Made by a program: the position numbers and the translations under genes. The notes under the pieces were generated by a model, which saw only the letters and a program-made list of their open reading frames with translations, had not been told where the DNA came from and made no database searches. This document shows positions 1 through 64,000 of a DNA stretch of 64,000 nucleotides, piece after piece. Position 1 is the stretch's first letter, and each line of letters begins with the position of its first letter. The DNA comes from Cryobacterium gelidum (GTDB lineage: Bacteria; Actinomycetota; Actinomycetes; Actinomycetales; Microbacteriaceae): assembly GCF_004403985.1 (NCBI RefSeq), contig NZ_SOHL01000003.1, forward strand, positions 135,212 to 199,211. Reading direction: 5' to 3'.

Positions 1-183
1 TCGGGCTCGACCGTGGAGGGAGTGAACACGAGTTCGTCCAATGATCCAACCGAAAGCGCAACCATCACACGCACCGACATGGTCGCCGAGTTCGGCGGGG
101 CGGCATCCGCGGGTGCCGCCCCTGATCAGCGGGACGACCCGTTCAACGGGACGAAGCATGCCGCCCGAAGCCCCACAGGGTAG
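1..183 (+). CDS. possible 3' end of an unknown coding sequence
   Basis: Frame 1 of the plus strand is open from the window edge to a TAG at 181-183, giving at least 60 residues rich in Ser, Thr, Asp, Gly and Ala. The other two plus frames close within about 45 bases. The composition looks like a disordered C-terminal tail. It would overlap the end of the convergent membrane-protein gene by about 40 bases, which argues against it. No family is recognised and the reading frame could be chance. Confidence 0.25.
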   Translation, partial: SGSTVEGVNTSSSNDPTESATITRTDMVAEFGGAASAGAAPDQRDDPFNGTKHAARSPTG

Positions 184-625
184 CGGCGACAACAACCCCG
201 TATGCCAGGTGCGGGGCGATGTCGCTGACCCAGTCTTTGGCGGTCCATATGCGAGGGTCGGTCACCCCGAGAACCGTCATCGGCACGTTGCCACCAATCA
301 GCGCGCCGACCGTGGCCGCCAGCCCGCTCACCACCGGCGCGGGTCGCCAACCGGCAGAGCGGAAGAGTCCGAGCAGTGCACCAACGCCCACGCCCACGAT
401 CACACCGGTCAACGGCCCGATGCCCGCGATCCGATTTTTTCTCACCTCGTCAGATCCAGGGATGGTGAGCTGCGCGACGTCGACAAGTTTCTCGACGGTG
501 GCCTGCGGAGTGGAGCTGGCCGGTCTGCCTTTGATCGCCATCCCGAGGTAGCTCACGGCGTTGAGCGCGGTGGTACCTGCCGCGCCAGCCGCCGCGCCGC
601 CCAAGAACCCACGGAGCAGGCTCAT
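143..625 (-). CDS. small Gly/Ala-rich membrane protein
   Basis: A 160-residue protein of unknown function. It starts MSLLRGFLGGAAAGAAGTTA and has several glycine- and alanine-rich hydrophobic stretches, near residues 5-30, 70-90, 100-120 and 140-155, so three or four membrane segments are likely. The ATG at 625 is chosen because conserved-looking sequence begins there and because the TGA of a 17-codon leader ORF with a strong ribosome site overlaps it as ATGA. A longer in-frame reading to 700 would lack its own ribosome site. It lies 217 bp downstream, on the same strand, of where ligA ends at 843. I cannot name a family. Confidence 0.6.
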   Translation of the reverse strand: MSLLRGFLGGAAAGAAGTTALNAVSYLGMAIKGRPASSTPQATVEKLVDVAQLTIPGSDEVRKNRIAGIGPLTGVIVGVGVGALLGLFRSAGWRPAPVVSGLAATVGALIGGNVPMTVLGVTDPRIWTAKDWVSDIAPHLAYGVVVAATLWGFGRHASSR

Positions 626-675
626 GGTCGACGAACGAGTTCGGCGAACAAATGGTAATCGCATGTGCTGGGCAT
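622..675 (-). CDS. 17-residue leader ORF coupled to the membrane protein gene
   Basis: The peptide MPSTCDYHLFAELVRRP starts at ATG 675 behind a near-perfect ribosome site (AAGGA, 681-685, 5 bases upstream). Its TGA at 622-624 overlaps the ATG of the next gene as ATGA. The downstream gene has no ribosome site of its own, so translation of this ORF may load it. Whether the peptide has any role is unknown. The same arrangement is seen before glgE. Confidence 0.45.
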   Translation of the reverse strand: MPSTCDYHLFAELVRRP

Positions 676-842
676 GGCACTCCTTCGAAAGAGGCGACAA
701 CGCATCGGCCTGACGTCGGTTTACACCGACAGCAGCCGCATTTCAAGAGGGCTGGCTAGAGCCGTCCACTACGAACAACGTCGGACGCTCGGTGCGCGGC
801 CGGTGAAATTTCACGCAAAACCCAGGAGACCTGTGCGGCAGC
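626..842. other. ligA 3' flank and leader of the membrane protein gene
   Basis: This 217-bp stretch holds the leader ORF at 622-675. The remaining part, up to the ligA stop at 843, shows no gene and no clear terminator hairpin. Confidence 0.5.
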
Positions 843-4416
<3,574 letters not shown>

Positions 4417-4454
4417 TCGACGAGTGTACGCGCCAGTGCCGGGCACGGCCAAGG

Positions 4455-5663
4455 TCAGCGCCCGGGCACCCGATCGGCCATGCCTGCAGCGAGCGCCTGG
4501 GCGTGCGCGGCCGGCAGGGCCGCGAGCAGCGCGTCGACGTCGGCGTCGGTCGAGGTGTGGCCGAGCGTGATGCGCAGCGCACCCCGCGATTCGATCTCAC
4601 TGCGCCCCATGGCGCGCAACACGTGGGACGGTTCGGGCACGCCGGCCTGGCAGGCCGAGCCGGTCGACACGGACACTCCGGCGGCGTCGAGCAGGAACAG
4701 GAGCGAGTCGCCCTCGCAGCCGGGAAAGCTGAAGTGCGCGTTGCCGGGTAACCGGTGGGCCGGGTCGCCGTTGAGTACAGCACTGGGCGCAACGCGGGCC
4801 ACACCGGCGATCACCCGGTCGCGCAGCGCCGACAGGCGCGCGGTGTCGACGCCGCGGACGGCCCCGCGCGGCACTGGTGACAGCTGCGTCGTGACAGCGG
4901 ATGCCGCCACCGCGAATGAGACCGCCGCCGCGACATCCTGGGTACCGCTGCGCACCTTGCGCTGTTGGCCACCGCCGTGAATGAGCGGTTCGACCGTTGT
5001 CGCCCGGCCGAGCACGAGCGCCCCAATGCCGACGGGACCACCGACCTTGTGCGCCGAGACACTCAGCGCCGATACTCCGGCGGCGGCGAGCGTGCGAAAG
5101 TCCACCGGGATGTAGCCGTAGGCGGCGACGGCGTCGACGTGCAGCGGAATGCCACTGGCCGCGGCGAGCGCCGCCACCTCGGCGACGGGTTCGATCGTGC
5201 CGACCTCATTGTTGGCCATGATCACGCTGACCAGCGCAATATCGGCAGGGTCACGCGCAATGGCTGCCGCAAGAGCGCCGAGGTCGATGCGGCCCAGGTC
5301 ATCGAGCGGAATCCACTCGACGATCGCCTTCTCGTGGTGCGCCAGCCACTCGACCGTGTCGAGGGTGGCATGATGTTCACCGCCGGGCACCAGGATGCGC
5401 CGGCGCGGGGCCCGTGCCCAGTACAGGCCCTTGATGCCGAGATTGATCGCCTCGGTGCCGCTGCCGGTGAAGACAACCTCGATCGGATCGCAGGCGAGAC
5501 TCGTGGCCACGATTTCGCGTGACTCTTCGAGCATCCGTTTCGCATTTTGGCCCTGGCTGTGCACCGATGCGGGGTTACCGACAACCCCCATCGCTTCGGC
5601 GTAGGCACGGATCGCGGCGGGAAGCATGGGCGTGTTCGCCGCATGGTCCAAGTAGACAACCAT
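4455..5663 (-). CDS. cysteine desulfurase (IscS/NifS family)
   Basis: A PLP enzyme of 402 residues that removes sulfur from cysteine to leave an enzyme persulfide for tRNA thiolation or Fe-S assembly. The PLP lysine is in SAHKVGGP (about 206) and the mobile catalytic cysteine in STGSACQAG (about 340). The N-terminal YLDHAAN motif and GSGTEAIN are typical. Position directly before mnmA suggests its sulfur goes to MnmA, as for IscS-like enzymes of other actinobacteria, with Fe-S use also possible. Upstream, TAAAAT at 5670-5675 sits 6 bases from the ATG, so the mRNA is probably leaderless. Confidence 0.93.
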
Positions 5664-5669
5664 TCCGCT

Positions 5670-5675
5670 ATTTTA
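5670..5675 (-). promoter_or_regulatory. -10 element of a likely leaderless promoter for cysteine desulfurase
   Basis: On the minus strand TGTAAAAT forms an extended -10, and six bases separate it from the ATG at 5663. Transcription would begin at or next to the start codon. No Shine-Dalgarno sequence is present. No clear -35 is seen. Confidence 0.45.
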
Positions 5676-5719
5676 CAGCCGAGCGGAGGCCGGTGGTCGT
5701 CGCGCTCCCCGGCACTGAT

Positions 5720-5725
5720 TACTCT
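5720..5725 (+). promoter_or_regulatory. -10 element of a likely leaderless promoter for glgX
   Basis: TACTCT lies 7 bases before the glgX ATG (5733), and no ribosome site is visible. This spacing would place the transcript start at the ATG. It faces the cysteine desulfurase promoter across a 69-bp divergent gap. Confidence 0.35.
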
Positions 5726-5732
5726 TGAATCC

Positions 5733-7811
5733 ATGAGTTCCACCGATCCCCTGCGCAACCTCGGTGTGCGACTGACCAGCGCCGGCGGCGAACTACGCGT
5801 CTGGGCCGAACATGCCGATGCCATGGACCTGTGTCTGTTCGACGAGATCGACCCGAACTGGATCATCAAGAGCGTACCGATGACGCAGGATGTGCACGGC
5901 GTGTGGTCCGGTAAATCGCGCACGCTGTCGCCGGGGCGCCGCTACGGCATTCGTGTGTCGGGTCCGGCGAGCCCGAAGAATTCGTTTCATCCGGAGAAGA
6001 CCCTGATCGAACCGTATTCACGTGGTCTGGTTCGGGTCGGGGCCGGGCTGTGGCAGTCCTCGGTTGTCGATGACCATTTCGACTGGAACGGCAGCGAGAA
6101 ACCGGGCATTGCCCTGGACCACACCGTCGTGTACGAGGCACACGTGCGCGGCATCAGCCGGCTCAACCCGCTGGTTCCGCCCGCCCTGCGCGGAACCTAT
6201 GCCGGGCTCGCGCACGAATCGACCATCGCCTACCTGAAAGACCTCGGCGTGACCGCGGTCGAATTGTTGCCGGTGCAGGCGTTCGTCTCGGAACAACGCC
6301 TGATCAAACAGGGGCTGATCAACTACTGGGGTTACAACACCCTCAACTTCTTTGCGCCGCACGCCGACTACGCCACCCAGGCGGCCCAGTCCGCCGGGCC
6401 GGAAGCCGTGCTGCGCGAGTTCAAGGGCATGGTCAAGCTGTTGCACGAGGCGGGGCTCGAGGTAATCCTCGACGTGGTGTACAACCACACCGCCGAGGAG
6501 GGGCGCAACGGCCCGGTCACGAGCCTGCGCGGCATCGACAACGCCGCCTATTACCGGCAGGACGAGTCCGGCGCCTATATCGACGTGACCGGCTGCGGCA
6601 ACACGGTCAATTTCAGCCATGACGTGCCCCGGCGACTCGTGCTCGATTCCCTGCGCTACTGGGCCAACGATGTGCAGATCGACGGGTTCCGCTTCGATCT
6701 CGCCGCGACACTCGGCCGAGACGCCGGCGTGGTCTACGACCCGGAGCATCCGCTACTCACCCAGATTCGCGACGATCCCGAACTGGCCGGAGTGAAGCTC
6801 ATCGCGGAACCGTGGGATGTCGGCCAGGGCGGCTGGCAGACCGGCAACTTTCCGACCGGCTGGACGGAATGGAACGACCGCTACCGCGACCGCATGCGCG
6901 ACTTCTGGCTCTCCGATATGAAGAGCCTGCGATTGACCGGCTCGGCCAGCAGCGGCATCGGCCGATTCGCGACCCGCGTCGCGGGTTCGTCGAACACCTT
7001 CTCCGAGCGGCGCGGCCCGCTCGCTTCGCTCAACTTCATCACCGCACACGACGGGTTCACCCTCGCCGACCTGACCGCGTACGACACCAAGCACAATCTC
7101 GGCAACGGCGAGTCGAACCGCGACGGCACCGACAACAATAGTTCGTACAACCACGGAGTCGAGGGTCCGACCCGCGACGTGGCCATTCTGGCCACGCGGC
7201 GCAAGGCCATGCGCAACCTGCTCGGCACCCTGCTGCTCTCGGCCGGCATTCCCATGCTCACCGCCGGCGACGAGTTCGGGCGCAGTCAACGCGGTAACAA
7301 CAACGCCTACTGCCAGGACAGCGAGCTGACCTGGCTCAATTGGGACTTCGACGACTGGCAGCAGGACCTGCACCGGGTCACCCGCCGCCTGTTGCAGCTG
7401 CGCCGGGAAAATCCGGCACTGCGTCCGGTGCACTTTGGTCGGTTCGGCGAGACGACGCCGAGCGCCAGCCAGCTGGACTGGTACAACATCGCCGGTGAGG
7501 CTCTGACCGAAGACGCCTGGAATTCGCCGACCGAGCGCACCCTGCAGTACATTGCGGCGTCCACCCCCGAACACGAAGCCTTCAACCGCATCCTGCTCGT
7601 CGTGAACGCCCGAGAACAGGATGAGACGGTTACCCTGCCCGCGCACGAGGGAGTGGATGCCTACACGCTGCTCTGGGATTCCAGTCACGATGACCTGCGC
7701 GACTCGGTCATCGAACACGCGCCCGGCACTGCCCTGTTTGTGTCCGGCGCCTCGATGCAGCTGATGCGTGCGCACGGAGCGATCGCGCCCCGCCGTCCGC
7801 CGCTCGCCTGA
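5733..7811 (+). CDS. glgX: glycogen debranching enzyme GlgX
   Basis: GlgX hydrolyses alpha-1,6 branch points of glycogen limit dextrins left by the phosphorylase. The 692-residue protein has an N-terminal CBM48-like domain and a GH13 (isoamylase-type) barrel. Visible motifs are VYNHTAE, DGFRFDLA (catalytic aspartate), AEPWDVGQGG (catalytic glutamate region) and ITAHDGFTL. ATG 5733 (MSSTDPLRNLG) is the start that matches the family; the frame stays open further upstream only by running through the antisense of the desulfurase gene. Its convergent partner glgP makes the limit dextrins it uses. Confidence 0.94.
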   Translation: MSSTDPLRNLGVRLTSAGGELRVWAEHADAMDLCLFDEIDPNWIIKSVPMTQDVHGVWSGKSRTLSPGRRYGIRVSGPASPKNSFHPEKTLIEPYSRGLVRVGAGLWQSSVVDDHFDWNGSEKPGIALDHTVVYEAHVRGISRLNPLVPPALRGTYAGLAHESTIAYLKDLGVTAVELLPVQAFVSEQRLIKQGLINYWGYNTLNFFAPHADYATQAAQSAGPEAVLREFKGMVKLLHEAGLEVILDVVYNHTAEEGRNGPVTSLRGIDNAAYYRQDESGAYIDVTGCGNTVNFSHDVPRRLVLDSLRYWANDVQIDGFRFDLAATLGRDAGVVYDPEHPLLTQIRDDPELAGVKLIAEPWDVGQGGWQTGNFPTGWTEWNDRYRDRMRDFWLSDMKSLRLTGSASSGIGRFATRVAGSSNTFSERRGPLASLNFITAHDGFTLADLTAYDTKHNLGNGESNRDGTDNNSSYNHGVEGPTRDVAILATRRKAMRNLLGTLLLSAGIPMLTAGDEFGRSQRGNNNAYCQDSELTWLNWDFDDWQQDLHRVTRRLLQLRRENPALRPVHFGRFGETTPSASQLDWYNIAGEALTEDAWNSPTERTLQYIAASTPEHEAFNRILLVVNAREQDETVTLPAHEGVDAYTLLWDSSHDDLRDSVIEHAPGTALFVSGASMQLMRAHGAIAPRRPPLA

Positions 7812-7839
7812 TTTGCCAGGTCGCCGCCGTCGAACTTGA

Positions 7840-7868
7840 ACGGCGCCGTCGAAACCGGACGGCGCCGT
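7840..7868. terminator. GC-rich inverted repeat between glgX and glgP
   Basis: ACGGCGCCGT occurs twice (7840-7849 and 7859-7868). Each copy is its own palindrome, so the pair can form a 10-bp stem with a 9-base loop. It lies between the convergent stops of glgX and glgP and may end transcription from both sides. There is no T-run, so this is inferred. Confidence 0.5.
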
Positions 7869-7873
7869 CTCGA

Positions 7874-10441
7874 CTAGTTCGCGACCGCGACGAGACCCAT
7901 TTCGGCCGGGCTGATCAGCAGGTCATTCCGGGGAACGACGCGAACGGTATAGCCGAAGGTGCCGGCCCGGTCGAGTTCGACCGTTCCCGTGAACAGGGTG
8001 GCCTCGCCGGCTGGGGCTTCTGTTAGCGGAGCCGGCTTGAGCGCCTGAATGGCCACATCCCGTAGCTCGTCGGTGCCGAGGCTCTTGCCGTAGACCACCT
8101 CGACGGTCACGTCCTCGGCCGAGAGCCCGCCGAGCTGCACGTGCGCGCGCAGGTGCAGGTCATCGCCCACTTCCGGAACCGAGGAGACGCCGCCGGATTC
8201 GACGTGGGTCACCGCGATCTGCGGCCAGGCCGAAACGATTCGCCCCTTCCACGCCGCCAGTTCGCGAGCCGCACGGTAGTTGTTGGCCGACATCAGCGCT
8301 TCGTAGTGCCCGGCCGGGCGGTACAGGCGCTGCACATACTCACTCACCATGCGGTCAGCGGACAGTTCCGGTGACAAGGTGGCGAGGGTGTGACGAATGT
8401 TGGACACCCAGCGTTCGGGCACGTCATCGTCGTTGCGTTCGTAAAAGGTCGGTGCTACCTGATGTTCGATCAGGTCGTAGAGTGCCTCGGCTTCGAGCCG
8501 GTCACGTTCGGCGGCGTCGCCGGCCGAATCGGCCGATGGAATCGCCCAGCCATTCTTGCCGTCGTAGTATTCCGGCCACCAGCCGTCGAGGATCGACAGG
8601 TTGAGCGCGCCGTTGAGTGCAGCTTTCATGCCGCTGGTACCGCAGGCCTCGAGCGGGCGCAGCGGATTGTTGAGCCAGACGTCCGTTCCCGGATACATCA
8701 GCTGGGCCATGGCAATGTTGTAATCGGGCAGAAAAGCGATGCGGGTGCGCAGTTCGGGGTCGGCGGCGAACTGCACGATCTTCTGGATCAACCGTTTGCC
8801 CTCTTCATCGGCGGGGTGGGACTTGCCGGCGATGACGATCTGAATCGGATGCTCCGGGTGCAGCAGGAGGGCACGCAGGCGTCCCGGATCATGCAGCATC
8901 AAAGTGAGGCGCTTGTAGGTGGGAACGCGACGGGCGAACCCGATGGTCAACACGTTCGGGTCGAACACCCGGCCGATCCAGGCCGGCGGGATGCTGCCTG
9001 GATTCTGGTCGCGCCAGGCGCCCAGCAGCCGGCGGCGGGCATCCTCGACGAATTGCAGGCGCATCCGCCCGCGCACCGACCACAGGTCCTGGTCGGACAC
9101 CGCAGGGGAGGCCCACTTAGCCGTCGACGTGTCACTCGTGCCGAGCTTGTCCTGCGCGAGGCTCTTGAGCGCCGGGTCGGTCCAGCTTTGGGCGTGCACA
9201 CCGTTCGTGATCGACGTGATCGGCACATCCGCTGAATCAAAGCCAGGCCAGAGGCCGTTGAACATGCGGCGGCTGACCTCGCCGTGCAGGGTGGAAACAC
9301 CATTGGCGTGCTGGCCGAGGCGCAACCCCATGATGGCCATGTTGAACACCTCGGAGGAGCCTCCGGCATAACTTTCCGCGCCGAGCGCGAGCAGGTCTTC
9401 CACGTCGACACCCGGCAGCAGATCGGTGCCGAAGTAGCGACGCACGAGTGAACGCTCAAACCGGTCGATGCCGGCGGCGACCGGGGTGTGCGTGGTGAAG
9501 ACGGTTCCGGCGCGGGCCACCTGCAGAGCTTCCTGAAAGTTCAGGCCTTCACCGATCAGGCTGGAGATGCGCTCGAGGCCGAGGAACCCGGCGTGGCCCT
9601 CGTTGGTGTGGAACACCTCGGGCTCGGGCAGCCCGTGCAGCGAACTCCACAGTTTCACGGCGCGGGCGCCGCCGATACCCAGGAGTAGCTCCTGCAGCAA
9701 TCGGTGTTCGCCGCCGCCGCCGTACAGGCGGTCCGTGACCAGGCGCAGGTCGTCGGCGTTTTCAGGAATGTCGGCATCGAGCAGGAGCAGGCGCACGCGA
9801 CCCACCTTTGCCTGCCAGACCCGGGCATGCAGGGTGCGGTCGTCTGGCAGGGCGAGCGACACCTGAACGGCTGAGCCGTCGGCGCGGCGCAGTACGGCCA
9901 GCGGCAGCCCGTCGGGGTCGAGCAGGGGGTAGCTTTCCATCTGCCACCCGTCGGGCGAGATGGCCTGGCTGAAGTAGCCGGCGCGGTAGAACAGGCCGAC
10001 GCCGACGAGCGGAAGGCCGAGGTCGGAGGCGCTCTTGAGGTGGTCACCGGCCAGAATACCCAGCCCGCCGGAATACTGCGGGAGGGCGGCGGCGATGCCG
10101 AATTCCGGTGAGAAATACGCGATCGCGGCGGGTTTTTCGCCCTCGATCCCCTGGTACCAGCGTGGCTGTTCGAGATAGTCGCGCAGCGCGTCGCGCGTGG
10201 CATTGACCTCGGCAACGTAGTCGTGATTCTGCGCCAGCTCATCGAGCCGGCGCGGATCCACAGCACCAAGCAGGGCGACGGGATCAGTTCCGATCTCGCG
10301 CCACAGCTCAGGGGCGATGCGCTCGAACAGCTGCCGGGTGGGCTCATGCCACGACCAGCGAAGATTGCCGGCAAGCTCCTCAAGGGCCGCGAGAGGCTCG
10401 GGAAGAACGGCACGGACGGTAAATTTGCGGATGGCCTTCAC
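7874..10441 (-). CDS. glgP: alpha-glucan (glycogen) phosphorylase
   Basis: GlgP releases glucose-1-phosphate from non-reducing ends of alpha-1,4-glucans by phosphorolysis, using PLP. The 855-residue protein begins VKAIRKFTVRAVLPEPL, as in the actinobacterial GT35 subfamily, so the GTG at 10441 is chosen over the longer open frame. The PLP lysine sits in CGTSGMKAALNGALNLS, followed by DGWW. It belongs to the short bacterial/archaeal-type phosphorylases rather than the animal-like MalP type. It is transcribed divergently from glgE across about 180 bp, so the two may share regulation. It converges on glgX. Confidence 0.93.
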   Translation of the reverse strand: MKAIRKFTVRAVLPEPLAALEELAGNLRWSWHEPTRQLFERIAPELWREIGTDPVALLGAVDPRRLDELAQNHDYVAEVNATRDALRDYLEQPRWYQGIEGEKPAAIAYFSPEFGIAAALPQYSGGLGILAGDHLKSASDLGLPLVGVGLFYRAGYFSQAISPDGWQMESYPLLDPDGLPLAVLRRADGSAVQVSLALPDDRTLHARVWQAKVGRVRLLLLDADIPENADDLRLVTDRLYGGGGEHRLLQELLLGIGGARAVKLWSSLHGLPEPEVFHTNEGHAGFLGLERISSLIGEGLNFQEALQVARAGTVFTTHTPVAAGIDRFERSLVRRYFGTDLLPGVDVEDLLALGAESYAGGSSEVFNMAIMGLRLGQHANGVSTLHGEVSRRMFNGLWPGFDSADVPITSITNGVHAQSWTDPALKSLAQDKLGTSDTSTAKWASPAVSDQDLWSVRGRMRLQFVEDARRRLLGAWRDQNPGSIPPAWIGRVFDPNVLTIGFARRVPTYKRLTLMLHDPGRLRALLLHPEHPIQIVIAGKSHPADEEGKRLIQKIVQFAADPELRTRIAFLPDYNIAMAQLMYPGTDVWLNNPLRPLEACGTSGMKAALNGALNLSILDGWWPEYYDGKNGWAIPSADSAGDAAERDRLEAEALYDLIEHQVAPTFYERNDDDVPERWVSNIRHTLATLSPELSADRMVSEYVQRLYRPAGHYEALMSANNYRAARELAAWKGRIVSAWPQIAVTHVESGGVSSVPEVGDDLHLRAHVQLGGLSAEDVTVEVVYGKSLGTDELRDVAIQALKPAPLTEAPAGEATLFTGTVELDRAGTFGYTVRVVPRNDLLISPAEMGLVAVAN

Positions 10442-10522
10442 GAGGTCAACCTTAGGGGTGCCGCATGTCGAATATGAAACACCTCGACCACGCGCGGGCA
10501 AGCCTGATAGAAGGGGAGCGCC
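10442..10522. promoter_or_regulatory. divergent control region between glgP and the glgE leader
   Basis: This 81-bp gap must hold the promoters for glgP (minus) and glgE (plus). I cannot name clear -35/-10 pairs. A strong ribosome site (AAGGGGAG, 10512-10519) ends it on the glgE side. Confidence 0.4.
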
Positions 10523-10627
10523 ATGGCCGCTGTTCACGCTACGGTCGTGGTGTGGCCAAGACAGCAGCGAAAAAGACGATCCAGCCGACAGTACCGAGCG
10601 GCTCCCCTGTCGACGCGTCCATCATGA
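10523..10627 (+). CDS. 34-residue leader ORF overlapping the glgE start
   Basis: ATG 10523 follows the strong ribosome site AAGGGGAG and opens a 34-codon frame encoding an Arg- and Ser-rich peptide that starts MAAVHATVVVWPRQQRKRR. Its TGA (10625-10627) overlaps the glgE ATG (10624) as ATGA. The glgE start itself has no ribosome site, so coupled translation is likely. A sequencing or natural frameshift joining this start to GlgE is the alternative. Confidence 0.45.
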   Translation: MAAVHATVVVWPRQQRKRRSSRQYRAAPLSTRPS

Positions 10628-12663
10628 CGCCGACCGACACGGTACCGAACCACCGGAGCAGCGCATCGGTCGGCCGTATTCCCCTGCTCGACCTCTCGCC
10701 CCAGCTGAACGACAATCTCTGGCCAGCCCGCGCCTTCGTCGGTGAAGTTGTGCCGTTCGCAGCGACCGCTTTTCGCGAGGGACACGACCTCATCGGTGTC
10801 GACCTGCAGCTCACGGCGCCGGATGGCAGCACGACGCGGCATCCGATGGTGCTCGAGGCTGACGGATCCGACCGCTATGGCACACAGGCGCAGCTCGGCG
10901 CCGCGGGCCACTGGCGGTATCGCGTGCGCGCCTACGCCGACGACTTCGCCACCTGGGAACACAACGCTGCTATCAAGATTCCGGCCGGCATCGACGTGGA
11001 ACTCATGTTCACCATCGGCGGCGCGCTCCTGGCCCAGGCTGGCATCGACAAGGCCCGCCCGCTCGCCGCACGCCGCCTGTTCAAGGCGGCCGCAGCCACC
11101 CTCGCCGATACCGGCAAGTCGGCCACTGAGCGTTTTCTCGCAGTGGCGGATGCCGCCCTGCTGCAGGTCATCGCGGTCCAGCCGCTTGCCGGGCTGGCGT
11201 CCATCTCGGCGGAACGCACCATCATCGTCGAACGTGCCAGGGCCGGGGTCGGCTCCTGGTATGAGTTCTTTCCGCGTTCGGAAGGCGCCGTGCGGCGCGC
11301 CGACGGCACCTGGCAGAGCGGAACCTTCCGCACCGCGGCCAAGCGTCTGCCCGCCGTAGCCGCCATGGGCTTCGACGTGCTCTATCTGCCGCCGATTCAC
11401 CCTATCGGGCAGGCTTTCCGCAAGGGTCCGAACAATTCGCTCACCGTCGCACTCGGTGACCCGGGCTCGCCCTGGGCGATCGGCTCGGCCGACGGAGGCC
11501 ATGACGCCATCCACCCGGACCTCGGCACGGTGGCCGATTTCAGCTTCTTCCTGAAAGAGGCCGCCTCTCTCGGCATTGAAATCGCCCTGGACTTCGCACT
11601 GCAGGCCTCCCCCGACCATCCCTGGGTAGAGGAGCACCCCGACTGGTTCACGACCCTGCCCGATGGCACCATCGCCTACGCCGAGAACCCGCCGAAAAAA
11701 TATCAGGACATCTACCCGATCAATTTTGACAACGACCCCGCCGGTATCCGTGCGGAGGCACTACGTCTGCTGCGCTACTGGATCAGTCTCGGCGTGCGCA
11801 TCTTTCGGGTGGACAACCCGCACACCAAGCCGCTCGACTTCTGGGAATGGCTGCTCAAGGAGGTCAACCAGACCGACCCCGACGTGGTCTTTCTCGCCGA
11901 GGCCTTCACCCGGCCGGCCCTCATGCAGGCGCTCGGCAAGGTCGGTTTTCAGCAGTCGTACACGTATTTCACCTGGCGCAACACGAAAACCGAGCTGGAG
12001 GAGTTCTTCGACGGTCTCGCCACCGATACTCCGGATTTTCTCCGCCCGAACCTGTTCGTGAACACCCCTGATATTCTCACCGAGTACCTGCAATTCGGCG
12101 GCCCGGCAGCGTTCAAGATTCGGGCGGCGCTGGCCGCGACGGCGGCGCCGAGCTGGGGTGTCTACGCCGGTTTCGACCTTTTTGAGAACGTCGCCCGGCT
12201 GGGTGCCGAAGAGAGCATCGACAATGAGAAGTACGAGTACCGGCCGCGCGACTGGAGCAAGGCTGAGGAACTGGGCGAGTCCCTCGCCCCGTACCTGACG
12301 TTGCTCAACCGCATCCGGAACGAGCATCCGGCGCTGGGGCAGCTGCGCAATCTGGATATCCACAGCAGTGACGACGACTCGATCCTCGTATACAGCAAGT
12401 ACCTCGACGCCGCGTTCACCGGCACCGGGCAAGCGGATGCCCTGATCATCGTCGCCAACGTCGACCCGCACTCCGTGCGCCAGACGGTTGTTCACCTCGA
12501 CGTGACCCGCTTCGGCATTGCTCGCGGCGATACCTTCGACGCGCATGACCTCGTGTCGGGCGTCACCTGGACCTGGTCGGCCGACAACTTCGTGCGGCTC
12601 GATGCCTTCACCGAGCCGGTGCATATCCTGCACGTCACCCCCCACGATCCGGGCCGCGCATGA
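10624..12663 (+). CDS. glgE: alpha-1,4-glucan:maltose-1-phosphate maltosyltransferase
   Basis: GlgE transfers maltosyl units from alpha-maltose-1-phosphate to growing alpha-1,4-glucan. The 679-residue protein has the N-terminal domain beginning VGRIPLLDLSP and a GH13_3 barrel. FRVDNPHTKP carries the expected catalytic aspartate and FLAEAFTRP the general acid. The ATG at 10624 leaves about 15 residues before the conserved VGRIP; a longer frame with GTG 10552 is possible. It overlaps glgB by 4 bp (ATGA), the usual glgE-glgB pairing. The genes that make its substrate (treS, pep2/mak) are not in the window. Confidence 0.93.
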   Translation: MTPTDTVPNHRSSASVGRIPLLDLSPQLNDNLWPARAFVGEVVPFAATAFREGHDLIGVDLQLTAPDGSTTRHPMVLEADGSDRYGTQAQLGAAGHWRYRVRAYADDFATWEHNAAIKIPAGIDVELMFTIGGALLAQAGIDKARPLAARRLFKAAAATLADTGKSATERFLAVADAALLQVIAVQPLAGLASISAERTIIVERARAGVGSWYEFFPRSEGAVRRADGTWQSGTFRTAAKRLPAVAAMGFDVLYLPPIHPIGQAFRKGPNNSLTVALGDPGSPWAIGSADGGHDAIHPDLGTVADFSFFLKEAASLGIEIALDFALQASPDHPWVEEHPDWFTTLPDGTIAYAENPPKKYQDIYPINFDNDPAGIRAEALRLLRYWISLGVRIFRVDNPHTKPLDFWEWLLKEVNQTDPDVVFLAEAFTRPALMQALGKVGFQQSYTYFTWRNTKTELEEFFDGLATDTPDFLRPNLFVNTPDILTEYLQFGGPAAFKIRAALAATAAPSWGVYAGFDLFENVARLGAEESIDNEKYEYRPRDWSKAEELGESLAPYLTLLNRIRNEHPALGQLRNLDIHSSDDDSILVYSKYLDAAFTGTGQADALIIVANVDPHSVRQTVVHLDVTRFGIARGDTFDAHDLVSGVTWTWSADNFVRLDAFTEPVHILHVTPHDPGRA

Positions 12664-14987
12664 GCGGCGACAGGAACGAAGACGAGAAAAAGAAGAACTC
12701 GAGCAATCATAAGAAGGGTCAGGCAAAGAACATCGACGGCAAGAAGGCGCAGTCCTTGAAGACACAGTCCACGCAGGCGCAGAAGCACGTGGCCCCCACC
12801 GAGCCGGCACCGATTCCCGACCACGTTCTCGAAGCCGTCGCCGCCGGCTGCTACTACAACCCGCACGAGATTCTCGGCCAGCACCTCGCCCACCAGGCCG
12901 GTGTCTCCGACCCGCTCGTCATGATCCGAGCATTGCGACCCCTTGCTACCGAGGTTTTCGCGATTCTGGCCAACGGCGCGCACGTGGAACTGGCCCACCT
13001 CGCGCAGGGTATCTGGCAGGGCGAAAGCACCCTCGGACTCACCGACTACACGATCGAGGCGCGCTACCAGGATGCTCCGCCGTGGATCTGCGATGATCCC
13101 TACCGCTTCGTTCCAACACTCGGCGAGCTGGACCTGCACCTGATCGGGGAAGGCCGCCACGAGCGCCTCTGGGATGTCCTGGGCGCACACCACCGGGAGC
13201 ACCAGGGCGTCACGGCGGCCTCGACCGGCACGTCCTTCGCGGTCTGGGCACCGCACGCCCGCGCCGCCCGCGTGATCGGCGACTTCAACGGGTGGAACGG
13301 GGTCACCCACGCCATGCGCAATATGGGCAGTACCGGCGTGTGGGAACTGTTCATTCCGGGCCTGGAACTCGGGACCAATTACAAATTCCAGCTGCTCACG
13401 CAGTCCGGCGCCTGGGTGGAGAAAGCCGACCCGATGGCCCGGCTCGCCGAGGTGCCGCCGCAGACCGCATCGGTGGTCACCGCTTCGCACTACGAGTGGG
13501 CGGATGCTGCGTGGCTGGCCAACCGCGCCGCCAACGATCCCCACGACCAGGCGATGAGCATCTACGAGATGCACGTCGGCTCGTGGCGTCCCGGGCTCGG
13601 CTACCGGGACCTGGCCGATCAACTCGTCGGGTATCTGCACGAGCTCAGCTTCACGCACGTGGAGTTCATGCCCCTCGCCGAGCATCCGTTTGGCGGGTCC
13701 TGGGGCTATCAGGTCAGCGGCTATTACGCCCCGACCAGCCGATTCGGCTCCCCCGATGACCTGCGCTATCTCATCGACCGGCTGCACCAGGCTGGTATCG
13801 GCGTGATCATGGACTGGGTTCCCGGTCACTTTCCCAAAGACGACTTCGCCCTCGCCCGTTTCGACGGCCAGCCGCTCTACGAGCATCCAGACCCGCGCCG
13901 CGGCGAGCAGCTGGACTGGGGCACCTACATCTTCGACTTCGGTCAGATGCAGGTACGCAACTTCCTGGTCGCGAACGCCCTGTACTGGCTCGAAGAATTC
14001 CACATCGATGCGCTGCGTGTCGATGCGGTCGCCTCGATGCTCTACCTCGATTATTCGCGCGAAGACGGCCAGTGGGAGCCGAACCGGTACGGCGGCAACG
14101 AGAACCTCGAGGCGATCAGCCTGCTGCAGGAGATCACCGCGACCGCCTACAAGCGCAACCCCGGCACCATCATGATCGCCGAGGAATCCACCAACTGGGG
14201 CGGGGTGACGGCCCCCACCAGCGGTGGCGGACTCGGATTCGGGTTCAAGTGGAACATGGGCTGGATGCACGACTCGCTCGAGTACATGCAGGTCGACCCG
14301 ATGTACCGTTCGTACCACCACAACGACATCACCTTCTCATTCATGTATGCGTTCAGCGAGAACTTTCTGCTGCCGATCAGCCACGACGAGGTCGTGCACG
14401 GCAAGGGCGCCCTGGTATCGAAGATGCCCGGCGATTCCTGGCAGCAGCTCGCCAACGTGCGCGCCTACCTGTCGTTCATGTGGGCGCACCCTGGCAAGCA
14501 GCTGCTGTTCATGGGCAGCGAGTTCGGGCAGCGATCAGAGTGGAGCGAGGAGCGCGGACTGGACTGGTGGATGCTCGACCAGCCGGCACACCGCGGATTG
14601 TTCAACCTGGTCGGGCAGCTCAACCGGGTCTACCGCGACAACGCGAGCCTGTGGAGTCGCGACAACGACCCGGGCGGTTTCGAGCTGCTCGACGGGGGCG
14701 CAGCGAGCCAGAACGTCGTGTCTTTCTTGCGCTGGGACAACCATGGGGTTCCCGTCGCCTGCTTCTTCAACTTCGCCGGACAGCCGCACACCGACTACCG
14801 GGTGGGCCTGCCGTTTGCCGGGCGGTGGGAAGAGATTCTCAATACGGATGCCGGCGACTTCGGCGGGTCCGGCGTGGGTAATCTGGGCACGGTCGAAGCC
14901 TTCAATGAGCCATGGGCCGGCCGGCCCGCCTCCGCGACACTGACCCTGCCGCCCCTGGCCGGTCTCTGGTTGCGCCTGCGCCGCTGA
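12660..14987 (+). CDS. glgB: 1,4-alpha-glucan branching enzyme
   Basis: GlgB cuts alpha-1,4 chains and rejoins them through alpha-1,6 bonds, here to branch the glucan that GlgE extends. The 775-residue protein has an N1 domain, a CBM48 domain (VIGDFNGWNGV), and a GH13_9 barrel with LRVDAVASMLYLDYSR (nucleophile Asp), IAEESTNW (acid Glu) and PISHDEVVHGKG. The first 45 residues are Lys-, Asn- and Gln-rich and probably disordered, which is unusual. ATGA overlap with glgE shows translational coupling. Confidence 0.95.
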   Translation: MSGDRNEDEKKKNSSNHKKGQAKNIDGKKAQSLKTQSTQAQKHVAPTEPAPIPDHVLEAVAAGCYYNPHEILGQHLAHQAGVSDPLVMIRALRPLATEVFAILANGAHVELAHLAQGIWQGESTLGLTDYTIEARYQDAPPWICDDPYRFVPTLGELDLHLIGEGRHERLWDVLGAHHREHQGVTAASTGTSFAVWAPHARAARVIGDFNGWNGVTHAMRNMGSTGVWELFIPGLELGTNYKFQLLTQSGAWVEKADPMARLAEVPPQTASVVTASHYEWADAAWLANRAANDPHDQAMSIYEMHVGSWRPGLGYRDLADQLVGYLHELSFTHVEFMPLAEHPFGGSWGYQVSGYYAPTSRFGSPDDLRYLIDRLHQAGIGVIMDWVPGHFPKDDFALARFDGQPLYEHPDPRRGEQLDWGTYIFDFGQMQVRNFLVANALYWLEEFHIDALRVDAVASMLYLDYSREDGQWEPNRYGGNENLEAISLLQEITATAYKRNPGTIMIAEESTNWGGVTAPTSGGGLGFGFKWNMGWMHDSLEYMQVDPMYRSYHHNDITFSFMYAFSENFLLPISHDEVVHGKGALVSKMPGDSWQQLANVRAYLSFMWAHPGKQLLFMGSEFGQRSEWSEERGLDWWMLDQPAHRGLFNLVGQLNRVYRDNASLWSRDNDPGGFELLDGGAASQNVVSFLRWDNHGVPVACFFNFAGQPHTDYRVGLPFAGRWEEILNTDAGDFGGSGVGNLGTVEAFNEPWAGRPASATLTLPPLAGLWLRLRR

Positions 14988-14989
14988 TA

Positions 14990-15063
14990 CCCCTGCGGCG
15001 AGAGCGCGAAGACAGCTCGCAGACGCAGGTGTCCGGGCGCTCGTTGCGCTCTCGCTCCAGGGG
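14990..15063. terminator. bidirectional terminator between glgB and the CnoX-like gene
   Basis: An 18-base left arm (14990-15007) pairs with a right arm (15046-15063) at 16 of 18 positions, closing a 38-base loop. It fills the gap between two convergent stops (14987 and 15066). No T-run follows, as is common in high-GC genomes. Confidence 0.6.
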
Positions 15064-15065
15064 GA

Positions 15066-16058
15066 TTAGTAGAGCAGGGCCGCCAGGCGAGAGCGGGTGG
15101 GTGCCACTCGGGGGTCGTCGGTGCCGATGACATCGAAGAGTTCCAGGATGCGTTCGCGGATCGTGTTGCGTCCCGGTGCGGGCTGCGCCGGGAACAGATT
15201 CAGCAGGCGATCGAAGGCGTCTTCGATGTGTCCGCCCGACAAGTCCAGGTCGGCGACCAGGAGCTGCGCCTCGAGGTCGTCGGGAGATGATGCCGCACCG
15301 TTTCGGATCTGGTCGATCGTCTTGCCCTGCAGCCGGGCGAGCAGGCTAACCTGGGCCAGGCCAGCTACGGCCATGGTGTCGTTCGGGTTTTGGGCCAGTG
15401 CCGTGCGGTATTCGTTCTGGGCGGTGGCGTAGTCGCCGGCTTCGATCGCCGTGTATGCCTCCAAGTGGTGCGGCGGCAGTGGCTCGTCGACCACGGGGAC
15501 CGGCTCGGCGTCGACGGCCGCGTCGGATGCCTCGGCCGTGCCCGTCACACCCTGCTGCGCGGCGAGCTCCAACACGCGGCCGAGCACGTCGCTGATTTGT
15601 TCCTCGGCGAGCGGGCCGTTGAAAAGCTGCACCGGCTGGCCCGTGATGACCGCGGCGACCGTGGGCACCGACTGTGCCTGGAACGCCTGTGCGAGCTGCG
15701 GGTTGGTGTCGATCTCGACCCGGGCAAGCACGAACCGACCGGCGAGACCGGTGATGAGCTTCTCCAACACCGTTATGAGCTGGGTGGAGGGTTCGCTCCA
15801 CGACGCCCAGAGCGCGACGATAACCGGAACGCGGGAGGAGAGCTCGAGCAGCTCACCGAAGTTGGCGTCCGTGCCGTCCAGCACGAGGCTTGGAACCGTG
15901 ACAGCACCGGTCGACGATGCATCGCCGCCGGCGGGTGTGCCGGTCACGGGTGGGCCACCACCGGCGACCGGCGGCGTCCCGACGGGGGCACGGTTCACGA
16001 GAGAAGAGAGGTCGACCGCTCCGCGCAGGTTCGATCCGAGAGGGGGCATATTAGTCAT
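15066..16058 (-). CDS. cysteine-less thioredoxin/TPR protein (CnoX/YbbN-like)
   Basis: A 330-residue protein with a Pro/Gly-rich N-terminal linker (about 1-55), a thioredoxin fold (about 65-170) and TPR-type helices to the C-terminus, the layout of CnoX/YbbN co-chaperones. The active-site region reads LWASWSEPS, where a thioredoxin has WCxxC, so both redox cysteines are absent. The cis-proline region (QSVPTVAA) is intact. By family knowledge it should be a holdase-type chaperone or scaffold, not an oxidoreductase. Its ATG overlaps the stop of the upstream membrane-protein gene (ATGA), so the two are coupled. Confidence 0.8.
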   Translation of the reverse strand: MTNMPPLGSNLRGAVDLSSLVNRAPVGTPPVAGGGPPVTGTPAGGDASSTGAVTVPSLVLDGTDANFGELLELSSRVPVIVALWASWSEPSTQLITVLEKLITGLAGRFVLARVEIDTNPQLAQAFQAQSVPTVAAVITGQPVQLFNGPLAEEQISDVLGRVLELAAQQGVTGTAEASDAAVDAEPVPVVDEPLPPHHLEAYTAIEAGDYATAQNEYRTALAQNPNDTMAVAGLAQVSLLARLQGKTIDQIRNGAASSPDDLEAQLLVADLDLSGGHIEDAFDRLLNLFPAQPAPGRNTIRERILELFDVIGTDDPRVAPTRSRLAALLY

Positions 16059-17884
16059 GGAAGCTCCGCTGATGTGATGAGGCCCTGGGCGAAGCCCAGG
16101 AGCACGATTTTGTCGCTTGAACCGGCCGTGGGCACATAGAACAGCAGTTGGTCGCGGTAGGTATTCTGAAAGCCCTTAGCCGTGGTGGTGATGCCGGAAA
16201 GCGCCTTGGTAGCGAGGGCGTCAGCCGCCGGGCCCACCGTGGCGCCGGCATCGACGGGTTTAACGGTCTCGGTCTCCGTCATGCTGACGGAGACGATGCT
16301 GCCGGAGTCGTTCGTGGCCAGGGCGACGGTCTCGTCGCTGCCTGCCATGGCCGCGAAATCGATCGATGCGGTTGACGGCAGGGCGGCGATCTTGGCGGCG
16401 TTGAGGTCAGCGACCTGGATTCGGAAGTTGTCCCCCTCGCTCTCGAACAGTTCGTACGAGGGGCTCGCTTCGCCCTGCGTCAAAACGTCGGCGTAGGCGG
16501 CGGCCAGCTGGTCCGGTGGCAGCAACAGCAGCTTGTTGTCCGGGGCGATAGCGGGTGCACCGACGATGGCCGGAGCTGCCTTCGGTACGTGCGCCGATTG
16601 CTCCAACGCGAACAGGTAGTTCACCTGATAGTTGGCGCGCGGCGATTCCTGCTTGAGCATGACCGCCATCGTTGGAATGCTGGGATCGTTTTCGTCCTGA
16701 ATGACGGTCATGACGACCCGCGGCCAGGAATTGGTCTGCTGCGGCAGCGTGAACGTAAGCGGGGCGCCCGGCAGTGCAACGAGCGGGGCGATGGCCGGGT
16801 CGACGGCACGGATCTTGTAGTTGGCCAGGCGCTGTTCCAGGGCCGGCCCGGTGAATCGCGTCGCGATGCTGTCGGTATTGAGGTTGGTATCGGCTTCCGC
16901 GCTGAGTCGCGAGATTTCACTCATGATCGTCTCCAGCTGAGAGACGGTCACGGCGGGCGGCGGCAGCTCGGCGGCAGCTTCGACCGAATCGGTGGATTGG
17001 GGCGTCGCGGTAGGGGTAGCGGTGGTGGTGCTGGCCGTACTGAGGTCGGGCCAGAGATCGGCCGAACAGCCCGTCAATACGAGGCCGGAGACCACAATCA
17101 TCGGCACGACGGCGACCCGGTGGGTGATTCCTCGCCGCGATTGGGTGATTTGACTGGCTTTGATGGCCTTCGGTCGTGGGGCGCGAGGCAATCTGGGCAT
17201 GCGGGGACCGCGCGGAAGGTTGCGGCGCGGCCGGCGGGAGCGACGCAGGTGCAGCAGGGCCAACACGTAGAGCACCAGGCCAGCCAGAAGCAGCACGGCA
17301 CCACCGGCGAGGAGCGGGCCTGCCAACGGGGTGGAATTGTCTGAGGCCCAGGAAAGTCGGATGCTCGCGGGCGCCGGCTCGATCCCGTCCGAGGCGACGA
17401 GCACCGAGATACCCGCGGGCAGGGCCAGCGTGGTCGTCACGGATTCCGTGCCGGCGTATTCGTCGAGCCAGAGGTCTGAGCCGGCTGGATTCACGATCGC
17501 GGCGGCAGCATCCGGTGTTGCAGCTGCGCCCGACGTTCCGTTGGGATTGTCGGGAACGACGGCATCGGTGACGGTAGAGGTCAGTTCCCCGGTTTTCTCG
17601 CTGAGGCCGACGGTGGCGTACGCGTCGTTTCCGATCCAGGCGGCAACGTCTTCGGAACGCCCGTACGCGAGGAAGATGGCCCCGTCTCCGCGCACGTTGA
17701 TCGTCTGGCTGCCCGTCGAGCCCGCCAGGGCGCTGGGATTGATCACGGTGTACTTCGCGTCACCGGTGACGGTCGAGCTCAGGGAGGTGAAAGCGGGTTC
17801 GAGAAAGATCGTTCGCTGCGCGATGCCGAGAACGATCATCACGGCAGCAAGAACGAGGGCCACGATGGCAAGAACAAAACGCAC
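16055..17884 (-). CDS. large membrane protein of unknown function
   Basis: A 609-residue protein. A membrane anchor (residues 3-22) leads into an exported-looking domain rich in Ser, Thr and Gly (about 26-185), a second membrane segment (190-212), an Arg/Pro-rich cytoplasmic stretch (213-255), and a third hydrophobic segment ending LVLTGCSADL (258-276), which looks like a lipobox inside the chain. About 330 residues with many Thr/Ala/Pro linkers follow. It reads as though a membrane protein has been joined to a lipoprotein. I recognise no catalytic motif. Coupling to the CnoX-like gene suggests a shared job at the membrane. It is divergent from the DivIVA-like gene across 244 bp. Confidence 0.7.
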   Translation of the reverse strand: MRFVLAIVALVLAAVMIVLGIAQRTIFLEPAFTSLSSTVTGDAKYTVINPSALAGSTGSQTINVRGDGAIFLAYGRSEDVAAWIGNDAYATVGLSEKTGELTSTVTDAVVPDNPNGTSGAAATPDAAAAIVNPAGSDLWLDEYAGTESVTTTLALPAGISVLVASDGIEPAPASIRLSWASDNSTPLAGPLLAGGAVLLLAGLVLYVLALLHLRRSRRPRRNLPRGPRMPRLPRAPRPKAIKASQITQSRRGITHRVAVVPMIVVSGLVLTGCSADLWPDLSTASTTTATPTATPQSTDSVEAAAELPPPAVTVSQLETIMSEISRLSAEADTNLNTDSIATRFTGPALEQRLANYKIRAVDPAIAPLVALPGAPLTFTLPQQTNSWPRVVMTVIQDENDPSIPTMAVMLKQESPRANYQVNYLFALEQSAHVPKAAPAIVGAPAIAPDNKLLLLPPDQLAAAYADVLTQGEASPSYELFESEGDNFRIQVADLNAAKIAALPSTASIDFAAMAGSDETVALATNDSGSIVSVSMTETETVKPVDAGATVGPAADALATKALSGITTTAKGFQNTYRDQLLFYVPTAGSSDKIVLLGFAQGLITSAELP

Positions 17885-18060
17885 GTATCACCCTTCAGCA
17901 TTTTTGCTGGTCGGTACTGTTCAGTCACTCTGGCTGACCCACGTGCCTGAAAATCCGCACGCACGGAGCTCCTACGTTACTGCGTTGTCCTGAAAGGTGC
18001 CTAATAGCGCCCGCGTCCCCGTCGGTCGGTACGCGAAACCGAGCTGGGGCGGCAACGCAC

Positions 18061-18066
18061 TAAAAT
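18061..18066 (+). promoter_or_regulatory. possible -10 of the DivIVA-like gene
   Basis: TAAAAT lies 62 bases before the ATG at 18129 in the divergent gap 17885-18128. The -35 is not obvious. A GAGGAG ribosome site precedes the ATG. Nothing else in the gap looks like a gene. Confidence 0.3.
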
Positions 18067-18128
18067 TGGTCTGTTCCCCGTCATGCATGATCCATCGAGG
18101 GCCGGGGCCCCATTTGTGAGGAGTAACA

Positions 18129-19736
18129 ATGTCTGACGACGAAGCTGATTTCACCCAGGTGTTTCGCGGCTACGACAAGGATGAGGTCACCAAGGCCGTC
18201 CAGTCGCTGCGACGCGAACTGATTCACGCCAACACTCAAAACGCAGAAGCCGGCCGGGAGATCAAACGGCTGACCAGCCGCATCGACGATCTCAATGCCG
18301 AGATCGAGGAGGTGGGGAGCCCCACGTTCTCCGGTCTCGGTACCAAACTGGAGAACACCCTTCGCGTCGCCGAGGAGCAGTCCACCCGCGTCATCGCTCA
18401 AGCCGATATCGACGCCGAAAAGCTGCGTGCCGCGACCAACGACGAGGTGCAGCTGCTTCGTCAGAACGCGGTGGAGCAGTCCGAACGCACTTTGTCCGAT
18501 GCCGCCGTCAAGGCACGCCGTGTACTCGATGACGTGCGCGTCGAAGCGGATGACTTGCGCGCTCGGGCCCAAGACGACCAGGCCCAGATCACTCAGGACG
18601 CGGTTCGCGATGCCTCACTGATTCGCGGCGCGGTCGCCACCGAGGCCGCCGAAGCGCGTGCCACGGTCAAGCGTGAGGTGGCGGCCATTCGCTCGGAGGC
18701 CGATCGCGAAGCAGCCGAAGTGCGTGTGGTCGCCCAGCGTGAGGCCACGGAGGCCCGTGAAATTGCGGCCGGACTGACTCGCGAGACCGAGCTGACCCGC
18801 GCCGAAGTGGCACTGGAACTCGATCAGCAGCGCGCTGATCTACAGCGGGAGACCGAACAAGCGCGCGTCGATCTCGGCGCCGAGACCGAACAGGCTCGCG
18901 TCGATCTCGCCCGGGACAGCGAGCAGGCCCGGCTGGCCGGGGCCCACGAGGCGGATCAGGCGCGAACCCTGCTCGCCGCCGAGGTCGAGCAGGGTCGTAT
19001 CGATCTGGCCCGCGAAATCGAACAGGCGCACGCGGTGACCGAGGTCGAACGTGAGCAGGCGCAGACTGACCTCGTTCGCGAGCTCGATCGCAAGCGTGCC
19101 GGCCTGGCCCGCGAGATCGAGCAGGCCCGTGCCGCTCTCACCGCCACGGGAGAGCAGGCCGGCGCCGACCTGGCCCGAGAAAACCAGCAGGCTCGTATCG
19201 ACGCCGAGGCCGAGGCCGAACAGGCCCGCATCGATCTGGAAAACCAGCTCACCGCCACACGCAAGAAGGGTGAGCACGAGGCGGGTCGCCTGACCCGGGA
19301 GATCGATCAGTCCCGAGCCGACTTCGACGTTGAGCTGAAAGCGCGCCGCGATGAGGCCGAGCAGGACCATCTGGCCCGCCATCAGGAAGCTGTGGCGCAG
19401 ACGCAGAAGTTTCAAGCGGATGCCGCCAAGCAGCTCATCGAGACGACGGAGCGCACCACCGAGCTGCGCACCCTCAACGAGCAACTGGATACCGGTGCGC
19501 GCGAGGAGGCCAAGGCGAACAAGGACCTCGCCGAAGAGAACGCCGCGCGCATTCTCAGCGACGCCCACTTCACCGCCACCACCCTCGTCACCGAGGCGAC
19601 GACGCGTTCGCGCGCCCTCGTCGCCGACGCCGAAGACCGGTTATCGCAGATTAGGATTGAGCGCGATGCCGTTGCCGGTTATTTCGAGAGCCTGCGCAGC
19701 GTTTTGACCCAGGCGGAACGGGTCACGGCCGAGTAA
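18129..19736 (+). CDS. DivIVA-like coiled-coil protein with tandem hendecads
   Basis: A 535-residue, very Glu-, Ala- and Arg-rich protein. The N-terminus (FTQVFRGYDKDEVTKAVQSL) matches the DivIVA lipid-binding/N-terminal motif. The rest is almost all predicted coiled coil. Residues 233-375 consist of thirteen consecutive 11-residue units of the type QARVDLARDSE. Hendecads favour long right-handed or straight rods. Actinobacterial DivIVA-family proteins organise polar growth, septation or cytoskeletal filaments (compare FilP/Scy types), so a structural role near the envelope is inferred. It is not the canonical Wag31. The AI-2E permease starts 23 bp downstream, so the two may be cotranscribed. 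Confidence 0.8.
   Translation: MSDDEADFTQVFRGYDKDEVTKAVQSLRRELIHANTQNAEAGREIKRLTSRIDDLNAEIEEVGSPTFSGLGTKLENTLRVAEEQSTRVIAQADIDAEKLRAATNDEVQLLRQNAVEQSERTLSDAAVKARRVLDDVRVEADDLRARAQDDQAQITQDAVRDASLIRGAVATEAAEARATVKREVAAIRSEADREAAEVRVVAQREATEAREIAAGLTRETELTRAEVALELDQQRADLQRETEQARVDLGAETEQARVDLARDSEQARLAGAHEADQARTLLAAEVEQGRIDLAREIEQAHAVTEVEREQAQTDLVRELDRKRAGLAREIEQARAALTATGEQAGADLARENQQARIDAEAEAEQARIDLENQLTATRKKGEHEAGRLTREIDQSRADFDVELKARRDEAEQDHLARHQEAVAQTQKFQADAAKQLIETTERTTELRTLNEQLDTGAREEAKANKDLAEENAARILSDAHFTATTLVTEATTRSRALVADAEDRLSQIRIERDAVAGYFESLRSVLTQAERVTAE
18825..19253 (+). repeat. thirteen degenerate 33-bp tandem repeats
   Basis: The DNA encoding residues 233-375 of the DivIVA-like protein is a run of thirteen 33-bp units. 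Most begin CAGGC/GCG with Arg following and contain a GAG or GAA near the end. The protein units align without gaps over 143 residues. Confidence 0.85.
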
Positions 19737-19759
19737 TTCCCCACTCCTGGAGTCGACAC

Positions 19760-20809
19760 GTGAAAATTCAAAATGCATTCCGGTTTGGCCTTGTGGGTAC
19801 CCTGGGCGTCGGGTTGGGCCTACTGATCATCACCTCGGTGATCACCCTGCAGACGATCATCATCTATGTCGGGGCCGCGCTGTTCATCGCGCTTGGTCTA
19901 GACCCGGCCGTTTCCTGGTTGGAGAAGAAGAAATTCCCTCGCTGGGCTGCCATTCTGACCGTAGTGACGGCGGTGCTCGGCGTGCTCACCGCTGTGATCG
20001 TTGCGATCGTTCCGATCATTGTCGGCCAGCTGTCCAAGCTCTCCAACCTCATTCCGGAACTCGTTCGGGCAGTCAACAGCTCGACGTTCCTGACTGATCT
20101 CCAGAAGCAGCTCCCCGGCTTCGACATCGGACAGATCAGCAGGACGATTACCGATTTTCTCGGCGGAAACCTGACCAACATCACGGCCACGGTCGTTCAG
20201 TCGGGGTTGGCTTTTGTCAACGGCCTGTTCGGCGGTCTCATCATTTTGATTCTCACGCTGTACTTCACGGCCTCCCTGAACGCCATAAAGCGCGCAACTT
20301 ACCAGCTGGTTCCAGCGTCCAAGCGGGAGCGCTTCACCGATATCAGCGAGCAGATCACCACGGCGGTCGGTCGGTACATCGTCGGGCAGGCAGCGTTGGC
20401 TTCCGTCAATGGCGTGCTGAGCTTCATCTTTCTGTCGATCATCGGGGCACCGTTTCCGGCCCTTCTGGCGTTCATCGCCTTTCTGCTGTCCCTGGTGCCG
20501 CTGATCGGTACCATTTCCGGCTCGGTCATCATCGTGCTGACCTGCCTGATCCCCGAGATTGGCAGTTCCCCGCAGACTGCCCTGGCCGCTGCTATTTATT
20601 ACCTCATCTACATGCAGGTCGAGGCCTACGTGCTCAGCCCGAACATCATGAACCGGGCCGTCTCCGTGCCGGGCGCGGTCGTCGTGATCGCGGCTCTGGC
20701 CGGCGGCAGCCTGCTCGGCATTCTCGGCGCGCTCATCGCTATCCCGGTCGCCGCCTCGATCATCATGATCGTCAAACAGGTCGTCATCCCCCGCCAGAAC
20801 GCGCTCTGA
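19760..20809 (+). CDS. AI-2E family permease (PerM-like)
   Basis: A 349-residue membrane protein with about eight hydrophobic segments, the family motif FRLDPAVSWLEKK-like (FIALGLDPAVSWLEKK) after the first two segments, and a C-terminal block of hydrophobic helices ending in VAASIIMIVKQV. The family was named for autoinducer-2 export, but most members have unproved substrates. GTG at 19760 follows a GGAG ribosome site at 19749-19752. It lies close behind the DivIVA-like gene and ends at a strong hairpin. Confidence 0.85.
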   Translation: MKIQNAFRFGLVGTLGVGLGLLIITSVITLQTIIIYVGAALFIALGLDPAVSWLEKKKFPRWAAILTVVTAVLGVLTAVIVAIVPIIVGQLSKLSNLIPELVRAVNSSTFLTDLQKQLPGFDIGQISRTITDFLGGNLTNITATVVQSGLAFVNGLFGGLIILILTLYFTASLNAIKRATYQLVPASKRERFTDISEQITTAVGRYIVGQAALASVNGVLSFIFLSIIGAPFPALLAFIAFLLSLVPLIGTISGSVIIVLTCLIPEIGSSPQTALAAAIYYLIYMQVEAYVLSPNIMNRAVSVPGAVVVIAALAGGSLLGILGALIAIPVAASIIMIVKQVVIPRQNAL

Positions 20810-20816
20810 CCGGTCT

Positions 20817-20834
20817 CGGGGCCGCGCGGCCCCG
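20817..20834. terminator. 18-bp GC palindrome between convergent genes
   Basis: CGGGGCC, then GCGC, then GGCCCCG form a perfect palindrome between the permease stop (20809) and the hydrolase stop (20854). It probably stops transcription from both sides, although no T-run follows. Confidence 0.6.
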
Positions 20835-20853
20835 GCGCGCAGGACGCGTCTGG

Positions 20854-21579
20854 CTACGGCGCCGTCCACTCGGTGGGCAGCGGAAGCGCGCCGGGATTGA
20901 CGGTGGCCACGATCTCGGTCAGTACTCGGCGGGTCAGGTTTTCACCGACCCACAGGTGTTTACCACCCGCGACTGCGACGAGACGCAGGTCGGGAACGCT
21001 CGTGAACCGAAGGCGGGCGGCATCCGGTCGCAGATAGTCGTCGAACTCGGGGATCAGAGCCACCAGAGCCCGTTCATTGCCGGCCCACGCCGCCACCTCC
21101 TCAGCAGTCGTCCGGTGTAACGGCGGCGACAACAGGATGGCACCTCGGATCGGATGCTCCAGGCCGTACTTGAGCGCGAGTTCTGTGCCGAACGACCAAC
21201 CGACCAACCAGGGATTGGGCAGCTCGCGCTCGGCGACGAAGGCCATCGCCGCAGCTACATCGGCCCGTTCGGTGAGTCCGTGGCCGAAATCGCCCTCGCT
21301 CGTACCGCGGGGCGACGACGTACCGCGAGTGTTGAACCGCAGTACGGCCAAATCGGCCAGGGCAGGCAGGCGGTTAGCTGCCTTACGCAGAATGTGTGAG
21401 TCCATGAAGCCGCCAGCGGTGGGCAGCGGATGCAGGGTCACAAGCGTCGCGACCGGTGCACGTCCGACCGGGGTCGCCAGTTCACCCACCAGGGTGAGCC
21501 CATCGCTGGTCTGCAGTTCGATGTGCTCGACGGTGGCGGGCAGTTCGATGCCCCCACGAATGTCAACCGGCAGGGTCAC
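20854..21579 (-). CDS. alpha/beta hydrolase
   Basis: A 241-residue cytoplasmic hydrolase. The nucleophile elbow is GWSFG and a late KHLWV supplies a candidate catalytic histidine; LHPLPTAGG near the start fits the oxyanion region. The N-terminal part (TSDGLTLVGELATP) resembles the small dienelactone hydrolase/OsmC-neighbour type. The substrate cannot be told. It is the last gene of the minus-strand run from rpsB. Confidence 0.8.
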   Translation of the reverse strand: MTLPVDIRGGIELPATVEHIELQTSDGLTLVGELATPVGRAPVATLVTLHPLPTAGGFMDSHILRKAANRLPALADLAVLRFNTRGTSSPRGTSEGDFGHGLTERADVAAAMAFVAERELPNPWLVGWSFGTELALKYGLEHPIRGAILLSPPLHRTTAEEVAAWAGNERALVALIPEFDDYLRPDAARLRFTSVPDLRLVAVAGGKHLWVGENLTRRVLTEIVATVNPGALPLPTEWTAP

Positions 21580-21622
21580 TGAGTCTCCTCATATCGCGGT
21601 GCGCGCTGGTGTACCAGGTGCG

Positions 21623-21925
21623 TCACTTGATTTTCCAACAGTGGTTATGCCAATGCCGCCGGTTGGACAGGTCGGCGGCATCGCCGAGTACCCCATCGCC
21701 GCGCCACGTTACGATGTGCGCTGTTCCCGGCACGATCTCGAGGGTGCAGCCGGGGCACAGGTAGGTTTTAACCGCCTGTTTGGCGGGAACCGGCTGCACG
21801 TGCCACAGCCCGTCCCGACGAACCTCACTGCGCCGCCACCCCGCCAGCAGGTGATTGAGGCCGACGGCTTCGTCGTCGTGCTGCTGCTTGGCTTTGCGGC
21901 CTCGGGATCGATTGCTGCGCGCCAT
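21623..21925 (-). CDS. small Cys/His protein, zinc-binding in appearance
   Basis: A 100-residue protein with a basic N-terminus (MARSNRSRGRKAKQQH), then CPGC and a late HWHNHCW. The pattern CxxC...HxxHC fits a zinc-stabilised HNH-like fold. Close relatives in actinobacteria are often labelled ATP/GTP-binding protein without evidence. No catalytic role can be assigned. Confidence 0.65.
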   Translation of the reverse strand: MARSNRSRGRKAKQQHDDEAVGLNHLLAGWRRSEVRRDGLWHVQPVPAKQAVKTYLCPGCTLEIVPGTAHIVTWRGDGVLGDAADLSNRRHWHNHCWKIK

Positions 21926-21981
21926 GGGTCCAGTCTAAAGTGCGGCCCTGCGGCCGAACGCCAGCTGGTGCCGGCGGGTAG

Positions 21982-22644
21982 TCAGTACCAGCCGGAGGCC
22001 TTGGATTTCTCCCACGCGCCGCACGGTGTACCGTAACGGCCGGTGATATAGCCGAGGCCCCATTCAATCTGTGTTCCGGCGTTCGTGGCCCAGTCTTCGC
22101 CTGCCGACGCCATCTTGGAGCCGGGGAGCGATTGTGGGATTCCGTAGGCGCCGCTCGACCCGTTCTGCGCATTGACGCGCCAACCCGACTCTTTCTGCCA
22201 GAGCGAGACCAGGCAGTTGAACTGGTCCTCGCCCCATCCGCGGGCCGCGACGGCGTCGTAGGCGTAGGCCTGAGCTGACCCCGGATCGGGCACAGCGGCC
22301 GACGGCGCCGAGAAACTCGGCTTCTTCTTCTCGGCCGCGACGACAACCGGAACCGGTTTGGGCTTCTCGGTGACGACATAACCGTCCCGAGCGATGGTGT
22401 TGGTGTAACTGCCGGCTACGAGCACAGCCTGGGCCGGGCCACCATCGGTGGTGCTGCCGGCGATTTGAAAGTACGGCGATGCCGTAGCGCCCGAGTAGGG
22501 ATCGACCACGGTAACGAGCACGAATGCGAACGCTGCGGTGAACCCGAACAGAAAGTGCGCCGACTTCACCCGAGGTCCGGTTCGAGAAACACTTGGACGG
22601 GTCTTGGCCGGAACAATGTCGATTACGTGCTGATGCCTACCCAT
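21982..22644 (-). CDS. secreted lytic transglycosylase-like protein
   Basis: A 220-residue protein with a basic N-terminus, a signal anchor (about 28-46), a Lys/Pro/Val linker and a C-terminal transglycosylase-like domain (about 130-220). The domain reads SLWQKESGWRVNAQNGSSGA with GIPQSLPGSKM and GLGYITGRYGTPCGAW, the motifs of the small actinobacterial SLT/resuscitation-factor-like fold. The glutamate in QKESGW is the likely catalytic acid. It would act on peptidoglycan outside the cell. Confidence 0.85.
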   Translation of the reverse strand: MGRHQHVIDIVPAKTRPSVSRTGPRVKSAHFLFGFTAAFAFVLVTVVDPYSGATASPYFQIAGSTTDGGPAQAVLVAGSYTNTIARDGYVVTEKPKPVPVVVAAEKKKPSFSAPSAAVPDPGSAQAYAYDAVAARGWGEDQFNCLVSLWQKESGWRVNAQNGSSGAYGIPQSLPGSKMASAGEDWATNAGTQIEWGLGYITGRYGTPCGAWEKSKASGWY

Positions 22645-22698
22645 TTGTCCCCGACTCTATCGCACAAATTTACGACTGACCACGTCGTGGTCGCCAAC

Positions 22699-23406
22699 TC
22701 AGCGCACCGCGAGCATGACGTCGACAGCGCTGTCCAGCACAAGGTCTACCTGCGCCTCGCGGTATCCACCGCGCTCAGGGCGAAAGACGGCCGTGCGAAC
22801 TTCATCGACAGTGAGCTCGTGGCCGTGTCGGAAATGTTTCACCAATTTGTTGGCGAGACGGTCGACATCCGCCTTTTTATAGCCGACCGCCAGTACGCTC
22901 GCGCGCGTGAAACGCTGCCCGGGCGGGCGGCTGAGTCGGGCGACGAGCACGTTGGCCGCGCTTTCGGCGTCCGCCATCCAGGCCTGCTCTCCCCCGGCGC
23001 GCGTCGCCTGATCTCGTTCCCTTGCCGCGAAGGCGTCTTCGAGTCTTTCCAAGGCCGCATCAACGTGATCGGGAGAGTAACCGTCCCTGTGCATCGCGAA
23101 GGCAGTGTGGCGGATGCCCTCAGCCGTCAGGGCCGCACTGCCATGGCTTGCTTTCTTCTCGACCTTCTGGTGATCAGCAGTAGGAAAGACCCTGGTGTCG
23201 TCAGGGACCGGCGCCCCGGATACCGTTCGGTTGGGCTCGCCGCTGGCGGCAATGGTATCGACGGATTCGACGACACCGGTATCGGCGTCGAGCTCGTCGT
23301 CGTCGGGTTGGTCGTAGGCACGCCGAGCCGCATCCAGAAATGTTTCGACCTGGGTGACGTTATAACCGAGAGACTTCCGGCCCACTCGGGGAAATATGGT
23401 GCTCAT
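22699..23406 (-). CDS. DivIVA-domain repeat protein
   Basis: A 235-residue protein with four copies of a short DivIVA-type motif (GYNVTQVE, GYSPDHVD, GYKKADVD, GGYREAQVD) spread over its length, each followed by an amphipathic helix. This is the small actinobacterial DivIVA-domain family of unknown function, not the polar-growth DivIVA. The middle (about 45-85) is probably a disordered linker. It follows cdsA by 46 bp, which suggests an envelope role. Confidence 0.75.
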   Translation of the reverse strand: MSTIFPRVGRKSLGYNVTQVETFLDAARRAYDQPDDDELDADTGVVESVDTIAASGEPNRTVSGAPVPDDTRVFPTADHQKVEKKASHGSAALTAEGIRHTAFAMHRDGYSPDHVDAALERLEDAFAARERDQATRAGGEQAWMADAESAANVLVARLSRPPGQRFTRASVLAVGYKKADVDRLANKLVKHFRHGHELTVDEVRTAVFRPERGGYREAQVDLVLDSAVDVMLAVR

Positions 23407-23452
23407 AGCCTCTTGTCTCGTACGGAGTTTGTGGGGGAAAAATCGTTCTGGC

Positions 23453-24466
23453 TCACGCGAAGACCAGGTAGAGCGCGTATGCGGCAGCGGCCGACGGCAA
23501 GATCGAGTCCAGTCGATCCAGAAAACCGCCGTGACCGGGCAGCCACGAGCTCATGTCCTTGATGCCGAGGTCACGTTTGATGAGCGATTCGGCCAGGTCT
23601 CCAAAGGTGGCGGTCAGTAGGATGACCGCTCCAAAGATCAATCCGAACCACCACGCCTGGTCGAGCATGAAAATTGATAACAGGACGCCGGCAATCATGC
23701 AGATCAGCCCGGCACCGATAAAGCCCTCCCATGTTTTCTTGGGGCTGATCGAAGGCGCCATCGGATGCTTACCGAAATTGAGCCCGCTCACGTACGCGCC
23801 GGTATCCGCCGAAATAACCAGGATCAGGAAGGCGAGGGTCCACCATTGACCGTGCGGCTGAGCGACGAGCAGTACGGCGAAGCTGGCGAGAAAGACGACG
23901 TAGACCTGAATCAGGATGCCGCCACCCACGTCCCCGACGATGGAACGGGCCGAGGCTCGATGAGACGTAACCACGAGCAGGGCCAAACGCCACAGGCCGA
24001 TCAGCACGATGCCGCCGAGCATGACCAGCCATTGGCCGATCGCTCCGCCGTAGAACGCGGCCGGGACGATCGCGACCGCGGAGACAATCACGGGGATGCG
24101 CGGCACGTTTCGCCCGGCGTGCCTCAGGGCCTGGGCCAGTTCAAAGGCGCAGAATCCCACGATCACGACCGCGAAGATCATGAAGAGTTCTTTGATGATG
24201 ATGAGGCTCACGAGCATGGCGCCGCCGAGCACGAGTCCGATCAGGATGGCCAGAATAAGGTTGCGCCCGGTGCGGGCCTCGATGCGCTCGTTCGTCGCGT
24301 CGAGTTGGGCCCGGGTCGCCTGCACCTGGCGTTCAAAATCAGCCTTGGTGTTCTGCACCTGACGTTCGAAATCAGCGCGGGTCGATTTCACCTGCGCCCG
24401 GAACTCGGCGCGACTGACGCCGTGACCGCGTTTATGCGGCTGATCGTTCCCCGGTTTCTCGGTCAT
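23453..24466 (-). CDS. cdsA: phosphatidate cytidylyltransferase with coiled-coil extension
   Basis: CdsA makes CDP-diacylglycerol from CTP and phosphatidic acid in the membrane, the branch point for phospholipid synthesis. The 337-residue protein has about eight membrane segments and the family signature near the C-terminus (ESLIKRDLGIKD with LPGHGGFLDRLDS). The first 65 residues are an added cytoplasmic helix containing four 11-residue units (such as ADFERQVQNTK, ADFERQVQATR), a hendecad coiled coil absent from ordinary CdsA. It follows frr by 11 bp in the pyrH-frr-cdsA operon. Confidence 0.93.
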   Translation of the reverse strand: MTEKPGNDQPHKRGHGVSRAEFRAQVKSTRADFERQVQNTKADFERQVQATRAQLDATNERIEARTGRNLILAILIGLVLGGAMLVSLIIIKELFMIFAVVIVGFCAFELAQALRHAGRNVPRIPVIVSAVAIVPAAFYGGAIGQWLVMLGGIVLIGLWRLALLVVTSHRASARSIVGDVGGGILIQVYVVFLASFAVLLVAQPHGQWWTLAFLILVISADTGAYVSGLNFGKHPMAPSISPKKTWEGFIGAGLICMIAGVLLSIFMLDQAWWFGLIFGAVILLTATFGDLAESLIKRDLGIKDMSSWLPGHGGFLDRLDSILPSAAAAYALYLVFA

Positions 24467-24477
24467 CTGATCGTTCC

Positions 24478-25032
24478 CTAGATCTCGAGGAGTTCGGCTT
24501 CCTTGCGCTTGAAAGCGTCGTCAATGCCGTCCACGTGGCTCTTGGTGATCAGTTCGAGCTCTTTTTCGGCGCGACCCACCTCGTCGTCGCCAACCTCGCT
24601 CTTGAGCGCATCGAGCTCGTCTTTGGCCTTACGGCGAATATTGCGCACCGAGATGCGGGCATCCTCCGCCTTGGCCTTGACGATCTTCACGAATTCCTTG
24701 CGGCGTTCCGTGGTGAGTTCGGGCAGGGTAGCCCGGATGGTGGTGCCGTCGTTGCCGACGTTGGCGCCGAGGTTCGGGGTATCGCGGATGGCGATCTCAA
24801 TGTCGCGCAGCGCGGACTTGTCGTAGGGACCGATCAACATGGTGCGCGCTTCCTGGTTTTGCAGCGACGCGAGCTGTTCCAGCGGGGTGAGCGTGCCGTA
24901 GTAGCTCACCAGGATCTTCGCGAACATCTGCGGGTTGGCGCGGCCGGTTCGCACGGTGCCAAAGTCGTCTTTGGCGGCCTCGAGGGCCCGGTTCATGCGC
25001 GCAGTGGCGTCGGAAAGAACATCCGCGATCAC
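24478..25032 (-). CDS. frr: ribosome recycling factor
   Basis: RRF splits the post-termination ribosome together with EF-G. The 184-residue length and sequence ([30 protein letters not shown]) match the family throughout. GTG 25032 follows a strong AAAGGAG site. It lies 30 bp after pyrH and 11 bp before cdsA. Confidence 0.97.
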
Positions 25033-25062
25033 GGTGACTCCTTTATTGGTGGTGGAACAATT

Positions 25063-25827
25063 CTAGTTGGAGACGCGGGTGCCCAGATCGGTGCCGAGGA
25101 TGGCCGCGGTGACGTTGCCCTCGGGCGCCATGCCGAACACCTGCATGGGCATGTGGTTGTCCATGCACAGGCTGAACGCGGTGGAGTCGACCACCTTGAG
25201 GCCGCGCTGCAGGGCCTCCAGATAGGTGATGTGGTGAATCTTCCGAGCATCCGGGTTGGTGCGCGGGTCGTCGGAATACACACCGTCCACGCCGTTCTTC
25301 GCCACGAGCACCACGTCGGCGTCGATTTCCAGGGCACGCTGCGCGGCCACCGTATCGGTCGAGAAGTAGGGCAGTCCCGCTCCAGCACCGAAGATAACAA
25401 CGCGGCCCTTTTCCAGGTGCCGTTCGGCGCGCCGCGGAATGTACTGCTCGGCGACCTGGGTCATCGAGATGGCGGACTGCACGCGGGTTTCGGCACCGGC
25501 CTGTTCCAGAAAGTCCTGCAGGGCGAGGGCGTTCATGACGGTGCCGAGCATGCCCATGTAGTCGGCGCGTCCGCGGTCCATACCGCGCTGGGAGAGCTCG
25601 GCGCCTCGAAAGAAGTTGCCGCCGCCGACGACGATGGCCACTTCGACCTGCTTGGCACCCTCGGCGATCTCCCGGGCCAGTGAGCTGACGACATCGGGAT
25701 TCACACCCACGGCGCCGCCGCCGAAGGCCTCACCGGACAGTTTGAGAAGCACGCGTCGTTTCTTCACAACCGCGGTCGGGTTTATCGGGCTGGTGTGGGG
25801 CATGGGCGAGCTGGCCGTGTCAGTCAT
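25063..25827 (-). CDS. pyrH: UMP kinase
   Basis: PyrH phosphorylates UMP to UDP and is an amino-acid-kinase-fold enzyme. The 254-residue protein shows [33 protein letters not shown] and [11 protein letters not shown]. About 20 extra N-terminal residues precede the conserved core. It starts behind the tsf terminator, so it probably has its own promoter in 25828-25900, and heads pyrH-frr-cdsA. Confidence 0.96.
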
Positions 25828-25906
25828 GTCGTGCGGGGCCTTCCGAGAGGGAGTACTACCAAACTACCGAGTGCGCGCGCGTACCCCACCGGGGCACACA
25901 CACAAA

Positions 25907-25942
25907 ACGGAGGCCGGATCGCTTTCGCAATCCGGCCTCCGT
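25907..25942. terminator. strong hairpin after tsf
   Basis: Perfect 13-bp arms (25907-25919 and 25930-25942) enclose a 10-base loop. T-rich sequence lies on the plus side (CATTTTTT, 25943-25950) and four A on the other side give TTTTG on the minus strand. It sits just past the tsf stop and should end the rpsB-tsf transcript before pyrH. Confidence 0.85.
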
Positions 25943-25951
25943 CATTTTTTG

Positions 25952-26779
25952 TTAGGCGCCGACCTTGAATCGGGCAAAGCCCGACACGGTCAGTTTTGCG
26001 TCGTCGAGAACCTTCGCGACGGACAGCTTGTTGTCCTTGGCGTAGTCCTGTTCGAGCAGTGCGACCTGCTTGAGGTAGGCCTTGACGCGTCCCTCAACGA
26101 TCTTGGGCAGTGCCGCTTCCGGCTTGCCCTCGTTCTTGGAGATCTCGGTGACGATCTTGCGCTCGGTCTCCACGAGGTCAGCAGGAACATCGCTCGCCGC
26201 GAGGTACTCGGGGTTGGCGAACGAAATGTGCTGGGCCACGCTGCGCGCGGTTTCCACGTCGGCTCCCGAGAAGCCGAGAACAACGCCAACCTGCGGAGGC
26301 AGGTCCTTGCTGGTCTTGTGCAGGTAGATCGAGAACAACTCGCCGTCGACAGCAGCGACACGGCGAAGTTCGAACTTCTCGCCGATGATGGCGGCTTCGC
26401 CGTCGATGAGCTCCGCAACGGTCTGGGTTCCGGCCGATGCGGCCAGTCCAGCCTCAACGTCGCGTGCGCCAGCAGCGGCGATCGCGTCGAGAACCTTGTC
26501 GGCCAGGACGACGAACTTGTCACCCTTCGCGACAAAGTCGGTCTCGCAAGCAAGCTCGATCATGAACGCGGTCGTGCCGATTTCCTTGGCAGCGACGAGT
26601 CCCTCCGAGGTGGAGCGGTCGGCGCGCTTGGCGTTGCCCTTGGCACCCTTGAGACGCAGGATCTCGATGGCCTTGTCCATGTCGCCGTCAGCTTCAACGA
26701 GGGCATTCTTGGTGTCGACCATTCCGGTGCCGAGGTTCTCGCGAAGAGCCTTGACGTTTTCGAGTGTGAAGTTTGCCAT
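25952..26779 (-). CDS. tsf: elongation factor Ts
   Basis: EF-Ts exchanges GDP for GTP on EF-Tu. The 275-residue protein has the N-terminal UBA-like domain (ENVKALRENLGTGMVDTKNALVEA), where TGMVDTKNAL is the EF-Tu-contacting signature, and the two core subdomains. It follows rpsB by 9 bp and ends at a strong terminator. Confidence 0.97.
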   Translation of the reverse strand: MANFTLENVKALRENLGTGMVDTKNALVEADGDMDKAIEILRLKGAKGNAKRADRSTSEGLVAAKEIGTTAFMIELACETDFVAKGDKFVVLADKVLDAIAAAGARDVEAGLAASAGTQTVAELIDGEAAIIGEKFELRRVAAVDGELFSIYLHKTSKDLPPQVGVVLGFSGADVETARSVAQHISFANPEYLAASDVPADLVETERKIVTEISKNEGKPEAALPKIVEGRVKAYLKQVALLEQDYAKDNKLSVAKVLDDAKLTVSGFARFKVGA

Positions 26780-26788
26780 CCGGGTTCC

Positions 26789-27727
26789 TTACTTGGTCTC
26801 GTCTGCAACAACGGTCGTGTCGTCAGCGACGGCAGCCAGTACGGCAGCAACGTCGGTGTCGGCGACAGCGTCGGCGATGGTGGACTCTGCAATGACGGCC
26901 TCGTCGGCGACGACAGTAGCGTCGGCAACCTTCTCGGTTTCGGCAGAGGACTGCGCAGGGGTTGTCTCGACGTCGGTGGCCTGAAGCAGTTCAGCTTCCC
27001 ACGCAGCGAGGGGCTCGACTTCGGCCTCCGGCTTGGCGTGACGCTGGATGAGTCCCTCGGCTGCGGCGTCCGCGATGATGCGGGTCAGCAGGCCAACGGA
27101 GCGGATGGCGTCGTCGTTGCCCGGAATCGGGTACTGCACGTCGTCGGGGTCGCAGTTGGTGTCGAGGATCGCGATGACGGGGATGCCGAGCTTGCGCGCC
27201 TCGTCAATGGCGAGGTGCTCCTTGTTGGTGTCCACAACCCACAACGCCGACGGGGTCTTCGTGAGGTTGCGGATGCCGCCGAGGCTCTTGTGCAGCTTGA
27301 CGAGCTCGCGCTTCTTGATGAGCATTTCCTTCTTCGTGAACCCGCTCTTGGCGGTGTCCTCAAAGTCGAGCTCTTCGAGTTCTTTCATGCGGGCCAGACG
27401 CTTGGAAACGGTCTGGAAGTTGGTGAGGAGTCCACCGAGCCAGCGCTGGTTGACGTAGGGCTGGCCCACGCGCTGCGCCTGCTCGGAGATGGATTCCTGG
27501 GCCTGCTTCTTGGTGCCGACGAAGAGAATGGTGCCGCCGTGGGCAACCGTCTCCTTGACGAAGTCATAAGCCTTGTCAACGAACCCGAGCGACTGCTGCA
27601 GGTCGATGATGTAGATGCCGGAACGCTCGGTGAAGATGAAACGCTTCATCTTCGGGTTCCAACGGCGGGTCTGGTGCCCGAAGTGCACGCCGCTGTCAAG
27701 CAGCTGGCGGATGGTTACGACGGCCAT
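26789..27727 (-). CDS. rpsB: 30S ribosomal protein S2
   Basis: S2 is a late-binding small-subunit protein. ATG 27727 ([20 protein letters not shown]) follows CAGGAG; an upstream open frame to 28168 is not translated from any visible site. At 312 residues it is longer than usual because of an acidic Ala/Val/Thr/Asp tail of about 60 residues. The leader holds a perfect inverted repeat at 27780-27801. Confidence 0.97.
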
Positions 27728-28061
27728 GTGCCGTACTCCTGTTCTGATGCGGGTTGGAAACCCACACCAATCGGTTTGTGCAATGATCGGTCGATCATTG
27801 CTCCTGGTGCCCGGCGCACGTCCGCCCTGTGACACGAAGATTCTCGTGAGACGGGACCGATTGAACGTGGCGGCCAAATGGGCACGCGTAGTCAGCGCAC
27901 AAAGCGCTGCTTCGAATAGCGTATCACCGCCGGGGGTTCGGAAGCGACCGGCTCTGTCTCCTCTGTCTCCTCTGTCTCCTCCACAGGCCCGGCACTTCAG
28001 AAGTGTGCACGAATCCGCCCGCTGCCCAGCCGAGAGCGAGGCCACGCGGCAGGCTGAGCAG
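27728..28061. promoter_or_regulatory. divergent region of rpsB and the M23 gene
   Basis: About 330 bp without a gene. It must contain the rpsB promoter and leader on the minus strand, with the inverted repeat at 27780-27801, and the M23 promoter on the plus strand. Three 9-bp copies of CTCTGTCTC lie at 27952-27978. Confidence 0.5.
27780..27801. promoter_or_regulatory. perfect inverted repeat in the rpsB leader
   Basis: Ten-base arms GCAATGATCG and CGATCATTGC are separated by two bases. It lies 53-74 bases before the rpsB ATG, between the probable promoter and the ribosome site. It could be a DNA operator or an RNA hairpin for S2 feedback. Confidence 0.5.
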
Positions 28062-28595
28062 ATGCAGAACCCACGCGTACTGGCGGCATCCGCTCTCATT
28101 ACTGTGATGGTGGTTTCTGGTGCCGGGCCGGCTTCCGGTGCCGCGCGGGCCGCGACGCCGTCGATCACTGCTCCGGCACGCGCTGAGGGCTGGCGGTGGC
28201 CGCTGGCGCAACCGCACCGAGTGACCCGGGCATTCGTCGCGCCGGAGTCGCCCTATGCGGGCGGTCATCGCGGGATCGATTTGGCGGCTGAGGCCCACGA
28301 GGAGGTCTTTGCTCCGCACGATGGTGTGGTGTCGTTTGCGGGCAGAGTCGTTGATCGGCCGCTGCTGTCAATCACGCAACCGGGTGATCTGATCGCGACC
28401 GTGGAGCCCGTGGTCGCCCTCGTCGTGGTAGGAGATCGCGTGCGAGCGGGGCAGGTGATCGGTACCGTGGCGACCGGTGGTCATTGCCCGCCCGGCTGCC
28501 TGCACTTCGGTGTGCGTCTGCACGGGTCGTACGTGTCGCCGCTGCTCTTTCTCGGCAATCTGTCCCGCGCGATCCTGCTGCCAGCGGCACGGTGA
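28062..28595 (+). CDS. secreted M23-family (LytM-like) protein
   Basis: A 177-residue protein with a signal peptide (residues 1-30, cut near SGAARA) and an M23 domain. The zinc motif is GGHRGIDLA and the second motif GCLHFGVRL, the CLHxG form seen in an actinobacterial subgroup. The usual histidine before LHF is a cysteine and the histidine of the central strand is replaced by glutamine (SITQPGD), so peptidase activity is doubtful; regulation of other wall hydrolases is an alternative. ATG 28062 is chosen because it directly precedes the signal peptide; a GTG at 28003 is in frame. Confidence 0.8.
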
Positions 28596-28647
28596 AGACG
28601 GCGGCACCGTACACGGCGGCACGGCGCGATGCTGTGCTCGGGCAGGG

Positions 28648-29640
28648 TCAGGCGCGGGGGTGGGCCAGTCGATAGCTGGCTTTGAGTCGTTCCGCCGACA
28701 CGTGGGTGTATATCTGGGTGGTGCCGAGACTGACGTGCCCGAGAAGTTCTTGCACCGCGCGTAAGTCGGCCCCGCCATCGAGCAAGTGGGTAGCTGCGGT
28801 GTGGCGGAGGGCGTGCGGTCCGGCCGGACCGGTGCCGGGAACCGCGGCGAGCAACGTTGCGACGAGGCGGTAGACCCCACGCACGCCGAGGCGCTGGCCC
28901 TGACGGCCCAGGAAAAGCGCGGTGGCGTTCGGTGCTGCAGTGACGGTCGGCACGGCCCCCGGCGACCCCGCGTTCCCGGTTCCCGCCGCTTCGGTTGCGA
29001 GCGTGTTCCGGGCCTGGCGCAGGTAGTCGACGAGGGCGCGCTGCGCCGGAACCCCGAACGGAACCACGCGTTCCTTCGCGCCCTTGCCGGTGACCCGTAC
29101 GGTCAACCGGTCCAGGTCGACGTCCGCGAGATCGAGGCCGACGAGCTCAGACACGCGCAGCGCTGAGGCGTAGAGCAACTCGACGATCGCTCGATCGCGC
29201 AGCGCGAGTGTCTCTCCCCCGGCGGTGCGCGATGCCAGCAGGTTGAGCAGGTCGGTCATTTGGGCATGGGTGATGACTCGCGGCAGGGTGCGTCCCGGCT
29301 TCGGCGAGCGCAGGCGGGCCGCCGGATCGGTGCTGTCGTCGTGGCTGAATGCGAGCCAGGCCGTGAAGCTGCGCGCCGACGCCGACCGGCGGGCCAGGGT
29401 GGCCCTGGCCAAACCGGCCTGGGTGGCAACCCACAGCCATTCCCGCATGAGTTCGAGGCTCAGATCGGCGGATGCCTGGTTGCCGCGGTCGGCAGCAAAC
29501 CTGGCAAGTTGGTCCAGGTCGGTGCGGTAGGCCCGCACGGTATGCACCGAGTAGCCGCGCTCAGCGGTGAGGTAGCGCAGAAAATCGTCAATGTCGTCGC
29601 TCAGGTGCACGGGTTGATTATCTCTGCCTGTCCTGCTCAT
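28648..29640 (-). CDS. xerC: tyrosine recombinase XerC
   Basis: XerC resolves chromosome dimers at dif with XerD. The 330-residue protein has the SAM-like N-terminal DNA-binding domain and the catalytic domain with ALRVSEL (Arg), GKGAKERVVPFG (Lys), HALRHTAATHLL, LGHVSLGTTQIYTHV (His and Tyr nucleophile). A 20-residue Ala/Gly/Thr insert lies in the catalytic domain after VDYLRQARNT. It is in the usual place beside dprA-rpsB and overlaps the phosphoesterase stop by 4 bp. XerC rather than an integrase is inferred from context. Confidence 0.9.
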   Translation of the reverse strand: MSRTGRDNQPVHLSDDIDDFLRYLTAERGYSVHTVRAYRTDLDQLARFAADRGNQASADLSLELMREWLWVATQAGLARATLARRSASARSFTAWLAFSHDDSTDPAARLRSPKPGRTLPRVITHAQMTDLLNLLASRTAGGETLALRDRAIVELLYASALRVSELVGLDLADVDLDRLTVRVTGKGAKERVVPFGVPAQRALVDYLRQARNTLATEAAGTGNAGSPGAVPTVTAAPNATALFLGRQGQRLGVRGVYRLVATLLAAVPGTGPAGPHALRHTAATHLLDGGADLRAVQELLGHVSLGTTQIYTHVSAERLKASYRLAHPRA

Positions 29641-30545
29641 TGCTGCCGCGAAAATGCCTGCCGGCGGTCGTGCGGCGAGAGGGCGGCCAGTTCATCAACG
29701 TAATCGGCTGAAAACTGCGTGACGGCGGTGAAAGCCCCGATCGGCACCTGCGAGTGAGTGATCTGGTCGGCGTAGACGTGCACGAGGTTGAGCGTCTGGC
29801 CGCCGTTCACCCCGGTTAGTGTGCGGTGAGGGGCGCTCAAATCCATCGTGTAGCAGGTGGCTGCCGCGACCGACACGGGAATGCCGGCAAACAGGCCCTG
29901 GGTGGAATAGTGCAGGTGCCCGCCGAGAATGGCCCGCACGTCACTGCCCGCCAGTACGGCAGCCAGTCGAGGCTGGTCTTGCAGCTCGAGCACGTTCATC
30001 AGCGGCAACGGCGTTGGAATGGGTGGATGATGCAGGGCCAAAATCGACCCGTGGCGGGCTGGCTGGTGGAGCACGTCGGTCAGCCAGGTCAATTGCGCGT
30101 CGGTGATTTCGCCGTGGTGATAGCCGGGAACGCTCGTGTCGAGGGCGATGATGCGCAGCCCATCGAGGTCGTGCACGTGGTCGACGGGCGACGCCAGCCC
30201 GACCGACGCTGCCTCGCCCAGCAGCACGCTACGAAAGGAGTCACGTTTGTCGTGGTTGCCCATCACCCAGATGATCGTGGCATTCCACTGGGCGGCGGCG
30301 GCCTCCACGATGCCGCGAATGCGGCGGTAAGCCTCTGATTCGCCCCGATCGGCCACGTCGCCGGTGAGGATGAGCGCATCGGGGCGGATACCCGAGCGGT
30401 GCAGCTGCTCGAGCGCGCGGTGCACGGTTTGGTCGGTGTCGACGGCGCCATAGAGCGGCGCGCTATTCGCGAGAAAATGGGTGTCACTGAGGTGTACGAG
30501 AATCTTCCCGGCGGGCGCATACTGGCCCAGCTGCACGGCTTCCAT
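29637..30545 (-). CDS. calcineurin-like metallophosphoesterase (CpdA-like)
   Basis: A 302-residue cytoplasmic phosphodiesterase. All metal-binding motifs are present: LSDTHF, LTGDVADRGE, VMGNHD, LALHHPP and GGHLHYS. The arrangement matches class III cyclic nucleotide phosphodiesterases such as CpdA and Rv0805, so cAMP is a possible substrate. It overlaps xerC by 4 bp (ATGA), an unusual coupling. Confidence 0.85.
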   Translation of the reverse strand: MEAVQLGQYAPAGKILVHLSDTHFLANSAPLYGAVDTDQTVHRALEQLHRSGIRPDALILTGDVADRGESEAYRRIRGIVEAAAAQWNATIIWVMGNHDKRDSFRSVLLGEAASVGLASPVDHVHDLDGLRIIALDTSVPGYHHGEITDAQLTWLTDVLHQPARHGSILALHHPPIPTPLPLMNVLELQDQPRLAAVLAGSDVRAILGGHLHYSTQGLFAGIPVSVAAATCYTMDLSAPHRTLTGVNGGQTLNLVHVYADQITHSQVPIGAFTAVTQFSADYVDELAALSPHDRRQAFSRQQ

Positions 30546-30831
30546 TGTTCACCTCTCGTCGGCTATTCAGCCTACGTGCATCCACCGACACCGATCGCAG
30601 CCATACCGCCCAGGACGTTGGCCTCACCACACAGTCCGCAGGAACACCAATACCGCTGGCGTCGACGCGGCCATTGTTCGTCTTCGCGATGGTCTGGAGC
30701 GCATCCAGATGTCGGGAAATGCTGGCAACCCGAAAAAGGGGTGCAGCAGCTGGCGCTGTCGCGTGTCACCGTGGGCCCGTCCGCAACCGGCGACCGGGGC
30801 GGATCTGACCGGGCGGGGCTATCATGGCGCC
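30546..30831. other. divergent intergenic region, no gene seen
   Basis: 286 bp between the phosphoesterase and the decarboxylase. It should carry both promoters. I see no conserved ORF, hairpin or repeat that stands out. Confidence 0.4.
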
Positions 30832-32247
30832 ATGTCTGCCCAGCCGGATGCCTACACCGAGGCTCTGGACCGTGCACTGTTGCACGCCCAAGCCTGGCTT
30901 GCGTCGCTCCCTTCCCGCCCCGTCGGCCCCCGCGTCGACGCCGATACCCTGGCTGCGCTGTCGGAGGGCCCGCTCCCCGCGTCGCCGACCTCTCCGGCAG
31001 ACGTCATCGATGAACTGGCTTCCTTCGCGGAACCCGGCCTGATGGCGATGCCGTCCGGCCGATTCTTCGGCTGGGTCATCGGGGGAACCCTGCCTGCAGC
31101 GCTCGCCGCCGACTGGCTGGTGACCGCGTGGGACCAGAACGCCGGAATGCGGTTCGCCACTCCCGCGACCGCCGTCCTCGAGGAGACCGCTGGTGGCTGG
31201 CTGCTCGACCTGCTCGGGCTGCCGCTCGGAGCAGATGTCGGATTCACCACTGGCGCGACGATGGCCAATTTCGTCGGCCTCGCCGCCGGTCGGCAGTGGA
31301 TTCTGGAGCAGTCCGGATGGGACCTTGACCGCAACGGCCTGGCCGGTTCGCCACGGGTACGGGTTTTCGTGGGGGCTGAACGTCACGATGTCATCGATCT
31401 CACCCTGCGCTACCTGGGCCTCGGTGCACCCATCGTGGTCGACGTCGACGAGGAAGGCAGACTGCGCCCGGACGCTCTGGCCGAGCTGATGACCGCCGGG
31501 GACGGACCTGCCATCGTCTGCCTGCAGGCTGGCAACGTGCATTCCGGAGCTTCGGACCCCATGGGTGCGGCGATCGACGTGGCGCACCGGCATGGAGCCT
31601 GGGTTCATGTGGACGGGGCGTTCGGCCTCTGGGCGGCGGCCAGCCCGAGTTATCGCGCGCAGCTGGCCGGGGTGGAATCGGCCGATTCCTGGGCGACCGA
31701 CGCCCACAAGACGCTCAACGTTCCCTACGACTGCGGAGTGGCGATCGTGTCCCGGAAGGAGGTGGTGCGCAAGGTGTTCGGCGTGCACACGAGCTATCTG
31801 GTCGCGGCCGACGCTACCCCAGGCCACCCTGGCCCCGGTGACCCGTTCGACAAGGTGCCGGAGTTGTCCCGCCGGGCCCGCGGGGTTCCGGTCTGGGCTG
31901 CGCTGCGTTCCCTCGGCCGGGACGGCACAATTGCGCTGGTGGACGGTCTCGCGGCCAATGCGCGCGCGCTGGCCGACGGCCTGCTGGCGATGCCGGGCGT
32001 TGAAGTACTCAACCAGGTTGTGTTCACCCAGGTGTGCGTGAGTTTCGGCAGCGACGAGCGCACCCGGCTGGTGACGCAGCGACTCATCGCCGACGGCTCC
32101 GCGTGGATGTCAGGGTCGCGCTGGCACGGACGGGACATTCTGCGCATTTCAGTGAGCAACTGGTCGACGGATGCCGCCGACGTTGCTCTCTCCCTCGCCG
32201 CGGTAGCACGGGCCGGCGCGGCCGTGGAAGCAGACGCGGGTCGGTAG
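30832..32247 (+). CDS. PLP-dependent decarboxylase (group II type)
   Basis: A 471-residue fold-type I PLP enzyme of the aromatic/glutamate decarboxylase family. The PLP lysine is in SWATDAHKTLNVPYDCG, and VHVDGAFGLWAA provides the aspartate that pairs with the pyridine nitrogen. FTTGATMANFVGLAAGRQ is the cofactor-phosphate region. Relatives act on aromatic amino acids or glutamate, and some have lost decarboxylation; the substrate cannot be read here. ATG 30832 follows no strong ribosome site. The gene stands alone and converges on dprA. Confidence 0.85.
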   Translation: MSAQPDAYTEALDRALLHAQAWLASLPSRPVGPRVDADTLAALSEGPLPASPTSPADVIDELASFAEPGLMAMPSGRFFGWVIGGTLPAALAADWLVTAWDQNAGMRFATPATAVLEETAGGWLLDLLGLPLGADVGFTTGATMANFVGLAAGRQWILEQSGWDLDRNGLAGSPRVRVFVGAERHDVIDLTLRYLGLGAPIVVDVDEEGRLRPDALAELMTAGDGPAIVCLQAGNVHSGASDPMGAAIDVAHRHGAWVHVDGAFGLWAAASPSYRAQLAGVESADSWATDAHKTLNVPYDCGVAIVSRKEVVRKVFGVHTSYLVAADATPGHPGPGDPFDKVPELSRRARGVPVWAALRSLGRDGTIALVDGLAANARALADGLLAMPGVEVLNQVVFTQVCVSFGSDERTRLVTQRLIADGSAWMSGSRWHGRDILRISVSNWSTDAADVALSLAAVARAGAAVEADAGR

Positions 32248-32316
32248 TCACCCTCTAACCCGCATCGGACCGCCCACAGCCGCGACCCGACCACCACCGG
32301 AGCTCCAGCCTGCCTC

Positions 32317-33759
32317 CTAGAGCCGGCGCACCCAGCCGGCCTCTCGTTCCTGGGCTGCCCCGTCGAGATCGAGGCCGCCGAGGGCGCCGCGCACGGCCGC
32401 ACTCGACAGCCCTGCGCGCCGCGCCAGATCGGCTACCGTGCGCGGAGACCGACCGCTGAGCGCGTCGAACACGCGGACCTGGTCGCTCGTGCGCGGTATC
32501 GGGCCCGGGCCCTCGTCGGTGTCGGGAAAATCCAGTGGCCCCTGAATCATTCGTTCGCCGACGAGCTCGGCCATCTCGGTCGGGTTGGTCACGCAGATCG
32601 CGGCAAATTCCCGAATAAGACGATGGCAGCCGGCCGAGGTCGGGCTCGTGATCGGCCCCGGCACGGCGCCGAGTGGCCGACCCAGCGCCGAGGCGTGGCC
32701 GGCCGTGTTGAGCGAGCCCGACCGCCAGCCGGCTTCGAGCACGACCGTGGCCGCACTCGCCGCGGCGATCAACCTATTTCTTTGCAAAAAGCGCCATTTT
32801 GTCGGTGCTGCCCCGCAGGGCAGCTCCGATACCACTGCTCCGGAGGCCACGATGCGGGTCAGCAGGGAGTCGTGGCCACTCGGGTAGAACCGGTCGACTC
32901 CCCCGGCGAGGAAAGCCACGGTGATTCCCTTACTGGCCAGTGCGGCCCGGTGCGCCATCCCGTCGATGCCGTAGGCGGCACCAGAGACAACGGCGAAACC
33001 GCGGTCCACCAGCCCGGCCGAGGCCTCCATGGCAATGTGCTCACCGTACCCGGTGGCCGCCCGGGCCCCAACCAGCGCGATCGAGTTGGGCAGCGCGGCG
33101 AGGGCACCGGGCACGCCGCGCCACCACAACGCGAGCGGCGCATGCAGCTCGAGGTCGTTGAGCGAGGGCGGCCACAGGGCATCCGTGGCCAGCAGCAACC
33201 GAGCCTGCAAGCGGGCCGCTTGCTGCAGCGAGCGGATGACGTCGCCGGAGCTGAGCCGCGGCCGCCAGCGTTGCAGTCCCAGGTCGAGGGCCTGTTCCAG
33301 TTCGGCGCTGGTGTCGGCATCCGCTTCGGTGACATCGGGGCTGGGGCTAGCAGCAAAGACCACATCGGGCCCGGCCTGCTCATCGCCTGCGAGCACGTCG
33401 CGCACGAGCGCGCCGAGCCGCACCGGACTCCACGATTCGAGAATGGCGGTCAGCGCGACGCTTGCACCGAGGCTCGCCACGAGCAACCCGGCCGTCCCGT
33501 CGCCGGGTTCGGTGATGCCCGACCAGGCGGCGCGGGCGAACACCTCGCTGGGCGCGGCCCTGTCGTCAACGGGCGTATCGTCAACGGCGCCGTCGTCGTC
33601 GGCCGCTGTATCGGTTACGGCGCTCCGGGGCCGGTCGAACGCTGCTATCTCGTCGGAATCGGGGCCACCGTCTGCGGGTGATTGGCCGGTGCGCGGCACA
33701 CCGCGCACGCCGGCGGCGAGCGCTCTGACCCGGGACTCGTCGAGACCGAACAGCATCAT
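32317..33759 (-). CDS. dprA: DNA-processing protein DprA
   Basis: DprA binds incoming single-stranded DNA and loads RecA during transformation; in non-competent actinobacteria its role is open. The 480-residue protein has a Rossmann core (SIALVGARAATGYGEHIA, VVSGAAYGIDGMAH, FLAGGVDRFYP, KWRFLQRNRLIAA, VVLEAGWRSGS) and a C-terminal winged helix (about 415-475). The N-terminal third contains an Asp-rich, low-complexity insert. The start ATG at 33759 overlaps the comM stop (ATGATG). A longer frame upstream reads comM out of frame. Confidence 0.92.
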   Translation of the reverse strand: MMLFGLDESRVRALAAGVRGVPRTGQSPADGGPDSDEIAAFDRPRSAVTDTAADDDGAVDDTPVDDRAAPSEVFARAAWSGITEPGDGTAGLLVASLGASVALTAILESWSPVRLGALVRDVLAGDEQAGPDVVFAASPSPDVTEADADTSAELEQALDLGLQRWRPRLSSGDVIRSLQQAARLQARLLLATDALWPPSLNDLELHAPLALWWRGVPGALAALPNSIALVGARAATGYGEHIAMEASAGLVDRGFAVVSGAAYGIDGMAHRAALASKGITVAFLAGGVDRFYPSGHDSLLTRIVASGAVVSELPCGAAPTKWRFLQRNRLIAAASAATVVLEAGWRSGSLNTAGHASALGRPLGAVPGPITSPTSAGCHRLIREFAAICVTNPTEMAELVGERMIQGPLDFPDTDEGPGPIPRTSDQVRVFDALSGRSPRTVADLARRAGLSSAAVRGALGGLDLDGAAQEREAGWVRRL

Positions 33760-35291
33760 GATGTCATTCCTTTGCGTAGAAAGAGCGCCTGGCCGACCTC
33801 GTCGGGGCCGGGGATGGAGAGGCCGTCGTAGTCGGCGAGGGTCCAGGCGATGCGCAGCACCCGGTCGTAGCCGCGCATGGTGATTCCGCCGCGTTCCAGG
33901 GCTCGATCGAGGCCTGCGGTGGTGCGGGGGGCCAGCCGCACCGCCGCACCGCGTAGCCACGGGCCCGGAACCTGGGAGTTCAGGGTCCAGGGTGTGCTGC
34001 CGAGCCGCTCGGCCGCCGCGGCTCGGGCGGCGACCACCAGCTGCCGGGCACGGTGGCTCGTGACCCGCTGCGTGCCGGCGGCGAGGCGCAGCTGGGCGGT
34101 GGTGATGCGCTTGACGTTGAGCTGAATGTCGATGCGGTCCAGAAGCGGACCGGAGATGCGGGCGAGGTAGCGGCGGCGCGCGTTCGGCGGGCAGGTGCAG
34201 CTGAGGTCGCCCGCCCCATACTGCCCGCAGGGGCACGGGTTGGCCGCCATGACCAGTTGGAACCGGGCGGGAAAATGCGCGACGGCATTGGCTCGGTGAA
34301 TGCTGATCCAGCCGGATTCAAGCGGCTGGCGCAGGGCGTCGAGCACCGGGGATGCGAATTCGGGGGCCTCGTCAAGGAACAGAACGCCGTGCGAGGCTTG
34401 CGACGCGGCCCCCGGGCGAATCTGACCGTTGCCCCCACCGACCATGGCGGCAGCGGTCGCGGTGTGGTGTGGCGCCTCCCACGGTGGCCGGGTGATCAGG
34501 GTGCCGCCCAGTCCGAGGCCGCTGAGTGAGCGCAGTGAGCTCACCTCGAGAGAGCTGGCCGGGTCGAGGTCGGGCAGCAGGCCGGGCAGGCGCGCGGCGA
34601 GCATCGTCTTGCCCGCCCCGGGTGGGCCCAGGAGAAACACGTGGTGCCCACCGGCTGCGGCGATCTGCAGGGCCAGAATGGCATCGTCATTGCCGATCAC
34701 ATCGGCCAGGTCGGGTTCGGCGGCCGGGCTGCCCGACAGGGCTGTGGCCAGAATCGGCTCGACCGGTATCGGCGCAAGCGCGGCACCGTGCCAGATCGCC
34801 GCATCCCGCAGCGACGCCACGCCGATCACCCGTATGTCGGGCACGAGTCGGGCCTCGGCCTCATTGCCGATCGGCACCATCACCGTCGTGTGCCCGAGAC
34901 GGGCGGCGGTCATCACCCCCGGAAGGATGCCCGGAATCGGCCGGAGCCGGCCGTCCAGGGCGAGTTCACCGAAGTGCACGACCTGTTCTACCGACCCGGG
35001 TGCCACGGTGCTGTCGGCGGCGAGGCAGGCCAGCGCGATCGCGAGGTCGAAGCCGGCGCCGTGTTTGGGCAACGCGGCCGGCGACAGGTTGATGGTGAGG
35101 CGGTGAACGGTGAGCGGGCATCCACTGTTGGCGGCCGCGGCCCGCACCCGCTGGGTTGCCTGCGCGAGGGCCGCGTCGGGCAGTCCGATCAAGATCATGC
35201 CGGGCAGTTGCGCCGAGATGTCGGCCTCGACCTCGACGAGCGCGCCGGTCAGGCCGAGCATGGCCACGGCGTGCGTGCGGGCGATGCCCAT
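33756..35291 (-). CDS. ComM/YifB-type AAA+ Mg-chelatase-family ATPase
   Basis: A 511-residue protein with an N-terminal Lon-like domain (MGIARTHAVAMLGL, VEVEADISAQLPGMILIGLPD), a ChlI AAA+ core (FLLGPPGAGKTMLAARLPG Walker A; GVLFLDEAPEF Walker B), a zinc-type patch (NPCPCGQYG...CTCPP) and a C-terminal domain. ComM is a helicase for branch migration in natural transformation in gammaproteobacteria. The start overlaps the yraN stop and its stop overlaps dprA, so yraN-comM-dprA is one coupled operon. Confidence 0.93.
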   Translation of the reverse strand: MGIARTHAVAMLGLTGALVEVEADISAQLPGMILIGLPDAALAQATQRVRAAAANSGCPLTVHRLTINLSPAALPKHGAGFDLAIALACLAADSTVAPGSVEQVVHFGELALDGRLRPIPGILPGVMTAARLGHTTVMVPIGNEAEARLVPDIRVIGVASLRDAAIWHGAALAPIPVEPILATALSGSPAAEPDLADVIGNDDAILALQIAAAGGHHVFLLGPPGAGKTMLAARLPGLLPDLDPASSLEVSSLRSLSGLGLGGTLITRPPWEAPHHTATAAAMVGGGNGQIRPGAASQASHGVLFLDEAPEFASPVLDALRQPLESGWISIHRANAVAHFPARFQLVMAANPCPCGQYGAGDLSCTCPPNARRRYLARISGPLLDRIDIQLNVKRITTAQLRLAAGTQRVTSHRARQLVVAARAAAAERLGSTPWTLNSQVPGPWLRGAAVRLAPRTTAGLDRALERGGITMRGYDRVLRIAWTLADYDGLSIPGPDEVGQALFLRKGMTS

Positions 35292-35647
35292 CAGAACACG
35301 CCGCGGAGGTGTTCGATGACCGGTTCGCGGCCGGTCGGGGCAATCACCGCGATGACGTCGAGCCGGATCTGGCGCGGCCACCGCTCCGCCTGCACGCACC
35401 AGGCCGCGGCGAGGCGGCGCATCCGGGCAAGCTTCGTCACGGTGATGGCCTCAAACGGATGCCCGAAACTCAGGCTGCTGCGCGTCTTCACCTCGACGAA
35501 GACGACCGCGACGCCGCGCTGTACGACGAGGTCGATCTCCCCCTCGGCGCACCGCCAGTTGCGGGTCAGGATCGTGTATCCGGCGCCCTGAAGAAAGCGC
35601 GCCGCTTGCTCTTCGCCGAGTTTGCCGAGTTCATCTTTACGCGCCAC
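35291..35647 (-). CDS. YraN/UPF0102 family nuclease-fold protein
   Basis: A 118-residue protein with the UPF0102 pattern GKLGEEQAARFLQGAGY, NWRCAEGEIDLV and VFVEVKTR, the restriction-endonuclease-like active-site arrangement. Its role is unproved; the link with comM-dprA suggests DNA handling. GTG 35647 follows CGGAGG; a longer reading to 35704 is unlikely. Its stop overlaps the comM start as ATGA. Confidence 0.88.
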   Translation of the reverse strand: MARKDELGKLGEEQAARFLQGAGYTILTRNWRCAEGEIDLVVQRGVAVVFVEVKTRSSLSFGHPFEAITVTKLARMRRLAAAWCVQAERWPRQIRLDVIAVIAPTGREPVIEHLRGVF

Positions 35648-35737
35648 GAGTGCCTCCGACCACCAGCTTGACCGTTCCGGTGACCGGTGGCCGGGGTACG
35701 GCACCCTTGGTGCATAGTGCCGCAGCGCGGTGATTGT

Positions 35738-35760
35738 GGAGGAGGAGGAGGAGGAGGAGA
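35738..35760. repeat. GGA microsatellite upstream of yraN
   Basis: Seven GGA triplets and a partial copy lie in the gap between the alcohol dehydrogenase stop (35771) and yraN, with another short GGAGGA just after. No gene is seen in 35648-35770. Confidence 0.85.
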
Positions 35761-35770
35761 GCGGAGGAGA

Positions 35771-36910
35771 CTACGAAGCGTGCATTACGAACAGTCGGCG
35801 CACGACCTCGCCCGCGACGAGCGCGTCGAGGCTCTCGTTGAGGTCGGTGAGCGGCCGGGTGTCGGTGTGCAGCAGCTCGACCGGCAACCGGCCATCGCGC
35901 CACAGCTGCAGGTAGCGGGGAATGTCACGGCTCGGCACGGAGTCGCCCATGTACGAGCCAAGCAGCCGCCGGCCGAGTCCGGCGAACTGCAGCGCCGGAG
36001 TGGTGATGGTCTGTTCGGGGTGCGGAAGACCGACCGAGACGAGGGCGCCGCCTCGGGTGAGCAGCGCGAGGCTTGCCTCCATCACGCGGGCGCTGCCGAC
36101 GGCCTCGATGGCGAGGTCGACGCCGTCGCCCGCGTGCAGCCGTACGAGCTCGGCCGCCTGGTCGGGTGATCCGGCGTGGTGGGCGCCGCAGCGCAGGGCC
36201 AGCGCCTGCTTCTCCGGCAGCGGATCGATCGCCATGACCGTCGTTCCGGCGACCTGGGCGGCGGCCATGACAGCCATCAAGCCGACCGCGCCGAGTCCGA
36301 ACACGATCACCGACTGACCGGGCGCGAGGGCGCCGGTGTTGAGCACGGCGCCGATGCCCGTGAGGGCCGCGCAGCCGAACATGGCGGCGATGTCGAAGGG
36401 AACATCCTGGTCGATCGCGACGACCGATTCCCGGGCGACGACCGCGTACTGCGAGAACGCCGAGACACCCAGATGGTGGTTGATACGCTCCCCCGAAGCG
36501 CTCGCCAACACGGCCGGGCCGTGCAGCAGGTCTCCGGTTCCATTAGCCTCGGCGCCACGGTGGCAGAGTGCCGGGCGCCCAGCCAAGCAGGCACGGCAGC
36601 CGCCGCAACTCGGCACGAAGACCAGCACGACGCGGTCGCCCACCGCCAGATCGTCGACGCCGTCGCCGAGCGCCGTCACGGTGCCGGCGGCCTCGTGGCC
36701 GAGCGCCATCGGCAGGGGCCGAATGCGCGAGCCATCAATGACCGAGAGGTCGGAATGGCACAGACTCGCGCGTTCGATGCGCACGAGTACCTCGCCGGTT
36801 CGGGGCGCGGGCACCGGAATCTGCTCGAGCGAGAGCGGGCGGCTGTCGGCGTAGGGGCGCGTGGAGCCGGCTTGGCGAAGAATCGTACTGAGCATCGTTG
36901 CTGGAGTCAT
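35771..36910 (-). CDS. zinc-dependent alcohol dehydrogenase
   Basis: A 379-residue MDR enzyme. The catalytic zinc ligands are in RASLCHSDLS and GHEAAGTV, the structural zinc cysteines in CGGCRACLAGRPALC, and the NAD-binding motif in VFGLGAVGLMAV. The pattern follows the class III/FrmA-like branch. The alcohol substrate is unknown. It starts 39 bp from the divergent nitroreductase gene. Confidence 0.88.
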   Translation of the reverse strand: MTPATMLSTILRQAGSTRPYADSRPLSLEQIPVPAPRTGEVLVRIERASLCHSDLSVIDGSRIRPLPMALGHEAAGTVTALGDGVDDLAVGDRVVLVFVPSCGGCRACLAGRPALCHRGAEANGTGDLLHGPAVLASASGERINHHLGVSAFSQYAVVARESVVAIDQDVPFDIAAMFGCAALTGIGAVLNTGALAPGQSVIVFGLGAVGLMAVMAAAQVAGTTVMAIDPLPEKQALALRCGAHHAGSPDQAAELVRLHAGDGVDLAIEAVGSARVMEASLALLTRGGALVSVGLPHPEQTITTPALQFAGLGRRLLGSYMGDSVPSRDIPRYLQLWRDGRLPVELLHTDTRPLTDLNESLDALVAGEVVRRLFVMHAS

Positions 36911-36937
36911 TCTTCCAACCTAACGCCCTCTGAGGCG

Positions 36938-36943
36938 TACGCT
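36938..36943 (+). promoter_or_regulatory. -10 element of a likely leaderless promoter
   Basis: TACGCT is followed by 6 bases and then the ATG at 36950; there is no ribosome site. A transcript from it would begin at the start codon of the nitroreductase-family gene. Confidence 0.4.
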
Positions 36944-36949
36944 AAGCGT

Positions 36950-37405
36950 ATGAAAATGCGCGACCGGGTGACCGACATTGGCATGCGAACGATGAACGGC
37001 GTGCACCGGATGGTGCTGGGCCTGTCGGGCGGACGCCTCGGCTGGACCATCCGCACCATGCAGACGGTCGAACTGCACACGACCGGTCGAAGTAGCGGAA
37101 AGCGTCGGTCGACGATGCTGACGGCACCCGTGCACGAGGACGGCCGGTACGTGCTCGTAGCCTCTAAAGGCGGCGACGACCGGCATCCGTTCTGGTATCT
37201 CAACCTGGTGGCGCAGCCCGACGTGGAGCTGACCATTCGCGGGGTGACGCGACCGTTTCGGGCTCGCGCCGCTTCATCCGTTGAGAAGGCTGCGCTGTGG
37301 CCGCGCATCGTCGCCGCCTACCCGGGATACGGCACTTACCAGGGCAAGACCGAGCGTAAGATTCCGGTGGTTATCTGCGAGCCGCGTTTGACGAACGACC
37401 GTTAG
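36950..37405 (+). CDS. deazaflavin-dependent oxidoreductase (Ddn/nitroreductase family)
   Basis: A 151-residue split-beta-barrel protein. VELHTTGRSSGKRRSTMLT and the later HPFWYLNLVAQPDVELTIRG are typical of the F420-binding Ddn family, so the cofactor is expected to be F420. The substrate is unknown. Its TAG stop overlaps the convergent GAPDH stop TAA in the shared bases TTAG at 37402-37405. Confidence 0.85.
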   Translation: MKMRDRVTDIGMRTMNGVHRMVLGLSGGRLGWTIRTMQTVELHTTGRSSGKRRSTMLTAPVHEDGRYVLVASKGGDDRHPFWYLNLVAQPDVELTIRGVTRPFRARAASSVEKAALWPRIVAAYPGYGTYQGKTERKIPVVICEPRLTNDR

Positions 37406-38874
37406 GCAACCGGCTCGAGCGTTTCGGCGAGAATGGTCGGGAAGAGCGGCGCGTGCACCCCTGACATCTCTTCGAGCACCCGAATGACCTGGCAGCTGTA
37501 ACCGTATTCGTTGTCATACCAGACGTAGAGCACGGCCTTCTGGTCGGTGACGATGGTGGCGAGACCGTCGACGATGCCGGCACGACGCGAGCCGAGGAAG
37601 TCACTGGAGACCACCTCGGGCGAGTCGATGAAGTCAATCTGGCGGTGCAGGGAGGAGTGCAGCGACATGGTGCGGAGGTAGGTGTTGAGCTCATCCTTGT
37701 CGGTCGTGCTGGCGAGGTTGAGGTTGAGGATGGCCATCGACACGTCGGGGGTGGGAACGCGGATCGCGTTGCCGGTGAGCTTGCCAGCCAGCTCGGGCAG
37801 GGCCTTGGCGACGGCCTTGGCCGCGCCGGTCTCGGTGATGACCATGTTGAGCGCAGCCGAGCGGCCTCGGCGATCGCCAGAGTGAAAGTTATCGATGAGG
37901 TTCTGGTCGTTGGTGAACGAGTGCACCGTCTCGACGTGGCCGTCGATGATGCCGTAGCGGTCATTGATGGCCTTGAGCACCGGCGTGATCGCGTTCGTGG
38001 TGCACGACGCCGCGGTGATGATGCGGTCACTCGCGAGAATATCGGCGTGGTTGATGCCGTGCACGATGTTCTTGAGCGCGCCCTTACCCGGCGCGGTCAG
38101 GAGCACCCGGGCAACGCCGGGGCACGTCAGGTGTTGGGACAGCCCCTCTTCGTCGCGCCACTTGCCGGTGTTATCGACGACGATGGCGTCGTGGATGCCG
38201 TACTGCGTGTAGTCGACGCTGGCCGGGTCACCGGAGTAGATCACCTGAATGAGCGTGCCGTTGGCGAGGATGGTGTTGTTCTCCTCGTCGATGGTGATCG
38301 TGCCGTCGAACGGGCCGTGCACCGAGTCGCGGCGCAGCAGGCTGGCACGCTTGACCAGGTCGTTGGCAGAACCGCGACGCACGACTATTGCGCGCAGGCG
38401 CAGACCCTGGCCGCCGCCAGCGTGTTCAATCAGGATGCGCGCGAGCAGCCGGCCGATGCGGCCGAAACCATAGAGCACAACGTCCGTGCTGGTGCGCTCT
38501 TCCCGACCGTGCTGGCCGACGACATCGGCCAGTTCGGCGCGCAGGTAGCCCTCGAGGGTGACGCGGTCGTTCTGCTCGCGAAACCCGAGGGCCAGGCGGG
38601 CGAGGTCGATCGAAGCGGCACCGAGGTTGAGTCGGTCAAGGGCCTGCAGAATCGGAAGGGTCTCGTCGAGCGGTAGCTCGACATCCGCTATGTGTCGGGC
38701 GAAACGGTGTGCCTTGACCAGGCCGACGACCGACTTGTTGACCAGTCCGCGCCCGTAGACACTCGTCACAACCGTGTTCTCCCGGTACAGGCGCCCGATC
38801 AGGGGAATCATCGCCTCGGCGAGAGCCTCGCGCTTGCTCCACGTTGCACGGGCACGATCAGCGTCCTGGATCAC
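37402..38874 (-). CDS. glyceraldehyde-3-phosphate dehydrogenase, long form
   Basis: A 490-residue GAPDH. About 125 residues precede the Rossmann start VVLYGFGRIGRLLAR, and the active-site cysteine is in TAASCTTNAITP. This long form is known in actinobacteria (GapB-like of Corynebacterium), where it can serve gluconeogenesis; that role is inferred. The N-terminal extension (LPILQALDRLNLGAASIDLARL) looks helical. GTG 38874 follows AGGAAGG. It comes 75 bp after DUF2469 on the same strand and does not belong to the usual rnhB neighbourhood. Confidence 0.88.
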   Translation of the reverse strand: MIQDADRARATWSKREALAEAMIPLIGRLYRENTVVTSVYGRGLVNKSVVGLVKAHRFARHIADVELPLDETLPILQALDRLNLGAASIDLARLALGFREQNDRVTLEGYLRAELADVVGQHGREERTSTDVVLYGFGRIGRLLARILIEHAGGGQGLRLRAIVVRRGSANDLVKRASLLRRDSVHGPFDGTITIDEENNTILANGTLIQVIYSGDPASVDYTQYGIHDAIVVDNTGKWRDEEGLSQHLTCPGVARVLLTAPGKGALKNIVHGINHADILASDRIITAASCTTNAITPVLKAINDRYGIIDGHVETVHSFTNDQNLIDNFHSGDRRGRSAALNMVITETGAAKAVAKALPELAGKLTGNAIRVPTPDVSMAILNLNLASTTDKDELNTYLRTMSLHSSLHRQIDFIDSPEVVSSDFLGSRRAGIVDGLATIVTDQKAVLYVWYDNEYGYSCQVIRVLEEMSGVHAPLFPTILAETLEPVA

Positions 38875-38904
38875 AGGGTTGCCTTCCTAAACCTTCATTA
38901 GTCA

Positions 38905-38916
38905 GTGTGGCCACAC
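38905..38916. promoter_or_regulatory. 12-bp perfect palindrome before GAPDH
   Basis: GTGTGGCCACAC lies 31-42 bases upstream of the GAPDH start, between the DUF2469 stop and GAPDH. It could be an operator for a dimeric regulator. No regulator can be named. Confidence 0.35.
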
Positions 38917-38949
38917 AAGTCCGGCCACCCAGGGCCCCGGAGTCATTCC

Positions 38950-39273
38950 CTATTCGTCGAGCGCAAGTTCCTTGGGGAGTTCGAAGTCCTTGGAGGCGAG
39001 CTCTTCCACGTTGACGTCTTTGAAGGTCAGCACGCGCACCGATTTCACGAATCGGTCGGAGCGGTAGACGTCCCAGACCCAGACGTCCTTCATGGTCAAT
39101 TCGAAGTAGAAGTCGTGTTCCGTGTCCCGGCGCACCAGCTCGACCTCGTTCGCGAGGTAGAAGCGTCGTTCGGTTTCGACGACGTACTGGAACTGGCCAA
39201 CCACGTCTCGATATTCCCGGTACAGGGCCAACTCGACCTCACGGTCGTAGTCCTCGAATTCGTCTTCTTCCAT
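38950..39273 (-). CDS. DUF2469 family protein
   Basis: A 107-residue acidic protein (MEEDEFEDYDREVELALYRE) of a conserved actinobacterial family that regularly lies after rnhB. Function is unknown. The gap to rnhB is 12 bp, so they are cotranscribed. Confidence 0.88.
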   Translation of the reverse strand: MEEDEFEDYDREVELALYREYRDVVGQFQYVVETERRFYLANEVELVRRDTEHDFYFELTMKDVWVWDVYRSDRFVKSVRVLTFKDVNVEELASKDFELPKELALDE

Positions 39274-39285
39274 GGTGATCTCATC

Positions 39286-39930
39286 TTACGCTGAGATTTT
39301 GAGCCACGATTTGCGGTGTAGGGGGTTCGGTCCGAGCAGGTCGATGGCGCTCATGTGGGCGGCGCTGCCGTAGCCTTTGTTCGACGCCCAGCCGTAGCCG
39401 GGCGCTTCGCCGTGCGCGTCGATCATGAGGCGGTCGCGGTGTACCTTCGCGATGACGGATGCCGCCGCCACCGACCCGCAATCGCGGTCCGCTTTGATGC
39501 GGGTCACCACGTTCAAGGGGGTGGCCAGCGCCTTGTTGAGCCAGTCGTCGCTGCCGTCCAGCAGCACGATGCTGCCGGCGACATCAACGCCCTGCGTGTA
39601 CAGCTCGGCCAGTGCACGCTTGCCGGCAAGCCCGAGGCAGGCGATGATTCCAAGTTCATCGACCTCGGCGGCCGAGGCGAGGCCGACGGCCGAGTACGTC
39701 GCCCAGGCGGCGGCGAGGGGTGCGATCAGTTCCCGGCGCGGTTCGCTGAGCATCTTCGAGTCGCGCAGTCCCGCCGGTATGGGCAGAACGGAGCTGTTCA
39801 CCGCGGCGAAGCCCACGGCCACCGGCCCGGCGAGGGCACCGCGGCCCACCTCATCACAGCCGATCACAAAACTGGCGCCGGTACGGAGCAGATCGAACTC
39901 CACCTCGAGGGTGGGGTCGGACACCGCCAC
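39286..39930 (-). CDS. rnhB: ribonuclease HII
   Basis: RNase HII cleaves RNA in RNA-DNA hybrids and removes single ribonucleotides. The 214-residue protein has the acidic active site in GCDEVGRGALAGP, a later Asp in IKADRDCGSVAAASVIAKVHRD, and GYGWASNKGYG. GTG 39930 overlaps the lepB stop by one base (TAGTG). It sits in the lepB-rnhB-DUF2469 run. Confidence 0.95.
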   Translation of the reverse strand: MAVSDPTLEVEFDLLRTGASFVIGCDEVGRGALAGPVAVGFAAVNSSVLPIPAGLRDSKMLSEPRRELIAPLAAAWATYSAVGLASAAEVDELGIIACLGLAGKRALAELYTQGVDVAGSIVLLDGSDDWLNKALATPLNVVTRIKADRDCGSVAAASVIAKVHRDRLMIDAHGEAPGYGWASNKGYGSAAHMSAIDLLGPNPLHRKSWLKISA

Positions 39931-40727
39931 TATTGGTCGCCCTTGTCGGCGTGTTCCACCTCGCGGAACACGTCGGGGTAGTCGTCGAGCCAGGACCAGT
40001 TGGCGAGCGGCCAGCTCACGACGAGCGCACGACCGACGACGTTCTCGATTGGCACGTAGCCCTTGCCGGCCGTGTCGCCGTTGTAGCGGGAGTCCTTGGA
40101 GTTGTAGCGGTTGTCGCCCATCATCCAGAGCGAGTCGGCCGGGATGGTGACGTCGAAGGCGTCCTTGGAGACCTTGGTCTCCCCGGCCGGCAGAAGCACG
40201 TAGGCCGACTCGTCGAGTGGAACACCGTTGATGCTCATCTGGCCGAGGGTGTTGCAGCAGACAACGTGATCTCCGGGCAGCCCGATAACTCGTTTGATGA
40301 GGTGGTCGTTGCTGTCGGGAGCAGACAAGCCAACCACCGAGAGCAGCCAGTCGGCTCCAGCAACGATCGGGTTTTGTACGATCTCAGCCTGGGGCAGCAG
40401 CCAGCCACCTGGATCTTTGAAGACGATGACGTCGCCGCGGGTGATCGGGATCAGCTCGGGTTCGAGCTGGTTCACGATGATGCGGTCGTCGACCTGCAGG
40501 GTGTTCTCCATCGACCCGGAGGGGATGTAGAACGAACGGATCAAGAAGGTTTTAATCATGAACGAGATGAGGAGCGCGACCACGAAAATGATGAGGAGGT
40601 CACGAACGAACAGCAGGATGCTGCGCTGTTTACTGCTCGCCTTCTTTCTGCGTGTCGTCTTGCTTCGGAACTTCTTCGACTCTGACACCCGACGATCGGA
40701 CCTGGAGGCGAGCACTTCATCTGTCAT
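39930..40727 (-). CDS. lepB: signal peptidase I
   Basis: LepB removes signal peptides at the outer face of the membrane. The 265-residue protein has a basic cytoplasmic N-terminus (KKFRSKTTRRKKASSKQR), one membrane segment (about 37-57), the serine in IPSGSMENTL, the lysine in LIKRVIGLPGD and GDNRYNSKDSR. ATG 40727 is chosen because an upstream ATG (40748) lies inside the hairpin 40736-40772. AGGCGG precedes 40727. Confidence 0.94.
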   Translation of the reverse strand: MTDEVLASRSDRRVSESKKFRSKTTRRKKASSKQRSILLFVRDLLIIFVVALLISFMIKTFLIRSFYIPSGSMENTLQVDDRIIVNQLEPELIPITRGDVIVFKDPGGWLLPQAEIVQNPIVAGADWLLSVVGLSAPDSNDHLIKRVIGLPGDHVVCCNTLGQMSINGVPLDESAYVLLPAGETKVSKDAFDVTIPADSLWMMGDNRYNSKDSRYNGDTAGKGYVPIENVVGRALVVSWPLANWSWLDDYPDVFREVEHADKGDQ

Positions 40728-40735
40728 TAAACCGC

Positions 40736-40772
40736 CTGAGCTCCCCATCAGTGTAAGTGATGGGGAGCTCAG
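40736..40772. terminator. 15-bp perfect inverted repeat between rplS and lepB
   Basis: Arms 40736-40750 and 40758-40772 are perfectly complementary with a 7-base loop (GTGTAAG). It follows the rplS stop by about 30 bases in the direction of transcription. The T content after it is low (GGTTTAATG), and the lepB ribosome site abuts it, so it may attenuate transcription or control lepB translation. Confidence 0.65.
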
Positions 40773-40805
40773 GAAGATCCGGTTGGATCTCAGTTGACGC
40801 GAAAG

Positions 40806-41147
40806 TTAGCGCTTTTCCTTGATCTTGGCCTTCTTGCCACGCAGGTCGCGCAGGTAGTACAGCTTGGCGCGACGAACATCGCCGCGGGTCACGATCTCGA
40901 TGTGGTCGATGACCGGGGAGTGCACCGGGAAGGTGCGCTCGACGCCGATCTGAAAGCTGACCTTGCGAACGCAGAACGTTTCGCGCACGCCTTCGCCGGA
41001 GCGGCCGATGACGACTCCCTGGAAGACCTGGATACGAGAGCGGGTTCCCTCAATGATGTTGACGTGAACCTTGACGGTGTCGCCAGCACGGAAGTCAGGA
41101 AGATCCTGCTTCAGCGATGGGGCGTCTACCGCGTCGAGAATATGCAT
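40806..41147 (-). CDS. rplS: 50S ribosomal protein L19
   Basis: L19 lies at the subunit interface of the large ribosomal subunit. The 113-residue protein matches the family end to end ([48 protein letters not shown]). It has its own promoter candidate and a leader of about 125 bases. Confidence 0.97.
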
Positions 41148-41276
41148 GTTGTTTCGCTCTCTGTACCCGCCACAGGTCGACTACGCTAGGTGCTTCATTC
41201 GAAGCAATCAGTATGGGGATGTGCGCCGCTCAGTGCAGGTTCCCCTGTGGCAGAGTCCTGCAGCGGCACAATCGCC

Positions 41277-41306
41277 TATTCTGCCATGAACTCGGTCCCG
41301 TCGCAA
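41277..41306 (-). promoter_or_regulatory. promoter candidate for rplS
   Basis: On the minus strand TTGCGA (41301-41306) and AGAATA (41277-41282) are separated by 18 bases. The transcript would start near 41270, giving a leader of about 125 bases before the ATG. Confidence 0.4.
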
Positions 41307-41335
41307 AGCGGGGTCAGTCCGGCTAGATCAATCGG

Positions 41336-41896
41336 CTAGGGACGATCGCGTTTTTCTTCGACGACGAGGACCTCGGGGGTGCCGGTTCGGCCAAATCTCG
41401 GTGCCGGTCGGGTCTGGTTGGGCAGGGTCTGCTTCGGCAGGGTCTGGTTAGGCAGGGGCTGCTGCGGCCTGCCCGGAGCGGCCTGCCCCCGTGCCGTCTG
41501 CTCCACCAGGTCGACCATCGCGCGCATGCGCCGCTTGGCGGAATCGACCAGCTCCCAGACGGTGAACCAGAACACGGCGAACCCGCCGATGATGACGAGC
41601 ACGCTCAGCCAGCCAGCGGCATCCGTGGAAAACGGAATGACGACGATGAGCACGTGCCAGAGGGCCAGCACGCCGACGTCGGCGTAGGAGACGGCCCGGG
41701 CTTCGCGTACTTCTTTGCGCGCATAGACGACGAGTGCAACGAGGAGCAACCCGAGGCCGATGAGCACGGCTCCGAAGAAGATGCCCAGCACGGCCCAGCC
41801 GCCCGATCCGAAGATCGACGACCCGACGAGGAGCCAGAGCGGCAGGGCTCCGGCGGCAATGAACTGCCAATGGTAAAAGGCGCGGCGGATGATCAC
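41336..41896 (-). CDS. membrane protein of unknown function with repeat tail
   Basis: A 186-residue protein with about four membrane segments (near 8-28, 33-58, 72-90, 95-115), then a Lys/Arg-rich helix and a Gln/Pro tail with three 5-residue units of the type LPNQT. The start is GTG 41896, 9 bp after the trmD stop, so it is probably cotranscribed with trmD. No family motif is recognised. Confidence 0.65.
   Translation of the reverse strand: MIIRRAFYHWQFIAAGALPLWLLVGSSIFGSGGWAVLGIFFGAVLIGLGLLLVALVVYARKEVREARAVSYADVGVLALWHVLIVVIPFSTDAAGWLSVLVIIGGFAVFWFTVWELVDSAKRRMRAMVDLVEQTARGQAAPGRPQQPLPNQTLPKQTLPNQTRPAPRFGRTGTPEVLVVEEKRDRP
41413..41457. repeat. three 15-bp tandem repeats
   Basis: Units at 41413-41427, 41428-41442 and 41443-41457 differ at three or fewer positions. 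They encode the pentapeptide pattern LPNQT/LPKQT at the end of the membrane protein. Confidence 0.9.
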
Positions 41897-41905
41897 GAAT
41901 GTAGT

Positions 41906-42697
41906 TTATCGACGAGGGCTGGTAGTGGTCTTGGCGTTCGCTGGAGGCAGAAGGTGGGGTGTCACAAGGTCGGGACGCACCCGTTCGGTGCGTTCGATCT
42001 GCTGCTGGCGACGCCAGGTACTGATGGCCCCGTGGTTACCGCTGAGCAACACCGGTGGCACGTCGAGCCCACGCCAGCTGGCCGGCTTGGTGTAACTGGG
42101 GTATTCGAGCAGTCCGTCTTCATGGGACTCCTCGACGAGGCTCTCCGGGTTGCCGACGACGCCGGGAATGAGTCGGCCGATCGCTTCGATCATGGCCATC
42201 ACGGCGACCTCTCCCCCGTTGAGTACGTAGTCGCCGAGGCTGACCAGCCGTACCCGGCCGCGGGCCTCATAGTGGTCGACGACGCGCTGGTCGATACCCT
42301 CGTAGCGGCCACACCCGAAGACGAGGTGCTTCTCGAGCGATAATTCGCGGGCCATCGCCTGGCTGAACTGGTCGCCGGCCGGCGAGGGAAAGATGAGGAT
42401 GGGGCCGTCTTCGTGCGTTACGCCGCCGTCTGTCGTGCCGGCGCCGTCTGTCGTGCGAGCGCCGGCGCCGTCGCCGAGGATGGAATCGAGGGCGTCTCCC
42501 CACGGCTCGGGCTTCATGACCATGCCGGCGCCGCCACCATAGGGGGTGTCGTCGACCGAGTGGTGCCGGTCATGGGTGTGGTCGCGCAGGTTGTGCACGC
42601 CCAACTCGATCAATCCGCTCTGGCGGGCCTTGCCGAGCAGCGACAGATCGAGCACATCGAAGAATTCGGGAAAAATGGTGACGATGTCGATGCGCAT
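41906..42697 (-). CDS. trmD: tRNA (guanine-37-N1)-methyltransferase
   Basis: TrmD methylates G37 next to the anticodon with SAM and prevents +1 frameshifts. The 263-residue protein has the trefoil-knot motifs [14 protein letters not shown] and [16 protein letters not shown] short insert of Gly/Thr/Asp ([13 protein letters not shown]) lies after GDALDSIL, encoded by a near 18-bp duplication at 42424-42459. ATG 42697 gives [12 protein letters not shown]. It begins 9 bp after the cbiX stop, and rimM, its normal neighbour, lies 6 kb away. Confidence 0.95.
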
Positions 42698-42706
42698 GGT
42701 CAAATT

Positions 42707-43558
42707 CTAGAAGAGTCCGGCGTGCTCTTTCGCCTCGAGGTAGCGGTCGACGACCAATTCGACCAACGGCGCAGGGGCCGCTTCCCCCGGCACCAGCAGC
42801 GGGGCGGTGACCAGTTCGGCGCCCACGCTCTGGGCGCGGGTGAGGTCGAAGAAGAATCCGGGTGCCATGAGATAGGTACTCACGGCCACGTGCTCGCTGC
42901 GAAGTCGGGCACGGGTCACGGCACAGGACAGCCGAGGTGTGGCGGCGGAAAGAAAGCCCACGGTGACACGAATACCCAGGCGTTGTTCGAGCCGGGCACC
43001 GACCGTGCGGCAGTCCAGAACCGCGCGTTCGTCACTGGAGCCGGCGGCGGCGAGCACTATCTCCTGGCCGGGTGCCCGGTTATCGAAGCCGGCCGCGCGC
43101 AGGCGATGCTCGAGTACGTCGAGGAGTCGGTCGTCGGGGCCGAGGGCCCGGGAGACGGTCGTCTCGCGGGTGTGCGCCCGGGTCTCACGCTGCAGGTCGA
43201 CGTGCACGTGATACCCGGCGGAGAGCAACAGGGGCACCACGACCGCGGCGGAATCCGGACGCACCGCGCCGAGGCTCGCCGCGACATCCGGTTGTTGCAC
43301 ATCGACGAAACCGCCGGTCACGCCCAGATCGGGGCGAGCCGATGCGACGGCGTTAACGAGAGCGGCGATGGCGGTCTGGCCGTCAGCCGAGTTGGTGCCG
43401 TGCGAAATAGCGACGAGAGCGGCGGGCAGCGCTGTGGAGCTCTCGGCGCTGCGGCGCTCGCTCTGATCATCATTCGGCGCGTCGACGTTGCTCCGATCGG
43501 CACCGCGCCCGAGGGTGCTGTGCGGGTCGGTACCGCGTCGTTCGCCGAGCAGGGTCAT
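42707..43558 (-). CDS. sirohydrochlorin chelatase family protein (CbiX/SirB-like)
   Basis: A 283-residue protein with two CbiX-type half domains. The metal histidine motifs are in ALVAISHGTNSADG and LLLSAGYHVHVD, with a second copy of the fold in the C-terminal half (STYLMAPGFFFD). It probably inserts Fe2+ into sirohydrochlorin to give siroheme for NirB and Sir. The first 45 residues are a disordered Asp/Ser/Arg extension. It overlaps nirD by 4 bp (ATGA). No precorrin-2 dehydrogenase is seen in the window. Confidence 0.85.
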   Translation of the reverse strand: MTLLGERRGTDPHSTLGRGADRSNVDAPNDDQSERRSAESSTALPAALVAISHGTNSADGQTAIAALVNAVASARPDLGVTGGFVDVQQPDVAASLGAVRPDSAAVVVPLLLSAGYHVHVDLQRETRAHTRETTVSRALGPDDRLLDVLEHRLRAAGFDNRAPGQEIVLAAAGSSDERAVLDCRTVGARLEQRLGIRVTVGFLSAATPRLSCAVTRARLRSEHVAVSTYLMAPGFFFDLTRAQSVGAELVTAPLLVPGEAAPAPLVELVVDRYLEAKEHAGLF

Positions 43559-43953
43559 GCCGCCTCGAGTAGTCCAGTCTCGACCGCGACCTCGATGTAG
43601 CCGCCGACGACGCGGGTGTCATAGGTGTGCAGCACGAGTGTGGGGTTGGTGAAGCATTCGCCGGTACCGAGGTCGTACACCTCTTTGTGGAGCGGCGAGG
43701 CGATGGTGGGACGGTCGCCCTTGGAACCGACGATGCCACGGGCCATGACGTTGGCCTCGGTGTGCGGATCGCGGTGGTCGACGGCGTAGATCTCGGTCGG
43801 CGACAGGAGAAACAGTGCGATCTGCTTCCGGCGAATGAGGGCGGCCTCGCCCCAGCTGGGTTCCAGATCGGACACGGCGCAGGCGCGCTCCCAGACCAGG
43901 GTGGGGCGGGTCGCTGAAGCGTTAGGGCGAGCCTCGGCCGTTGTCATCGTCAT
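43555..43953 (-). CDS. nirD: nitrite reductase small subunit NirD
   Basis: NirD is the Rieske-fold partner of NirB in cytoplasmic NADH-nitrite reductase. The 132-residue form (LVWERACAVSDLEPSWGEAA, YAVDHRDPHTEANVMARG, ASPLHKEVYDLGTGEC) lacks Rieske cysteines, as is normal for NirD. ATG 43953 has GGGAG 9 bases upstream. An in-frame ATG at 44046 has an even better site (GAGGTGAG) and would add 31 residues (starting MAKKHSASLAEMWPAYRG), so the start is uncertain. It is divergent from nirB and coupled to cbiX. Confidence 0.9.
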   Translation of the reverse strand: MTMTTAEARPNASATRPTLVWERACAVSDLEPSWGEAALIRRKQIALFLLSPTEIYAVDHRDPHTEANVMARGIVGSKGDRPTIASPLHKEVYDLGTGECFTNPTLVLHTYDTRVVGGYIEVAVETGLLEAA

Positions 43954-44099
43954 GGTGGTGTGCTCCCAGGGTTGTCGCGTTCGTGCGTTGATCCCACGGT
44001 AGGCGGGCCACATTTCGGCCAGTGACGCACTGTGTTTCTTCGCCATGAAACTCACCTCACAGCGGGGGTGCACCGCTGTGGGGCTTTCGACCAGTCCGG

Positions 44100-44137
44100 G
44101 ACACACGAGCGACACGAGCGGGAAACTGCCCGGAACT
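44100..44137 (+). promoter_or_regulatory. 11-bp-phased GlnR-like operator candidate
   Basis: Four five-base elements, GACAC (44100), GACAC (44111), GAAAC (44122) and GAACT (44133), follow each other at exact 11-bp steps. GlnR boxes have the phased form GTNAC-N6-GAAAC repeated. The match is partial, since the second base is A, not T, in the first two. TACGCT (44137-44142) downstream could be the nirB -10. Confidence 0.35.
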
Positions 44138-44171
44138 ACGCTCACAATTGCCCCGCTTCGAAAGGATGCTG

Positions 44172-46886
44172 ATGCCAGCTTCGAATGAAACCGCTTCCGC
44201 GTATTCTGCCCCAGACCCCACGGCTATCGCTGGGGATTCGACACACGCCGTCACATCGACGAGCCCAGCGGATGCCGCCGTGCACACTCCTGAGGTACCT
44301 CGCCGTGTCATCGTGATCGGTGGCGGCCCCGCCGCGCACCGCCTCACCGATGCCCTGCACTCTCGTGACACCGAACACACCCTGTCGATCGTCGTACTGA
44401 CCGAGGAGAACCACCGCCCCTACGACCGAGTCGCGCTGAGCCAGCGGCTCGCCGGAATGGTCGACCTCACCCTCGAGCCCACAGCGCCATGGGACAGCGA
44501 GCGCATCACGCTGCGCATCCACGAGCGAGCCACCCGGATCGACCCGATCGCACGCACCGTCACGACATCGACCGGTGCCGTGCTCGAGTATGACGACCTC
44601 GTGCTCGCCACCGGGTCGAGCGCCCCCGTGCCAAAGATGCCGGGCCGGGAACACATTCGGGTGTATCGCACCCTCGACGACGTCGACGCCCTCGTCGACG
44701 AACTCACCGCTCTCACGGCCTCGCTCGGCCGCACCCCGCGGGTCGTGGTGGCCGGCGGCGGGCTGCTCGGCCTCGAAGCGGCCGGCGGACTGCACGCGCT
44801 CGGCGCCGAGGCGGCCATTGTGCACTCCGGGGGCTGGCTGATGTCGGCCCAGCTCGACGAGGGCGGCGGTCAAGCCCTCGGCCGGCTCATCATCGCTCAG
44901 GGCATCGAGCTACACCTCGGCACCCGGGCCCGCACCATACTGGCCACGCACGACAACACCGCGGTGACCGGCCTGCAGCTCGGCAACGGCCAGGAAATTG
45001 CCGCCGACCTGGTCGTCTACGCGATCGGAATCTCGCCGCGCGACGAGCTGGCGCGCGCCGCCGGACTGACCATTGGCACCCGCGGCGGCGTCACGATCGG
45101 CAACGACTGCCGCACGAGCGATGCGAATATCTGGGCGATCGGCGAAGTCGCCAGCTGGAATGACCGGTGCGTCGGCCTCGTGGCTCCGGCCAATGCCATG
45201 GCCGAAGTGGTCGCCGACCGGCTGCTCGGCGGCACGGCGGAGTTCACGACCGTCGACGATGCCACCAAACTCAAACTCTCCGGCATCGATGTGGCCAGCT
45301 TCGGCGACGCCCTGGCGACCACGCCGGGCTCGCTCGAAATCGTCTTCGCCGACCCGGCCCGCGGGCTGTACCAGAAGCTCGTCATGACCGACGACGCCAA
45401 GTCCCTGCTCGGCGGCATCTTCGTCGGCGACGCCACCCCCTACTCGGCGTTGCGCCCGATGGTCGGCCGGCAGCTGCGCAGTGAGCCCGCCGCGTACCTC
45501 TCGGCGGCCGGTGCCGAAGCTCCGGCCGGCGACGAACTGCCCGATGACGCCCTGGTCTGCTCCTGCAACATGGTCTCGGCCGGCGCGGTGCGACAGGCCG
45601 TGCGCGGTGACGACACGAGCGCAGACAATGCGCGTGGCGCCTGCACCGAACTCGGCGCCCTGAAGACCTGCACCCGGGCCGGCACCCAGTGCGGTTCGTG
45701 CGTGCCGCTGGTCAAGAAGATCCTCGAGGCCGAGCTGACGGCATCCGGTCACATCGTCTCGCACACCCTGTGCGAGCACTTCGAACTGAGTCGTCAGGAG
45801 CTGTTCGACTCTGTGCGGGTGCTCGGGCTGGTATCGAGCGACGAGATCTTCTCCCGCTTCGGCGCCGGTCGCGGCTGCGACGTCTGCAAACCGGCCGTCG
45901 GCTCGATCCTGGCCAGCCAGAACACGTCCTACATTCTGGATGCCGGCCGCGGCACCCTGCAGGACACCAACGACCGCGCCCTGGCCAACATGCAGAAGGA
46001 CGGCACCTATTCGGTCGTCCCGCGCATTCCAGGGGGCGAGATCACGCCGACCAAACTGGCCGTGATCGCGCAGGTCGCGCTCGACTTCGACCTCTATACC
46101 AAGATCACCGGCGGGCAGCGCATCGACCTGTTCGGTGCCCGCCTCGAGCAGCTGCCCGACATCTGGCGCATTCTGGTCGACGCCGGGTTCGAGTCGGGCC
46201 AGGCCTACGGCAAAGCGCTACGCAACGTGAAGTCCTGCGTGGGGTCCACCTGGTGCCGGTTCGGCGTGCAGGATGCCGTCGGCCTCGCGATTCGACTCGA
46301 GCTGCGCTATCGCGGGCTGCGCGCGCCGCACAAATTCAAGTTCGGGGTGTCGGGCTGCGCCCGGGAGTGCGCCGAAGCCCGGGCCAAGGACGTGGGCATC
46401 ATCGCAAGCGACAACGGGTGGAACATGTACGTCGGCGGCAACGGCGGCTTCCAGCCCGCGCACGGGCAGCTGCTCGCAACCGACCTCGACGAAGAAACCT
46501 TGATCAGGCACATCGACCGTTACATGATGTACTACATCCGAACGGCCGATCGCATGCAGCGTACCGCCCGCTGGATGGAGGATCTGGACGGCGGCCTCGA
46601 GCATGTGCGCGACATCGTCATCAACGATTCGCTCGGCCTCGGCGAGGAACTCGAACAGGCCGTGCTCGCCCACGTCGACAACTATGAAGACGAGTGGGCG
46701 GCGACGCTCGCCGATCCGGATCGCCTGCGCCGGTTTCGCTCCTTCGTGAACGCCCCGACCGAACCCGACCCGAGCATCGCCCTCGTTACGGAGCGTGACC
46801 AAATACGACCGGCGACCCCGGCCGAACGGGCCGAATCGAGTACTCTGCTCCTAAGCGGAAGCCGTATTCCCGTTCGAAAAGAGTAA
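44172..46886 (+). CDS. nirB: nitrite reductase (NADH) large subunit
   Basis: NirB reduces nitrite to ammonium with NADH electrons. The 904-residue protein contains, in order, an FAD/NAD(P) domain (RVIVIGGGPAAHR; VVVAGGGLLGLEAAGGL), a BFD-type [2Fe-2S] domain (CSCNMVSAGAVRQAV, CGSCVPLVKK), and sulfite/nitrite reductase repeats with the siroheme-[4Fe-4S] cysteines (SCVGSTWCRFG, GVSGCARECAEA). ATG 44172 follows AAAGGA (44162-44167). It heads nirB-cobA-hemD, with NirD on the other side of the same control region. Confidence 0.95.
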   Translation: MPASNETASAYSAPDPTAIAGDSTHAVTSTSPADAAVHTPEVPRRVIVIGGGPAAHRLTDALHSRDTEHTLSIVVLTEENHRPYDRVALSQRLAGMVDLTLEPTAPWDSERITLRIHERATRIDPIARTVTTSTGAVLEYDDLVLATGSSAPVPKMPGREHIRVYRTLDDVDALVDELTALTASLGRTPRVVVAGGGLLGLEAAGGLHALGAEAAIVHSGGWLMSAQLDEGGGQALGRLIIAQGIELHLGTRARTILATHDNTAVTGLQLGNGQEIAADLVVYAIGISPRDELARAAGLTIGTRGGVTIGNDCRTSDANIWAIGEVASWNDRCVGLVAPANAMAEVVADRLLGGTAEFTTVDDATKLKLSGIDVASFGDALATTPGSLEIVFADPARGLYQKLVMTDDAKSLLGGIFVGDATPYSALRPMVGRQLRSEPAAYLSAAGAEAPAGDELPDDALVCSCNMVSAGAVRQAVRGDDTSADNARGACTELGALKTCTRAGTQCGSCVPLVKKILEAELTASGHIVSHTLCEHFELSRQELFDSVRVLGLVSSDEIFSRFGAGRGCDVCKPAVGSILASQNTSYILDAGRGTLQDTNDRALANMQKDGTYSVVPRIPGGEITPTKLAVIAQVALDFDLYTKITGGQRIDLFGARLEQLPDIWRILVDAGFESGQAYGKALRNVKSCVGSTWCRFGVQDAVGLAIRLELRYRGLRAPHKFKFGVSGCARECAEARAKDVGIIASDNGWNMYVGGNGGFQPAHGQLLATDLDEETLIRHIDRYMMYYIRTADRMQRTARWMEDLDGGLEHVRDIVINDSLGLGEELEQAVLAHVDNYEDEWAATLADPDRLRRFRSFVNAPTEPDPSIALVTERDQIRPATPAERAESSTLLLSGSRIPVRKE

Positions 46887-46890
46887 GCAG

Positions 46891-47700
46891 ATGACAGGCC
46901 AAAGTTCCCGCTCAGTTGGGCACGTTCCCCCCGGCCAGGTCACCCTCGTCGGCGGCGGCCCCGGCGCCGCCGAGCTGCTGACCGCGGCTGCGACCGAGGC
47001 GCTCCGGCACGCCGATATCGTGCTGTTCGACCGCCTCGCGCCGAATGACGAACTGGCGACGCTCGCACCGAACGCCACTCTCATCGATGTCGGTAAGCGC
47101 GCCGGGAGTCACCCGGTGTCACAGACCGGCATCGAACAGTTGATGGTCGATCACGCGTTGAGCGGCAAGCGGGTCGTGCGGCTCAAGGGCGGCGACCCGT
47201 ATGTATTCGGGCGCGGCAGTGAGGAAGTTCTCGCCTGCCACCGCAATGGCATTGCCGTGACCGTCATTTCCGGAGTCACCAGTGCGATCGCGGTGCCGGC
47301 GGCGGCCGGAATTCCGCTGACCCACCGCGGCATGAGCCACGCCTTCACCGTGATCAGCGGCCACGCGCCGCTCACCGAAAATGAGCTGGAAGGTTTGAAA
47401 CTGCTCGGCAGCACCGTCGTCGTGCTGATGGGCGTGGGTACGTTGCCCACGCTGAGCCAGGGTTTGCTGCGACACGGCATGTCCCCCGACCTTCCCGTGG
47501 CCATAATCGAGCGCGGATTCAGTGCCACCCAGCGCACCACCGTGAGCACACTGTCGGCAGTCCTGGCTGACGCCGCCACGGCTGGAGTGCGCAGCCCCGC
47601 CGTGCTCGTGATCGGCGAAGTCGTGCGCCTGGCTTTTCGTGGCGACGACGCCGCGGAAGACCTCGTGGCCCGAGCGGCGGCGTTCGCGGTGAACGACTGA
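46891..47700 (+). CDS. cobA: uroporphyrinogen-III C-methyltransferase
   Basis: This SAM enzyme methylates uroporphyrinogen III twice to precorrin-2, the first step toward siroheme. The 269-residue protein carries TLVGGGPGAAELLT, VVRLKGGDPYVFGRG and GVTSAIAVPAAAGIPLTHR. It lacks the extra dehydrogenase/chelatase domain of CysG, so those activities must come from elsewhere; CbiX is nearby. It starts 4 bp after nirB. Confidence 0.94.
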   Translation: MTGQSSRSVGHVPPGQVTLVGGGPGAAELLTAAATEALRHADIVLFDRLAPNDELATLAPNATLIDVGKRAGSHPVSQTGIEQLMVDHALSGKRVVRLKGGDPYVFGRGSEEVLACHRNGIAVTVISGVTSAIAVPAAAGIPLTHRGMSHAFTVISGHAPLTENELEGLKLLGSTVVVLMGVGTLPTLSQGLLRHGMSPDLPVAIIERGFSATQRTTVSTLSAVLADAATAGVRSPAVLVIGEVVRLAFRGDDAAEDLVARAAAFAVND

Positions 47701-48884
47701 TGGCGACAATGAGCGACGGGAGCGGTACGGATTCGGGTGCCGGGGCTGCAGAATCCGCCGCGTCTGATCTACCCGCACCGGTCTTGCAGCCGAATCAGCT
47801 CGAAGGTTTTCGTATCGGTGTCACGAGCGATCGGCGCTCCAGCGACCTCATCGACGCCTTTGAGCGGCGCGGGGCCCGTGTCATGCACGCGCCGACCCTG
47901 CGCATCGCGCACGCCGAGCAGGAGAGCCCGCTGCTGGAGGACACCCGCACCATGATCGCTGCGCGGCCCGATATTCTGCTCGCCACCACCGGCTACGGCG
48001 TGCGGCGTTGGTTCGAGGTGGCCGAGGCAGACGGCATCGGATCCGAGCTGACCGACGCGCTGGCCGAGGCGATCATTCTGGTACGCGGGCCGAAAGCGCG
48101 CGGCGGCATTCGCGCGACCGGGCTGGCTGACTCCGGCATGAGTGACTCGGAGACGACGGCCTCGCTCGTCGACAAGGTTCTGACCGAGTATCCACCCGGG
48201 CTCGTCATTGGCATTCAGGTGCACGGTGCCACCGACGAGGTGCAGCTCGACCGGCTGCGCGCCGTGCATCAGCGCGTGCTCGTCGTCGCGCCCTACCGCT
48301 GGATCGCCATCGACGACACGGATGAGCGTGTCTACAAGCTCGTCGAGGCGATCTGTGCCCGCCAACTCGACTGCGTCACGTTCACGAGCGCGCCGGCCGT
48401 GCACGCCCTGTTCACCGCGGCAGAGGGGATGGAGGTGTATCCCGAGCTACTCGAGGCGCTGCAGACGCGGGTCTGCGCGGCGGCCGTCGGCCCGGTGACC
48501 AGCGCCCCGCTGATCGCGGCCGGGATCACGCCGATTCAGCCGACCCGGTTTCGCATGGGCGCACTGATCCGGCTGGTCTGCGAGCACCTCGAACAGAACA
48601 TGATCGAACGGGTCGAGACCCGGAACGGGCTCCTGCAACTGCGCGGCTCGATCGCGCAGATCGGCGACGAGCGCGTGCAGCTGCCGCCGATGGCGCTCGC
48701 GATTCTGCGCACGCTCGTGCGCGCACGCGGGGCGGTCGTCTCCCGCGACGACCTCACCCTCGCGCTGGCCGGCGACTCCGACGATCACGCCATGGAGGTT
48801 TCACTCAGCCGGCTGCGGCAAACGCTCGGCGTGCCCGGCCTGGTGGCGACCGTGGTGAAGCGCGGCTACCGCCTCAACGTCTAG
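47700..48884 (+). CDS. uroporphyrinogen-III synthase fused to a winged-helix domain
   Basis: A 394-residue protein. Residues about 35-290 are HemD-like (GFRIGVTSDRRSSDLIDAF, ATTGYGVRRWF, TFTSAPAVHALF, CAAAVGPVTSAPL). Residues about 305-394 form an OmpR/PhoB-type DNA-binding winged helix (LPPMALAILRTLVRARGAVV, VSLSRLRQTLGVPGLVATVV, KRGYRL). Similar fusions are known beside nitrite genes in mycobacteria and streptomycetes and are suspected nitrogen regulators. It may make uroporphyrinogen III for CobA, bind DNA, or only bind DNA. The start overlaps the cobA stop (TGATG). Confidence 0.88.
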   Translation: MATMSDGSGTDSGAGAAESAASDLPAPVLQPNQLEGFRIGVTSDRRSSDLIDAFERRGARVMHAPTLRIAHAEQESPLLEDTRTMIAARPDILLATTGYGVRRWFEVAEADGIGSELTDALAEAIILVRGPKARGGIRATGLADSGMSDSETTASLVDKVLTEYPPGLVIGIQVHGATDEVQLDRLRAVHQRVLVVAPYRWIAIDDTDERVYKLVEAICARQLDCVTFTSAPAVHALFTAAEGMEVYPELLEALQTRVCAAAVGPVTSAPLIAAGITPIQPTRFRMGALIRLVCEHLEQNMIERVETRNGLLQLRGSIAQIGDERVQLPPMALAILRTLVRARGAVVSRDDLTLALAGDSDDHAMEVSLSRLRQTLGVPGLVATVVKRGYRLNV

Positions 48885-48899
48885 CTCCCGACACACACG

Positions 48900-48951
48900 T
48901 GCCGGTGCGCTCCCATGCGGCCGACGGATCGGGCAGGGGCGCGCACCGGCA
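48900..48951. terminator. hairpin between the hemD fusion and rimM
   Basis: Perfect 11-bp arms TGCCGGTGCGC (48900-48910) and GCGCACCGGCA (48941-48951) lie between convergent stops. No T-run follows. It probably ends both transcripts. Confidence 0.55.
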
Positions 48952-48969
48952 ATGGCACGGATATGAGCC

Positions 48970-49662
48970 TTAAGTGCGGTCGGTTTCTGCGGCGCCGGTT
49001 TCGGCGGCGCCGGTTTCTGCAGGGCCGGTTTCGACAGCGCCGGTTTCTGCGGCGGATGCCGTGGCATCCGCTTCGGGGTCCACATCAGCTTCGTCTTCCG
49101 GTAGCTCTTCGAGCAGACCGGGCGGCGGTGTGATCGTGATCAGGCCGTTTTTCACGTCGACGCTCGGCACGATCGCCTTAACGAACGGGATCATGACGTC
49201 GCCGGTGGGCGTCTTCACAATCAACAAGTCCTGGGCGGGCAGGTGCTCGAGGCGACCGATGGTGCCAATGCGCACACCGTCCCGCACGACGGCGAGCCCG
49301 ATGAGCTGGTGGTCATACCAGGCATCTTCTTCATCCGACTGCTCGGCGACGTCCGCGTCGATCCAGAGGATCGCCTTCGCGAGCGTTTCTGCCGCGCTGC
49401 GGTCGACAACATCCTTGAAAAAACCGACCGCATGCTGGTTGTACCAGCGCAGCTCGACGAGTTCGATGGTCTTGCCGTGCCAGGTCGAACCGGTCGGAAC
49501 CTGCAGGGTGAACACGGCGCCCGGAACGAAACGTCGTCCCGGGTCATCCGTGAACAATTCGAGCTTGATTGCTCCCTTGAGGCCGTGAGCCTTGGTCAGG
49601 CGCCCCACCCGTAACTGCTGGGTGCGGTCCTTCTCGCTATCGTCCACCGTCGTGTCGTTCAC
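48970..49662 (-). CDS. rimM: ribosome maturation factor RimM with repeat tail
   Basis: RimM binds S19 and helps mature the 30S head. The 230-residue protein has the RimM N-domain (LRVGRLTKAHGLKGAIKLEL) and the PRC-barrel (WYDHQLIGLAVVRDGVRIGT). The last 45 residues are acidic, ending in about five ETGAA-type units encoded by a 15-bp repeat. GTG 49662 lies 4 bp after the khpA stop. The stop is followed by the convergent hemD fusion instead of trmD. Confidence 0.94.
   Translation of the reverse strand: MNDTTVDDSEKDRTQQLRVGRLTKAHGLKGAIKLELFTDDPGRRFVPGAVFTLQVPTGSTWHGKTIELVELRWYNQHAVGFFKDVVDRSAAETLAKAILWIDADVAEQSDEEDAWYDHQLIGLAVVRDGVRIGTIGRLEHLPAQDLLIVKTPTGDVMIPFVKAIVPSVDVKNGLITITPPPGLLEELPEDEADVDPEADATASAAETGAVETGPAETGAAETGAAETDRT
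48981..49055. repeat. five 15-bp tandem repeats in rimM
   Basis: Five 15-bp units, each starting CGGTTTC on the plus strand, run from 48981 to 49055 and encode the ETGAA pentapeptides of the RimM tail. Confidence 0.92.
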
Positions 49663-49666
49663 TGAA

Positions 49667-49903
49667 CTAGAAATCGGTGTCGACGACGTCGACGCGAACG
49701 CGTCGACCATCGGCCAGAGCTGCAACGAGGATGCGCAGGGCCTTGGCGGTGCGACCCGCACGACCAATGACCCGGCCGAGGTCTTCGGGGTTCACACGAA
49801 CCTCGAGCACCTCGCCTCGCGGCGAGTTCTTTTCTGCAACGTGCACATCGTCCGGGTGATCAACGATCCCTTTGACGAGGTGTTCGAGCGCGGGAGCAAG
49901 CAA
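49667..49903 (-). CDS. khpA: KH-domain RNA-binding protein KhpA
   Basis: A 78-residue single KH domain (LEHLVKGIVDHPDDVHV, VNPEDLGRVIGRAGRTAKAL with the GxxG loop) that binds RNA, often with a partner KhpB. It starts with TTG 49903 (or CTG 49906), 3 bp after the rpsP stop. The place between rpsP and rimM is conserved. Confidence 0.9.
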   Translation of the reverse strand: MLAPALEHLVKGIVDHPDDVHVAEKNSPRGEVLEVRVNPEDLGRVIGRAGRTAKALRILVAALADGRRVRVDVVDTDF

Positions 49904-49906
49904 CAG

Positions 49907-50311
49907 TTACGCCTCTTCGGTTGCTTCGGCAGCAACCTCGGTGGCCTTGACGACCGGCTTCTCGGCCTTGGGCTTGAGAACCGGCTTCTTCTTCTCGTCA
50001 GCGACGAAAGCGGCCTTCGGTTCCTTCACCTTGACGGTGTTCTTGGCGTTCTTGTCGCCCTTGAAGATGCCCCAGTCGCCGGTGAGCTTGAGGAGGGCAG
50101 CGACCTGCTCGGTCGGCTGAGCGCCGACGCTGAGCCAGTACTGCGCACGCTCGGACTTGACCTCGATGACCGAGGGCTCCTCCGTGGGGTGGTAGATGCC
50201 GATTTCTTCGATGACACGACCGTCGCGCTTGGTGCGCGCGTCGGCAACGACAATGCGGTAGTACGGTGCACGGATCTTGCCCATGCGCTTCAGACGGATT
50301 TTGACAGCCAC
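49907..50311 (-). CDS. rpsP: 30S ribosomal protein S16
   Basis: S16 stabilises the 30S body. The core ([34 protein letters not shown]) is standard. GTG 50311 follows TGGAG. At 134 residues it has a Lys/Val/Ala/Glu tail of about 50, usual in actinobacteria. It heads rpsP-khpA-rimM. Confidence 0.96.
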
Positions 50312-50525
50312 AATTCTCCAGTGTTGATTCGGTGTTTGGCGAACCTTGGGCCGTGAGCGTGGGGGCACACTCGGCATAAGCTCTATAGGATCACGTTGCA
50401 CCGAGATAGAGGGTCGGGCACAACGGATCGCGACTAATCATTCTGTCAGAGATTGCGCACCCGGTGCTAATCGAAACGTGATAATCGACCAAAACGGCTC
50501 TCACCAGCCCATCCAAGGAGCGCCC
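50312..50525. promoter_or_regulatory. divergent control region of rpsP and the carboxylate-amine ligase
   Basis: 214 bp without a gene. It should contain the rpsP promoter (minus) and the ligase promoter (plus). AAGGAG at 50515-50520 is the ligase ribosome site. I cannot fix the -35/-10 elements. Confidence 0.4.
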
Positions 50526-51662
50526 GTGCCACTCGAATTTGCCCGATCCGCCCGCTCCACCGTGGGCATCGAGTGGGAGGTCGCCCTGGTGGACCGCACC
50601 ACCGGCGATTTGGTCGGGGTCGCCGACCAGGTGCTCGACGCCCTCCGCGGTCCCGACGGCTCCTCCCATCCGACCATCACCGGTGAACTGCTGCTCAATA
50701 CGGTCGAGCTGGTTTCCGGTGTGCACGACACGGTGGGCCACGCGGTAGCGGATGTCGCCGGCCAGCTCGGCGAGGTTCGCCGCGTTCTGACCGGCCGCGA
50801 CGTGGATGTGATCTGTAGCGGATCGCATCCGTTTGCGCAGTGGTTTGACCAGACCGTCACCGACAAGGCGCGCTATCACAAGCTCATTGACCGCACCCAG
50901 TGGTGGGGTCGCAACATGATGATCTGGGGCATCCACGTGCACGTGGGTATCGAAGACAAGGCCAAGGTCATCCCGATCATGAACGGCCTGCTCACCTATG
51001 TTCCCCACCTGCAGGCGCTGAGTGCCTCGAGCCCGTATTGGGCCGGCGTCGACACCGGCTATGCCAGCAACCGCTCCCTCATGTTCCAGCAGCTGCCGAC
51101 CGCCGGCCTGCCATGGGATCTGCCCGACTGGGAGGCGTGGGAGCGCTACGTCGATGACATGGCGGTGACCGGCATCATCGACGACGTCACCGAGGTGCGC
51201 TGGGATATCCGCCCGTCCCCACGTTGGGGCACGATCGAGGTGCGCGTCTGCGACAGCGTCTCCACCACCGTAGAGCTCGGGGCGATCGCCGCGTTCATCC
51301 AATGCCTGGTCGAGTGGATGTCTACCCGCCTCGACGCGGGAGAAGACGTACCGCGCATGCAGCCGTGGTTCGTGCGCGAGAACAAATGGCGGGCGGCGCG
51401 CTACGGGCTCGACGCCGAGATCATCCTTGGTGCGGCCGGCGCCGAATGTCTCGTGACCGATGACGTGCGTCGCCTCATCGAGATCCTCTCCCCCGTCGCG
51501 GTGCGGCTCGGCTGCCTGCCCGAGCTGCTCAGCCTCCACCGCATCATCGACGACGGCGGCAGTTACCAACGCCAGCTCGCCGTCGCCGCCGCCAACGGCG
51601 GGAGCCTGCCAGCCGTGGTCTCCGCGCTCAGCCACGAGCTGGCGCAGGGCCTCGGCAGCTAG
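50526..51662 (+). CDS. carboxylate-amine ligase, YbdK/GCS2 family
   Basis: A 378-residue ATP-grasp-like glutamine-synthetase-fold enzyme that joins a carboxylate to an amine; several relatives have weak glutamate-cysteine ligase activity. Motifs are TVGIEWEVALVD, GSHPFAQW, MMIWGIHVHVGIED and WGTIEVRVCDS. GTG 50526 has a strong AAGGAG site; the longer frame does not. The true substrate is unknown. It stands alone between rpsP and a convergent dehydrogenase. Confidence 0.85.
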   Translation: MPLEFARSARSTVGIEWEVALVDRTTGDLVGVADQVLDALRGPDGSSHPTITGELLLNTVELVSGVHDTVGHAVADVAGQLGEVRRVLTGRDVDVICSGSHPFAQWFDQTVTDKARYHKLIDRTQWWGRNMMIWGIHVHVGIEDKAKVIPIMNGLLTYVPHLQALSASSPYWAGVDTGYASNRSLMFQQLPTAGLPWDLPDWEAWERYVDDMAVTGIIDDVTEVRWDIRPSPRWGTIEVRVCDSVSTTVELGAIAAFIQCLVEWMSTRLDAGEDVPRMQPWFVRENKWRAARYGLDAEIILGAAGAECLVTDDVRRLIEILSPVAVRLGCLPELLSLHRIIDDGGSYQRQLAVAAANGGSLPAVVSALSHELAQGLGS

Positions 51663-51728
51663 AGCAGTTGGGCACGGGCAGGACAACCGGGCACCGTTCA
51701 CACTCTCTCAGGCCGTTGGCCCGAGAAC

Positions 51729-52547
51729 TCAGTTGCCGTGCGCCTCGATCGAAACCGGCTGCCATTCGTTCCACGTCGCCAGTCGTGACTCGTAATCCTT
51801 CGTCGCGATGCCCAGGGGCGCCTTGCCGAAGAAGATGCGCAGTGGTGGCTTCTGGGCATCGACGACCTTGAGGATCGCGCCCCGGGTGGCCTTCGGGTCA
51901 CCGGGATCGTTCGCGGAGGGACGATTTGCCGCCGCCTGGCGCACATCGGCGTACTCCGCCATCTCCTCGCTCCGCGAGGCGGAGGGACCCGACCAATCGG
52001 TCGAGAAGCCACCGGGTTCCACCAATGTCACGTTGATACCGAAGCCCGCGACCTCCTGAGAGAGGGACTGTGAGAAGCCCTCGAGCGCCCACTTCGACGC
52101 ATGATAGATACCGACCGTGGGAAAGGCGCTGATACCGCCGATGCTCGACACCTGGATGATGTGACCCGAACCCTGCTGACGCATAACGGGCACCGCCGCC
52201 TGGGTGATCCAGAGCGCGCCGAACAGGTTCGTTTCCATTTGCGCTCGGGCCTCGTCTTCGGTCAATTCCTCGACCATGCCGAAATGACCGTACCCAGCGT
52301 TATTGACGACGATATCGAGCCGGCCGAAGTGCTTAGCCGCCTTCTGCACGGCCGCGAAATCCGCATCCCGGTCCGTGACATCGAGCCGAATCGGAAAAAA
52401 AGTATCCGGATATTGCTCAACGAGAGCATCGAGCGTTTCCAGCTTTCGTGCGGTGCCTGCGACGCTGTCGCCACGCTCCAACGCCGCTTCCGTCCACTCG
52501 CGGCCGAAGCCCTTGGACGCGCCAGTAATGAACCACGTCTTGCTCAT
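51729..52547 (-). CDS. short-chain dehydrogenase/reductase
   Basis: A 272-residue classical SDR. The cofactor motif is TGASKGFG with RLDVTDRD, the structural motif NNAG, and the catalytic SSIGG...YHASK. AAAGGA precedes the ATG. The substrate is not evident. Confidence 0.88.
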   Translation of the reverse strand: MSKTWFITGASKGFGREWTEAALERGDSVAGTARKLETLDALVEQYPDTFFPIRLDVTDRDADFAAVQKAAKHFGRLDIVVNNAGYGHFGMVEELTEDEARAQMETNLFGALWITQAAVPVMRQQGSGHIIQVSSIGGISAFPTVGIYHASKWALEGFSQSLSQEVAGFGINVTLVEPGGFSTDWSGPSASRSEEMAEYADVRQAAANRPSANDPGDPKATRGAILKVVDAQKPPLRIFFGKAPLGIATKDYESRLATWNEWQPVSIEAHGN

Positions 52548-52707
52548 GGGTATGTTCCTTTCAATGGATTGCCTACACGGATAACGTTCGACGCGGGCAC
52601 AAACTTCCCGCCTGCACGGGCCGTCGGGTGTCGCTCTCGCGCCCTGATCGCTCCAACGGTGGCGAACCTACTACGCAACCGGCTGCGGTGGCGACGGGCC
52701 GGCGTCG

Positions 52708-52881
52708 TCGCCCTCGATCGTCACCATCCGCGGGGCAACCGACGGATGGGTGCCGTACCCGTTCCTGGACCCGGCCCGGCGCTAGGGTGTCGTCGCGCTC
52801 TACGCCCTCGCCATCGCCGTTGCCACCGTCGTGTTCGCTGAAATCATCTGGGCCGTCAGCAGGTTGCCAGCATGGACTTGA
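52708..52881 (+). pseudogene. remnant of a Pr6Pr-like membrane protein
   Basis: One plus-strand frame reads VTIRGATDGWVPYPFLDPAR, then TAG (52783-52785), then GVVALYALAIAVATVVFAEI and IWAVS, ending at TGA 52879. GW.PYPFLDP followed by a Gly and a hydrophobic helix is the C-terminal pattern of Pr6Pr-family membrane proteins. The stop and the lack of the first several helices upstream show decay. The end overlaps the HNH gene by 26 bp on the other strand. Confidence 0.55.
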
Positions 52882-53488
52882 TCGCGGCCTTTTCAGCGGA
52901 GTCCATGGACAGCCCCCACCCGTACTTTACGTGCACAACATGCTTGGCGTACGTGCAGTGGTACGAGGCCAGCGGCGGCTGCCACTCCGCCGCGTCCCTA
53001 TCGGACTTAGACGCGTTGACGTTGTCGGTGACCGCGATGAGCTGACCGTCGCTTTGGCTGTTGGCGAACTGTTGACGCTTGCTCGTTGTCCAGGTCGACG
53101 CTCCGGACCCCCAAGCCTCAGACAATGCCACGACGTGGTCGATGTCGACATCCGACGACGCGTAGTTCCAGGCACCGTCATAGACGGAGTACCAGTTTCC
53201 CGAGGTCGCTGAACAGGTCGAGCTGGTCACGACGTCGACGCCATCGCGCTGGAGCACTATCTCTCGTGTGTCGCAGCTACCGGACTGCGTGGACCAGTGC
53301 GGAAATAAATCTCGGGAGTACCCGGCCGAACCCGTCTCGGCCTTGGTGGCGATCGTGGCCAGCTCGCTGTTGATCGTGCTGAGCGCCGGCGGGTCCGGCG
53401 GGGAGGCCAATGCCGGAGTGGCCGTCAGATGAGTCGCCGCAACGACAAGTGCACCGATCAGTAGCAGGGCGGGGGGCAGACGTGTCAT
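52856..53488 (-). CDS. secreted HNH nuclease (DUF1524-like)
   Basis: A 210-residue protein with a signal peptide (MTRLPPALLLIGALVVAATH, cleavage near ALA) and an HNH domain with SDVDIDHVVALSEAWGSGA, NASKSDRDAAEWQPP and YAKHVVHVKYGW. Four cysteines suggest disulfides outside the cell. It probably degrades external DNA or acts against rivals. ATG 53488 follows GAGGAG. It overlaps the membrane-protein remnant. Confidence 0.88.
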   Translation of the reverse strand: MTRLPPALLLIGALVVAATHLTATPALASPPDPPALSTINSELATIATKAETGSAGYSRDLFPHWSTQSGSCDTREIVLQRDGVDVVTSSTCSATSGNWYSVYDGAWNYASSDVDIDHVVALSEAWGSGASTWTTSKRQQFANSQSDGQLIAVTDNVNASKSDRDAAEWQPPLASYHCTYAKHVVHVKYGWGLSMDSAEKAAIKSMLATC

Positions 53489-53958
53489 CGAGACTCCTCG
53501 GATCGACCGTGAATCAGAAGTCATCGATTCATCGGATTGCCTCAATACTCTCGGGTCGCGGGTCTGCACCGCAGGCCATTCAGGTGAACACTAGGCAGCC
53601 ATCGCGCGACGGCCGGTTCGGAGCACCGGCCGCGTCATATCGGCAAGCAGCACTCCGCCTGTGCGTGACGTGGCCTCCAAGCATGATCTCGAGCAGCGTG
53701 GCGCCCCGCGTGACAGAGTCGCTGACCCTCCTCCCCGCCGAGCGCGGCAGCGCCGAGCGCTGCAGCGAGTTCAGCAGCCCTCAGGAAAACACGCGGTGGG
53801 CGTACAGGCGTCCGTTGACGATGGCGGCATCCACGTGCTGAATCGGTCAGGGCGTGGGTGCTCAGGCGTTCTTGGAGTCGCGCCAGGCCAGCCAGTCGGT
53901 GGCGGGCGCGACTTACCGACGCGCAGGTTCGCAGCGTGCCTCTTCGGGCAGGCGGATG
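53489..53958. other. 470-bp region without an intact gene
   Basis: It lies between the HNH nuclease and the ffh stop. On the minus strand two short coding-like ends appear: one reads VAPATDWLAWRDSKNA then TGA (about 53870), the next VDAAIVNGRLYAHRVFS then TGA (about 53785). They look like scraps of decayed genes. I see no promoter, hairpin or repeat of note. Confidence 0.35.
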
Positions 53959-55548
53959 CTACCGGCCGAGCATTTTCTGCAGCGCGGCCATTTCGTCCTC
54001 GGTCGGGCCGCCGGCCTTGCCCCTGCCGGGCTGGGCGCCGGAGCCGAGGCCGAACCCGGAGCCGCCGGCATCCGCCCGCATGGTCTCACCGGCGGGCTTG
54101 ACTCCCGAGGCGATCGCAGCATTTTCGGCGGCGCGCTTGGCCGGGTTTCCCGACTTGGAGCCCTTCTTCTTCTGTTGCACCTTCGGCTTGCCGCCGTAAC
54201 CGGCACCGGGGATCGGGCCCATGCCGGGAATGTTGGGCATGCCTCCCTTGGCCACGGTCTTCATCATCTTGGCGGCCTGCTCGAAGCGTTGCACGAGCTG
54301 GTTGACCTCGGTGACGCTCGATCCGGACCCCCGGGCGATGCGCATCCGGCGCGAGCCGTTGAGCAGCTTGGGAGTGGTGCGCTCCAGCTTGGTCATCGAC
54401 TGGATGATCGCCTCGGTGCGCACGATCTCGCGCTCGTCAAAGTTGTCCAGCTGCGCCTTCATGGCGCCGGCGCCGGGCAGCATGCTCATCATCTTCTTGA
54501 TCGAACCCATGTTGCGCAGCTGCTGCATCTGGCCGAGGAAGTCGTCGAGGGTGAAGGTGTCGGTCGCGAATTTCTCGGCGACCTTGCGGGCCTCGTCTTC
54601 ATCGAACGCGCCCTGCGCCTGCTCGATCAGGGTGAGGATGTCACCGAGGTCGAGGATACGGCCGGCCATGCGGTCGGGGTGGAACGGCTCGAAGTCGTCG
54701 AGCCCCTCACCGGTGGAAGCGAACATGATCGGGCGACCGGTGAGGCTCGCGACCGAGAGAGCCGCCCCGCCACGGGCGTCGCCGTCAAGCTTGGTGAGCA
54801 CGACGCCGGTGAAGTCGACGCCGTCCTGGAAGGCCTTCGCTGTGGCGACGGCGTCCTGCCCGATCATGGCGTCGATGACGAAGAGTACTTCGTCGGGGTT
54901 GATCGCCTTGCGAATGTTGGCGGCCTGCTTCATGAGCTCGGCGTCGACGCCGAGGCGTCCGGCGGTGTCGACGATGACGACGTCGTGCACCTTCTGCAGG
55001 GCGTATTTCACGCCGTCGCGGGCGACCTTGACCGGATCGCCGACGCCGTTGCCGGGCTCCGGCGCGTACACGGCGACGCCGGCCTGCCTGGCGACGACCT
55101 CGAGCTGGGTGACCGCGTTGGGGCGCTGCAGGTCGGCGGCGACCAGCAGCGGCGTGTGGCCGTCTTTGGCGAGCCACTTGGCGAGCTTGCCGGCGAGAGT
55201 GGTCTTACCGGCGCCCTGCAGGCCGGCGAGCATGATGATGGTCGGCGGCTTCTTGGCGAATTCCAGCCGACGCTGCTGGCCACCGAGAATGGTGACGAGC
55301 TCGTCATTGACGATCTGCACGACCTGCTGGGCCGGGTTCAGCGCCTTGCTGACCTCGTCGCCCAAGGCGCGCTCCCGCACCTTGCCGGTGAAGTCCTTGA
55401 CGACCTCGAGGGCGACGTCGGCGTCGAGCAGGGCGCGACGGATCTCACGAACGGTGCCGTCGACATCCGCTGCGCTGAGCTTGCCCTTGGTTCGGAGGTT
55501 TTTGAACGTCTCGGCAAGACGATCTGAGAGGTTTCCAAAAGTTGCCAT
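53959..55548 (-). CDS. ffh: signal recognition particle protein Ffh
   Basis: Ffh binds signal sequences on the ribosome and docks with FtsY. The 529-residue protein has the N domain, the GTPase G domain (AGLQGAGKTTLAGKLAKW; DTAGRLGVD; TKLDGDARGG) and the Met-rich M domain (about 330-435). The last 90 residues are Lys-, Gly- and Ala-rich. It lies 7 bp behind tetR with no clear promoter or ribosome site between, which is unusual. Confidence 0.96.
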   Translation of the reverse strand: MATFGNLSDRLAETFKNLRTKGKLSAADVDGTVREIRRALLDADVALEVVKDFTGKVRERALGDEVSKALNPAQQVVQIVNDELVTILGGQQRRLEFAKKPPTIIMLAGLQGAGKTTLAGKLAKWLAKDGHTPLLVAADLQRPNAVTQLEVVARQAGVAVYAPEPGNGVGDPVKVARDGVKYALQKVHDVVIVDTAGRLGVDAELMKQAANIRKAINPDEVLFVIDAMIGQDAVATAKAFQDGVDFTGVVLTKLDGDARGGAALSVASLTGRPIMFASTGEGLDDFEPFHPDRMAGRILDLGDILTLIEQAQGAFDEDEARKVAEKFATDTFTLDDFLGQMQQLRNMGSIKKMMSMLPGAGAMKAQLDNFDEREIVRTEAIIQSMTKLERTTPKLLNGSRRMRIARGSGSSVTEVNQLVQRFEQAAKMMKTVAKGGMPNIPGMGPIPGAGYGGKPKVQQKKKGSKSGNPAKRAAENAAIASGVKPAGETMRADAGGSGFGLGSGAQPGRGKAGGPTEDEMAALQKMLGR

Positions 55549-55555
55549 GATGGGC

Positions 55556-56155
55556 TCAGTTTATCGCAGCCGTTGCGCTCGGTGCGATCAGTCGCTCGAC
55601 CGCACGGATGACGTTGGCACGCCGGGTCTTGATCACGACCGGGTTGGGCGCGCCGCCGCGCTCCTGCACCGCGCCGGGCTCGTGCAGCCAGGCAGTGGCG
55701 ATGCCGAAGATGAGGGTTATGAGCTGCACCGGATCCCACGCCGTGTCGACCCGACCGGCGGCCTGGGCCAAGCGGATGCGGCGCACCTGTTCGTCGCGAT
55801 AACCGAGCATGACTTCCAGGGCCGGCAGCCAGGTGCCGTCGGTTTCGAGGCGCGCCCAGTCGATCATGCGCAGGTGATCGCCGTGGCGCACCGCGTGGTC
55901 GAACAGCGCTCCGGCGAAAGCCGGCACGTCGTTGTCGGTCAGCACGGCGTCGCTTGAGAATTCGCGCAGGTTGAGTTCCAACACCTCGAGGAACAGGTGT
56001 TTCTTAGCGGGGTAGTAGGCGTACAGGCGTTCCTTGCTCGCCGAGGCAGTCCTGGCAATTCGATCTACGCGCGCGCCGGCGAGGCCATGGGCGGCGAACT
56101 CCGCGCGTGCCGCTTCCAGAATGCGTGTCTGGGTACCTGCTCCGTCGCGTGCCAT
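55556..56155 (-). CDS. TetR-family regulator
   Basis: A 199-residue repressor. The N-terminal helix-turn-helix reads TRILEAARAEFAAHGLAGAR, VDRIARTASASKERLYAYYP, and a C-terminal ligand domain follows. It faces a MFS exporter gene over a 67-bp gap with a palindrome at 56184-56199, the usual arrangement for a drug-responsive repressor. ATG 56155 has GAGG upstream; a longer frame is not needed. Confidence 0.88.
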   Translation of the reverse strand: MARDGAGTQTRILEAARAEFAAHGLAGARVDRIARTASASKERLYAYYPAKKHLFLEVLELNLREFSSDAVLTDNDVPAFAGALFDHAVRHGDHLRMIDWARLETDGTWLPALEVMLGYRDEQVRRIRLAQAAGRVDTAWDPVQLITLIFGIATAWLHEPGAVQERGGAPNPVVIKTRRANVIRAVERLIAPSATAAIN

Positions 56156-56183
56156 ACCTCGACTATAACCATTTCCGACACAA

Positions 56184-56199
56184 AACAAACTAGTTCGTT
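56184..56199. promoter_or_regulatory. TetR operator candidate
   Basis: AACAAACTAGTTCGTT is a 16-bp palindrome with one mismatched pair and the core AACTAGTT. It is centred in the gap between tetR and the MFS gene, where it could block both promoters. Confidence 0.55.
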
Positions 56200-56222
56200 C
56201 GGTGTTGGATAGGGTGGCAGCT

Positions 56223-57731
56223 ATGTCGACCCCCAGCATCAGCACCGATCCGCCCGGTACCGCTCCGGCGAGCCAGGCCATCGCTGCCTCGCCCCCAGCC
56301 AACCCGCGCCGGTGGTGGCTACTCGCAATCGTCGCGCTCGCCCAGCTCACCGTCGTGCTCGACGGCACCATCGTGAATATCGCGCTCCCCCAGGCTTAGA
56401 CCGCGCTCGGTATGAGCGACGGTGACCGCACCTGGGTCGTCACCCTGTACTCGCTCGTGTTCGGTGCGCTGCTGCTGCTCGGCGGGCGCATCGCCGATTT
56501 CTGGGGCCGTAAGCGCGCCTTCATCGTGGGTATGGCCGGGTTTGCCATCGCCTCCGCCCTCGGTGGTGCCGCACAGAGCACCTGGGAATTGCTCGCCGCT
56601 CGCGGCCTGCAAGGTCTGTTCGCGGCGCTGCTCGCTCCGGCCTCGCTCGCCCTGCTCACCGTGAACTTTCCCGGCGGCAAGGACCGCATCAAGGCATTCG
56701 CCGTCTACGGCGCGATCGCCGGCGGTGGCGCAGCCGTCGGCCTCATTCTTGGTGGTGTGCTCACCGAGTACGCGAGCTGGCGCTGGTGCCTCTACGTGAA
56801 CGTGCCGATCGCCATCGTGGCGATCGCCACCGCCATCCCGGTCATTTGGGAGAGCAAGGCGCACGGCAATACCCGGTACGACGTGCCGGGGACTATTCTC
56901 GTGGCGCTCGGTCTCGGATCCCCGGTCTTCGGCTTCGCGCAGGCCGAGAACGGGTGGGGCACCTGGCCCGTGCTCGTCTGCCTCCCGGTGGGACTGGTAC
57001 TGCTGGGACTGTTTGTGTGGGCGGAAAGCCGGTCGAATCATCCGCTGCTGCCGCTGCGAATTATGGCCAGCAGGGTGCGCGGCGGGGCTGTTCTCACCGC
57101 CCTACTCTCGGGCGCCGCACTTCTGGGCGGGCTGCTGTTTCTCACGCTCTATCTTCAAATCGTGTTGGGATACACCCCGATTCAGTCCGGTCTTGCCGCA
57201 TTGCCGATGACCGCGACAATCATGATCGGTGCGGGGGTGCTGTCAAAGTTCCTGGCCCGTTCCGGCGTGCGCATCCCGATGACCGTCGGCCCGATCGTGG
57301 ATGCGGCCGGGCTGCTCTGGCTCAGCGGCATCACGGTGGGTGGCAACTATGCGCTGGCGGTGCTGCCCGGGCTTATTCTGCTCGGCGTCGGCCTGGCCAT
57401 GATCTTCGTACCCTTGCAGAATGTGGCGCTGTCGGGGATCGCCGAACACGACGCCGGTGCCGCGAGCGCAGCGGTAACGGCCATGCAGCAAATTGGGGGA
57501 TCGCTCGGAACCGCGCTGTTCACCGCGCTGTACACGGCCGCCGTGAGCGGGTACCTGGTCGGCAAGGTACCCTCGCACGCCGTGCAGTTCGGCGCGCTCG
57601 TGCGCGGATACCAATCGGCTTTTCTGGGGGCGGCCATCATCATGTTCGCGGCGGCGCCCATCGCGTTCTTCCTGGTGCGCCCGGGCAAGGAAGATCTGCT
57701 CGGCTCGGAGCCCGCTGTGCACCTCGGGTAG
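56223..57731 (+). pseudogene. MFS exporter (DHA2/EmrB-QacA type) with in-frame amber stop
   Basis: The frame encodes a 502-residue exporter of 14 helices. Helix 1 reads WWLLAIVALAQLTVVLDGTI and VNIALPQA, then TAG (56397-56399), then TALGMSDGDRTWVVTLYSLV. Relatives have Gln here, so one CAG-to-TAG change explains the stop. Motif A (GGRIADFWGRKR) and all later helices are intact. Translation could restart at ATG 56412 (MSDGD), giving 439 residues without helix 1, but no ribosome site is seen. It is divergent from the tetR gene. Confidence 0.85.
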
Positions 57732-57773
57732 CACCTCGGTTAGGCACGAAGGTAGCCCTGCGCTTCCGGGGGT

Positions 57774-58277
57774 TCAGTTGTCGAGGGCTACCAACACCGT
57801 GTCGCCGTGCACGTCGATCGTGACCACGAGCAGGCCGTCGGTGTCGTCGGGGCTGATGGCGTATTCGAGAATCGCGAAATGTGCCTCGTTGCCGCTGTGG
57901 TGCGGGTGGAAGCCGATGCGCTGGAGGCGCAGCGAGCGCAGGAAATCGATCTGCTGATCACCGGAATCCCAGATGATAGCGTCTTCGATCGCCTCGGGCT
58001 CCATCTCATCCAGCTGCTCGGCGATGTACTGACTCGTCACCGAGACCTCGGCCGACAGATCGGCGACGAGGGACTCGCGCACCTGGGAGTCGAGGTCCTC
58101 GATGGAACCGATCATGGCCGCGGCAATGTCGAGGGCCTCAGCGGTGACCGAGGCTTCATCGGGCGCACTGAGGTCGATTTCGACGCTCTGGTCGCCGAGC
58201 TCGGCCGACTCGGACCAATAGACCTCGCCCTCATCTTCGTCGCCGAGTATTCCGAAAAAATCGTGTTCGATGCTCAT
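57774..58277 (-). CDS. DUF2004-like acidic protein
   Basis: A 167-residue acidic protein starting MSIEHDFFGILGDEDEGEVY. Middle residues form an Asp/Glu/Ala helix region, and the C-terminus (HFAILEYAISPDDTDGLLVV) is beta-rich. The pattern fits the DUF2004 family, of unknown role, sometimes linked to immunity proteins. ATG 58277 follows GAGGAC. It follows ftsY by 37 bp. Confidence 0.65.
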   Translation of the reverse strand: MSIEHDFFGILGDEDEGEVYWSESAELGDQSVEIDLSAPDEASVTAEALDIAAAMIGSIEDLDSQVRESLVADLSAEVSVTSQYIAEQLDEMEPEAIEDAIIWDSGDQQIDFLRSLRLQRIGFHPHHSGNEAHFAILEYAISPDDTDGLLVVTIDVHGDTVLVALDN

Positions 58278-58314
58278 ACTGTCCTCATTGTCCCTAAAGT
58301 TCTTTGATGCTCGA

Positions 58315-59190
58315 TCAGCCGACGAGTTTCTGGGCGAACACGTGCGGGGTGAAACCGGTGAGGTCGTTGATGCCCTCCCCCTGTCCGACCAGTTTGATGG
58401 GAATACCGGTCTTCTCCTGCACGGCCAGCACGAAGCCACCGCGCGCGGAGCCGTCGAGTTTGGTCAGCACGAGGCCGGTCACCCCGGCGTGTTCAATGAA
58501 CGCCTCGGCCTGGGCGAGTCCGTTCTGTCCGGTCGTCGCGTCAAGAACGAGCAGCACCTCGGCAATCGGGCCCTGCTTTTCGACGACTCGGCGAATCTTG
58601 GTGAGCTCGTCCATGAGGCCGCCCTTGGTCTGCAATCGCCCAGCGGTGTCGATGAGCACGATTTCGATGCCCTCGTTCTTCGCCTTCTCGACGGTTTGAA
58701 AGGCGACGGATGCCGGATCCTGGCCCGTCATCTGCGGCTTCACGATTTGCGCCCCCGCCCGTTCGGCCCACGTCGACAGCTGCTCGACGGCACCGGCACG
58801 GAACGTGTCAGCGGCGCCGATCACGACGCTGCGGCCGTAGGTGTGCAGAAATTTGGCGAACTTGCCGATCGTGGTCGTTTTACCGACGCCGTTGACGCCG
58901 ACGACGAGCACGACGGCTGGACGCTCGGAGAGCGTCAGGGTGGAATCGAGCACCGAGAGCCGCTCTTCGATGCCCTCGCGCAGCATCCGCTGTAAATCAA
59001 CCGGGTCGGTCGTGTTGTACCTGGCGACCTTCGCGTGCAGGTCTGTGATGACCGCTTCGGTCACGGTGGGGCCGAAATCGGCCTGCAGCAGGGCGTCCTC
59101 GAGGTCGTCCCAGGTGTCGGCGTCGATGGTCTTCTTCGCGAACATTCCGCGCAGCGCGCCGGAGAGGGACCAGGGGGTGCGTTCAGCCAT
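58315..59190 (-). CDS. ftsY: SRP receptor FtsY
   Basis: FtsY is the membrane-side GTPase partner of Ffh. The 291-residue protein has the NG domain with GVNGVGKTTTIGKFAKFL, DTFRAGAVEQL, DTAGRLQTKGGLMDEL, TKLDGSARGG. It lacks the long acidic A domain, as in many actinobacteria. Its usual upstream neighbour smc is absent; the gene starts beside the sulfate cluster. Confidence 0.95.
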   Translation of the reverse strand: MAERTPWSLSGALRGMFAKKTIDADTWDDLEDALLQADFGPTVTEAVITDLHAKVARYNTTDPVDLQRMLREGIEERLSVLDSTLTLSERPAVVLVVGVNGVGKTTTIGKFAKFLHTYGRSVVIGAADTFRAGAVEQLSTWAERAGAQIVKPQMTGQDPASVAFQTVEKAKNEGIEIVLIDTAGRLQTKGGLMDELTKIRRVVEKQGPIAEVLLVLDATTGQNGLAQAEAFIEHAGVTGLVLTKLDGSARGGFVLAVQEKTGIPIKLVGQGEGINDLTGFTPHVFAQKLVG

Positions 59191-59394
59191 GTTCCTAGCC
59201 TACGGGGGCTACACCGTCTTGCGCGGCGCCCGCCTAGCGCCTGCTCCGTTCCCTGCACCCTGTGTGACGCTTCGTGACAGCGTGTGACAACACGTGACCC
59301 CCTCGCTGTCCCCTCTTCGCGCGGCGCACTAGCGTGAGAAGCGTTGCTCCGGTTTGTGAACACCGAGGCGACGCCGCAAACCGAGGGAGCCGAC
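59191..59394. promoter_or_regulatory. divergent control region of ftsY and sir
   Basis: 204 bp holding the GTGAC array at 59264-59298, a -10 candidate TAGCGT (59330-59335) for sir, and the ribosome site AGGGAG (about 59383-59388). The ftsY promoter should lie in the left half. Confidence 0.5.
59264..59298 (+). repeat. four GTGAC elements at 10-bp spacing
   Basis: GTGAC occurs at 59264, 59274, 59284 and 59294, one per helical turn. Relative to a start near 59342 the array spans about -78 to -44, where an activator would bind. The bases between the elements are not conserved. Confidence 0.85.
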
Positions 59395-61152
59395 GTGCCG
59401 AACGAAACCGAGACGGTGCACACCACTGCGGCAGGGGCCGCGAACGCACCGGTGACAGCGACGACGCTGCCCGCAGCACGACCACCGCGGCCATCCACCC
59501 GTCCGAACGGCCAGTGGAAGATCGACGGCACCGAACCGCTCAACGGCAATGAGGTCTGGAAGCAGGTCGACAACGGCCTTGCCGTGCGCGGCCGCATCGA
59601 AGAGATCTATTCCAAGCAGGGCTTCGATTCCATTGACGGCACCGACCTGCACGGCCGTTTTCGCTGGTGGGGCCTCTACACGCAGCGCAAGCCCGGCATC
59701 GACGGCGGCAAGACCGCCACCCTCGAGCCCGAAGAACTCGAAGACCGCTACTTCATGCTGCGCGTGCGCATCGACGGTGGCCAGCTCACGACCGAGCAGG
59801 CCCGCGTGATCGGTGAGGTCTCCCGCGACTTCGGCCGCGATACCGCCGACATCACCGACCGCCAGAACATTCAGCTGCACTGGATCCAGATCGAGGACAT
59901 GCCAGAGATTTGGCGCCGCCTCGAAGCCGTCGGCCTTGAAACCACCCAGGCCTGCGGTGATGTGCCACGCGTGTTCCTCGGCTCCCCCGTGGCCGGTATC
60001 GCCGCCGACGAACTCATCGACCCCACCGAGTCGATCAACGAGCTCGCCCGCAAGTTTCTCGGCACCGACGAGTTCGCCAATCTGCCGCGCAAGTTCAAGA
60101 CCGCTATCACCGGTCACCCCAGCCAGGACGTCGTCCACGAGATCAACGACATCGGCCTCGTCGCCGTCGAGCACCCCGAACTCGGTATCGGCTACGACCT
60201 GTGGGTCGGCGGCGCGCTCAGCACCACCCCGCGCCTGGCCGAACGCCTCGGCGCGTTCGTGGCCGAAGACAAAGTGTCCGAGGTCTGGCGCGGCGTCGCG
60301 TCCATCTTTCGGGACTACGGCTACCGCCGCCTGCGCGGCAAGGCACGCCTGAAATTCCTCCTCGCCGAATGGGGTCCCGAGAAGTTCCGTCGTATTCTCG
60401 AAGACGAATACCTCGGCTACACCCTGCCAGACGGCCCCGCCGCGCCCCGCCCGAAGACGCAGGGCGACCACATCGGAGTGCACAAGCAGAAGGACGGCCG
60501 CTTCTACATCGGCGTCGCCCCGTTCGTCGGCCGCGTCTCCGGGCAGACCCTCGTGAAGCTCGCCGACCTGCTCGAGGCCCACGGTTCGACCCGGCTGCGC
60601 ACGACTCCGCACCAGAAGATCGTGGTGCTCGACGTCGCCGAGGAGCACGTGGAACCGCTCATCGCGGCCCTCGACGAGATCGGCCTGTCGGCCCGCCCGA
60701 GCCTGTTCCGCCGCTCCACCGTGGCCTGCACCGGCATCGAGTTCTGCAAGCTCGCCATCGTCGAGACCAAGCAGTCCGCAACGGATGCCATCCTCGAGCT
60801 TGAACAGCGCCTCGCCGACATCAACGCCCCACACCCCATCACCCTGCACGTGAACGGATGTCCGAACTCCTGCGCCCGTATCCAGACCGCGGACATCGGG
60901 TTGAAGGGCCAGCTGCTGCCGGACGGCAACGGCGGCTCCACCCCCGGCTTCCAGGTGCACCTCGGAGGCGGACTCGCCTCCGTCGACCGCGACGAGGCCG
61001 GTCTCGGCCGCACCGTGCGCGGCCTCAAGGTGACCGCCGAAGACCTCGCCGACTACGTCGAACGCCTCGTGCGGCGCTTTTTGGCCGCCCGCACCAACGA
61101 CGAAACCTTTGCCCAGTGGGCGCACCGCGCCGACGAGGAGGACCTCAAATGA
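59395..61152 (+). CDS. sulfite reductase (siroheme, ferredoxin-type)
   Basis: A 585-residue enzyme reducing sulfite to sulfide with six electrons. It has the duplicated nitrite/sulfite reductase half domains and the siroheme-[4Fe-4S] ligands ACTGIEFCK and NGCPNSCAR. Residues RNIQLHW-like (DRQNIQLHWIQ) and the substrate arginine/lysine region are present. GTG 59395 has AGGGAG 6 bases upstream; a TTG at 59344 would add 17 residues but has no site. A Pro/Ala/Thr linker fills the first 40 residues. It overlaps cysH by 4 bp and heads the sulfate operon. Confidence 0.9.
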   Translation: MPNETETVHTTAAGAANAPVTATTLPAARPPRPSTRPNGQWKIDGTEPLNGNEVWKQVDNGLAVRGRIEEIYSKQGFDSIDGTDLHGRFRWWGLYTQRKPGIDGGKTATLEPEELEDRYFMLRVRIDGGQLTTEQARVIGEVSRDFGRDTADITDRQNIQLHWIQIEDMPEIWRRLEAVGLETTQACGDVPRVFLGSPVAGIAADELIDPTESINELARKFLGTDEFANLPRKFKTAITGHPSQDVVHEINDIGLVAVEHPELGIGYDLWVGGALSTTPRLAERLGAFVAEDKVSEVWRGVASIFRDYGYRRLRGKARLKFLLAEWGPEKFRRILEDEYLGYTLPDGPAAPRPKTQGDHIGVHKQKDGRFYIGVAPFVGRVSGQTLVKLADLLEAHGSTRLRTTPHQKIVVLDVAEEHVEPLIAALDEIGLSARPSLFRRSTVACTGIEFCKLAIVETKQSATDAILELEQRLADINAPHPITLHVNGCPNSCARIQTADIGLKGQLLPDGNGGSTPGFQVHLGGGLASVDRDEAGLGRTVRGLKVTAEDLADYVERLVRRFLAARTNDETFAQWAHRADEEDLK

Positions 61153-61949
61153 GCGCCATCAACCTGAACGCGCGCGCTCGCAGCAACAGCGCCGCGGCAT
61201 CCGCTGCGCCCGCTCGTGCGTTGCCGGAGCGCCGGCCGGCCGCCGAGCTGCAAGCCCTCGCCGAGCAGGGTTCGGCCGAACTCGCTCAGGCCGCCGCAGC
61301 CGACGGGCGTGAGGCCACCGCCGCCGAGGTCATCGCCTGGGTCGCCCGAAACTTCAGCGCCGACGCCGTGGCCGTCGCCTGCTCCATGGCCGACGCGGTG
61401 CTGCCCGAGATCGTGTCGCAGCAGCTGCCCGGCATCGACGTGCTCTTTCTCGATACCGGCTATCATTTTTCCGAAACCCATGAGACTCGCGACGCCGTCG
61501 CGGCGACCTTGGCGGTCACCGTCGTCGACGTGCTGCCGCTGACGACGGTGCCGGAGCAGGACGCCGAGCATGGCGCCGAGCTGTTCGCCCGGGACTCCAA
61601 TGCCTGCTGCGCGATGCGTAAGGTCGAACCCTTGCAGCGTTCACTCGGCGGCTACGAACTCTGGTTCACCGGTGTACGCCGCGACGAAGCACCCACCCGC
61701 GCCAACACGCCGCTCGTCACCTGGGACGAACGCAACGGCCTGGTCAAGGTGAACCCGGTCGCCGCCTGGAGCTACGACGAGCTCATGGACTACGCCACCC
61801 GGCACCACGTTCCCGTGAACGTGCTGCTCTCCCAGGGCTACCCCTCCATCGGCTGTGCCCCCTGCACCCAGCCCGTCGCGGCGGGTGCCGATCCCCGTTC
61901 CGGCCGCTGGGCCACCCTCGAGAAGACAGAATGCGGGCTCCACCTATGA
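61149..61949 (+). CDS. cysH: adenylylsulfate reductase
   Basis: CysH reduces adenylylsulfate to sulfite. The 266-residue protein has the PAPS-reductase fold and the paired cysteines CCAMRK and CAPC that bind a [4Fe-4S] cluster, showing APS- rather than PAPS-type use; the catalytic cysteine is in the C-terminal ECGLHL. The start and stop overlap its neighbours as ATGA. Confidence 0.93.
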   Translation: MSAINLNARARSNSAAASAAPARALPERRPAAELQALAEQGSAELAQAAAADGREATAAEVIAWVARNFSADAVAVACSMADAVLPEIVSQQLPGIDVLFLDTGYHFSETHETRDAVAATLAVTVVDVLPLTTVPEQDAEHGAELFARDSNACCAMRKVEPLQRSLGGYELWFTGVRRDEAPTRANTPLVTWDERNGLVKVNPVAAWSYDELMDYATRHHVPVNVLLSQGYPSIGCAPCTQPVAAGADPRSGRWATLEKTECGLHL

Positions 61950-62878
61950 CCACTTTGCAAGTTTCAGCTGCACCGCAAACCGCCCACCGCCTGTCCGAAC
62001 TCGATGTGCTCGAGAGTGAAGCGATCCACATCATCCGCGAGGTCGTCGCCGAGTTCGAACGCCCCGTACTGCTGTTCAGCGGCGGCAAGGACTCCGTCGT
62101 CGTACTGCACCTCGCCGCGAAGGCGTTCTGGCCCGGCAGGATTCCGTTCTCCCTGCTGCACGTGGACACCGGTCACAACTTTCCCGAGGTGCTCGAGTTT
62201 CGCGACAAGACCGTCGCCGCGCACGGCGTACGTCTGACCGTCGCCAAGGTCGAGGATTACATCGCCGACGGCCGCCTGGCGGAACGCGCCGATGGCACCC
62301 GCAACCCCCTGCAGACCCTCCCTCTGCTCGACGCCATCGCAGCCGGTCGGCACGACGCCGTCTTCGGCGGTGCCCGTCGCGACGAAGACAAAGCGCGTGC
62401 GAAGGAGCGCATCCTCTCGCTGCGCGACGAATTCGGGCAGTGGGACCCGCGCAACCAACGCCCCGAACTGTGGAACCTCTACAACGGCCGCCACACCGTG
62501 GGACAGCACGTGCGCGCCTTCCCGATCAGCAACTGGACCGAACTCAACGTCTGGCGTTATATCGAACGCGAGAACATCGAACTGCCCCCGCTCTACTACG
62601 CCCACGAGCGTGAGGTCTACCGCCGCGACGACATGTGGCGCGCCGTCAGCCCGGTCAGCCCGGCACGGGCCGACGAGCCCATCGAACTTCGCACCGTGCG
62701 CTACCGCACGGTGGGCGATATGAGCTGCACCGGCGCGGTCGACTCGGCAGCGGCATCCGTTGCCGATGTCGTCCGCGAGGTGGGAGTGAGCACCATCACC
62801 GAACGCGGCGCGACCCGCGCCGACGACCGCATCTCCGAGGCCGCCATGGAAGACCGCAAGAAGGAAGGATATTTCTGA
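61946..62878 (+). CDS. cysD: sulfate adenylyltransferase subunit 2
   Basis: CysD activates sulfate to APS with the GTPase CysN. The 310-residue protein has LLFSGGKDSVVVLHLA (PP-loop), HVDTGHNFPEV and GGARRDEDKARAKERI. ATG 61946 overlaps the cysH stop. Unusually, cysN does not follow; an ABC binding protein overlaps the stop instead (TGATG). Confidence 0.94.
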   Translation: MTTLQVSAAPQTAHRLSELDVLESEAIHIIREVVAEFERPVLLFSGGKDSVVVLHLAAKAFWPGRIPFSLLHVDTGHNFPEVLEFRDKTVAAHGVRLTVAKVEDYIADGRLAERADGTRNPLQTLPLLDAIAAGRHDAVFGGARRDEDKARAKERILSLRDEFGQWDPRNQRPELWNLYNGRHTVGQHVRAFPISNWTELNVWRYIERENIELPPLYYAHEREVYRRDDMWRAVSPVSPARADEPIELRTVRYRTVGDMSCTGAVDSAAASVADVVREVGVSTITERGATRADDRISEAAMEDRKKEGYF

Positions 62879-63939
62879 TGAGAAATTCACTTCGTCTGGG
62901 CGCCCTGATGCTCGGAAGTACCCTACTTTTGAGCGGATGCGTCGCCGCGGTCGGCACGCAGCCCGCCACCGACCAGGGTCCAGCCGCCGAACTTCGCCTG
63001 GGCTACTTCGACAACGTCACCCACGCCGCAGCGCTCGTCGGGCTGCAGAACGGCTACTTCGCGGATGCCCTCGGCGACACGAAACTGAGCAGCCAGATCT
63101 TCAATGCCGGCCCGGCCGCCGTTGAGGCGCTCAGCGCCGGCGCCATCGACGCCGCCTACATCGGCCCGAGTCCAGCGGTGAACACGTTCATCCAGAGCCG
63201 CGGCGAGTCGGCCGTCATCGTGGCCGGAGCTGCCAGCGGAGGTGCCGCACTCGTCGTGCGTGACGGCATCGACAACGCGGCCGACCTGGCCGGCACCATC
63301 CTCGCCACCCCGCAGCTCGGTAATACCCAGGATGTCGCCCTGCGGTCCTGGCTCGATGATGAGGGCTACACGACCAGTACGACCGGCGGCGGCGAGGTCA
63401 ATGTCTCCCCGACAGAGAACGCGCAGACCCTGACCCTGTTCCAGAGTGGCAAGATCGACGGCGCCTGGCTGCCCGAACCGTGGGTGTCCCGACTCGTGCT
63501 CGAAGCCGGAGGCCACGTTCTCGTGAACGAAGCCGACCTGTGGGAGAACGGCGACTTTCCCACGACCGTGCTGCTCGTGCGCAAGGGCTTTCTCGAGGAG
63601 CACCCCGACACCGTGAGTGCCCTGCTCGAAGGGCACGTCACCGCGGTCGACTGGCTCACCCAGCACCCGGCCGACGCAGCGACCGTCATCAACGCGAAAC
63701 TCACGGCCGACACCGGCAAGGCTCTGGCCGACGACGTGCTGGCCCGCGCCCTGACCGAAGTGAAATTCAATGTCGACCCGTTGGCGTCGACCTTTCCGAT
63801 CTCGCTCGCCGAGGCGGTCAAGGCCGGCATCGGCAAGGACGGCGACCTGAACGGTCTGTTCAACGTGGCACTGCTGAACGCCGTACTGGCCAAGCACGCC
63901 GAAGAACCGGTCTCGGCCGGCGGATTGGGAACGGAATAA
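62878..63939 (+). CDS. ABC transporter substrate-binding lipoprotein (sulfonate/nitrate type)
   Basis: A 353-residue lipoprotein with signal and lipobox (LLLSGCVAAV, Cys near residue 21). The NMT1/SsuA-like fold is visible: LRLGYFDNVTHAAALVGLQN, AGPAAVEALSAGAIDAAYIG, LATPQLGNTQDVALRSWL, IDGAWLPEPWVSRL. It probably binds sulfonates or sulfate esters, given the operon, but taurine, nitrate or thiamine precursors are possible. It is coupled to cysD (TGATG). Confidence 0.87.
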   Translation: MRNSLRLGALMLGSTLLLSGCVAAVGTQPATDQGPAAELRLGYFDNVTHAAALVGLQNGYFADALGDTKLSSQIFNAGPAAVEALSAGAIDAAYIGPSPAVNTFIQSRGESAVIVAGAASGGAALVVRDGIDNAADLAGTILATPQLGNTQDVALRSWLDDEGYTTSTTGGGEVNVSPTENAQTLTLFQSGKIDGAWLPEPWVSRLVLEAGGHVLVNEADLWENGDFPTTVLLVRKGFLEEHPDTVSALLEGHVTAVDWLTQHPADAATVINAKLTADTGKALADDVLARALTEVKFNVDPLASTFPISLAEAVKAGIGKDGDLNGLFNVALLNAVLAKHAEEPVSAGGLGTE

Positions 63940-63943
63940 ACGC

Positions 63944-64000
63944 ATGACACTCACCATTGAGACTCAGATTCTTGCCAGCGAAGCCGCTGTCGCCGCTCCA
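63944..64000 (+). CDS. start of the next ABC transporter gene (partial)
   Basis: ATG 63944, 4 bases after the binding-protein stop, opens MTLTIETQILASEAAVAAP and runs off the window. Position suggests the ATPase or permease of the same transporter. The visible 19 residues show no motif. Confidence 0.5.
   Translation, partial: MTLTIETQILASEAAVAAP

Follow-up and report, generated by a model that had tools for sequence, protein, structure and literature searches.

We propose that a GlnR-like winged-helix regulator binds an array of four GTGAC boxes in front of the sulfite reductase gene sir of Cryobacterium gelidum, activates the sir operon from there, shuts down transcription of its own gene, and is produced under cysteine shortage. 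In our opinion this reading, which is built from sequence comparison, has a probability of roughly 0.7. The array exists and is conserved, its distance to the -10 element is fixed, related boxes stand at three kinds of promoter, and a leader with Cys codons precedes the regulator gene; from these observations we infer the winged-helix protein as the binder, the activation of sir, the self-repression and the gating by cysteine.

In the window (the whole stretch of 64,000 nucleotides that was analysed) the array reads GTGAC-GCTTC-GTGAC-AGCGT-GTGAC-AACAC-GTGAC, with a period of exactly 10, just as the initial annotation had described it (Table 1). That annotation had also placed the repeats at about -78 to -44 of the sir promoter, and here we agree: with TAGCGT as the -10 element, transcription of sir is predicted to start at about 59342, and the array therefore lies at -78 to -44. 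The start of sir was taken as the GTG at 59395; the listed open reading frame opens at an upstream TTG at 59344. A search of the window that tolerated up to 3 mismatches returned the array and one self-overlap, against 0.01 expected from 100 dinucleotide shuffles, and the sole exact four-box copy in the 3.47 Mb genome is the one before sir (reversed control, 0). Pairs of the form GTGAC-N5-GTGAC occur in the window at chance level (8 observed versus 7.0 expected at up to one mismatch), hence only the run of four is noteworthy. A three-box search of the same genome at up to 2 mismatches found nothing over chance except sir (the array accounts for 2 of its 16 rows; reversed control, 24).

Table 1. 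Features of the sir locus, in window coordinates
Feature	Coordinates	Strand	Remarks
Four-box array, where a GlnR-like sulfur regulator is proposed to bind	59264..59298	+	boxes 59264-59268, 59274-59278, 59284-59288, 59294-59298
-10 element of the sir promoter, TAGCGT (TANNNT)	59330..59335	+	31 nt past box 4
sir, ferredoxin-type sulfite reductase	59395..61152	+	Pfam NIR_SIR and NIR_SIR_ferr; NCBIfam matches under their cut-offs
cysH, phosphoadenylyl-sulfate / adenylyl-sulfate reductase	61149..61949	+	NF002537, 246 bits (cut-off 154)
cysD, sulfate adenylyltransferase small subunit	61931..62878	+	TIGR02039, 439 bits (cut-off 397)
SsuA-family substrate-binding protein (SBP)	62878..63939	+	TIGR01728, 172 bits (cut-off 163.5)
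cysN, start of gene	63944..64000	+	runs past the window end (L155:6156-7568); TIGR02034 above cut-off

Genes for an ABC ATPase and a permease follow cysN, and the four best named relatives of the Sir protein are all from Cryobacterium (94-96% identity). On the strand of sir, and some 10 kb ahead of it, the window also carries a nirB-like nitrite reductase gene, a tetrapyrrole methylase gene and a gene for a HemD/winged-helix (NnaR-type) protein (44148-48884).

The sir gene is near-whole in 39 of the 57 Cryobacterium genomes (it is in two pieces in G008, and G029 has a match of 27 residues). All 39 loci score 16 to 20 of 20 against four GTGAC boxes, the best of 1950 shuffles reaching 15; these shuffles, like those for the named genomes and for the regulator promoters of Cryobacterium and Agromyces, preserve base composition only, not dinucleotides. 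The boxes fit a period of 10 in 39/39 loci, in a scan that permitted this period only, and a TANNNT hexamer starts 31-32 nt after box 4 in every one of them. In each of the four boxes the A and C positions never vary. For box 2, 14 loci have GTGAC and 19 have GCTAC; for box 4 the readings are GTGAC (18), GTTAC (14) and ATGAC (7). The spacers are variable with the exception of a few columns, such as the G after box 1. The best match of the -35 region to TTGACA is 4 of 6 letters in 11 promoters, 3 in 10 and at most 2 in 18, so that 28 of the 39 have 3 or fewer; a match of at most 4/6 is what one expects if the promoter needs an activator. A poor -35 together with a conserved upstream site at a fixed distance is the arrangement of an activator-dependent promoter. 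The initial annotation had suggested a phased activator site before sir, an idea against which it would have counted a lack of conservation in relatives. Relatives do have it, and the constant distance to the -10 (39/39), the mostly poor -35 and the presence of an array at a relocated transporter gene (described below) speak in favour of a site at which an activator may bind cooperatively. In one locus (L305; G029:C79, near 9000-9221) array and promoter are retained and the sir match stops after a few dozen codons; the gene that follows the broken sir resembles what is presumably a transposase gene.

Arrays of a similar kind are found before sir outside the genus. Several Microbacterium loci have GTGAC-N5-GTTAC-N5-TTAAC-N5-TTGAC, many Arthrobacter relatives GTGAC-N5-RTTTC-N5-GTGAC-N5-GTTTC, and several Agromyces loci GCGAC/GTGAC boxes, mostly 30-32 nt before TANNNT (33 in Agromyces L083). 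No such array was seen at the sir loci of Cellulomonas, Oerskovia, Janibacter and Knoellia.

An exact scan of the 57 Cryobacterium genomes with the three-box pattern RTGAC-N5-RYKAC-N5-RTGAC gave 91 rows, corresponding to 69 distinct places, and the reversed control pattern gave 23 rows. Of these places, 39 lie at sir (the promoter of the G029 remnant plus those of 38 sir loci; G001 was missed), 3 at promoters of SBP genes (G002 was missed), 13 at promoters of a gene for a winged-helix regulator and 14 elsewhere, and the matches lie on the gene strand at 42/42 sir and SBP promoters and on the opposite strand at 13/13 regulator promoters. Places were assigned with the coordinates of 35 of the 57 regulator genes and of four relocated SBP genes, and the 14 unassigned ones were compared by eye with the contigs of the remaining regulator genes. 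Ten of the 14 are simple tandem repeats, as are four of the five three-box places inspected at G015:C41, G025:C1, G033:C42, G033:C66 and G037:C25. One tandem repeat of ATGACTGCTA occurs at G011:C10:5222, G012:C32:12627, G019:C46:2191 and G021:C62:15201, and is probably one mobile or repeated element. A narrower exact search with three GTGAC boxes had matched, apart from sir, the promoter of this winged-helix regulator gene in four genomes. The SBP promoters belong to genomes in which the SsuA-like gene lies far from sir or on another contig (G002, G008, G015, G051); in these four genomes a separate array of four boxes precedes the gene, with TAACGT 31 or 32 nt downstream of it. In G010 and G054 the SsuA-like gene is also off the sir contig, with the contig end too near for its upstream region to be read.

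The third kind of promoter belongs to the regulator gene itself, which in the genome of the window lies outside the window (G000:C13:21477-22181). We could use 56 upstream regions, one from each genome except G032, in which the script located no start. In these 56 regions TTGAC stands 36-37 nt before an ATG and the -10 is mostly TTTACT; with this spacing the transcript would begin at or beside that ATG, which opens a leader frame. GTCAC-like boxes lie at -29, -19, -9, +2 and +12 from the first T of TTGACA, over and around the -35. The three-box score is at least 12 in 44 of the 56 promoters as against 4 of 1680 shuffles, and at 7/7 Agromyces regulator loci it is 13-15, the best of 1400 shuffles reaching 12. 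In the control orientation 16/56 regulator promoters also score at least 12, therefore part of the signal is composition or the -35 itself; the orientation signal at this promoter is clear, not absolute. The exact three-box pattern is present in only 13 of 57, and the genome of the window itself has a regulator promoter with weak boxes only. Just upstream of the boxes, at -42 to -32 from TTGACA, the 56 Cryobacterium loci share an almost invariant GAACGTGrTGC, perhaps the site of a second factor.

The regulator, found in 57/57 Cryobacterium genomes, has about 234 residues and a C-terminal winged helix (Trans_reg_C, 77.6 bits in the G013 ortholog versus a curated Pfam cut-off of 26.2). Trans_reg_C was the only Pfam domain found; the N-terminal half gave no Pfam match, a sequence search of the PDB at E 1 with residues 1-131 of the protein from the genome of the window came back empty, and there is no Response_reg receiver domain by Pfam, so that the protein does not have the composition of a canonical two-component regulator. 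The nearest solved DNA-binding domains by sequence and fold include GlnR and PhoB, with GlnR first (8hml, 8hig). We rejected the idea that the protein is GlnR: it matches GlnR chains only across the DNA-binding domain (profile 139-229), and a separate protein in the same genome matches GlnR in full length (8hih_O over residues 3-213, E 5e-78). An alignment of 24 orthologs that range from Cryobacterium to Arthrobacter shows hardly any variation in ERTIDVH[VI]RRLR, the stretch around the recognition helix. An AlphaFold model (mean pLDDT 73.7, pTM 0.48) has a confident winged helix; in its N-terminal half only residues 41-80, without strands, are at pLDDT 82-91, and residues 1-29 are below 50. 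The best 50 of 219 Foldseek matches to the model are OmpR/GlnR/PhoB-type regulators, aligned mainly on the DNA-binding part.

The leader frame that opens at the ATG 36-37 nt after TTGAC has about 33 codons in 56/56 Cryobacterium upstream regions. Its product ends in CCRM plus two residues in 55 of them (40 CCRMCR, 12 CCRMSR) and in CCRSAHCRMAR in one. Outside the genus we examined 30 orthologs, which belong to Agromyces, Microbacterium, Curtobacterium and Arthrobacter relatives; 25 have similar leader ends, and the five without are L267 (where the gene starts at the contig end), L269, L270, L276 and L280. Thus 56/56 Cryobacterium genes and 25/30 other orthologs have what one looks for in an attenuator, namely Cys codons close to the end of a short frame that precedes a gene. 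In the genome of the window the leader (G000:C13:21196-21300; L216:1197-1301) reads MTTSARPLTS...ASRCCRMCR and is apparently leaderless, 37 nt after TTGACA; the leader RNA of this genome folds into a more stable structure than shuffles (z -2.6), which is no more than compatible with attenuation by cysteine. Under a looser criterion, candidate Cys-rich short frames are also seen before diverged regulator homologs in Brevibacterium, Oerskovia, Cellulosimicrobium and Sanguibacter. In the last three genera (L333-L336, L341) such a candidate leader (e.g. ...VMCVCCQA) accompanies a sir gene at which the GTGAC array was not seen; it is possible that the binding site has shifted in this lineage.

Array and regulator also tend to occur together beyond Cryobacterium. 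Out of 80 named sir loci we retained 50 named Micrococcales genomes, leaving out 6 Cryobacterium, 2 loci with less than 100 bases upstream and 22 further ones in excess of a limit of 50 loci (17 of them Arthrobacter relatives). With the regulator counted at E 1e-50 or better and the array counted with TANNNT at 30-32 nt, the regulator is present in 38 of the 50; the strict array is found in 28 of these 38 (10 fail the test) and in 2 of the 12 genomes without the regulator (Fisher test, p = 0.0007, kinship ignored). Brevibacterium renqingii has the array without a strict regulator match, but a diverged homolog is present. Microbacterium kyungheense is an exception, as it has the array and its regulator matches are only partial and C-terminal, of the general OmpR type. 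The 18 Cryobacterium genomes without a near-whole sir all retain the regulator and its Cys leader, hence further targets must exist; in five of them (G029, G030, G039, G046, G052) the regulator promoter keeps an exact three-box match.

According to our proposal, four DNA-binding domains would line up in head-to-tail order along a single DNA face at -78 to -44, just upstream of the -35, and the bound regulator would recruit RNA polymerase to the weak promoter of sir-cysH-cysD-ssuA-like-cysN-ABC. The relocated SBP gene would be activated in the same manner. At the regulator gene the boxes are reversed and overlap the -35, thus binding there should repress, and the regulator would limit its own synthesis. 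As for the input, a shortage of cysteine would make the ribosome stall at the Cys codons of the leader, more regulator would be made, and the sulfate operon would be switched on; the regulator is, as we see it, a product of cysteine shortage. The period of 10 instead of 11, and sulfur genes instead of nitrogen genes, are the reasons why we speak of a GlnR-like way of working and not of GlnR.

The candidate reader considered first was the HemD/winged-helix protein encoded in the window itself (47700-48881), which we take to be of the NnaR type and which could couple sulfite and nitrite reductase via siroheme. Siroheme is indeed also used by sulfite reductase, and this protein, an OmpR-type Trans_reg_C domain fused to HemD, is encoded next to nirB and the tetrapyrrole methylase gene. 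However, five genomes (G003, G010, G022, G023, G045) have sir and an array scoring 17-20 and give no NnaR-like match at E 0.001, the match in G032 covers only 67 residues, and nirB in the window has no array upstream at up to 3 mismatches. The five genomes rule out NnaR as a necessary reader, and that it reads the array in C. gelidum is very improbable. One of the general OmpR-type regulators (GlnR, MtrA, or else PhoP/RegX3) is a better candidate, though in our judgment still an unlikely one. According to passages of PMC10704036, GlnR boxes contain GTnAC and also occur as four tandem boxes, and MtrA has been reported to bind GlnR boxes in Streptomyces. The same passages describe an 11-bp repeat with a and b boxes alternating, as opposed to 10 bp in the sir array. 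Further, GlnR-like genes, recognised by a short motif in our script, are found in Janibacter, Knoellia, Antribacter, Oerskovia, Cellulosimicrobium and Sanguibacter, and the sir upstream regions there fail the array test, which is therefore evidence against GlnR as the reader. In the genome-wide scan the winged-helix gene was picked out by its own promoter; the promoter of this genome's GlnR gene was not.

It is a similarly doubtful suggestion that some other transcription factor reads all three promoters and that the winged-helix gene is only one of its targets. Promoter data do reveal a common site and not its binder, and the gene of one regulator can well be a target of another; on the other side, the winged-helix protein has a fold that binds direct repeats, is universal in the genus sample and stands under a Cys-rich leader, and the opposite orientation of the boxes at its own promoter (13/13 matches) fits autoregulation. 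We give almost no credence to the possibility that the array serves the divergent ftsY gene (SRP54 domains) and not sir, despite the start codon of ftsY (59190, minus strand) being just 74 nt away, because the array keeps a constant spacing from the -10 of sir in 39/39 loci, an array is also present before the SBP gene where this is relocated, and in 9 of 30 genus loci the array is kept with no ftsY motif within 1.5 kb upstream of sir (by motif search only). Just as little credence is due to the view that the array is a functionless simple repeat. GTGAC-like units repeated in tandem every 5 or 10 bp are indeed present at other places in the genus (G025:C1:3968026, G015:C41:45771), but the spacers of the sir array are unlike one another, its boxes are more conserved than the spacers and its distance to the -10 is fixed; conservation refutes this reading.

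Binding by the winged-helix regulator thus remains the reading we prefer, and a wider version of it, in which this apparently undescribed orphan family is the master sulfur activator in much of the Micrococcales with its synthesis gated by stalling at Cys codons, has in our view slightly better than even prospects. If true, the decoding of cysteine codons would be the sulfur sensor for a whole pathway, and another large group of actinobacteria would have a concrete regulator gene, site and likely input to its name. An attenuator would, moreover, be seen to govern a transcription factor and not pathway genes. The initial annotation had considered the pattern possibly new among actinobacterial sulfur regulators; in accord with this, the best-ranked matches from the open-licence PMC literature contained no regulator or site of such a kind, although one may have been published elsewhere.

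Several known systems resemble the proposed one in part. GlnR and PhoB both bind tandem direct repeats, those of the pho box being about one turn apart and lying over the -35. The likeness to PhoB consists in the winged-helix Trans_reg_C domain, supported by NCBIfam and structure matches, while the present regulator differs in having no receiver domain by Pfam and the sir array differs in lying upstream of the -35. With NnaR the regulator shares the type of DNA-binding domain, and NnaR adjoins siroheme-related genes; the difference is that NnaR is not found in five genomes that retain array and sir. GlnR itself, as described in parts of PMC10704036, places four DNA-binding domains head to tail on a four-site promoter and bridges to RNA polymerase, with a consensus GTnAC-n6-GaAAc and a box period of 11 bp. 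The two systems have in common four tandem sites, nutrient assimilation genes and the DNA-binding domain, that of GlnR being the closest among solved structures. In contrast to GlnR, the present system concerns sulfur genes and has a 10-bp period in place of 11 bp, a regulator whose N-terminal half has no Pfam or PDB sequence match, and a Cys-codon leader.

CysR of Corynebacterium glutamicum, according to portions of PMC2580772, switches on genes of sulfate reduction by way of a site that directly precedes the -35, and CysR/SsuR are ROK-type proteins that recognise the inverted repeat TGAAtnnAAt in dependence on O-acetyl-serine or O-acetyl-homoserine. The placement of the site before sulfate-reduction genes is alike, whereas the sir array is a direct repeat of GTGAC and not the inverted repeat TGAAtnnAAt. 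The leader of the regulator mRNA resembles that of the mycobacterial Cys attenuators in being a leaderless short open reading frame with Cys codons. Work by Canestrari in 2020 reportedly described such mycobacterial frames as cysteine-responsive attenuators before sulfur-related genes. These precede biosynthetic genes, whereas the leader described here precedes the gene of a transcription factor, and thus one attenuator could set a whole regulon.
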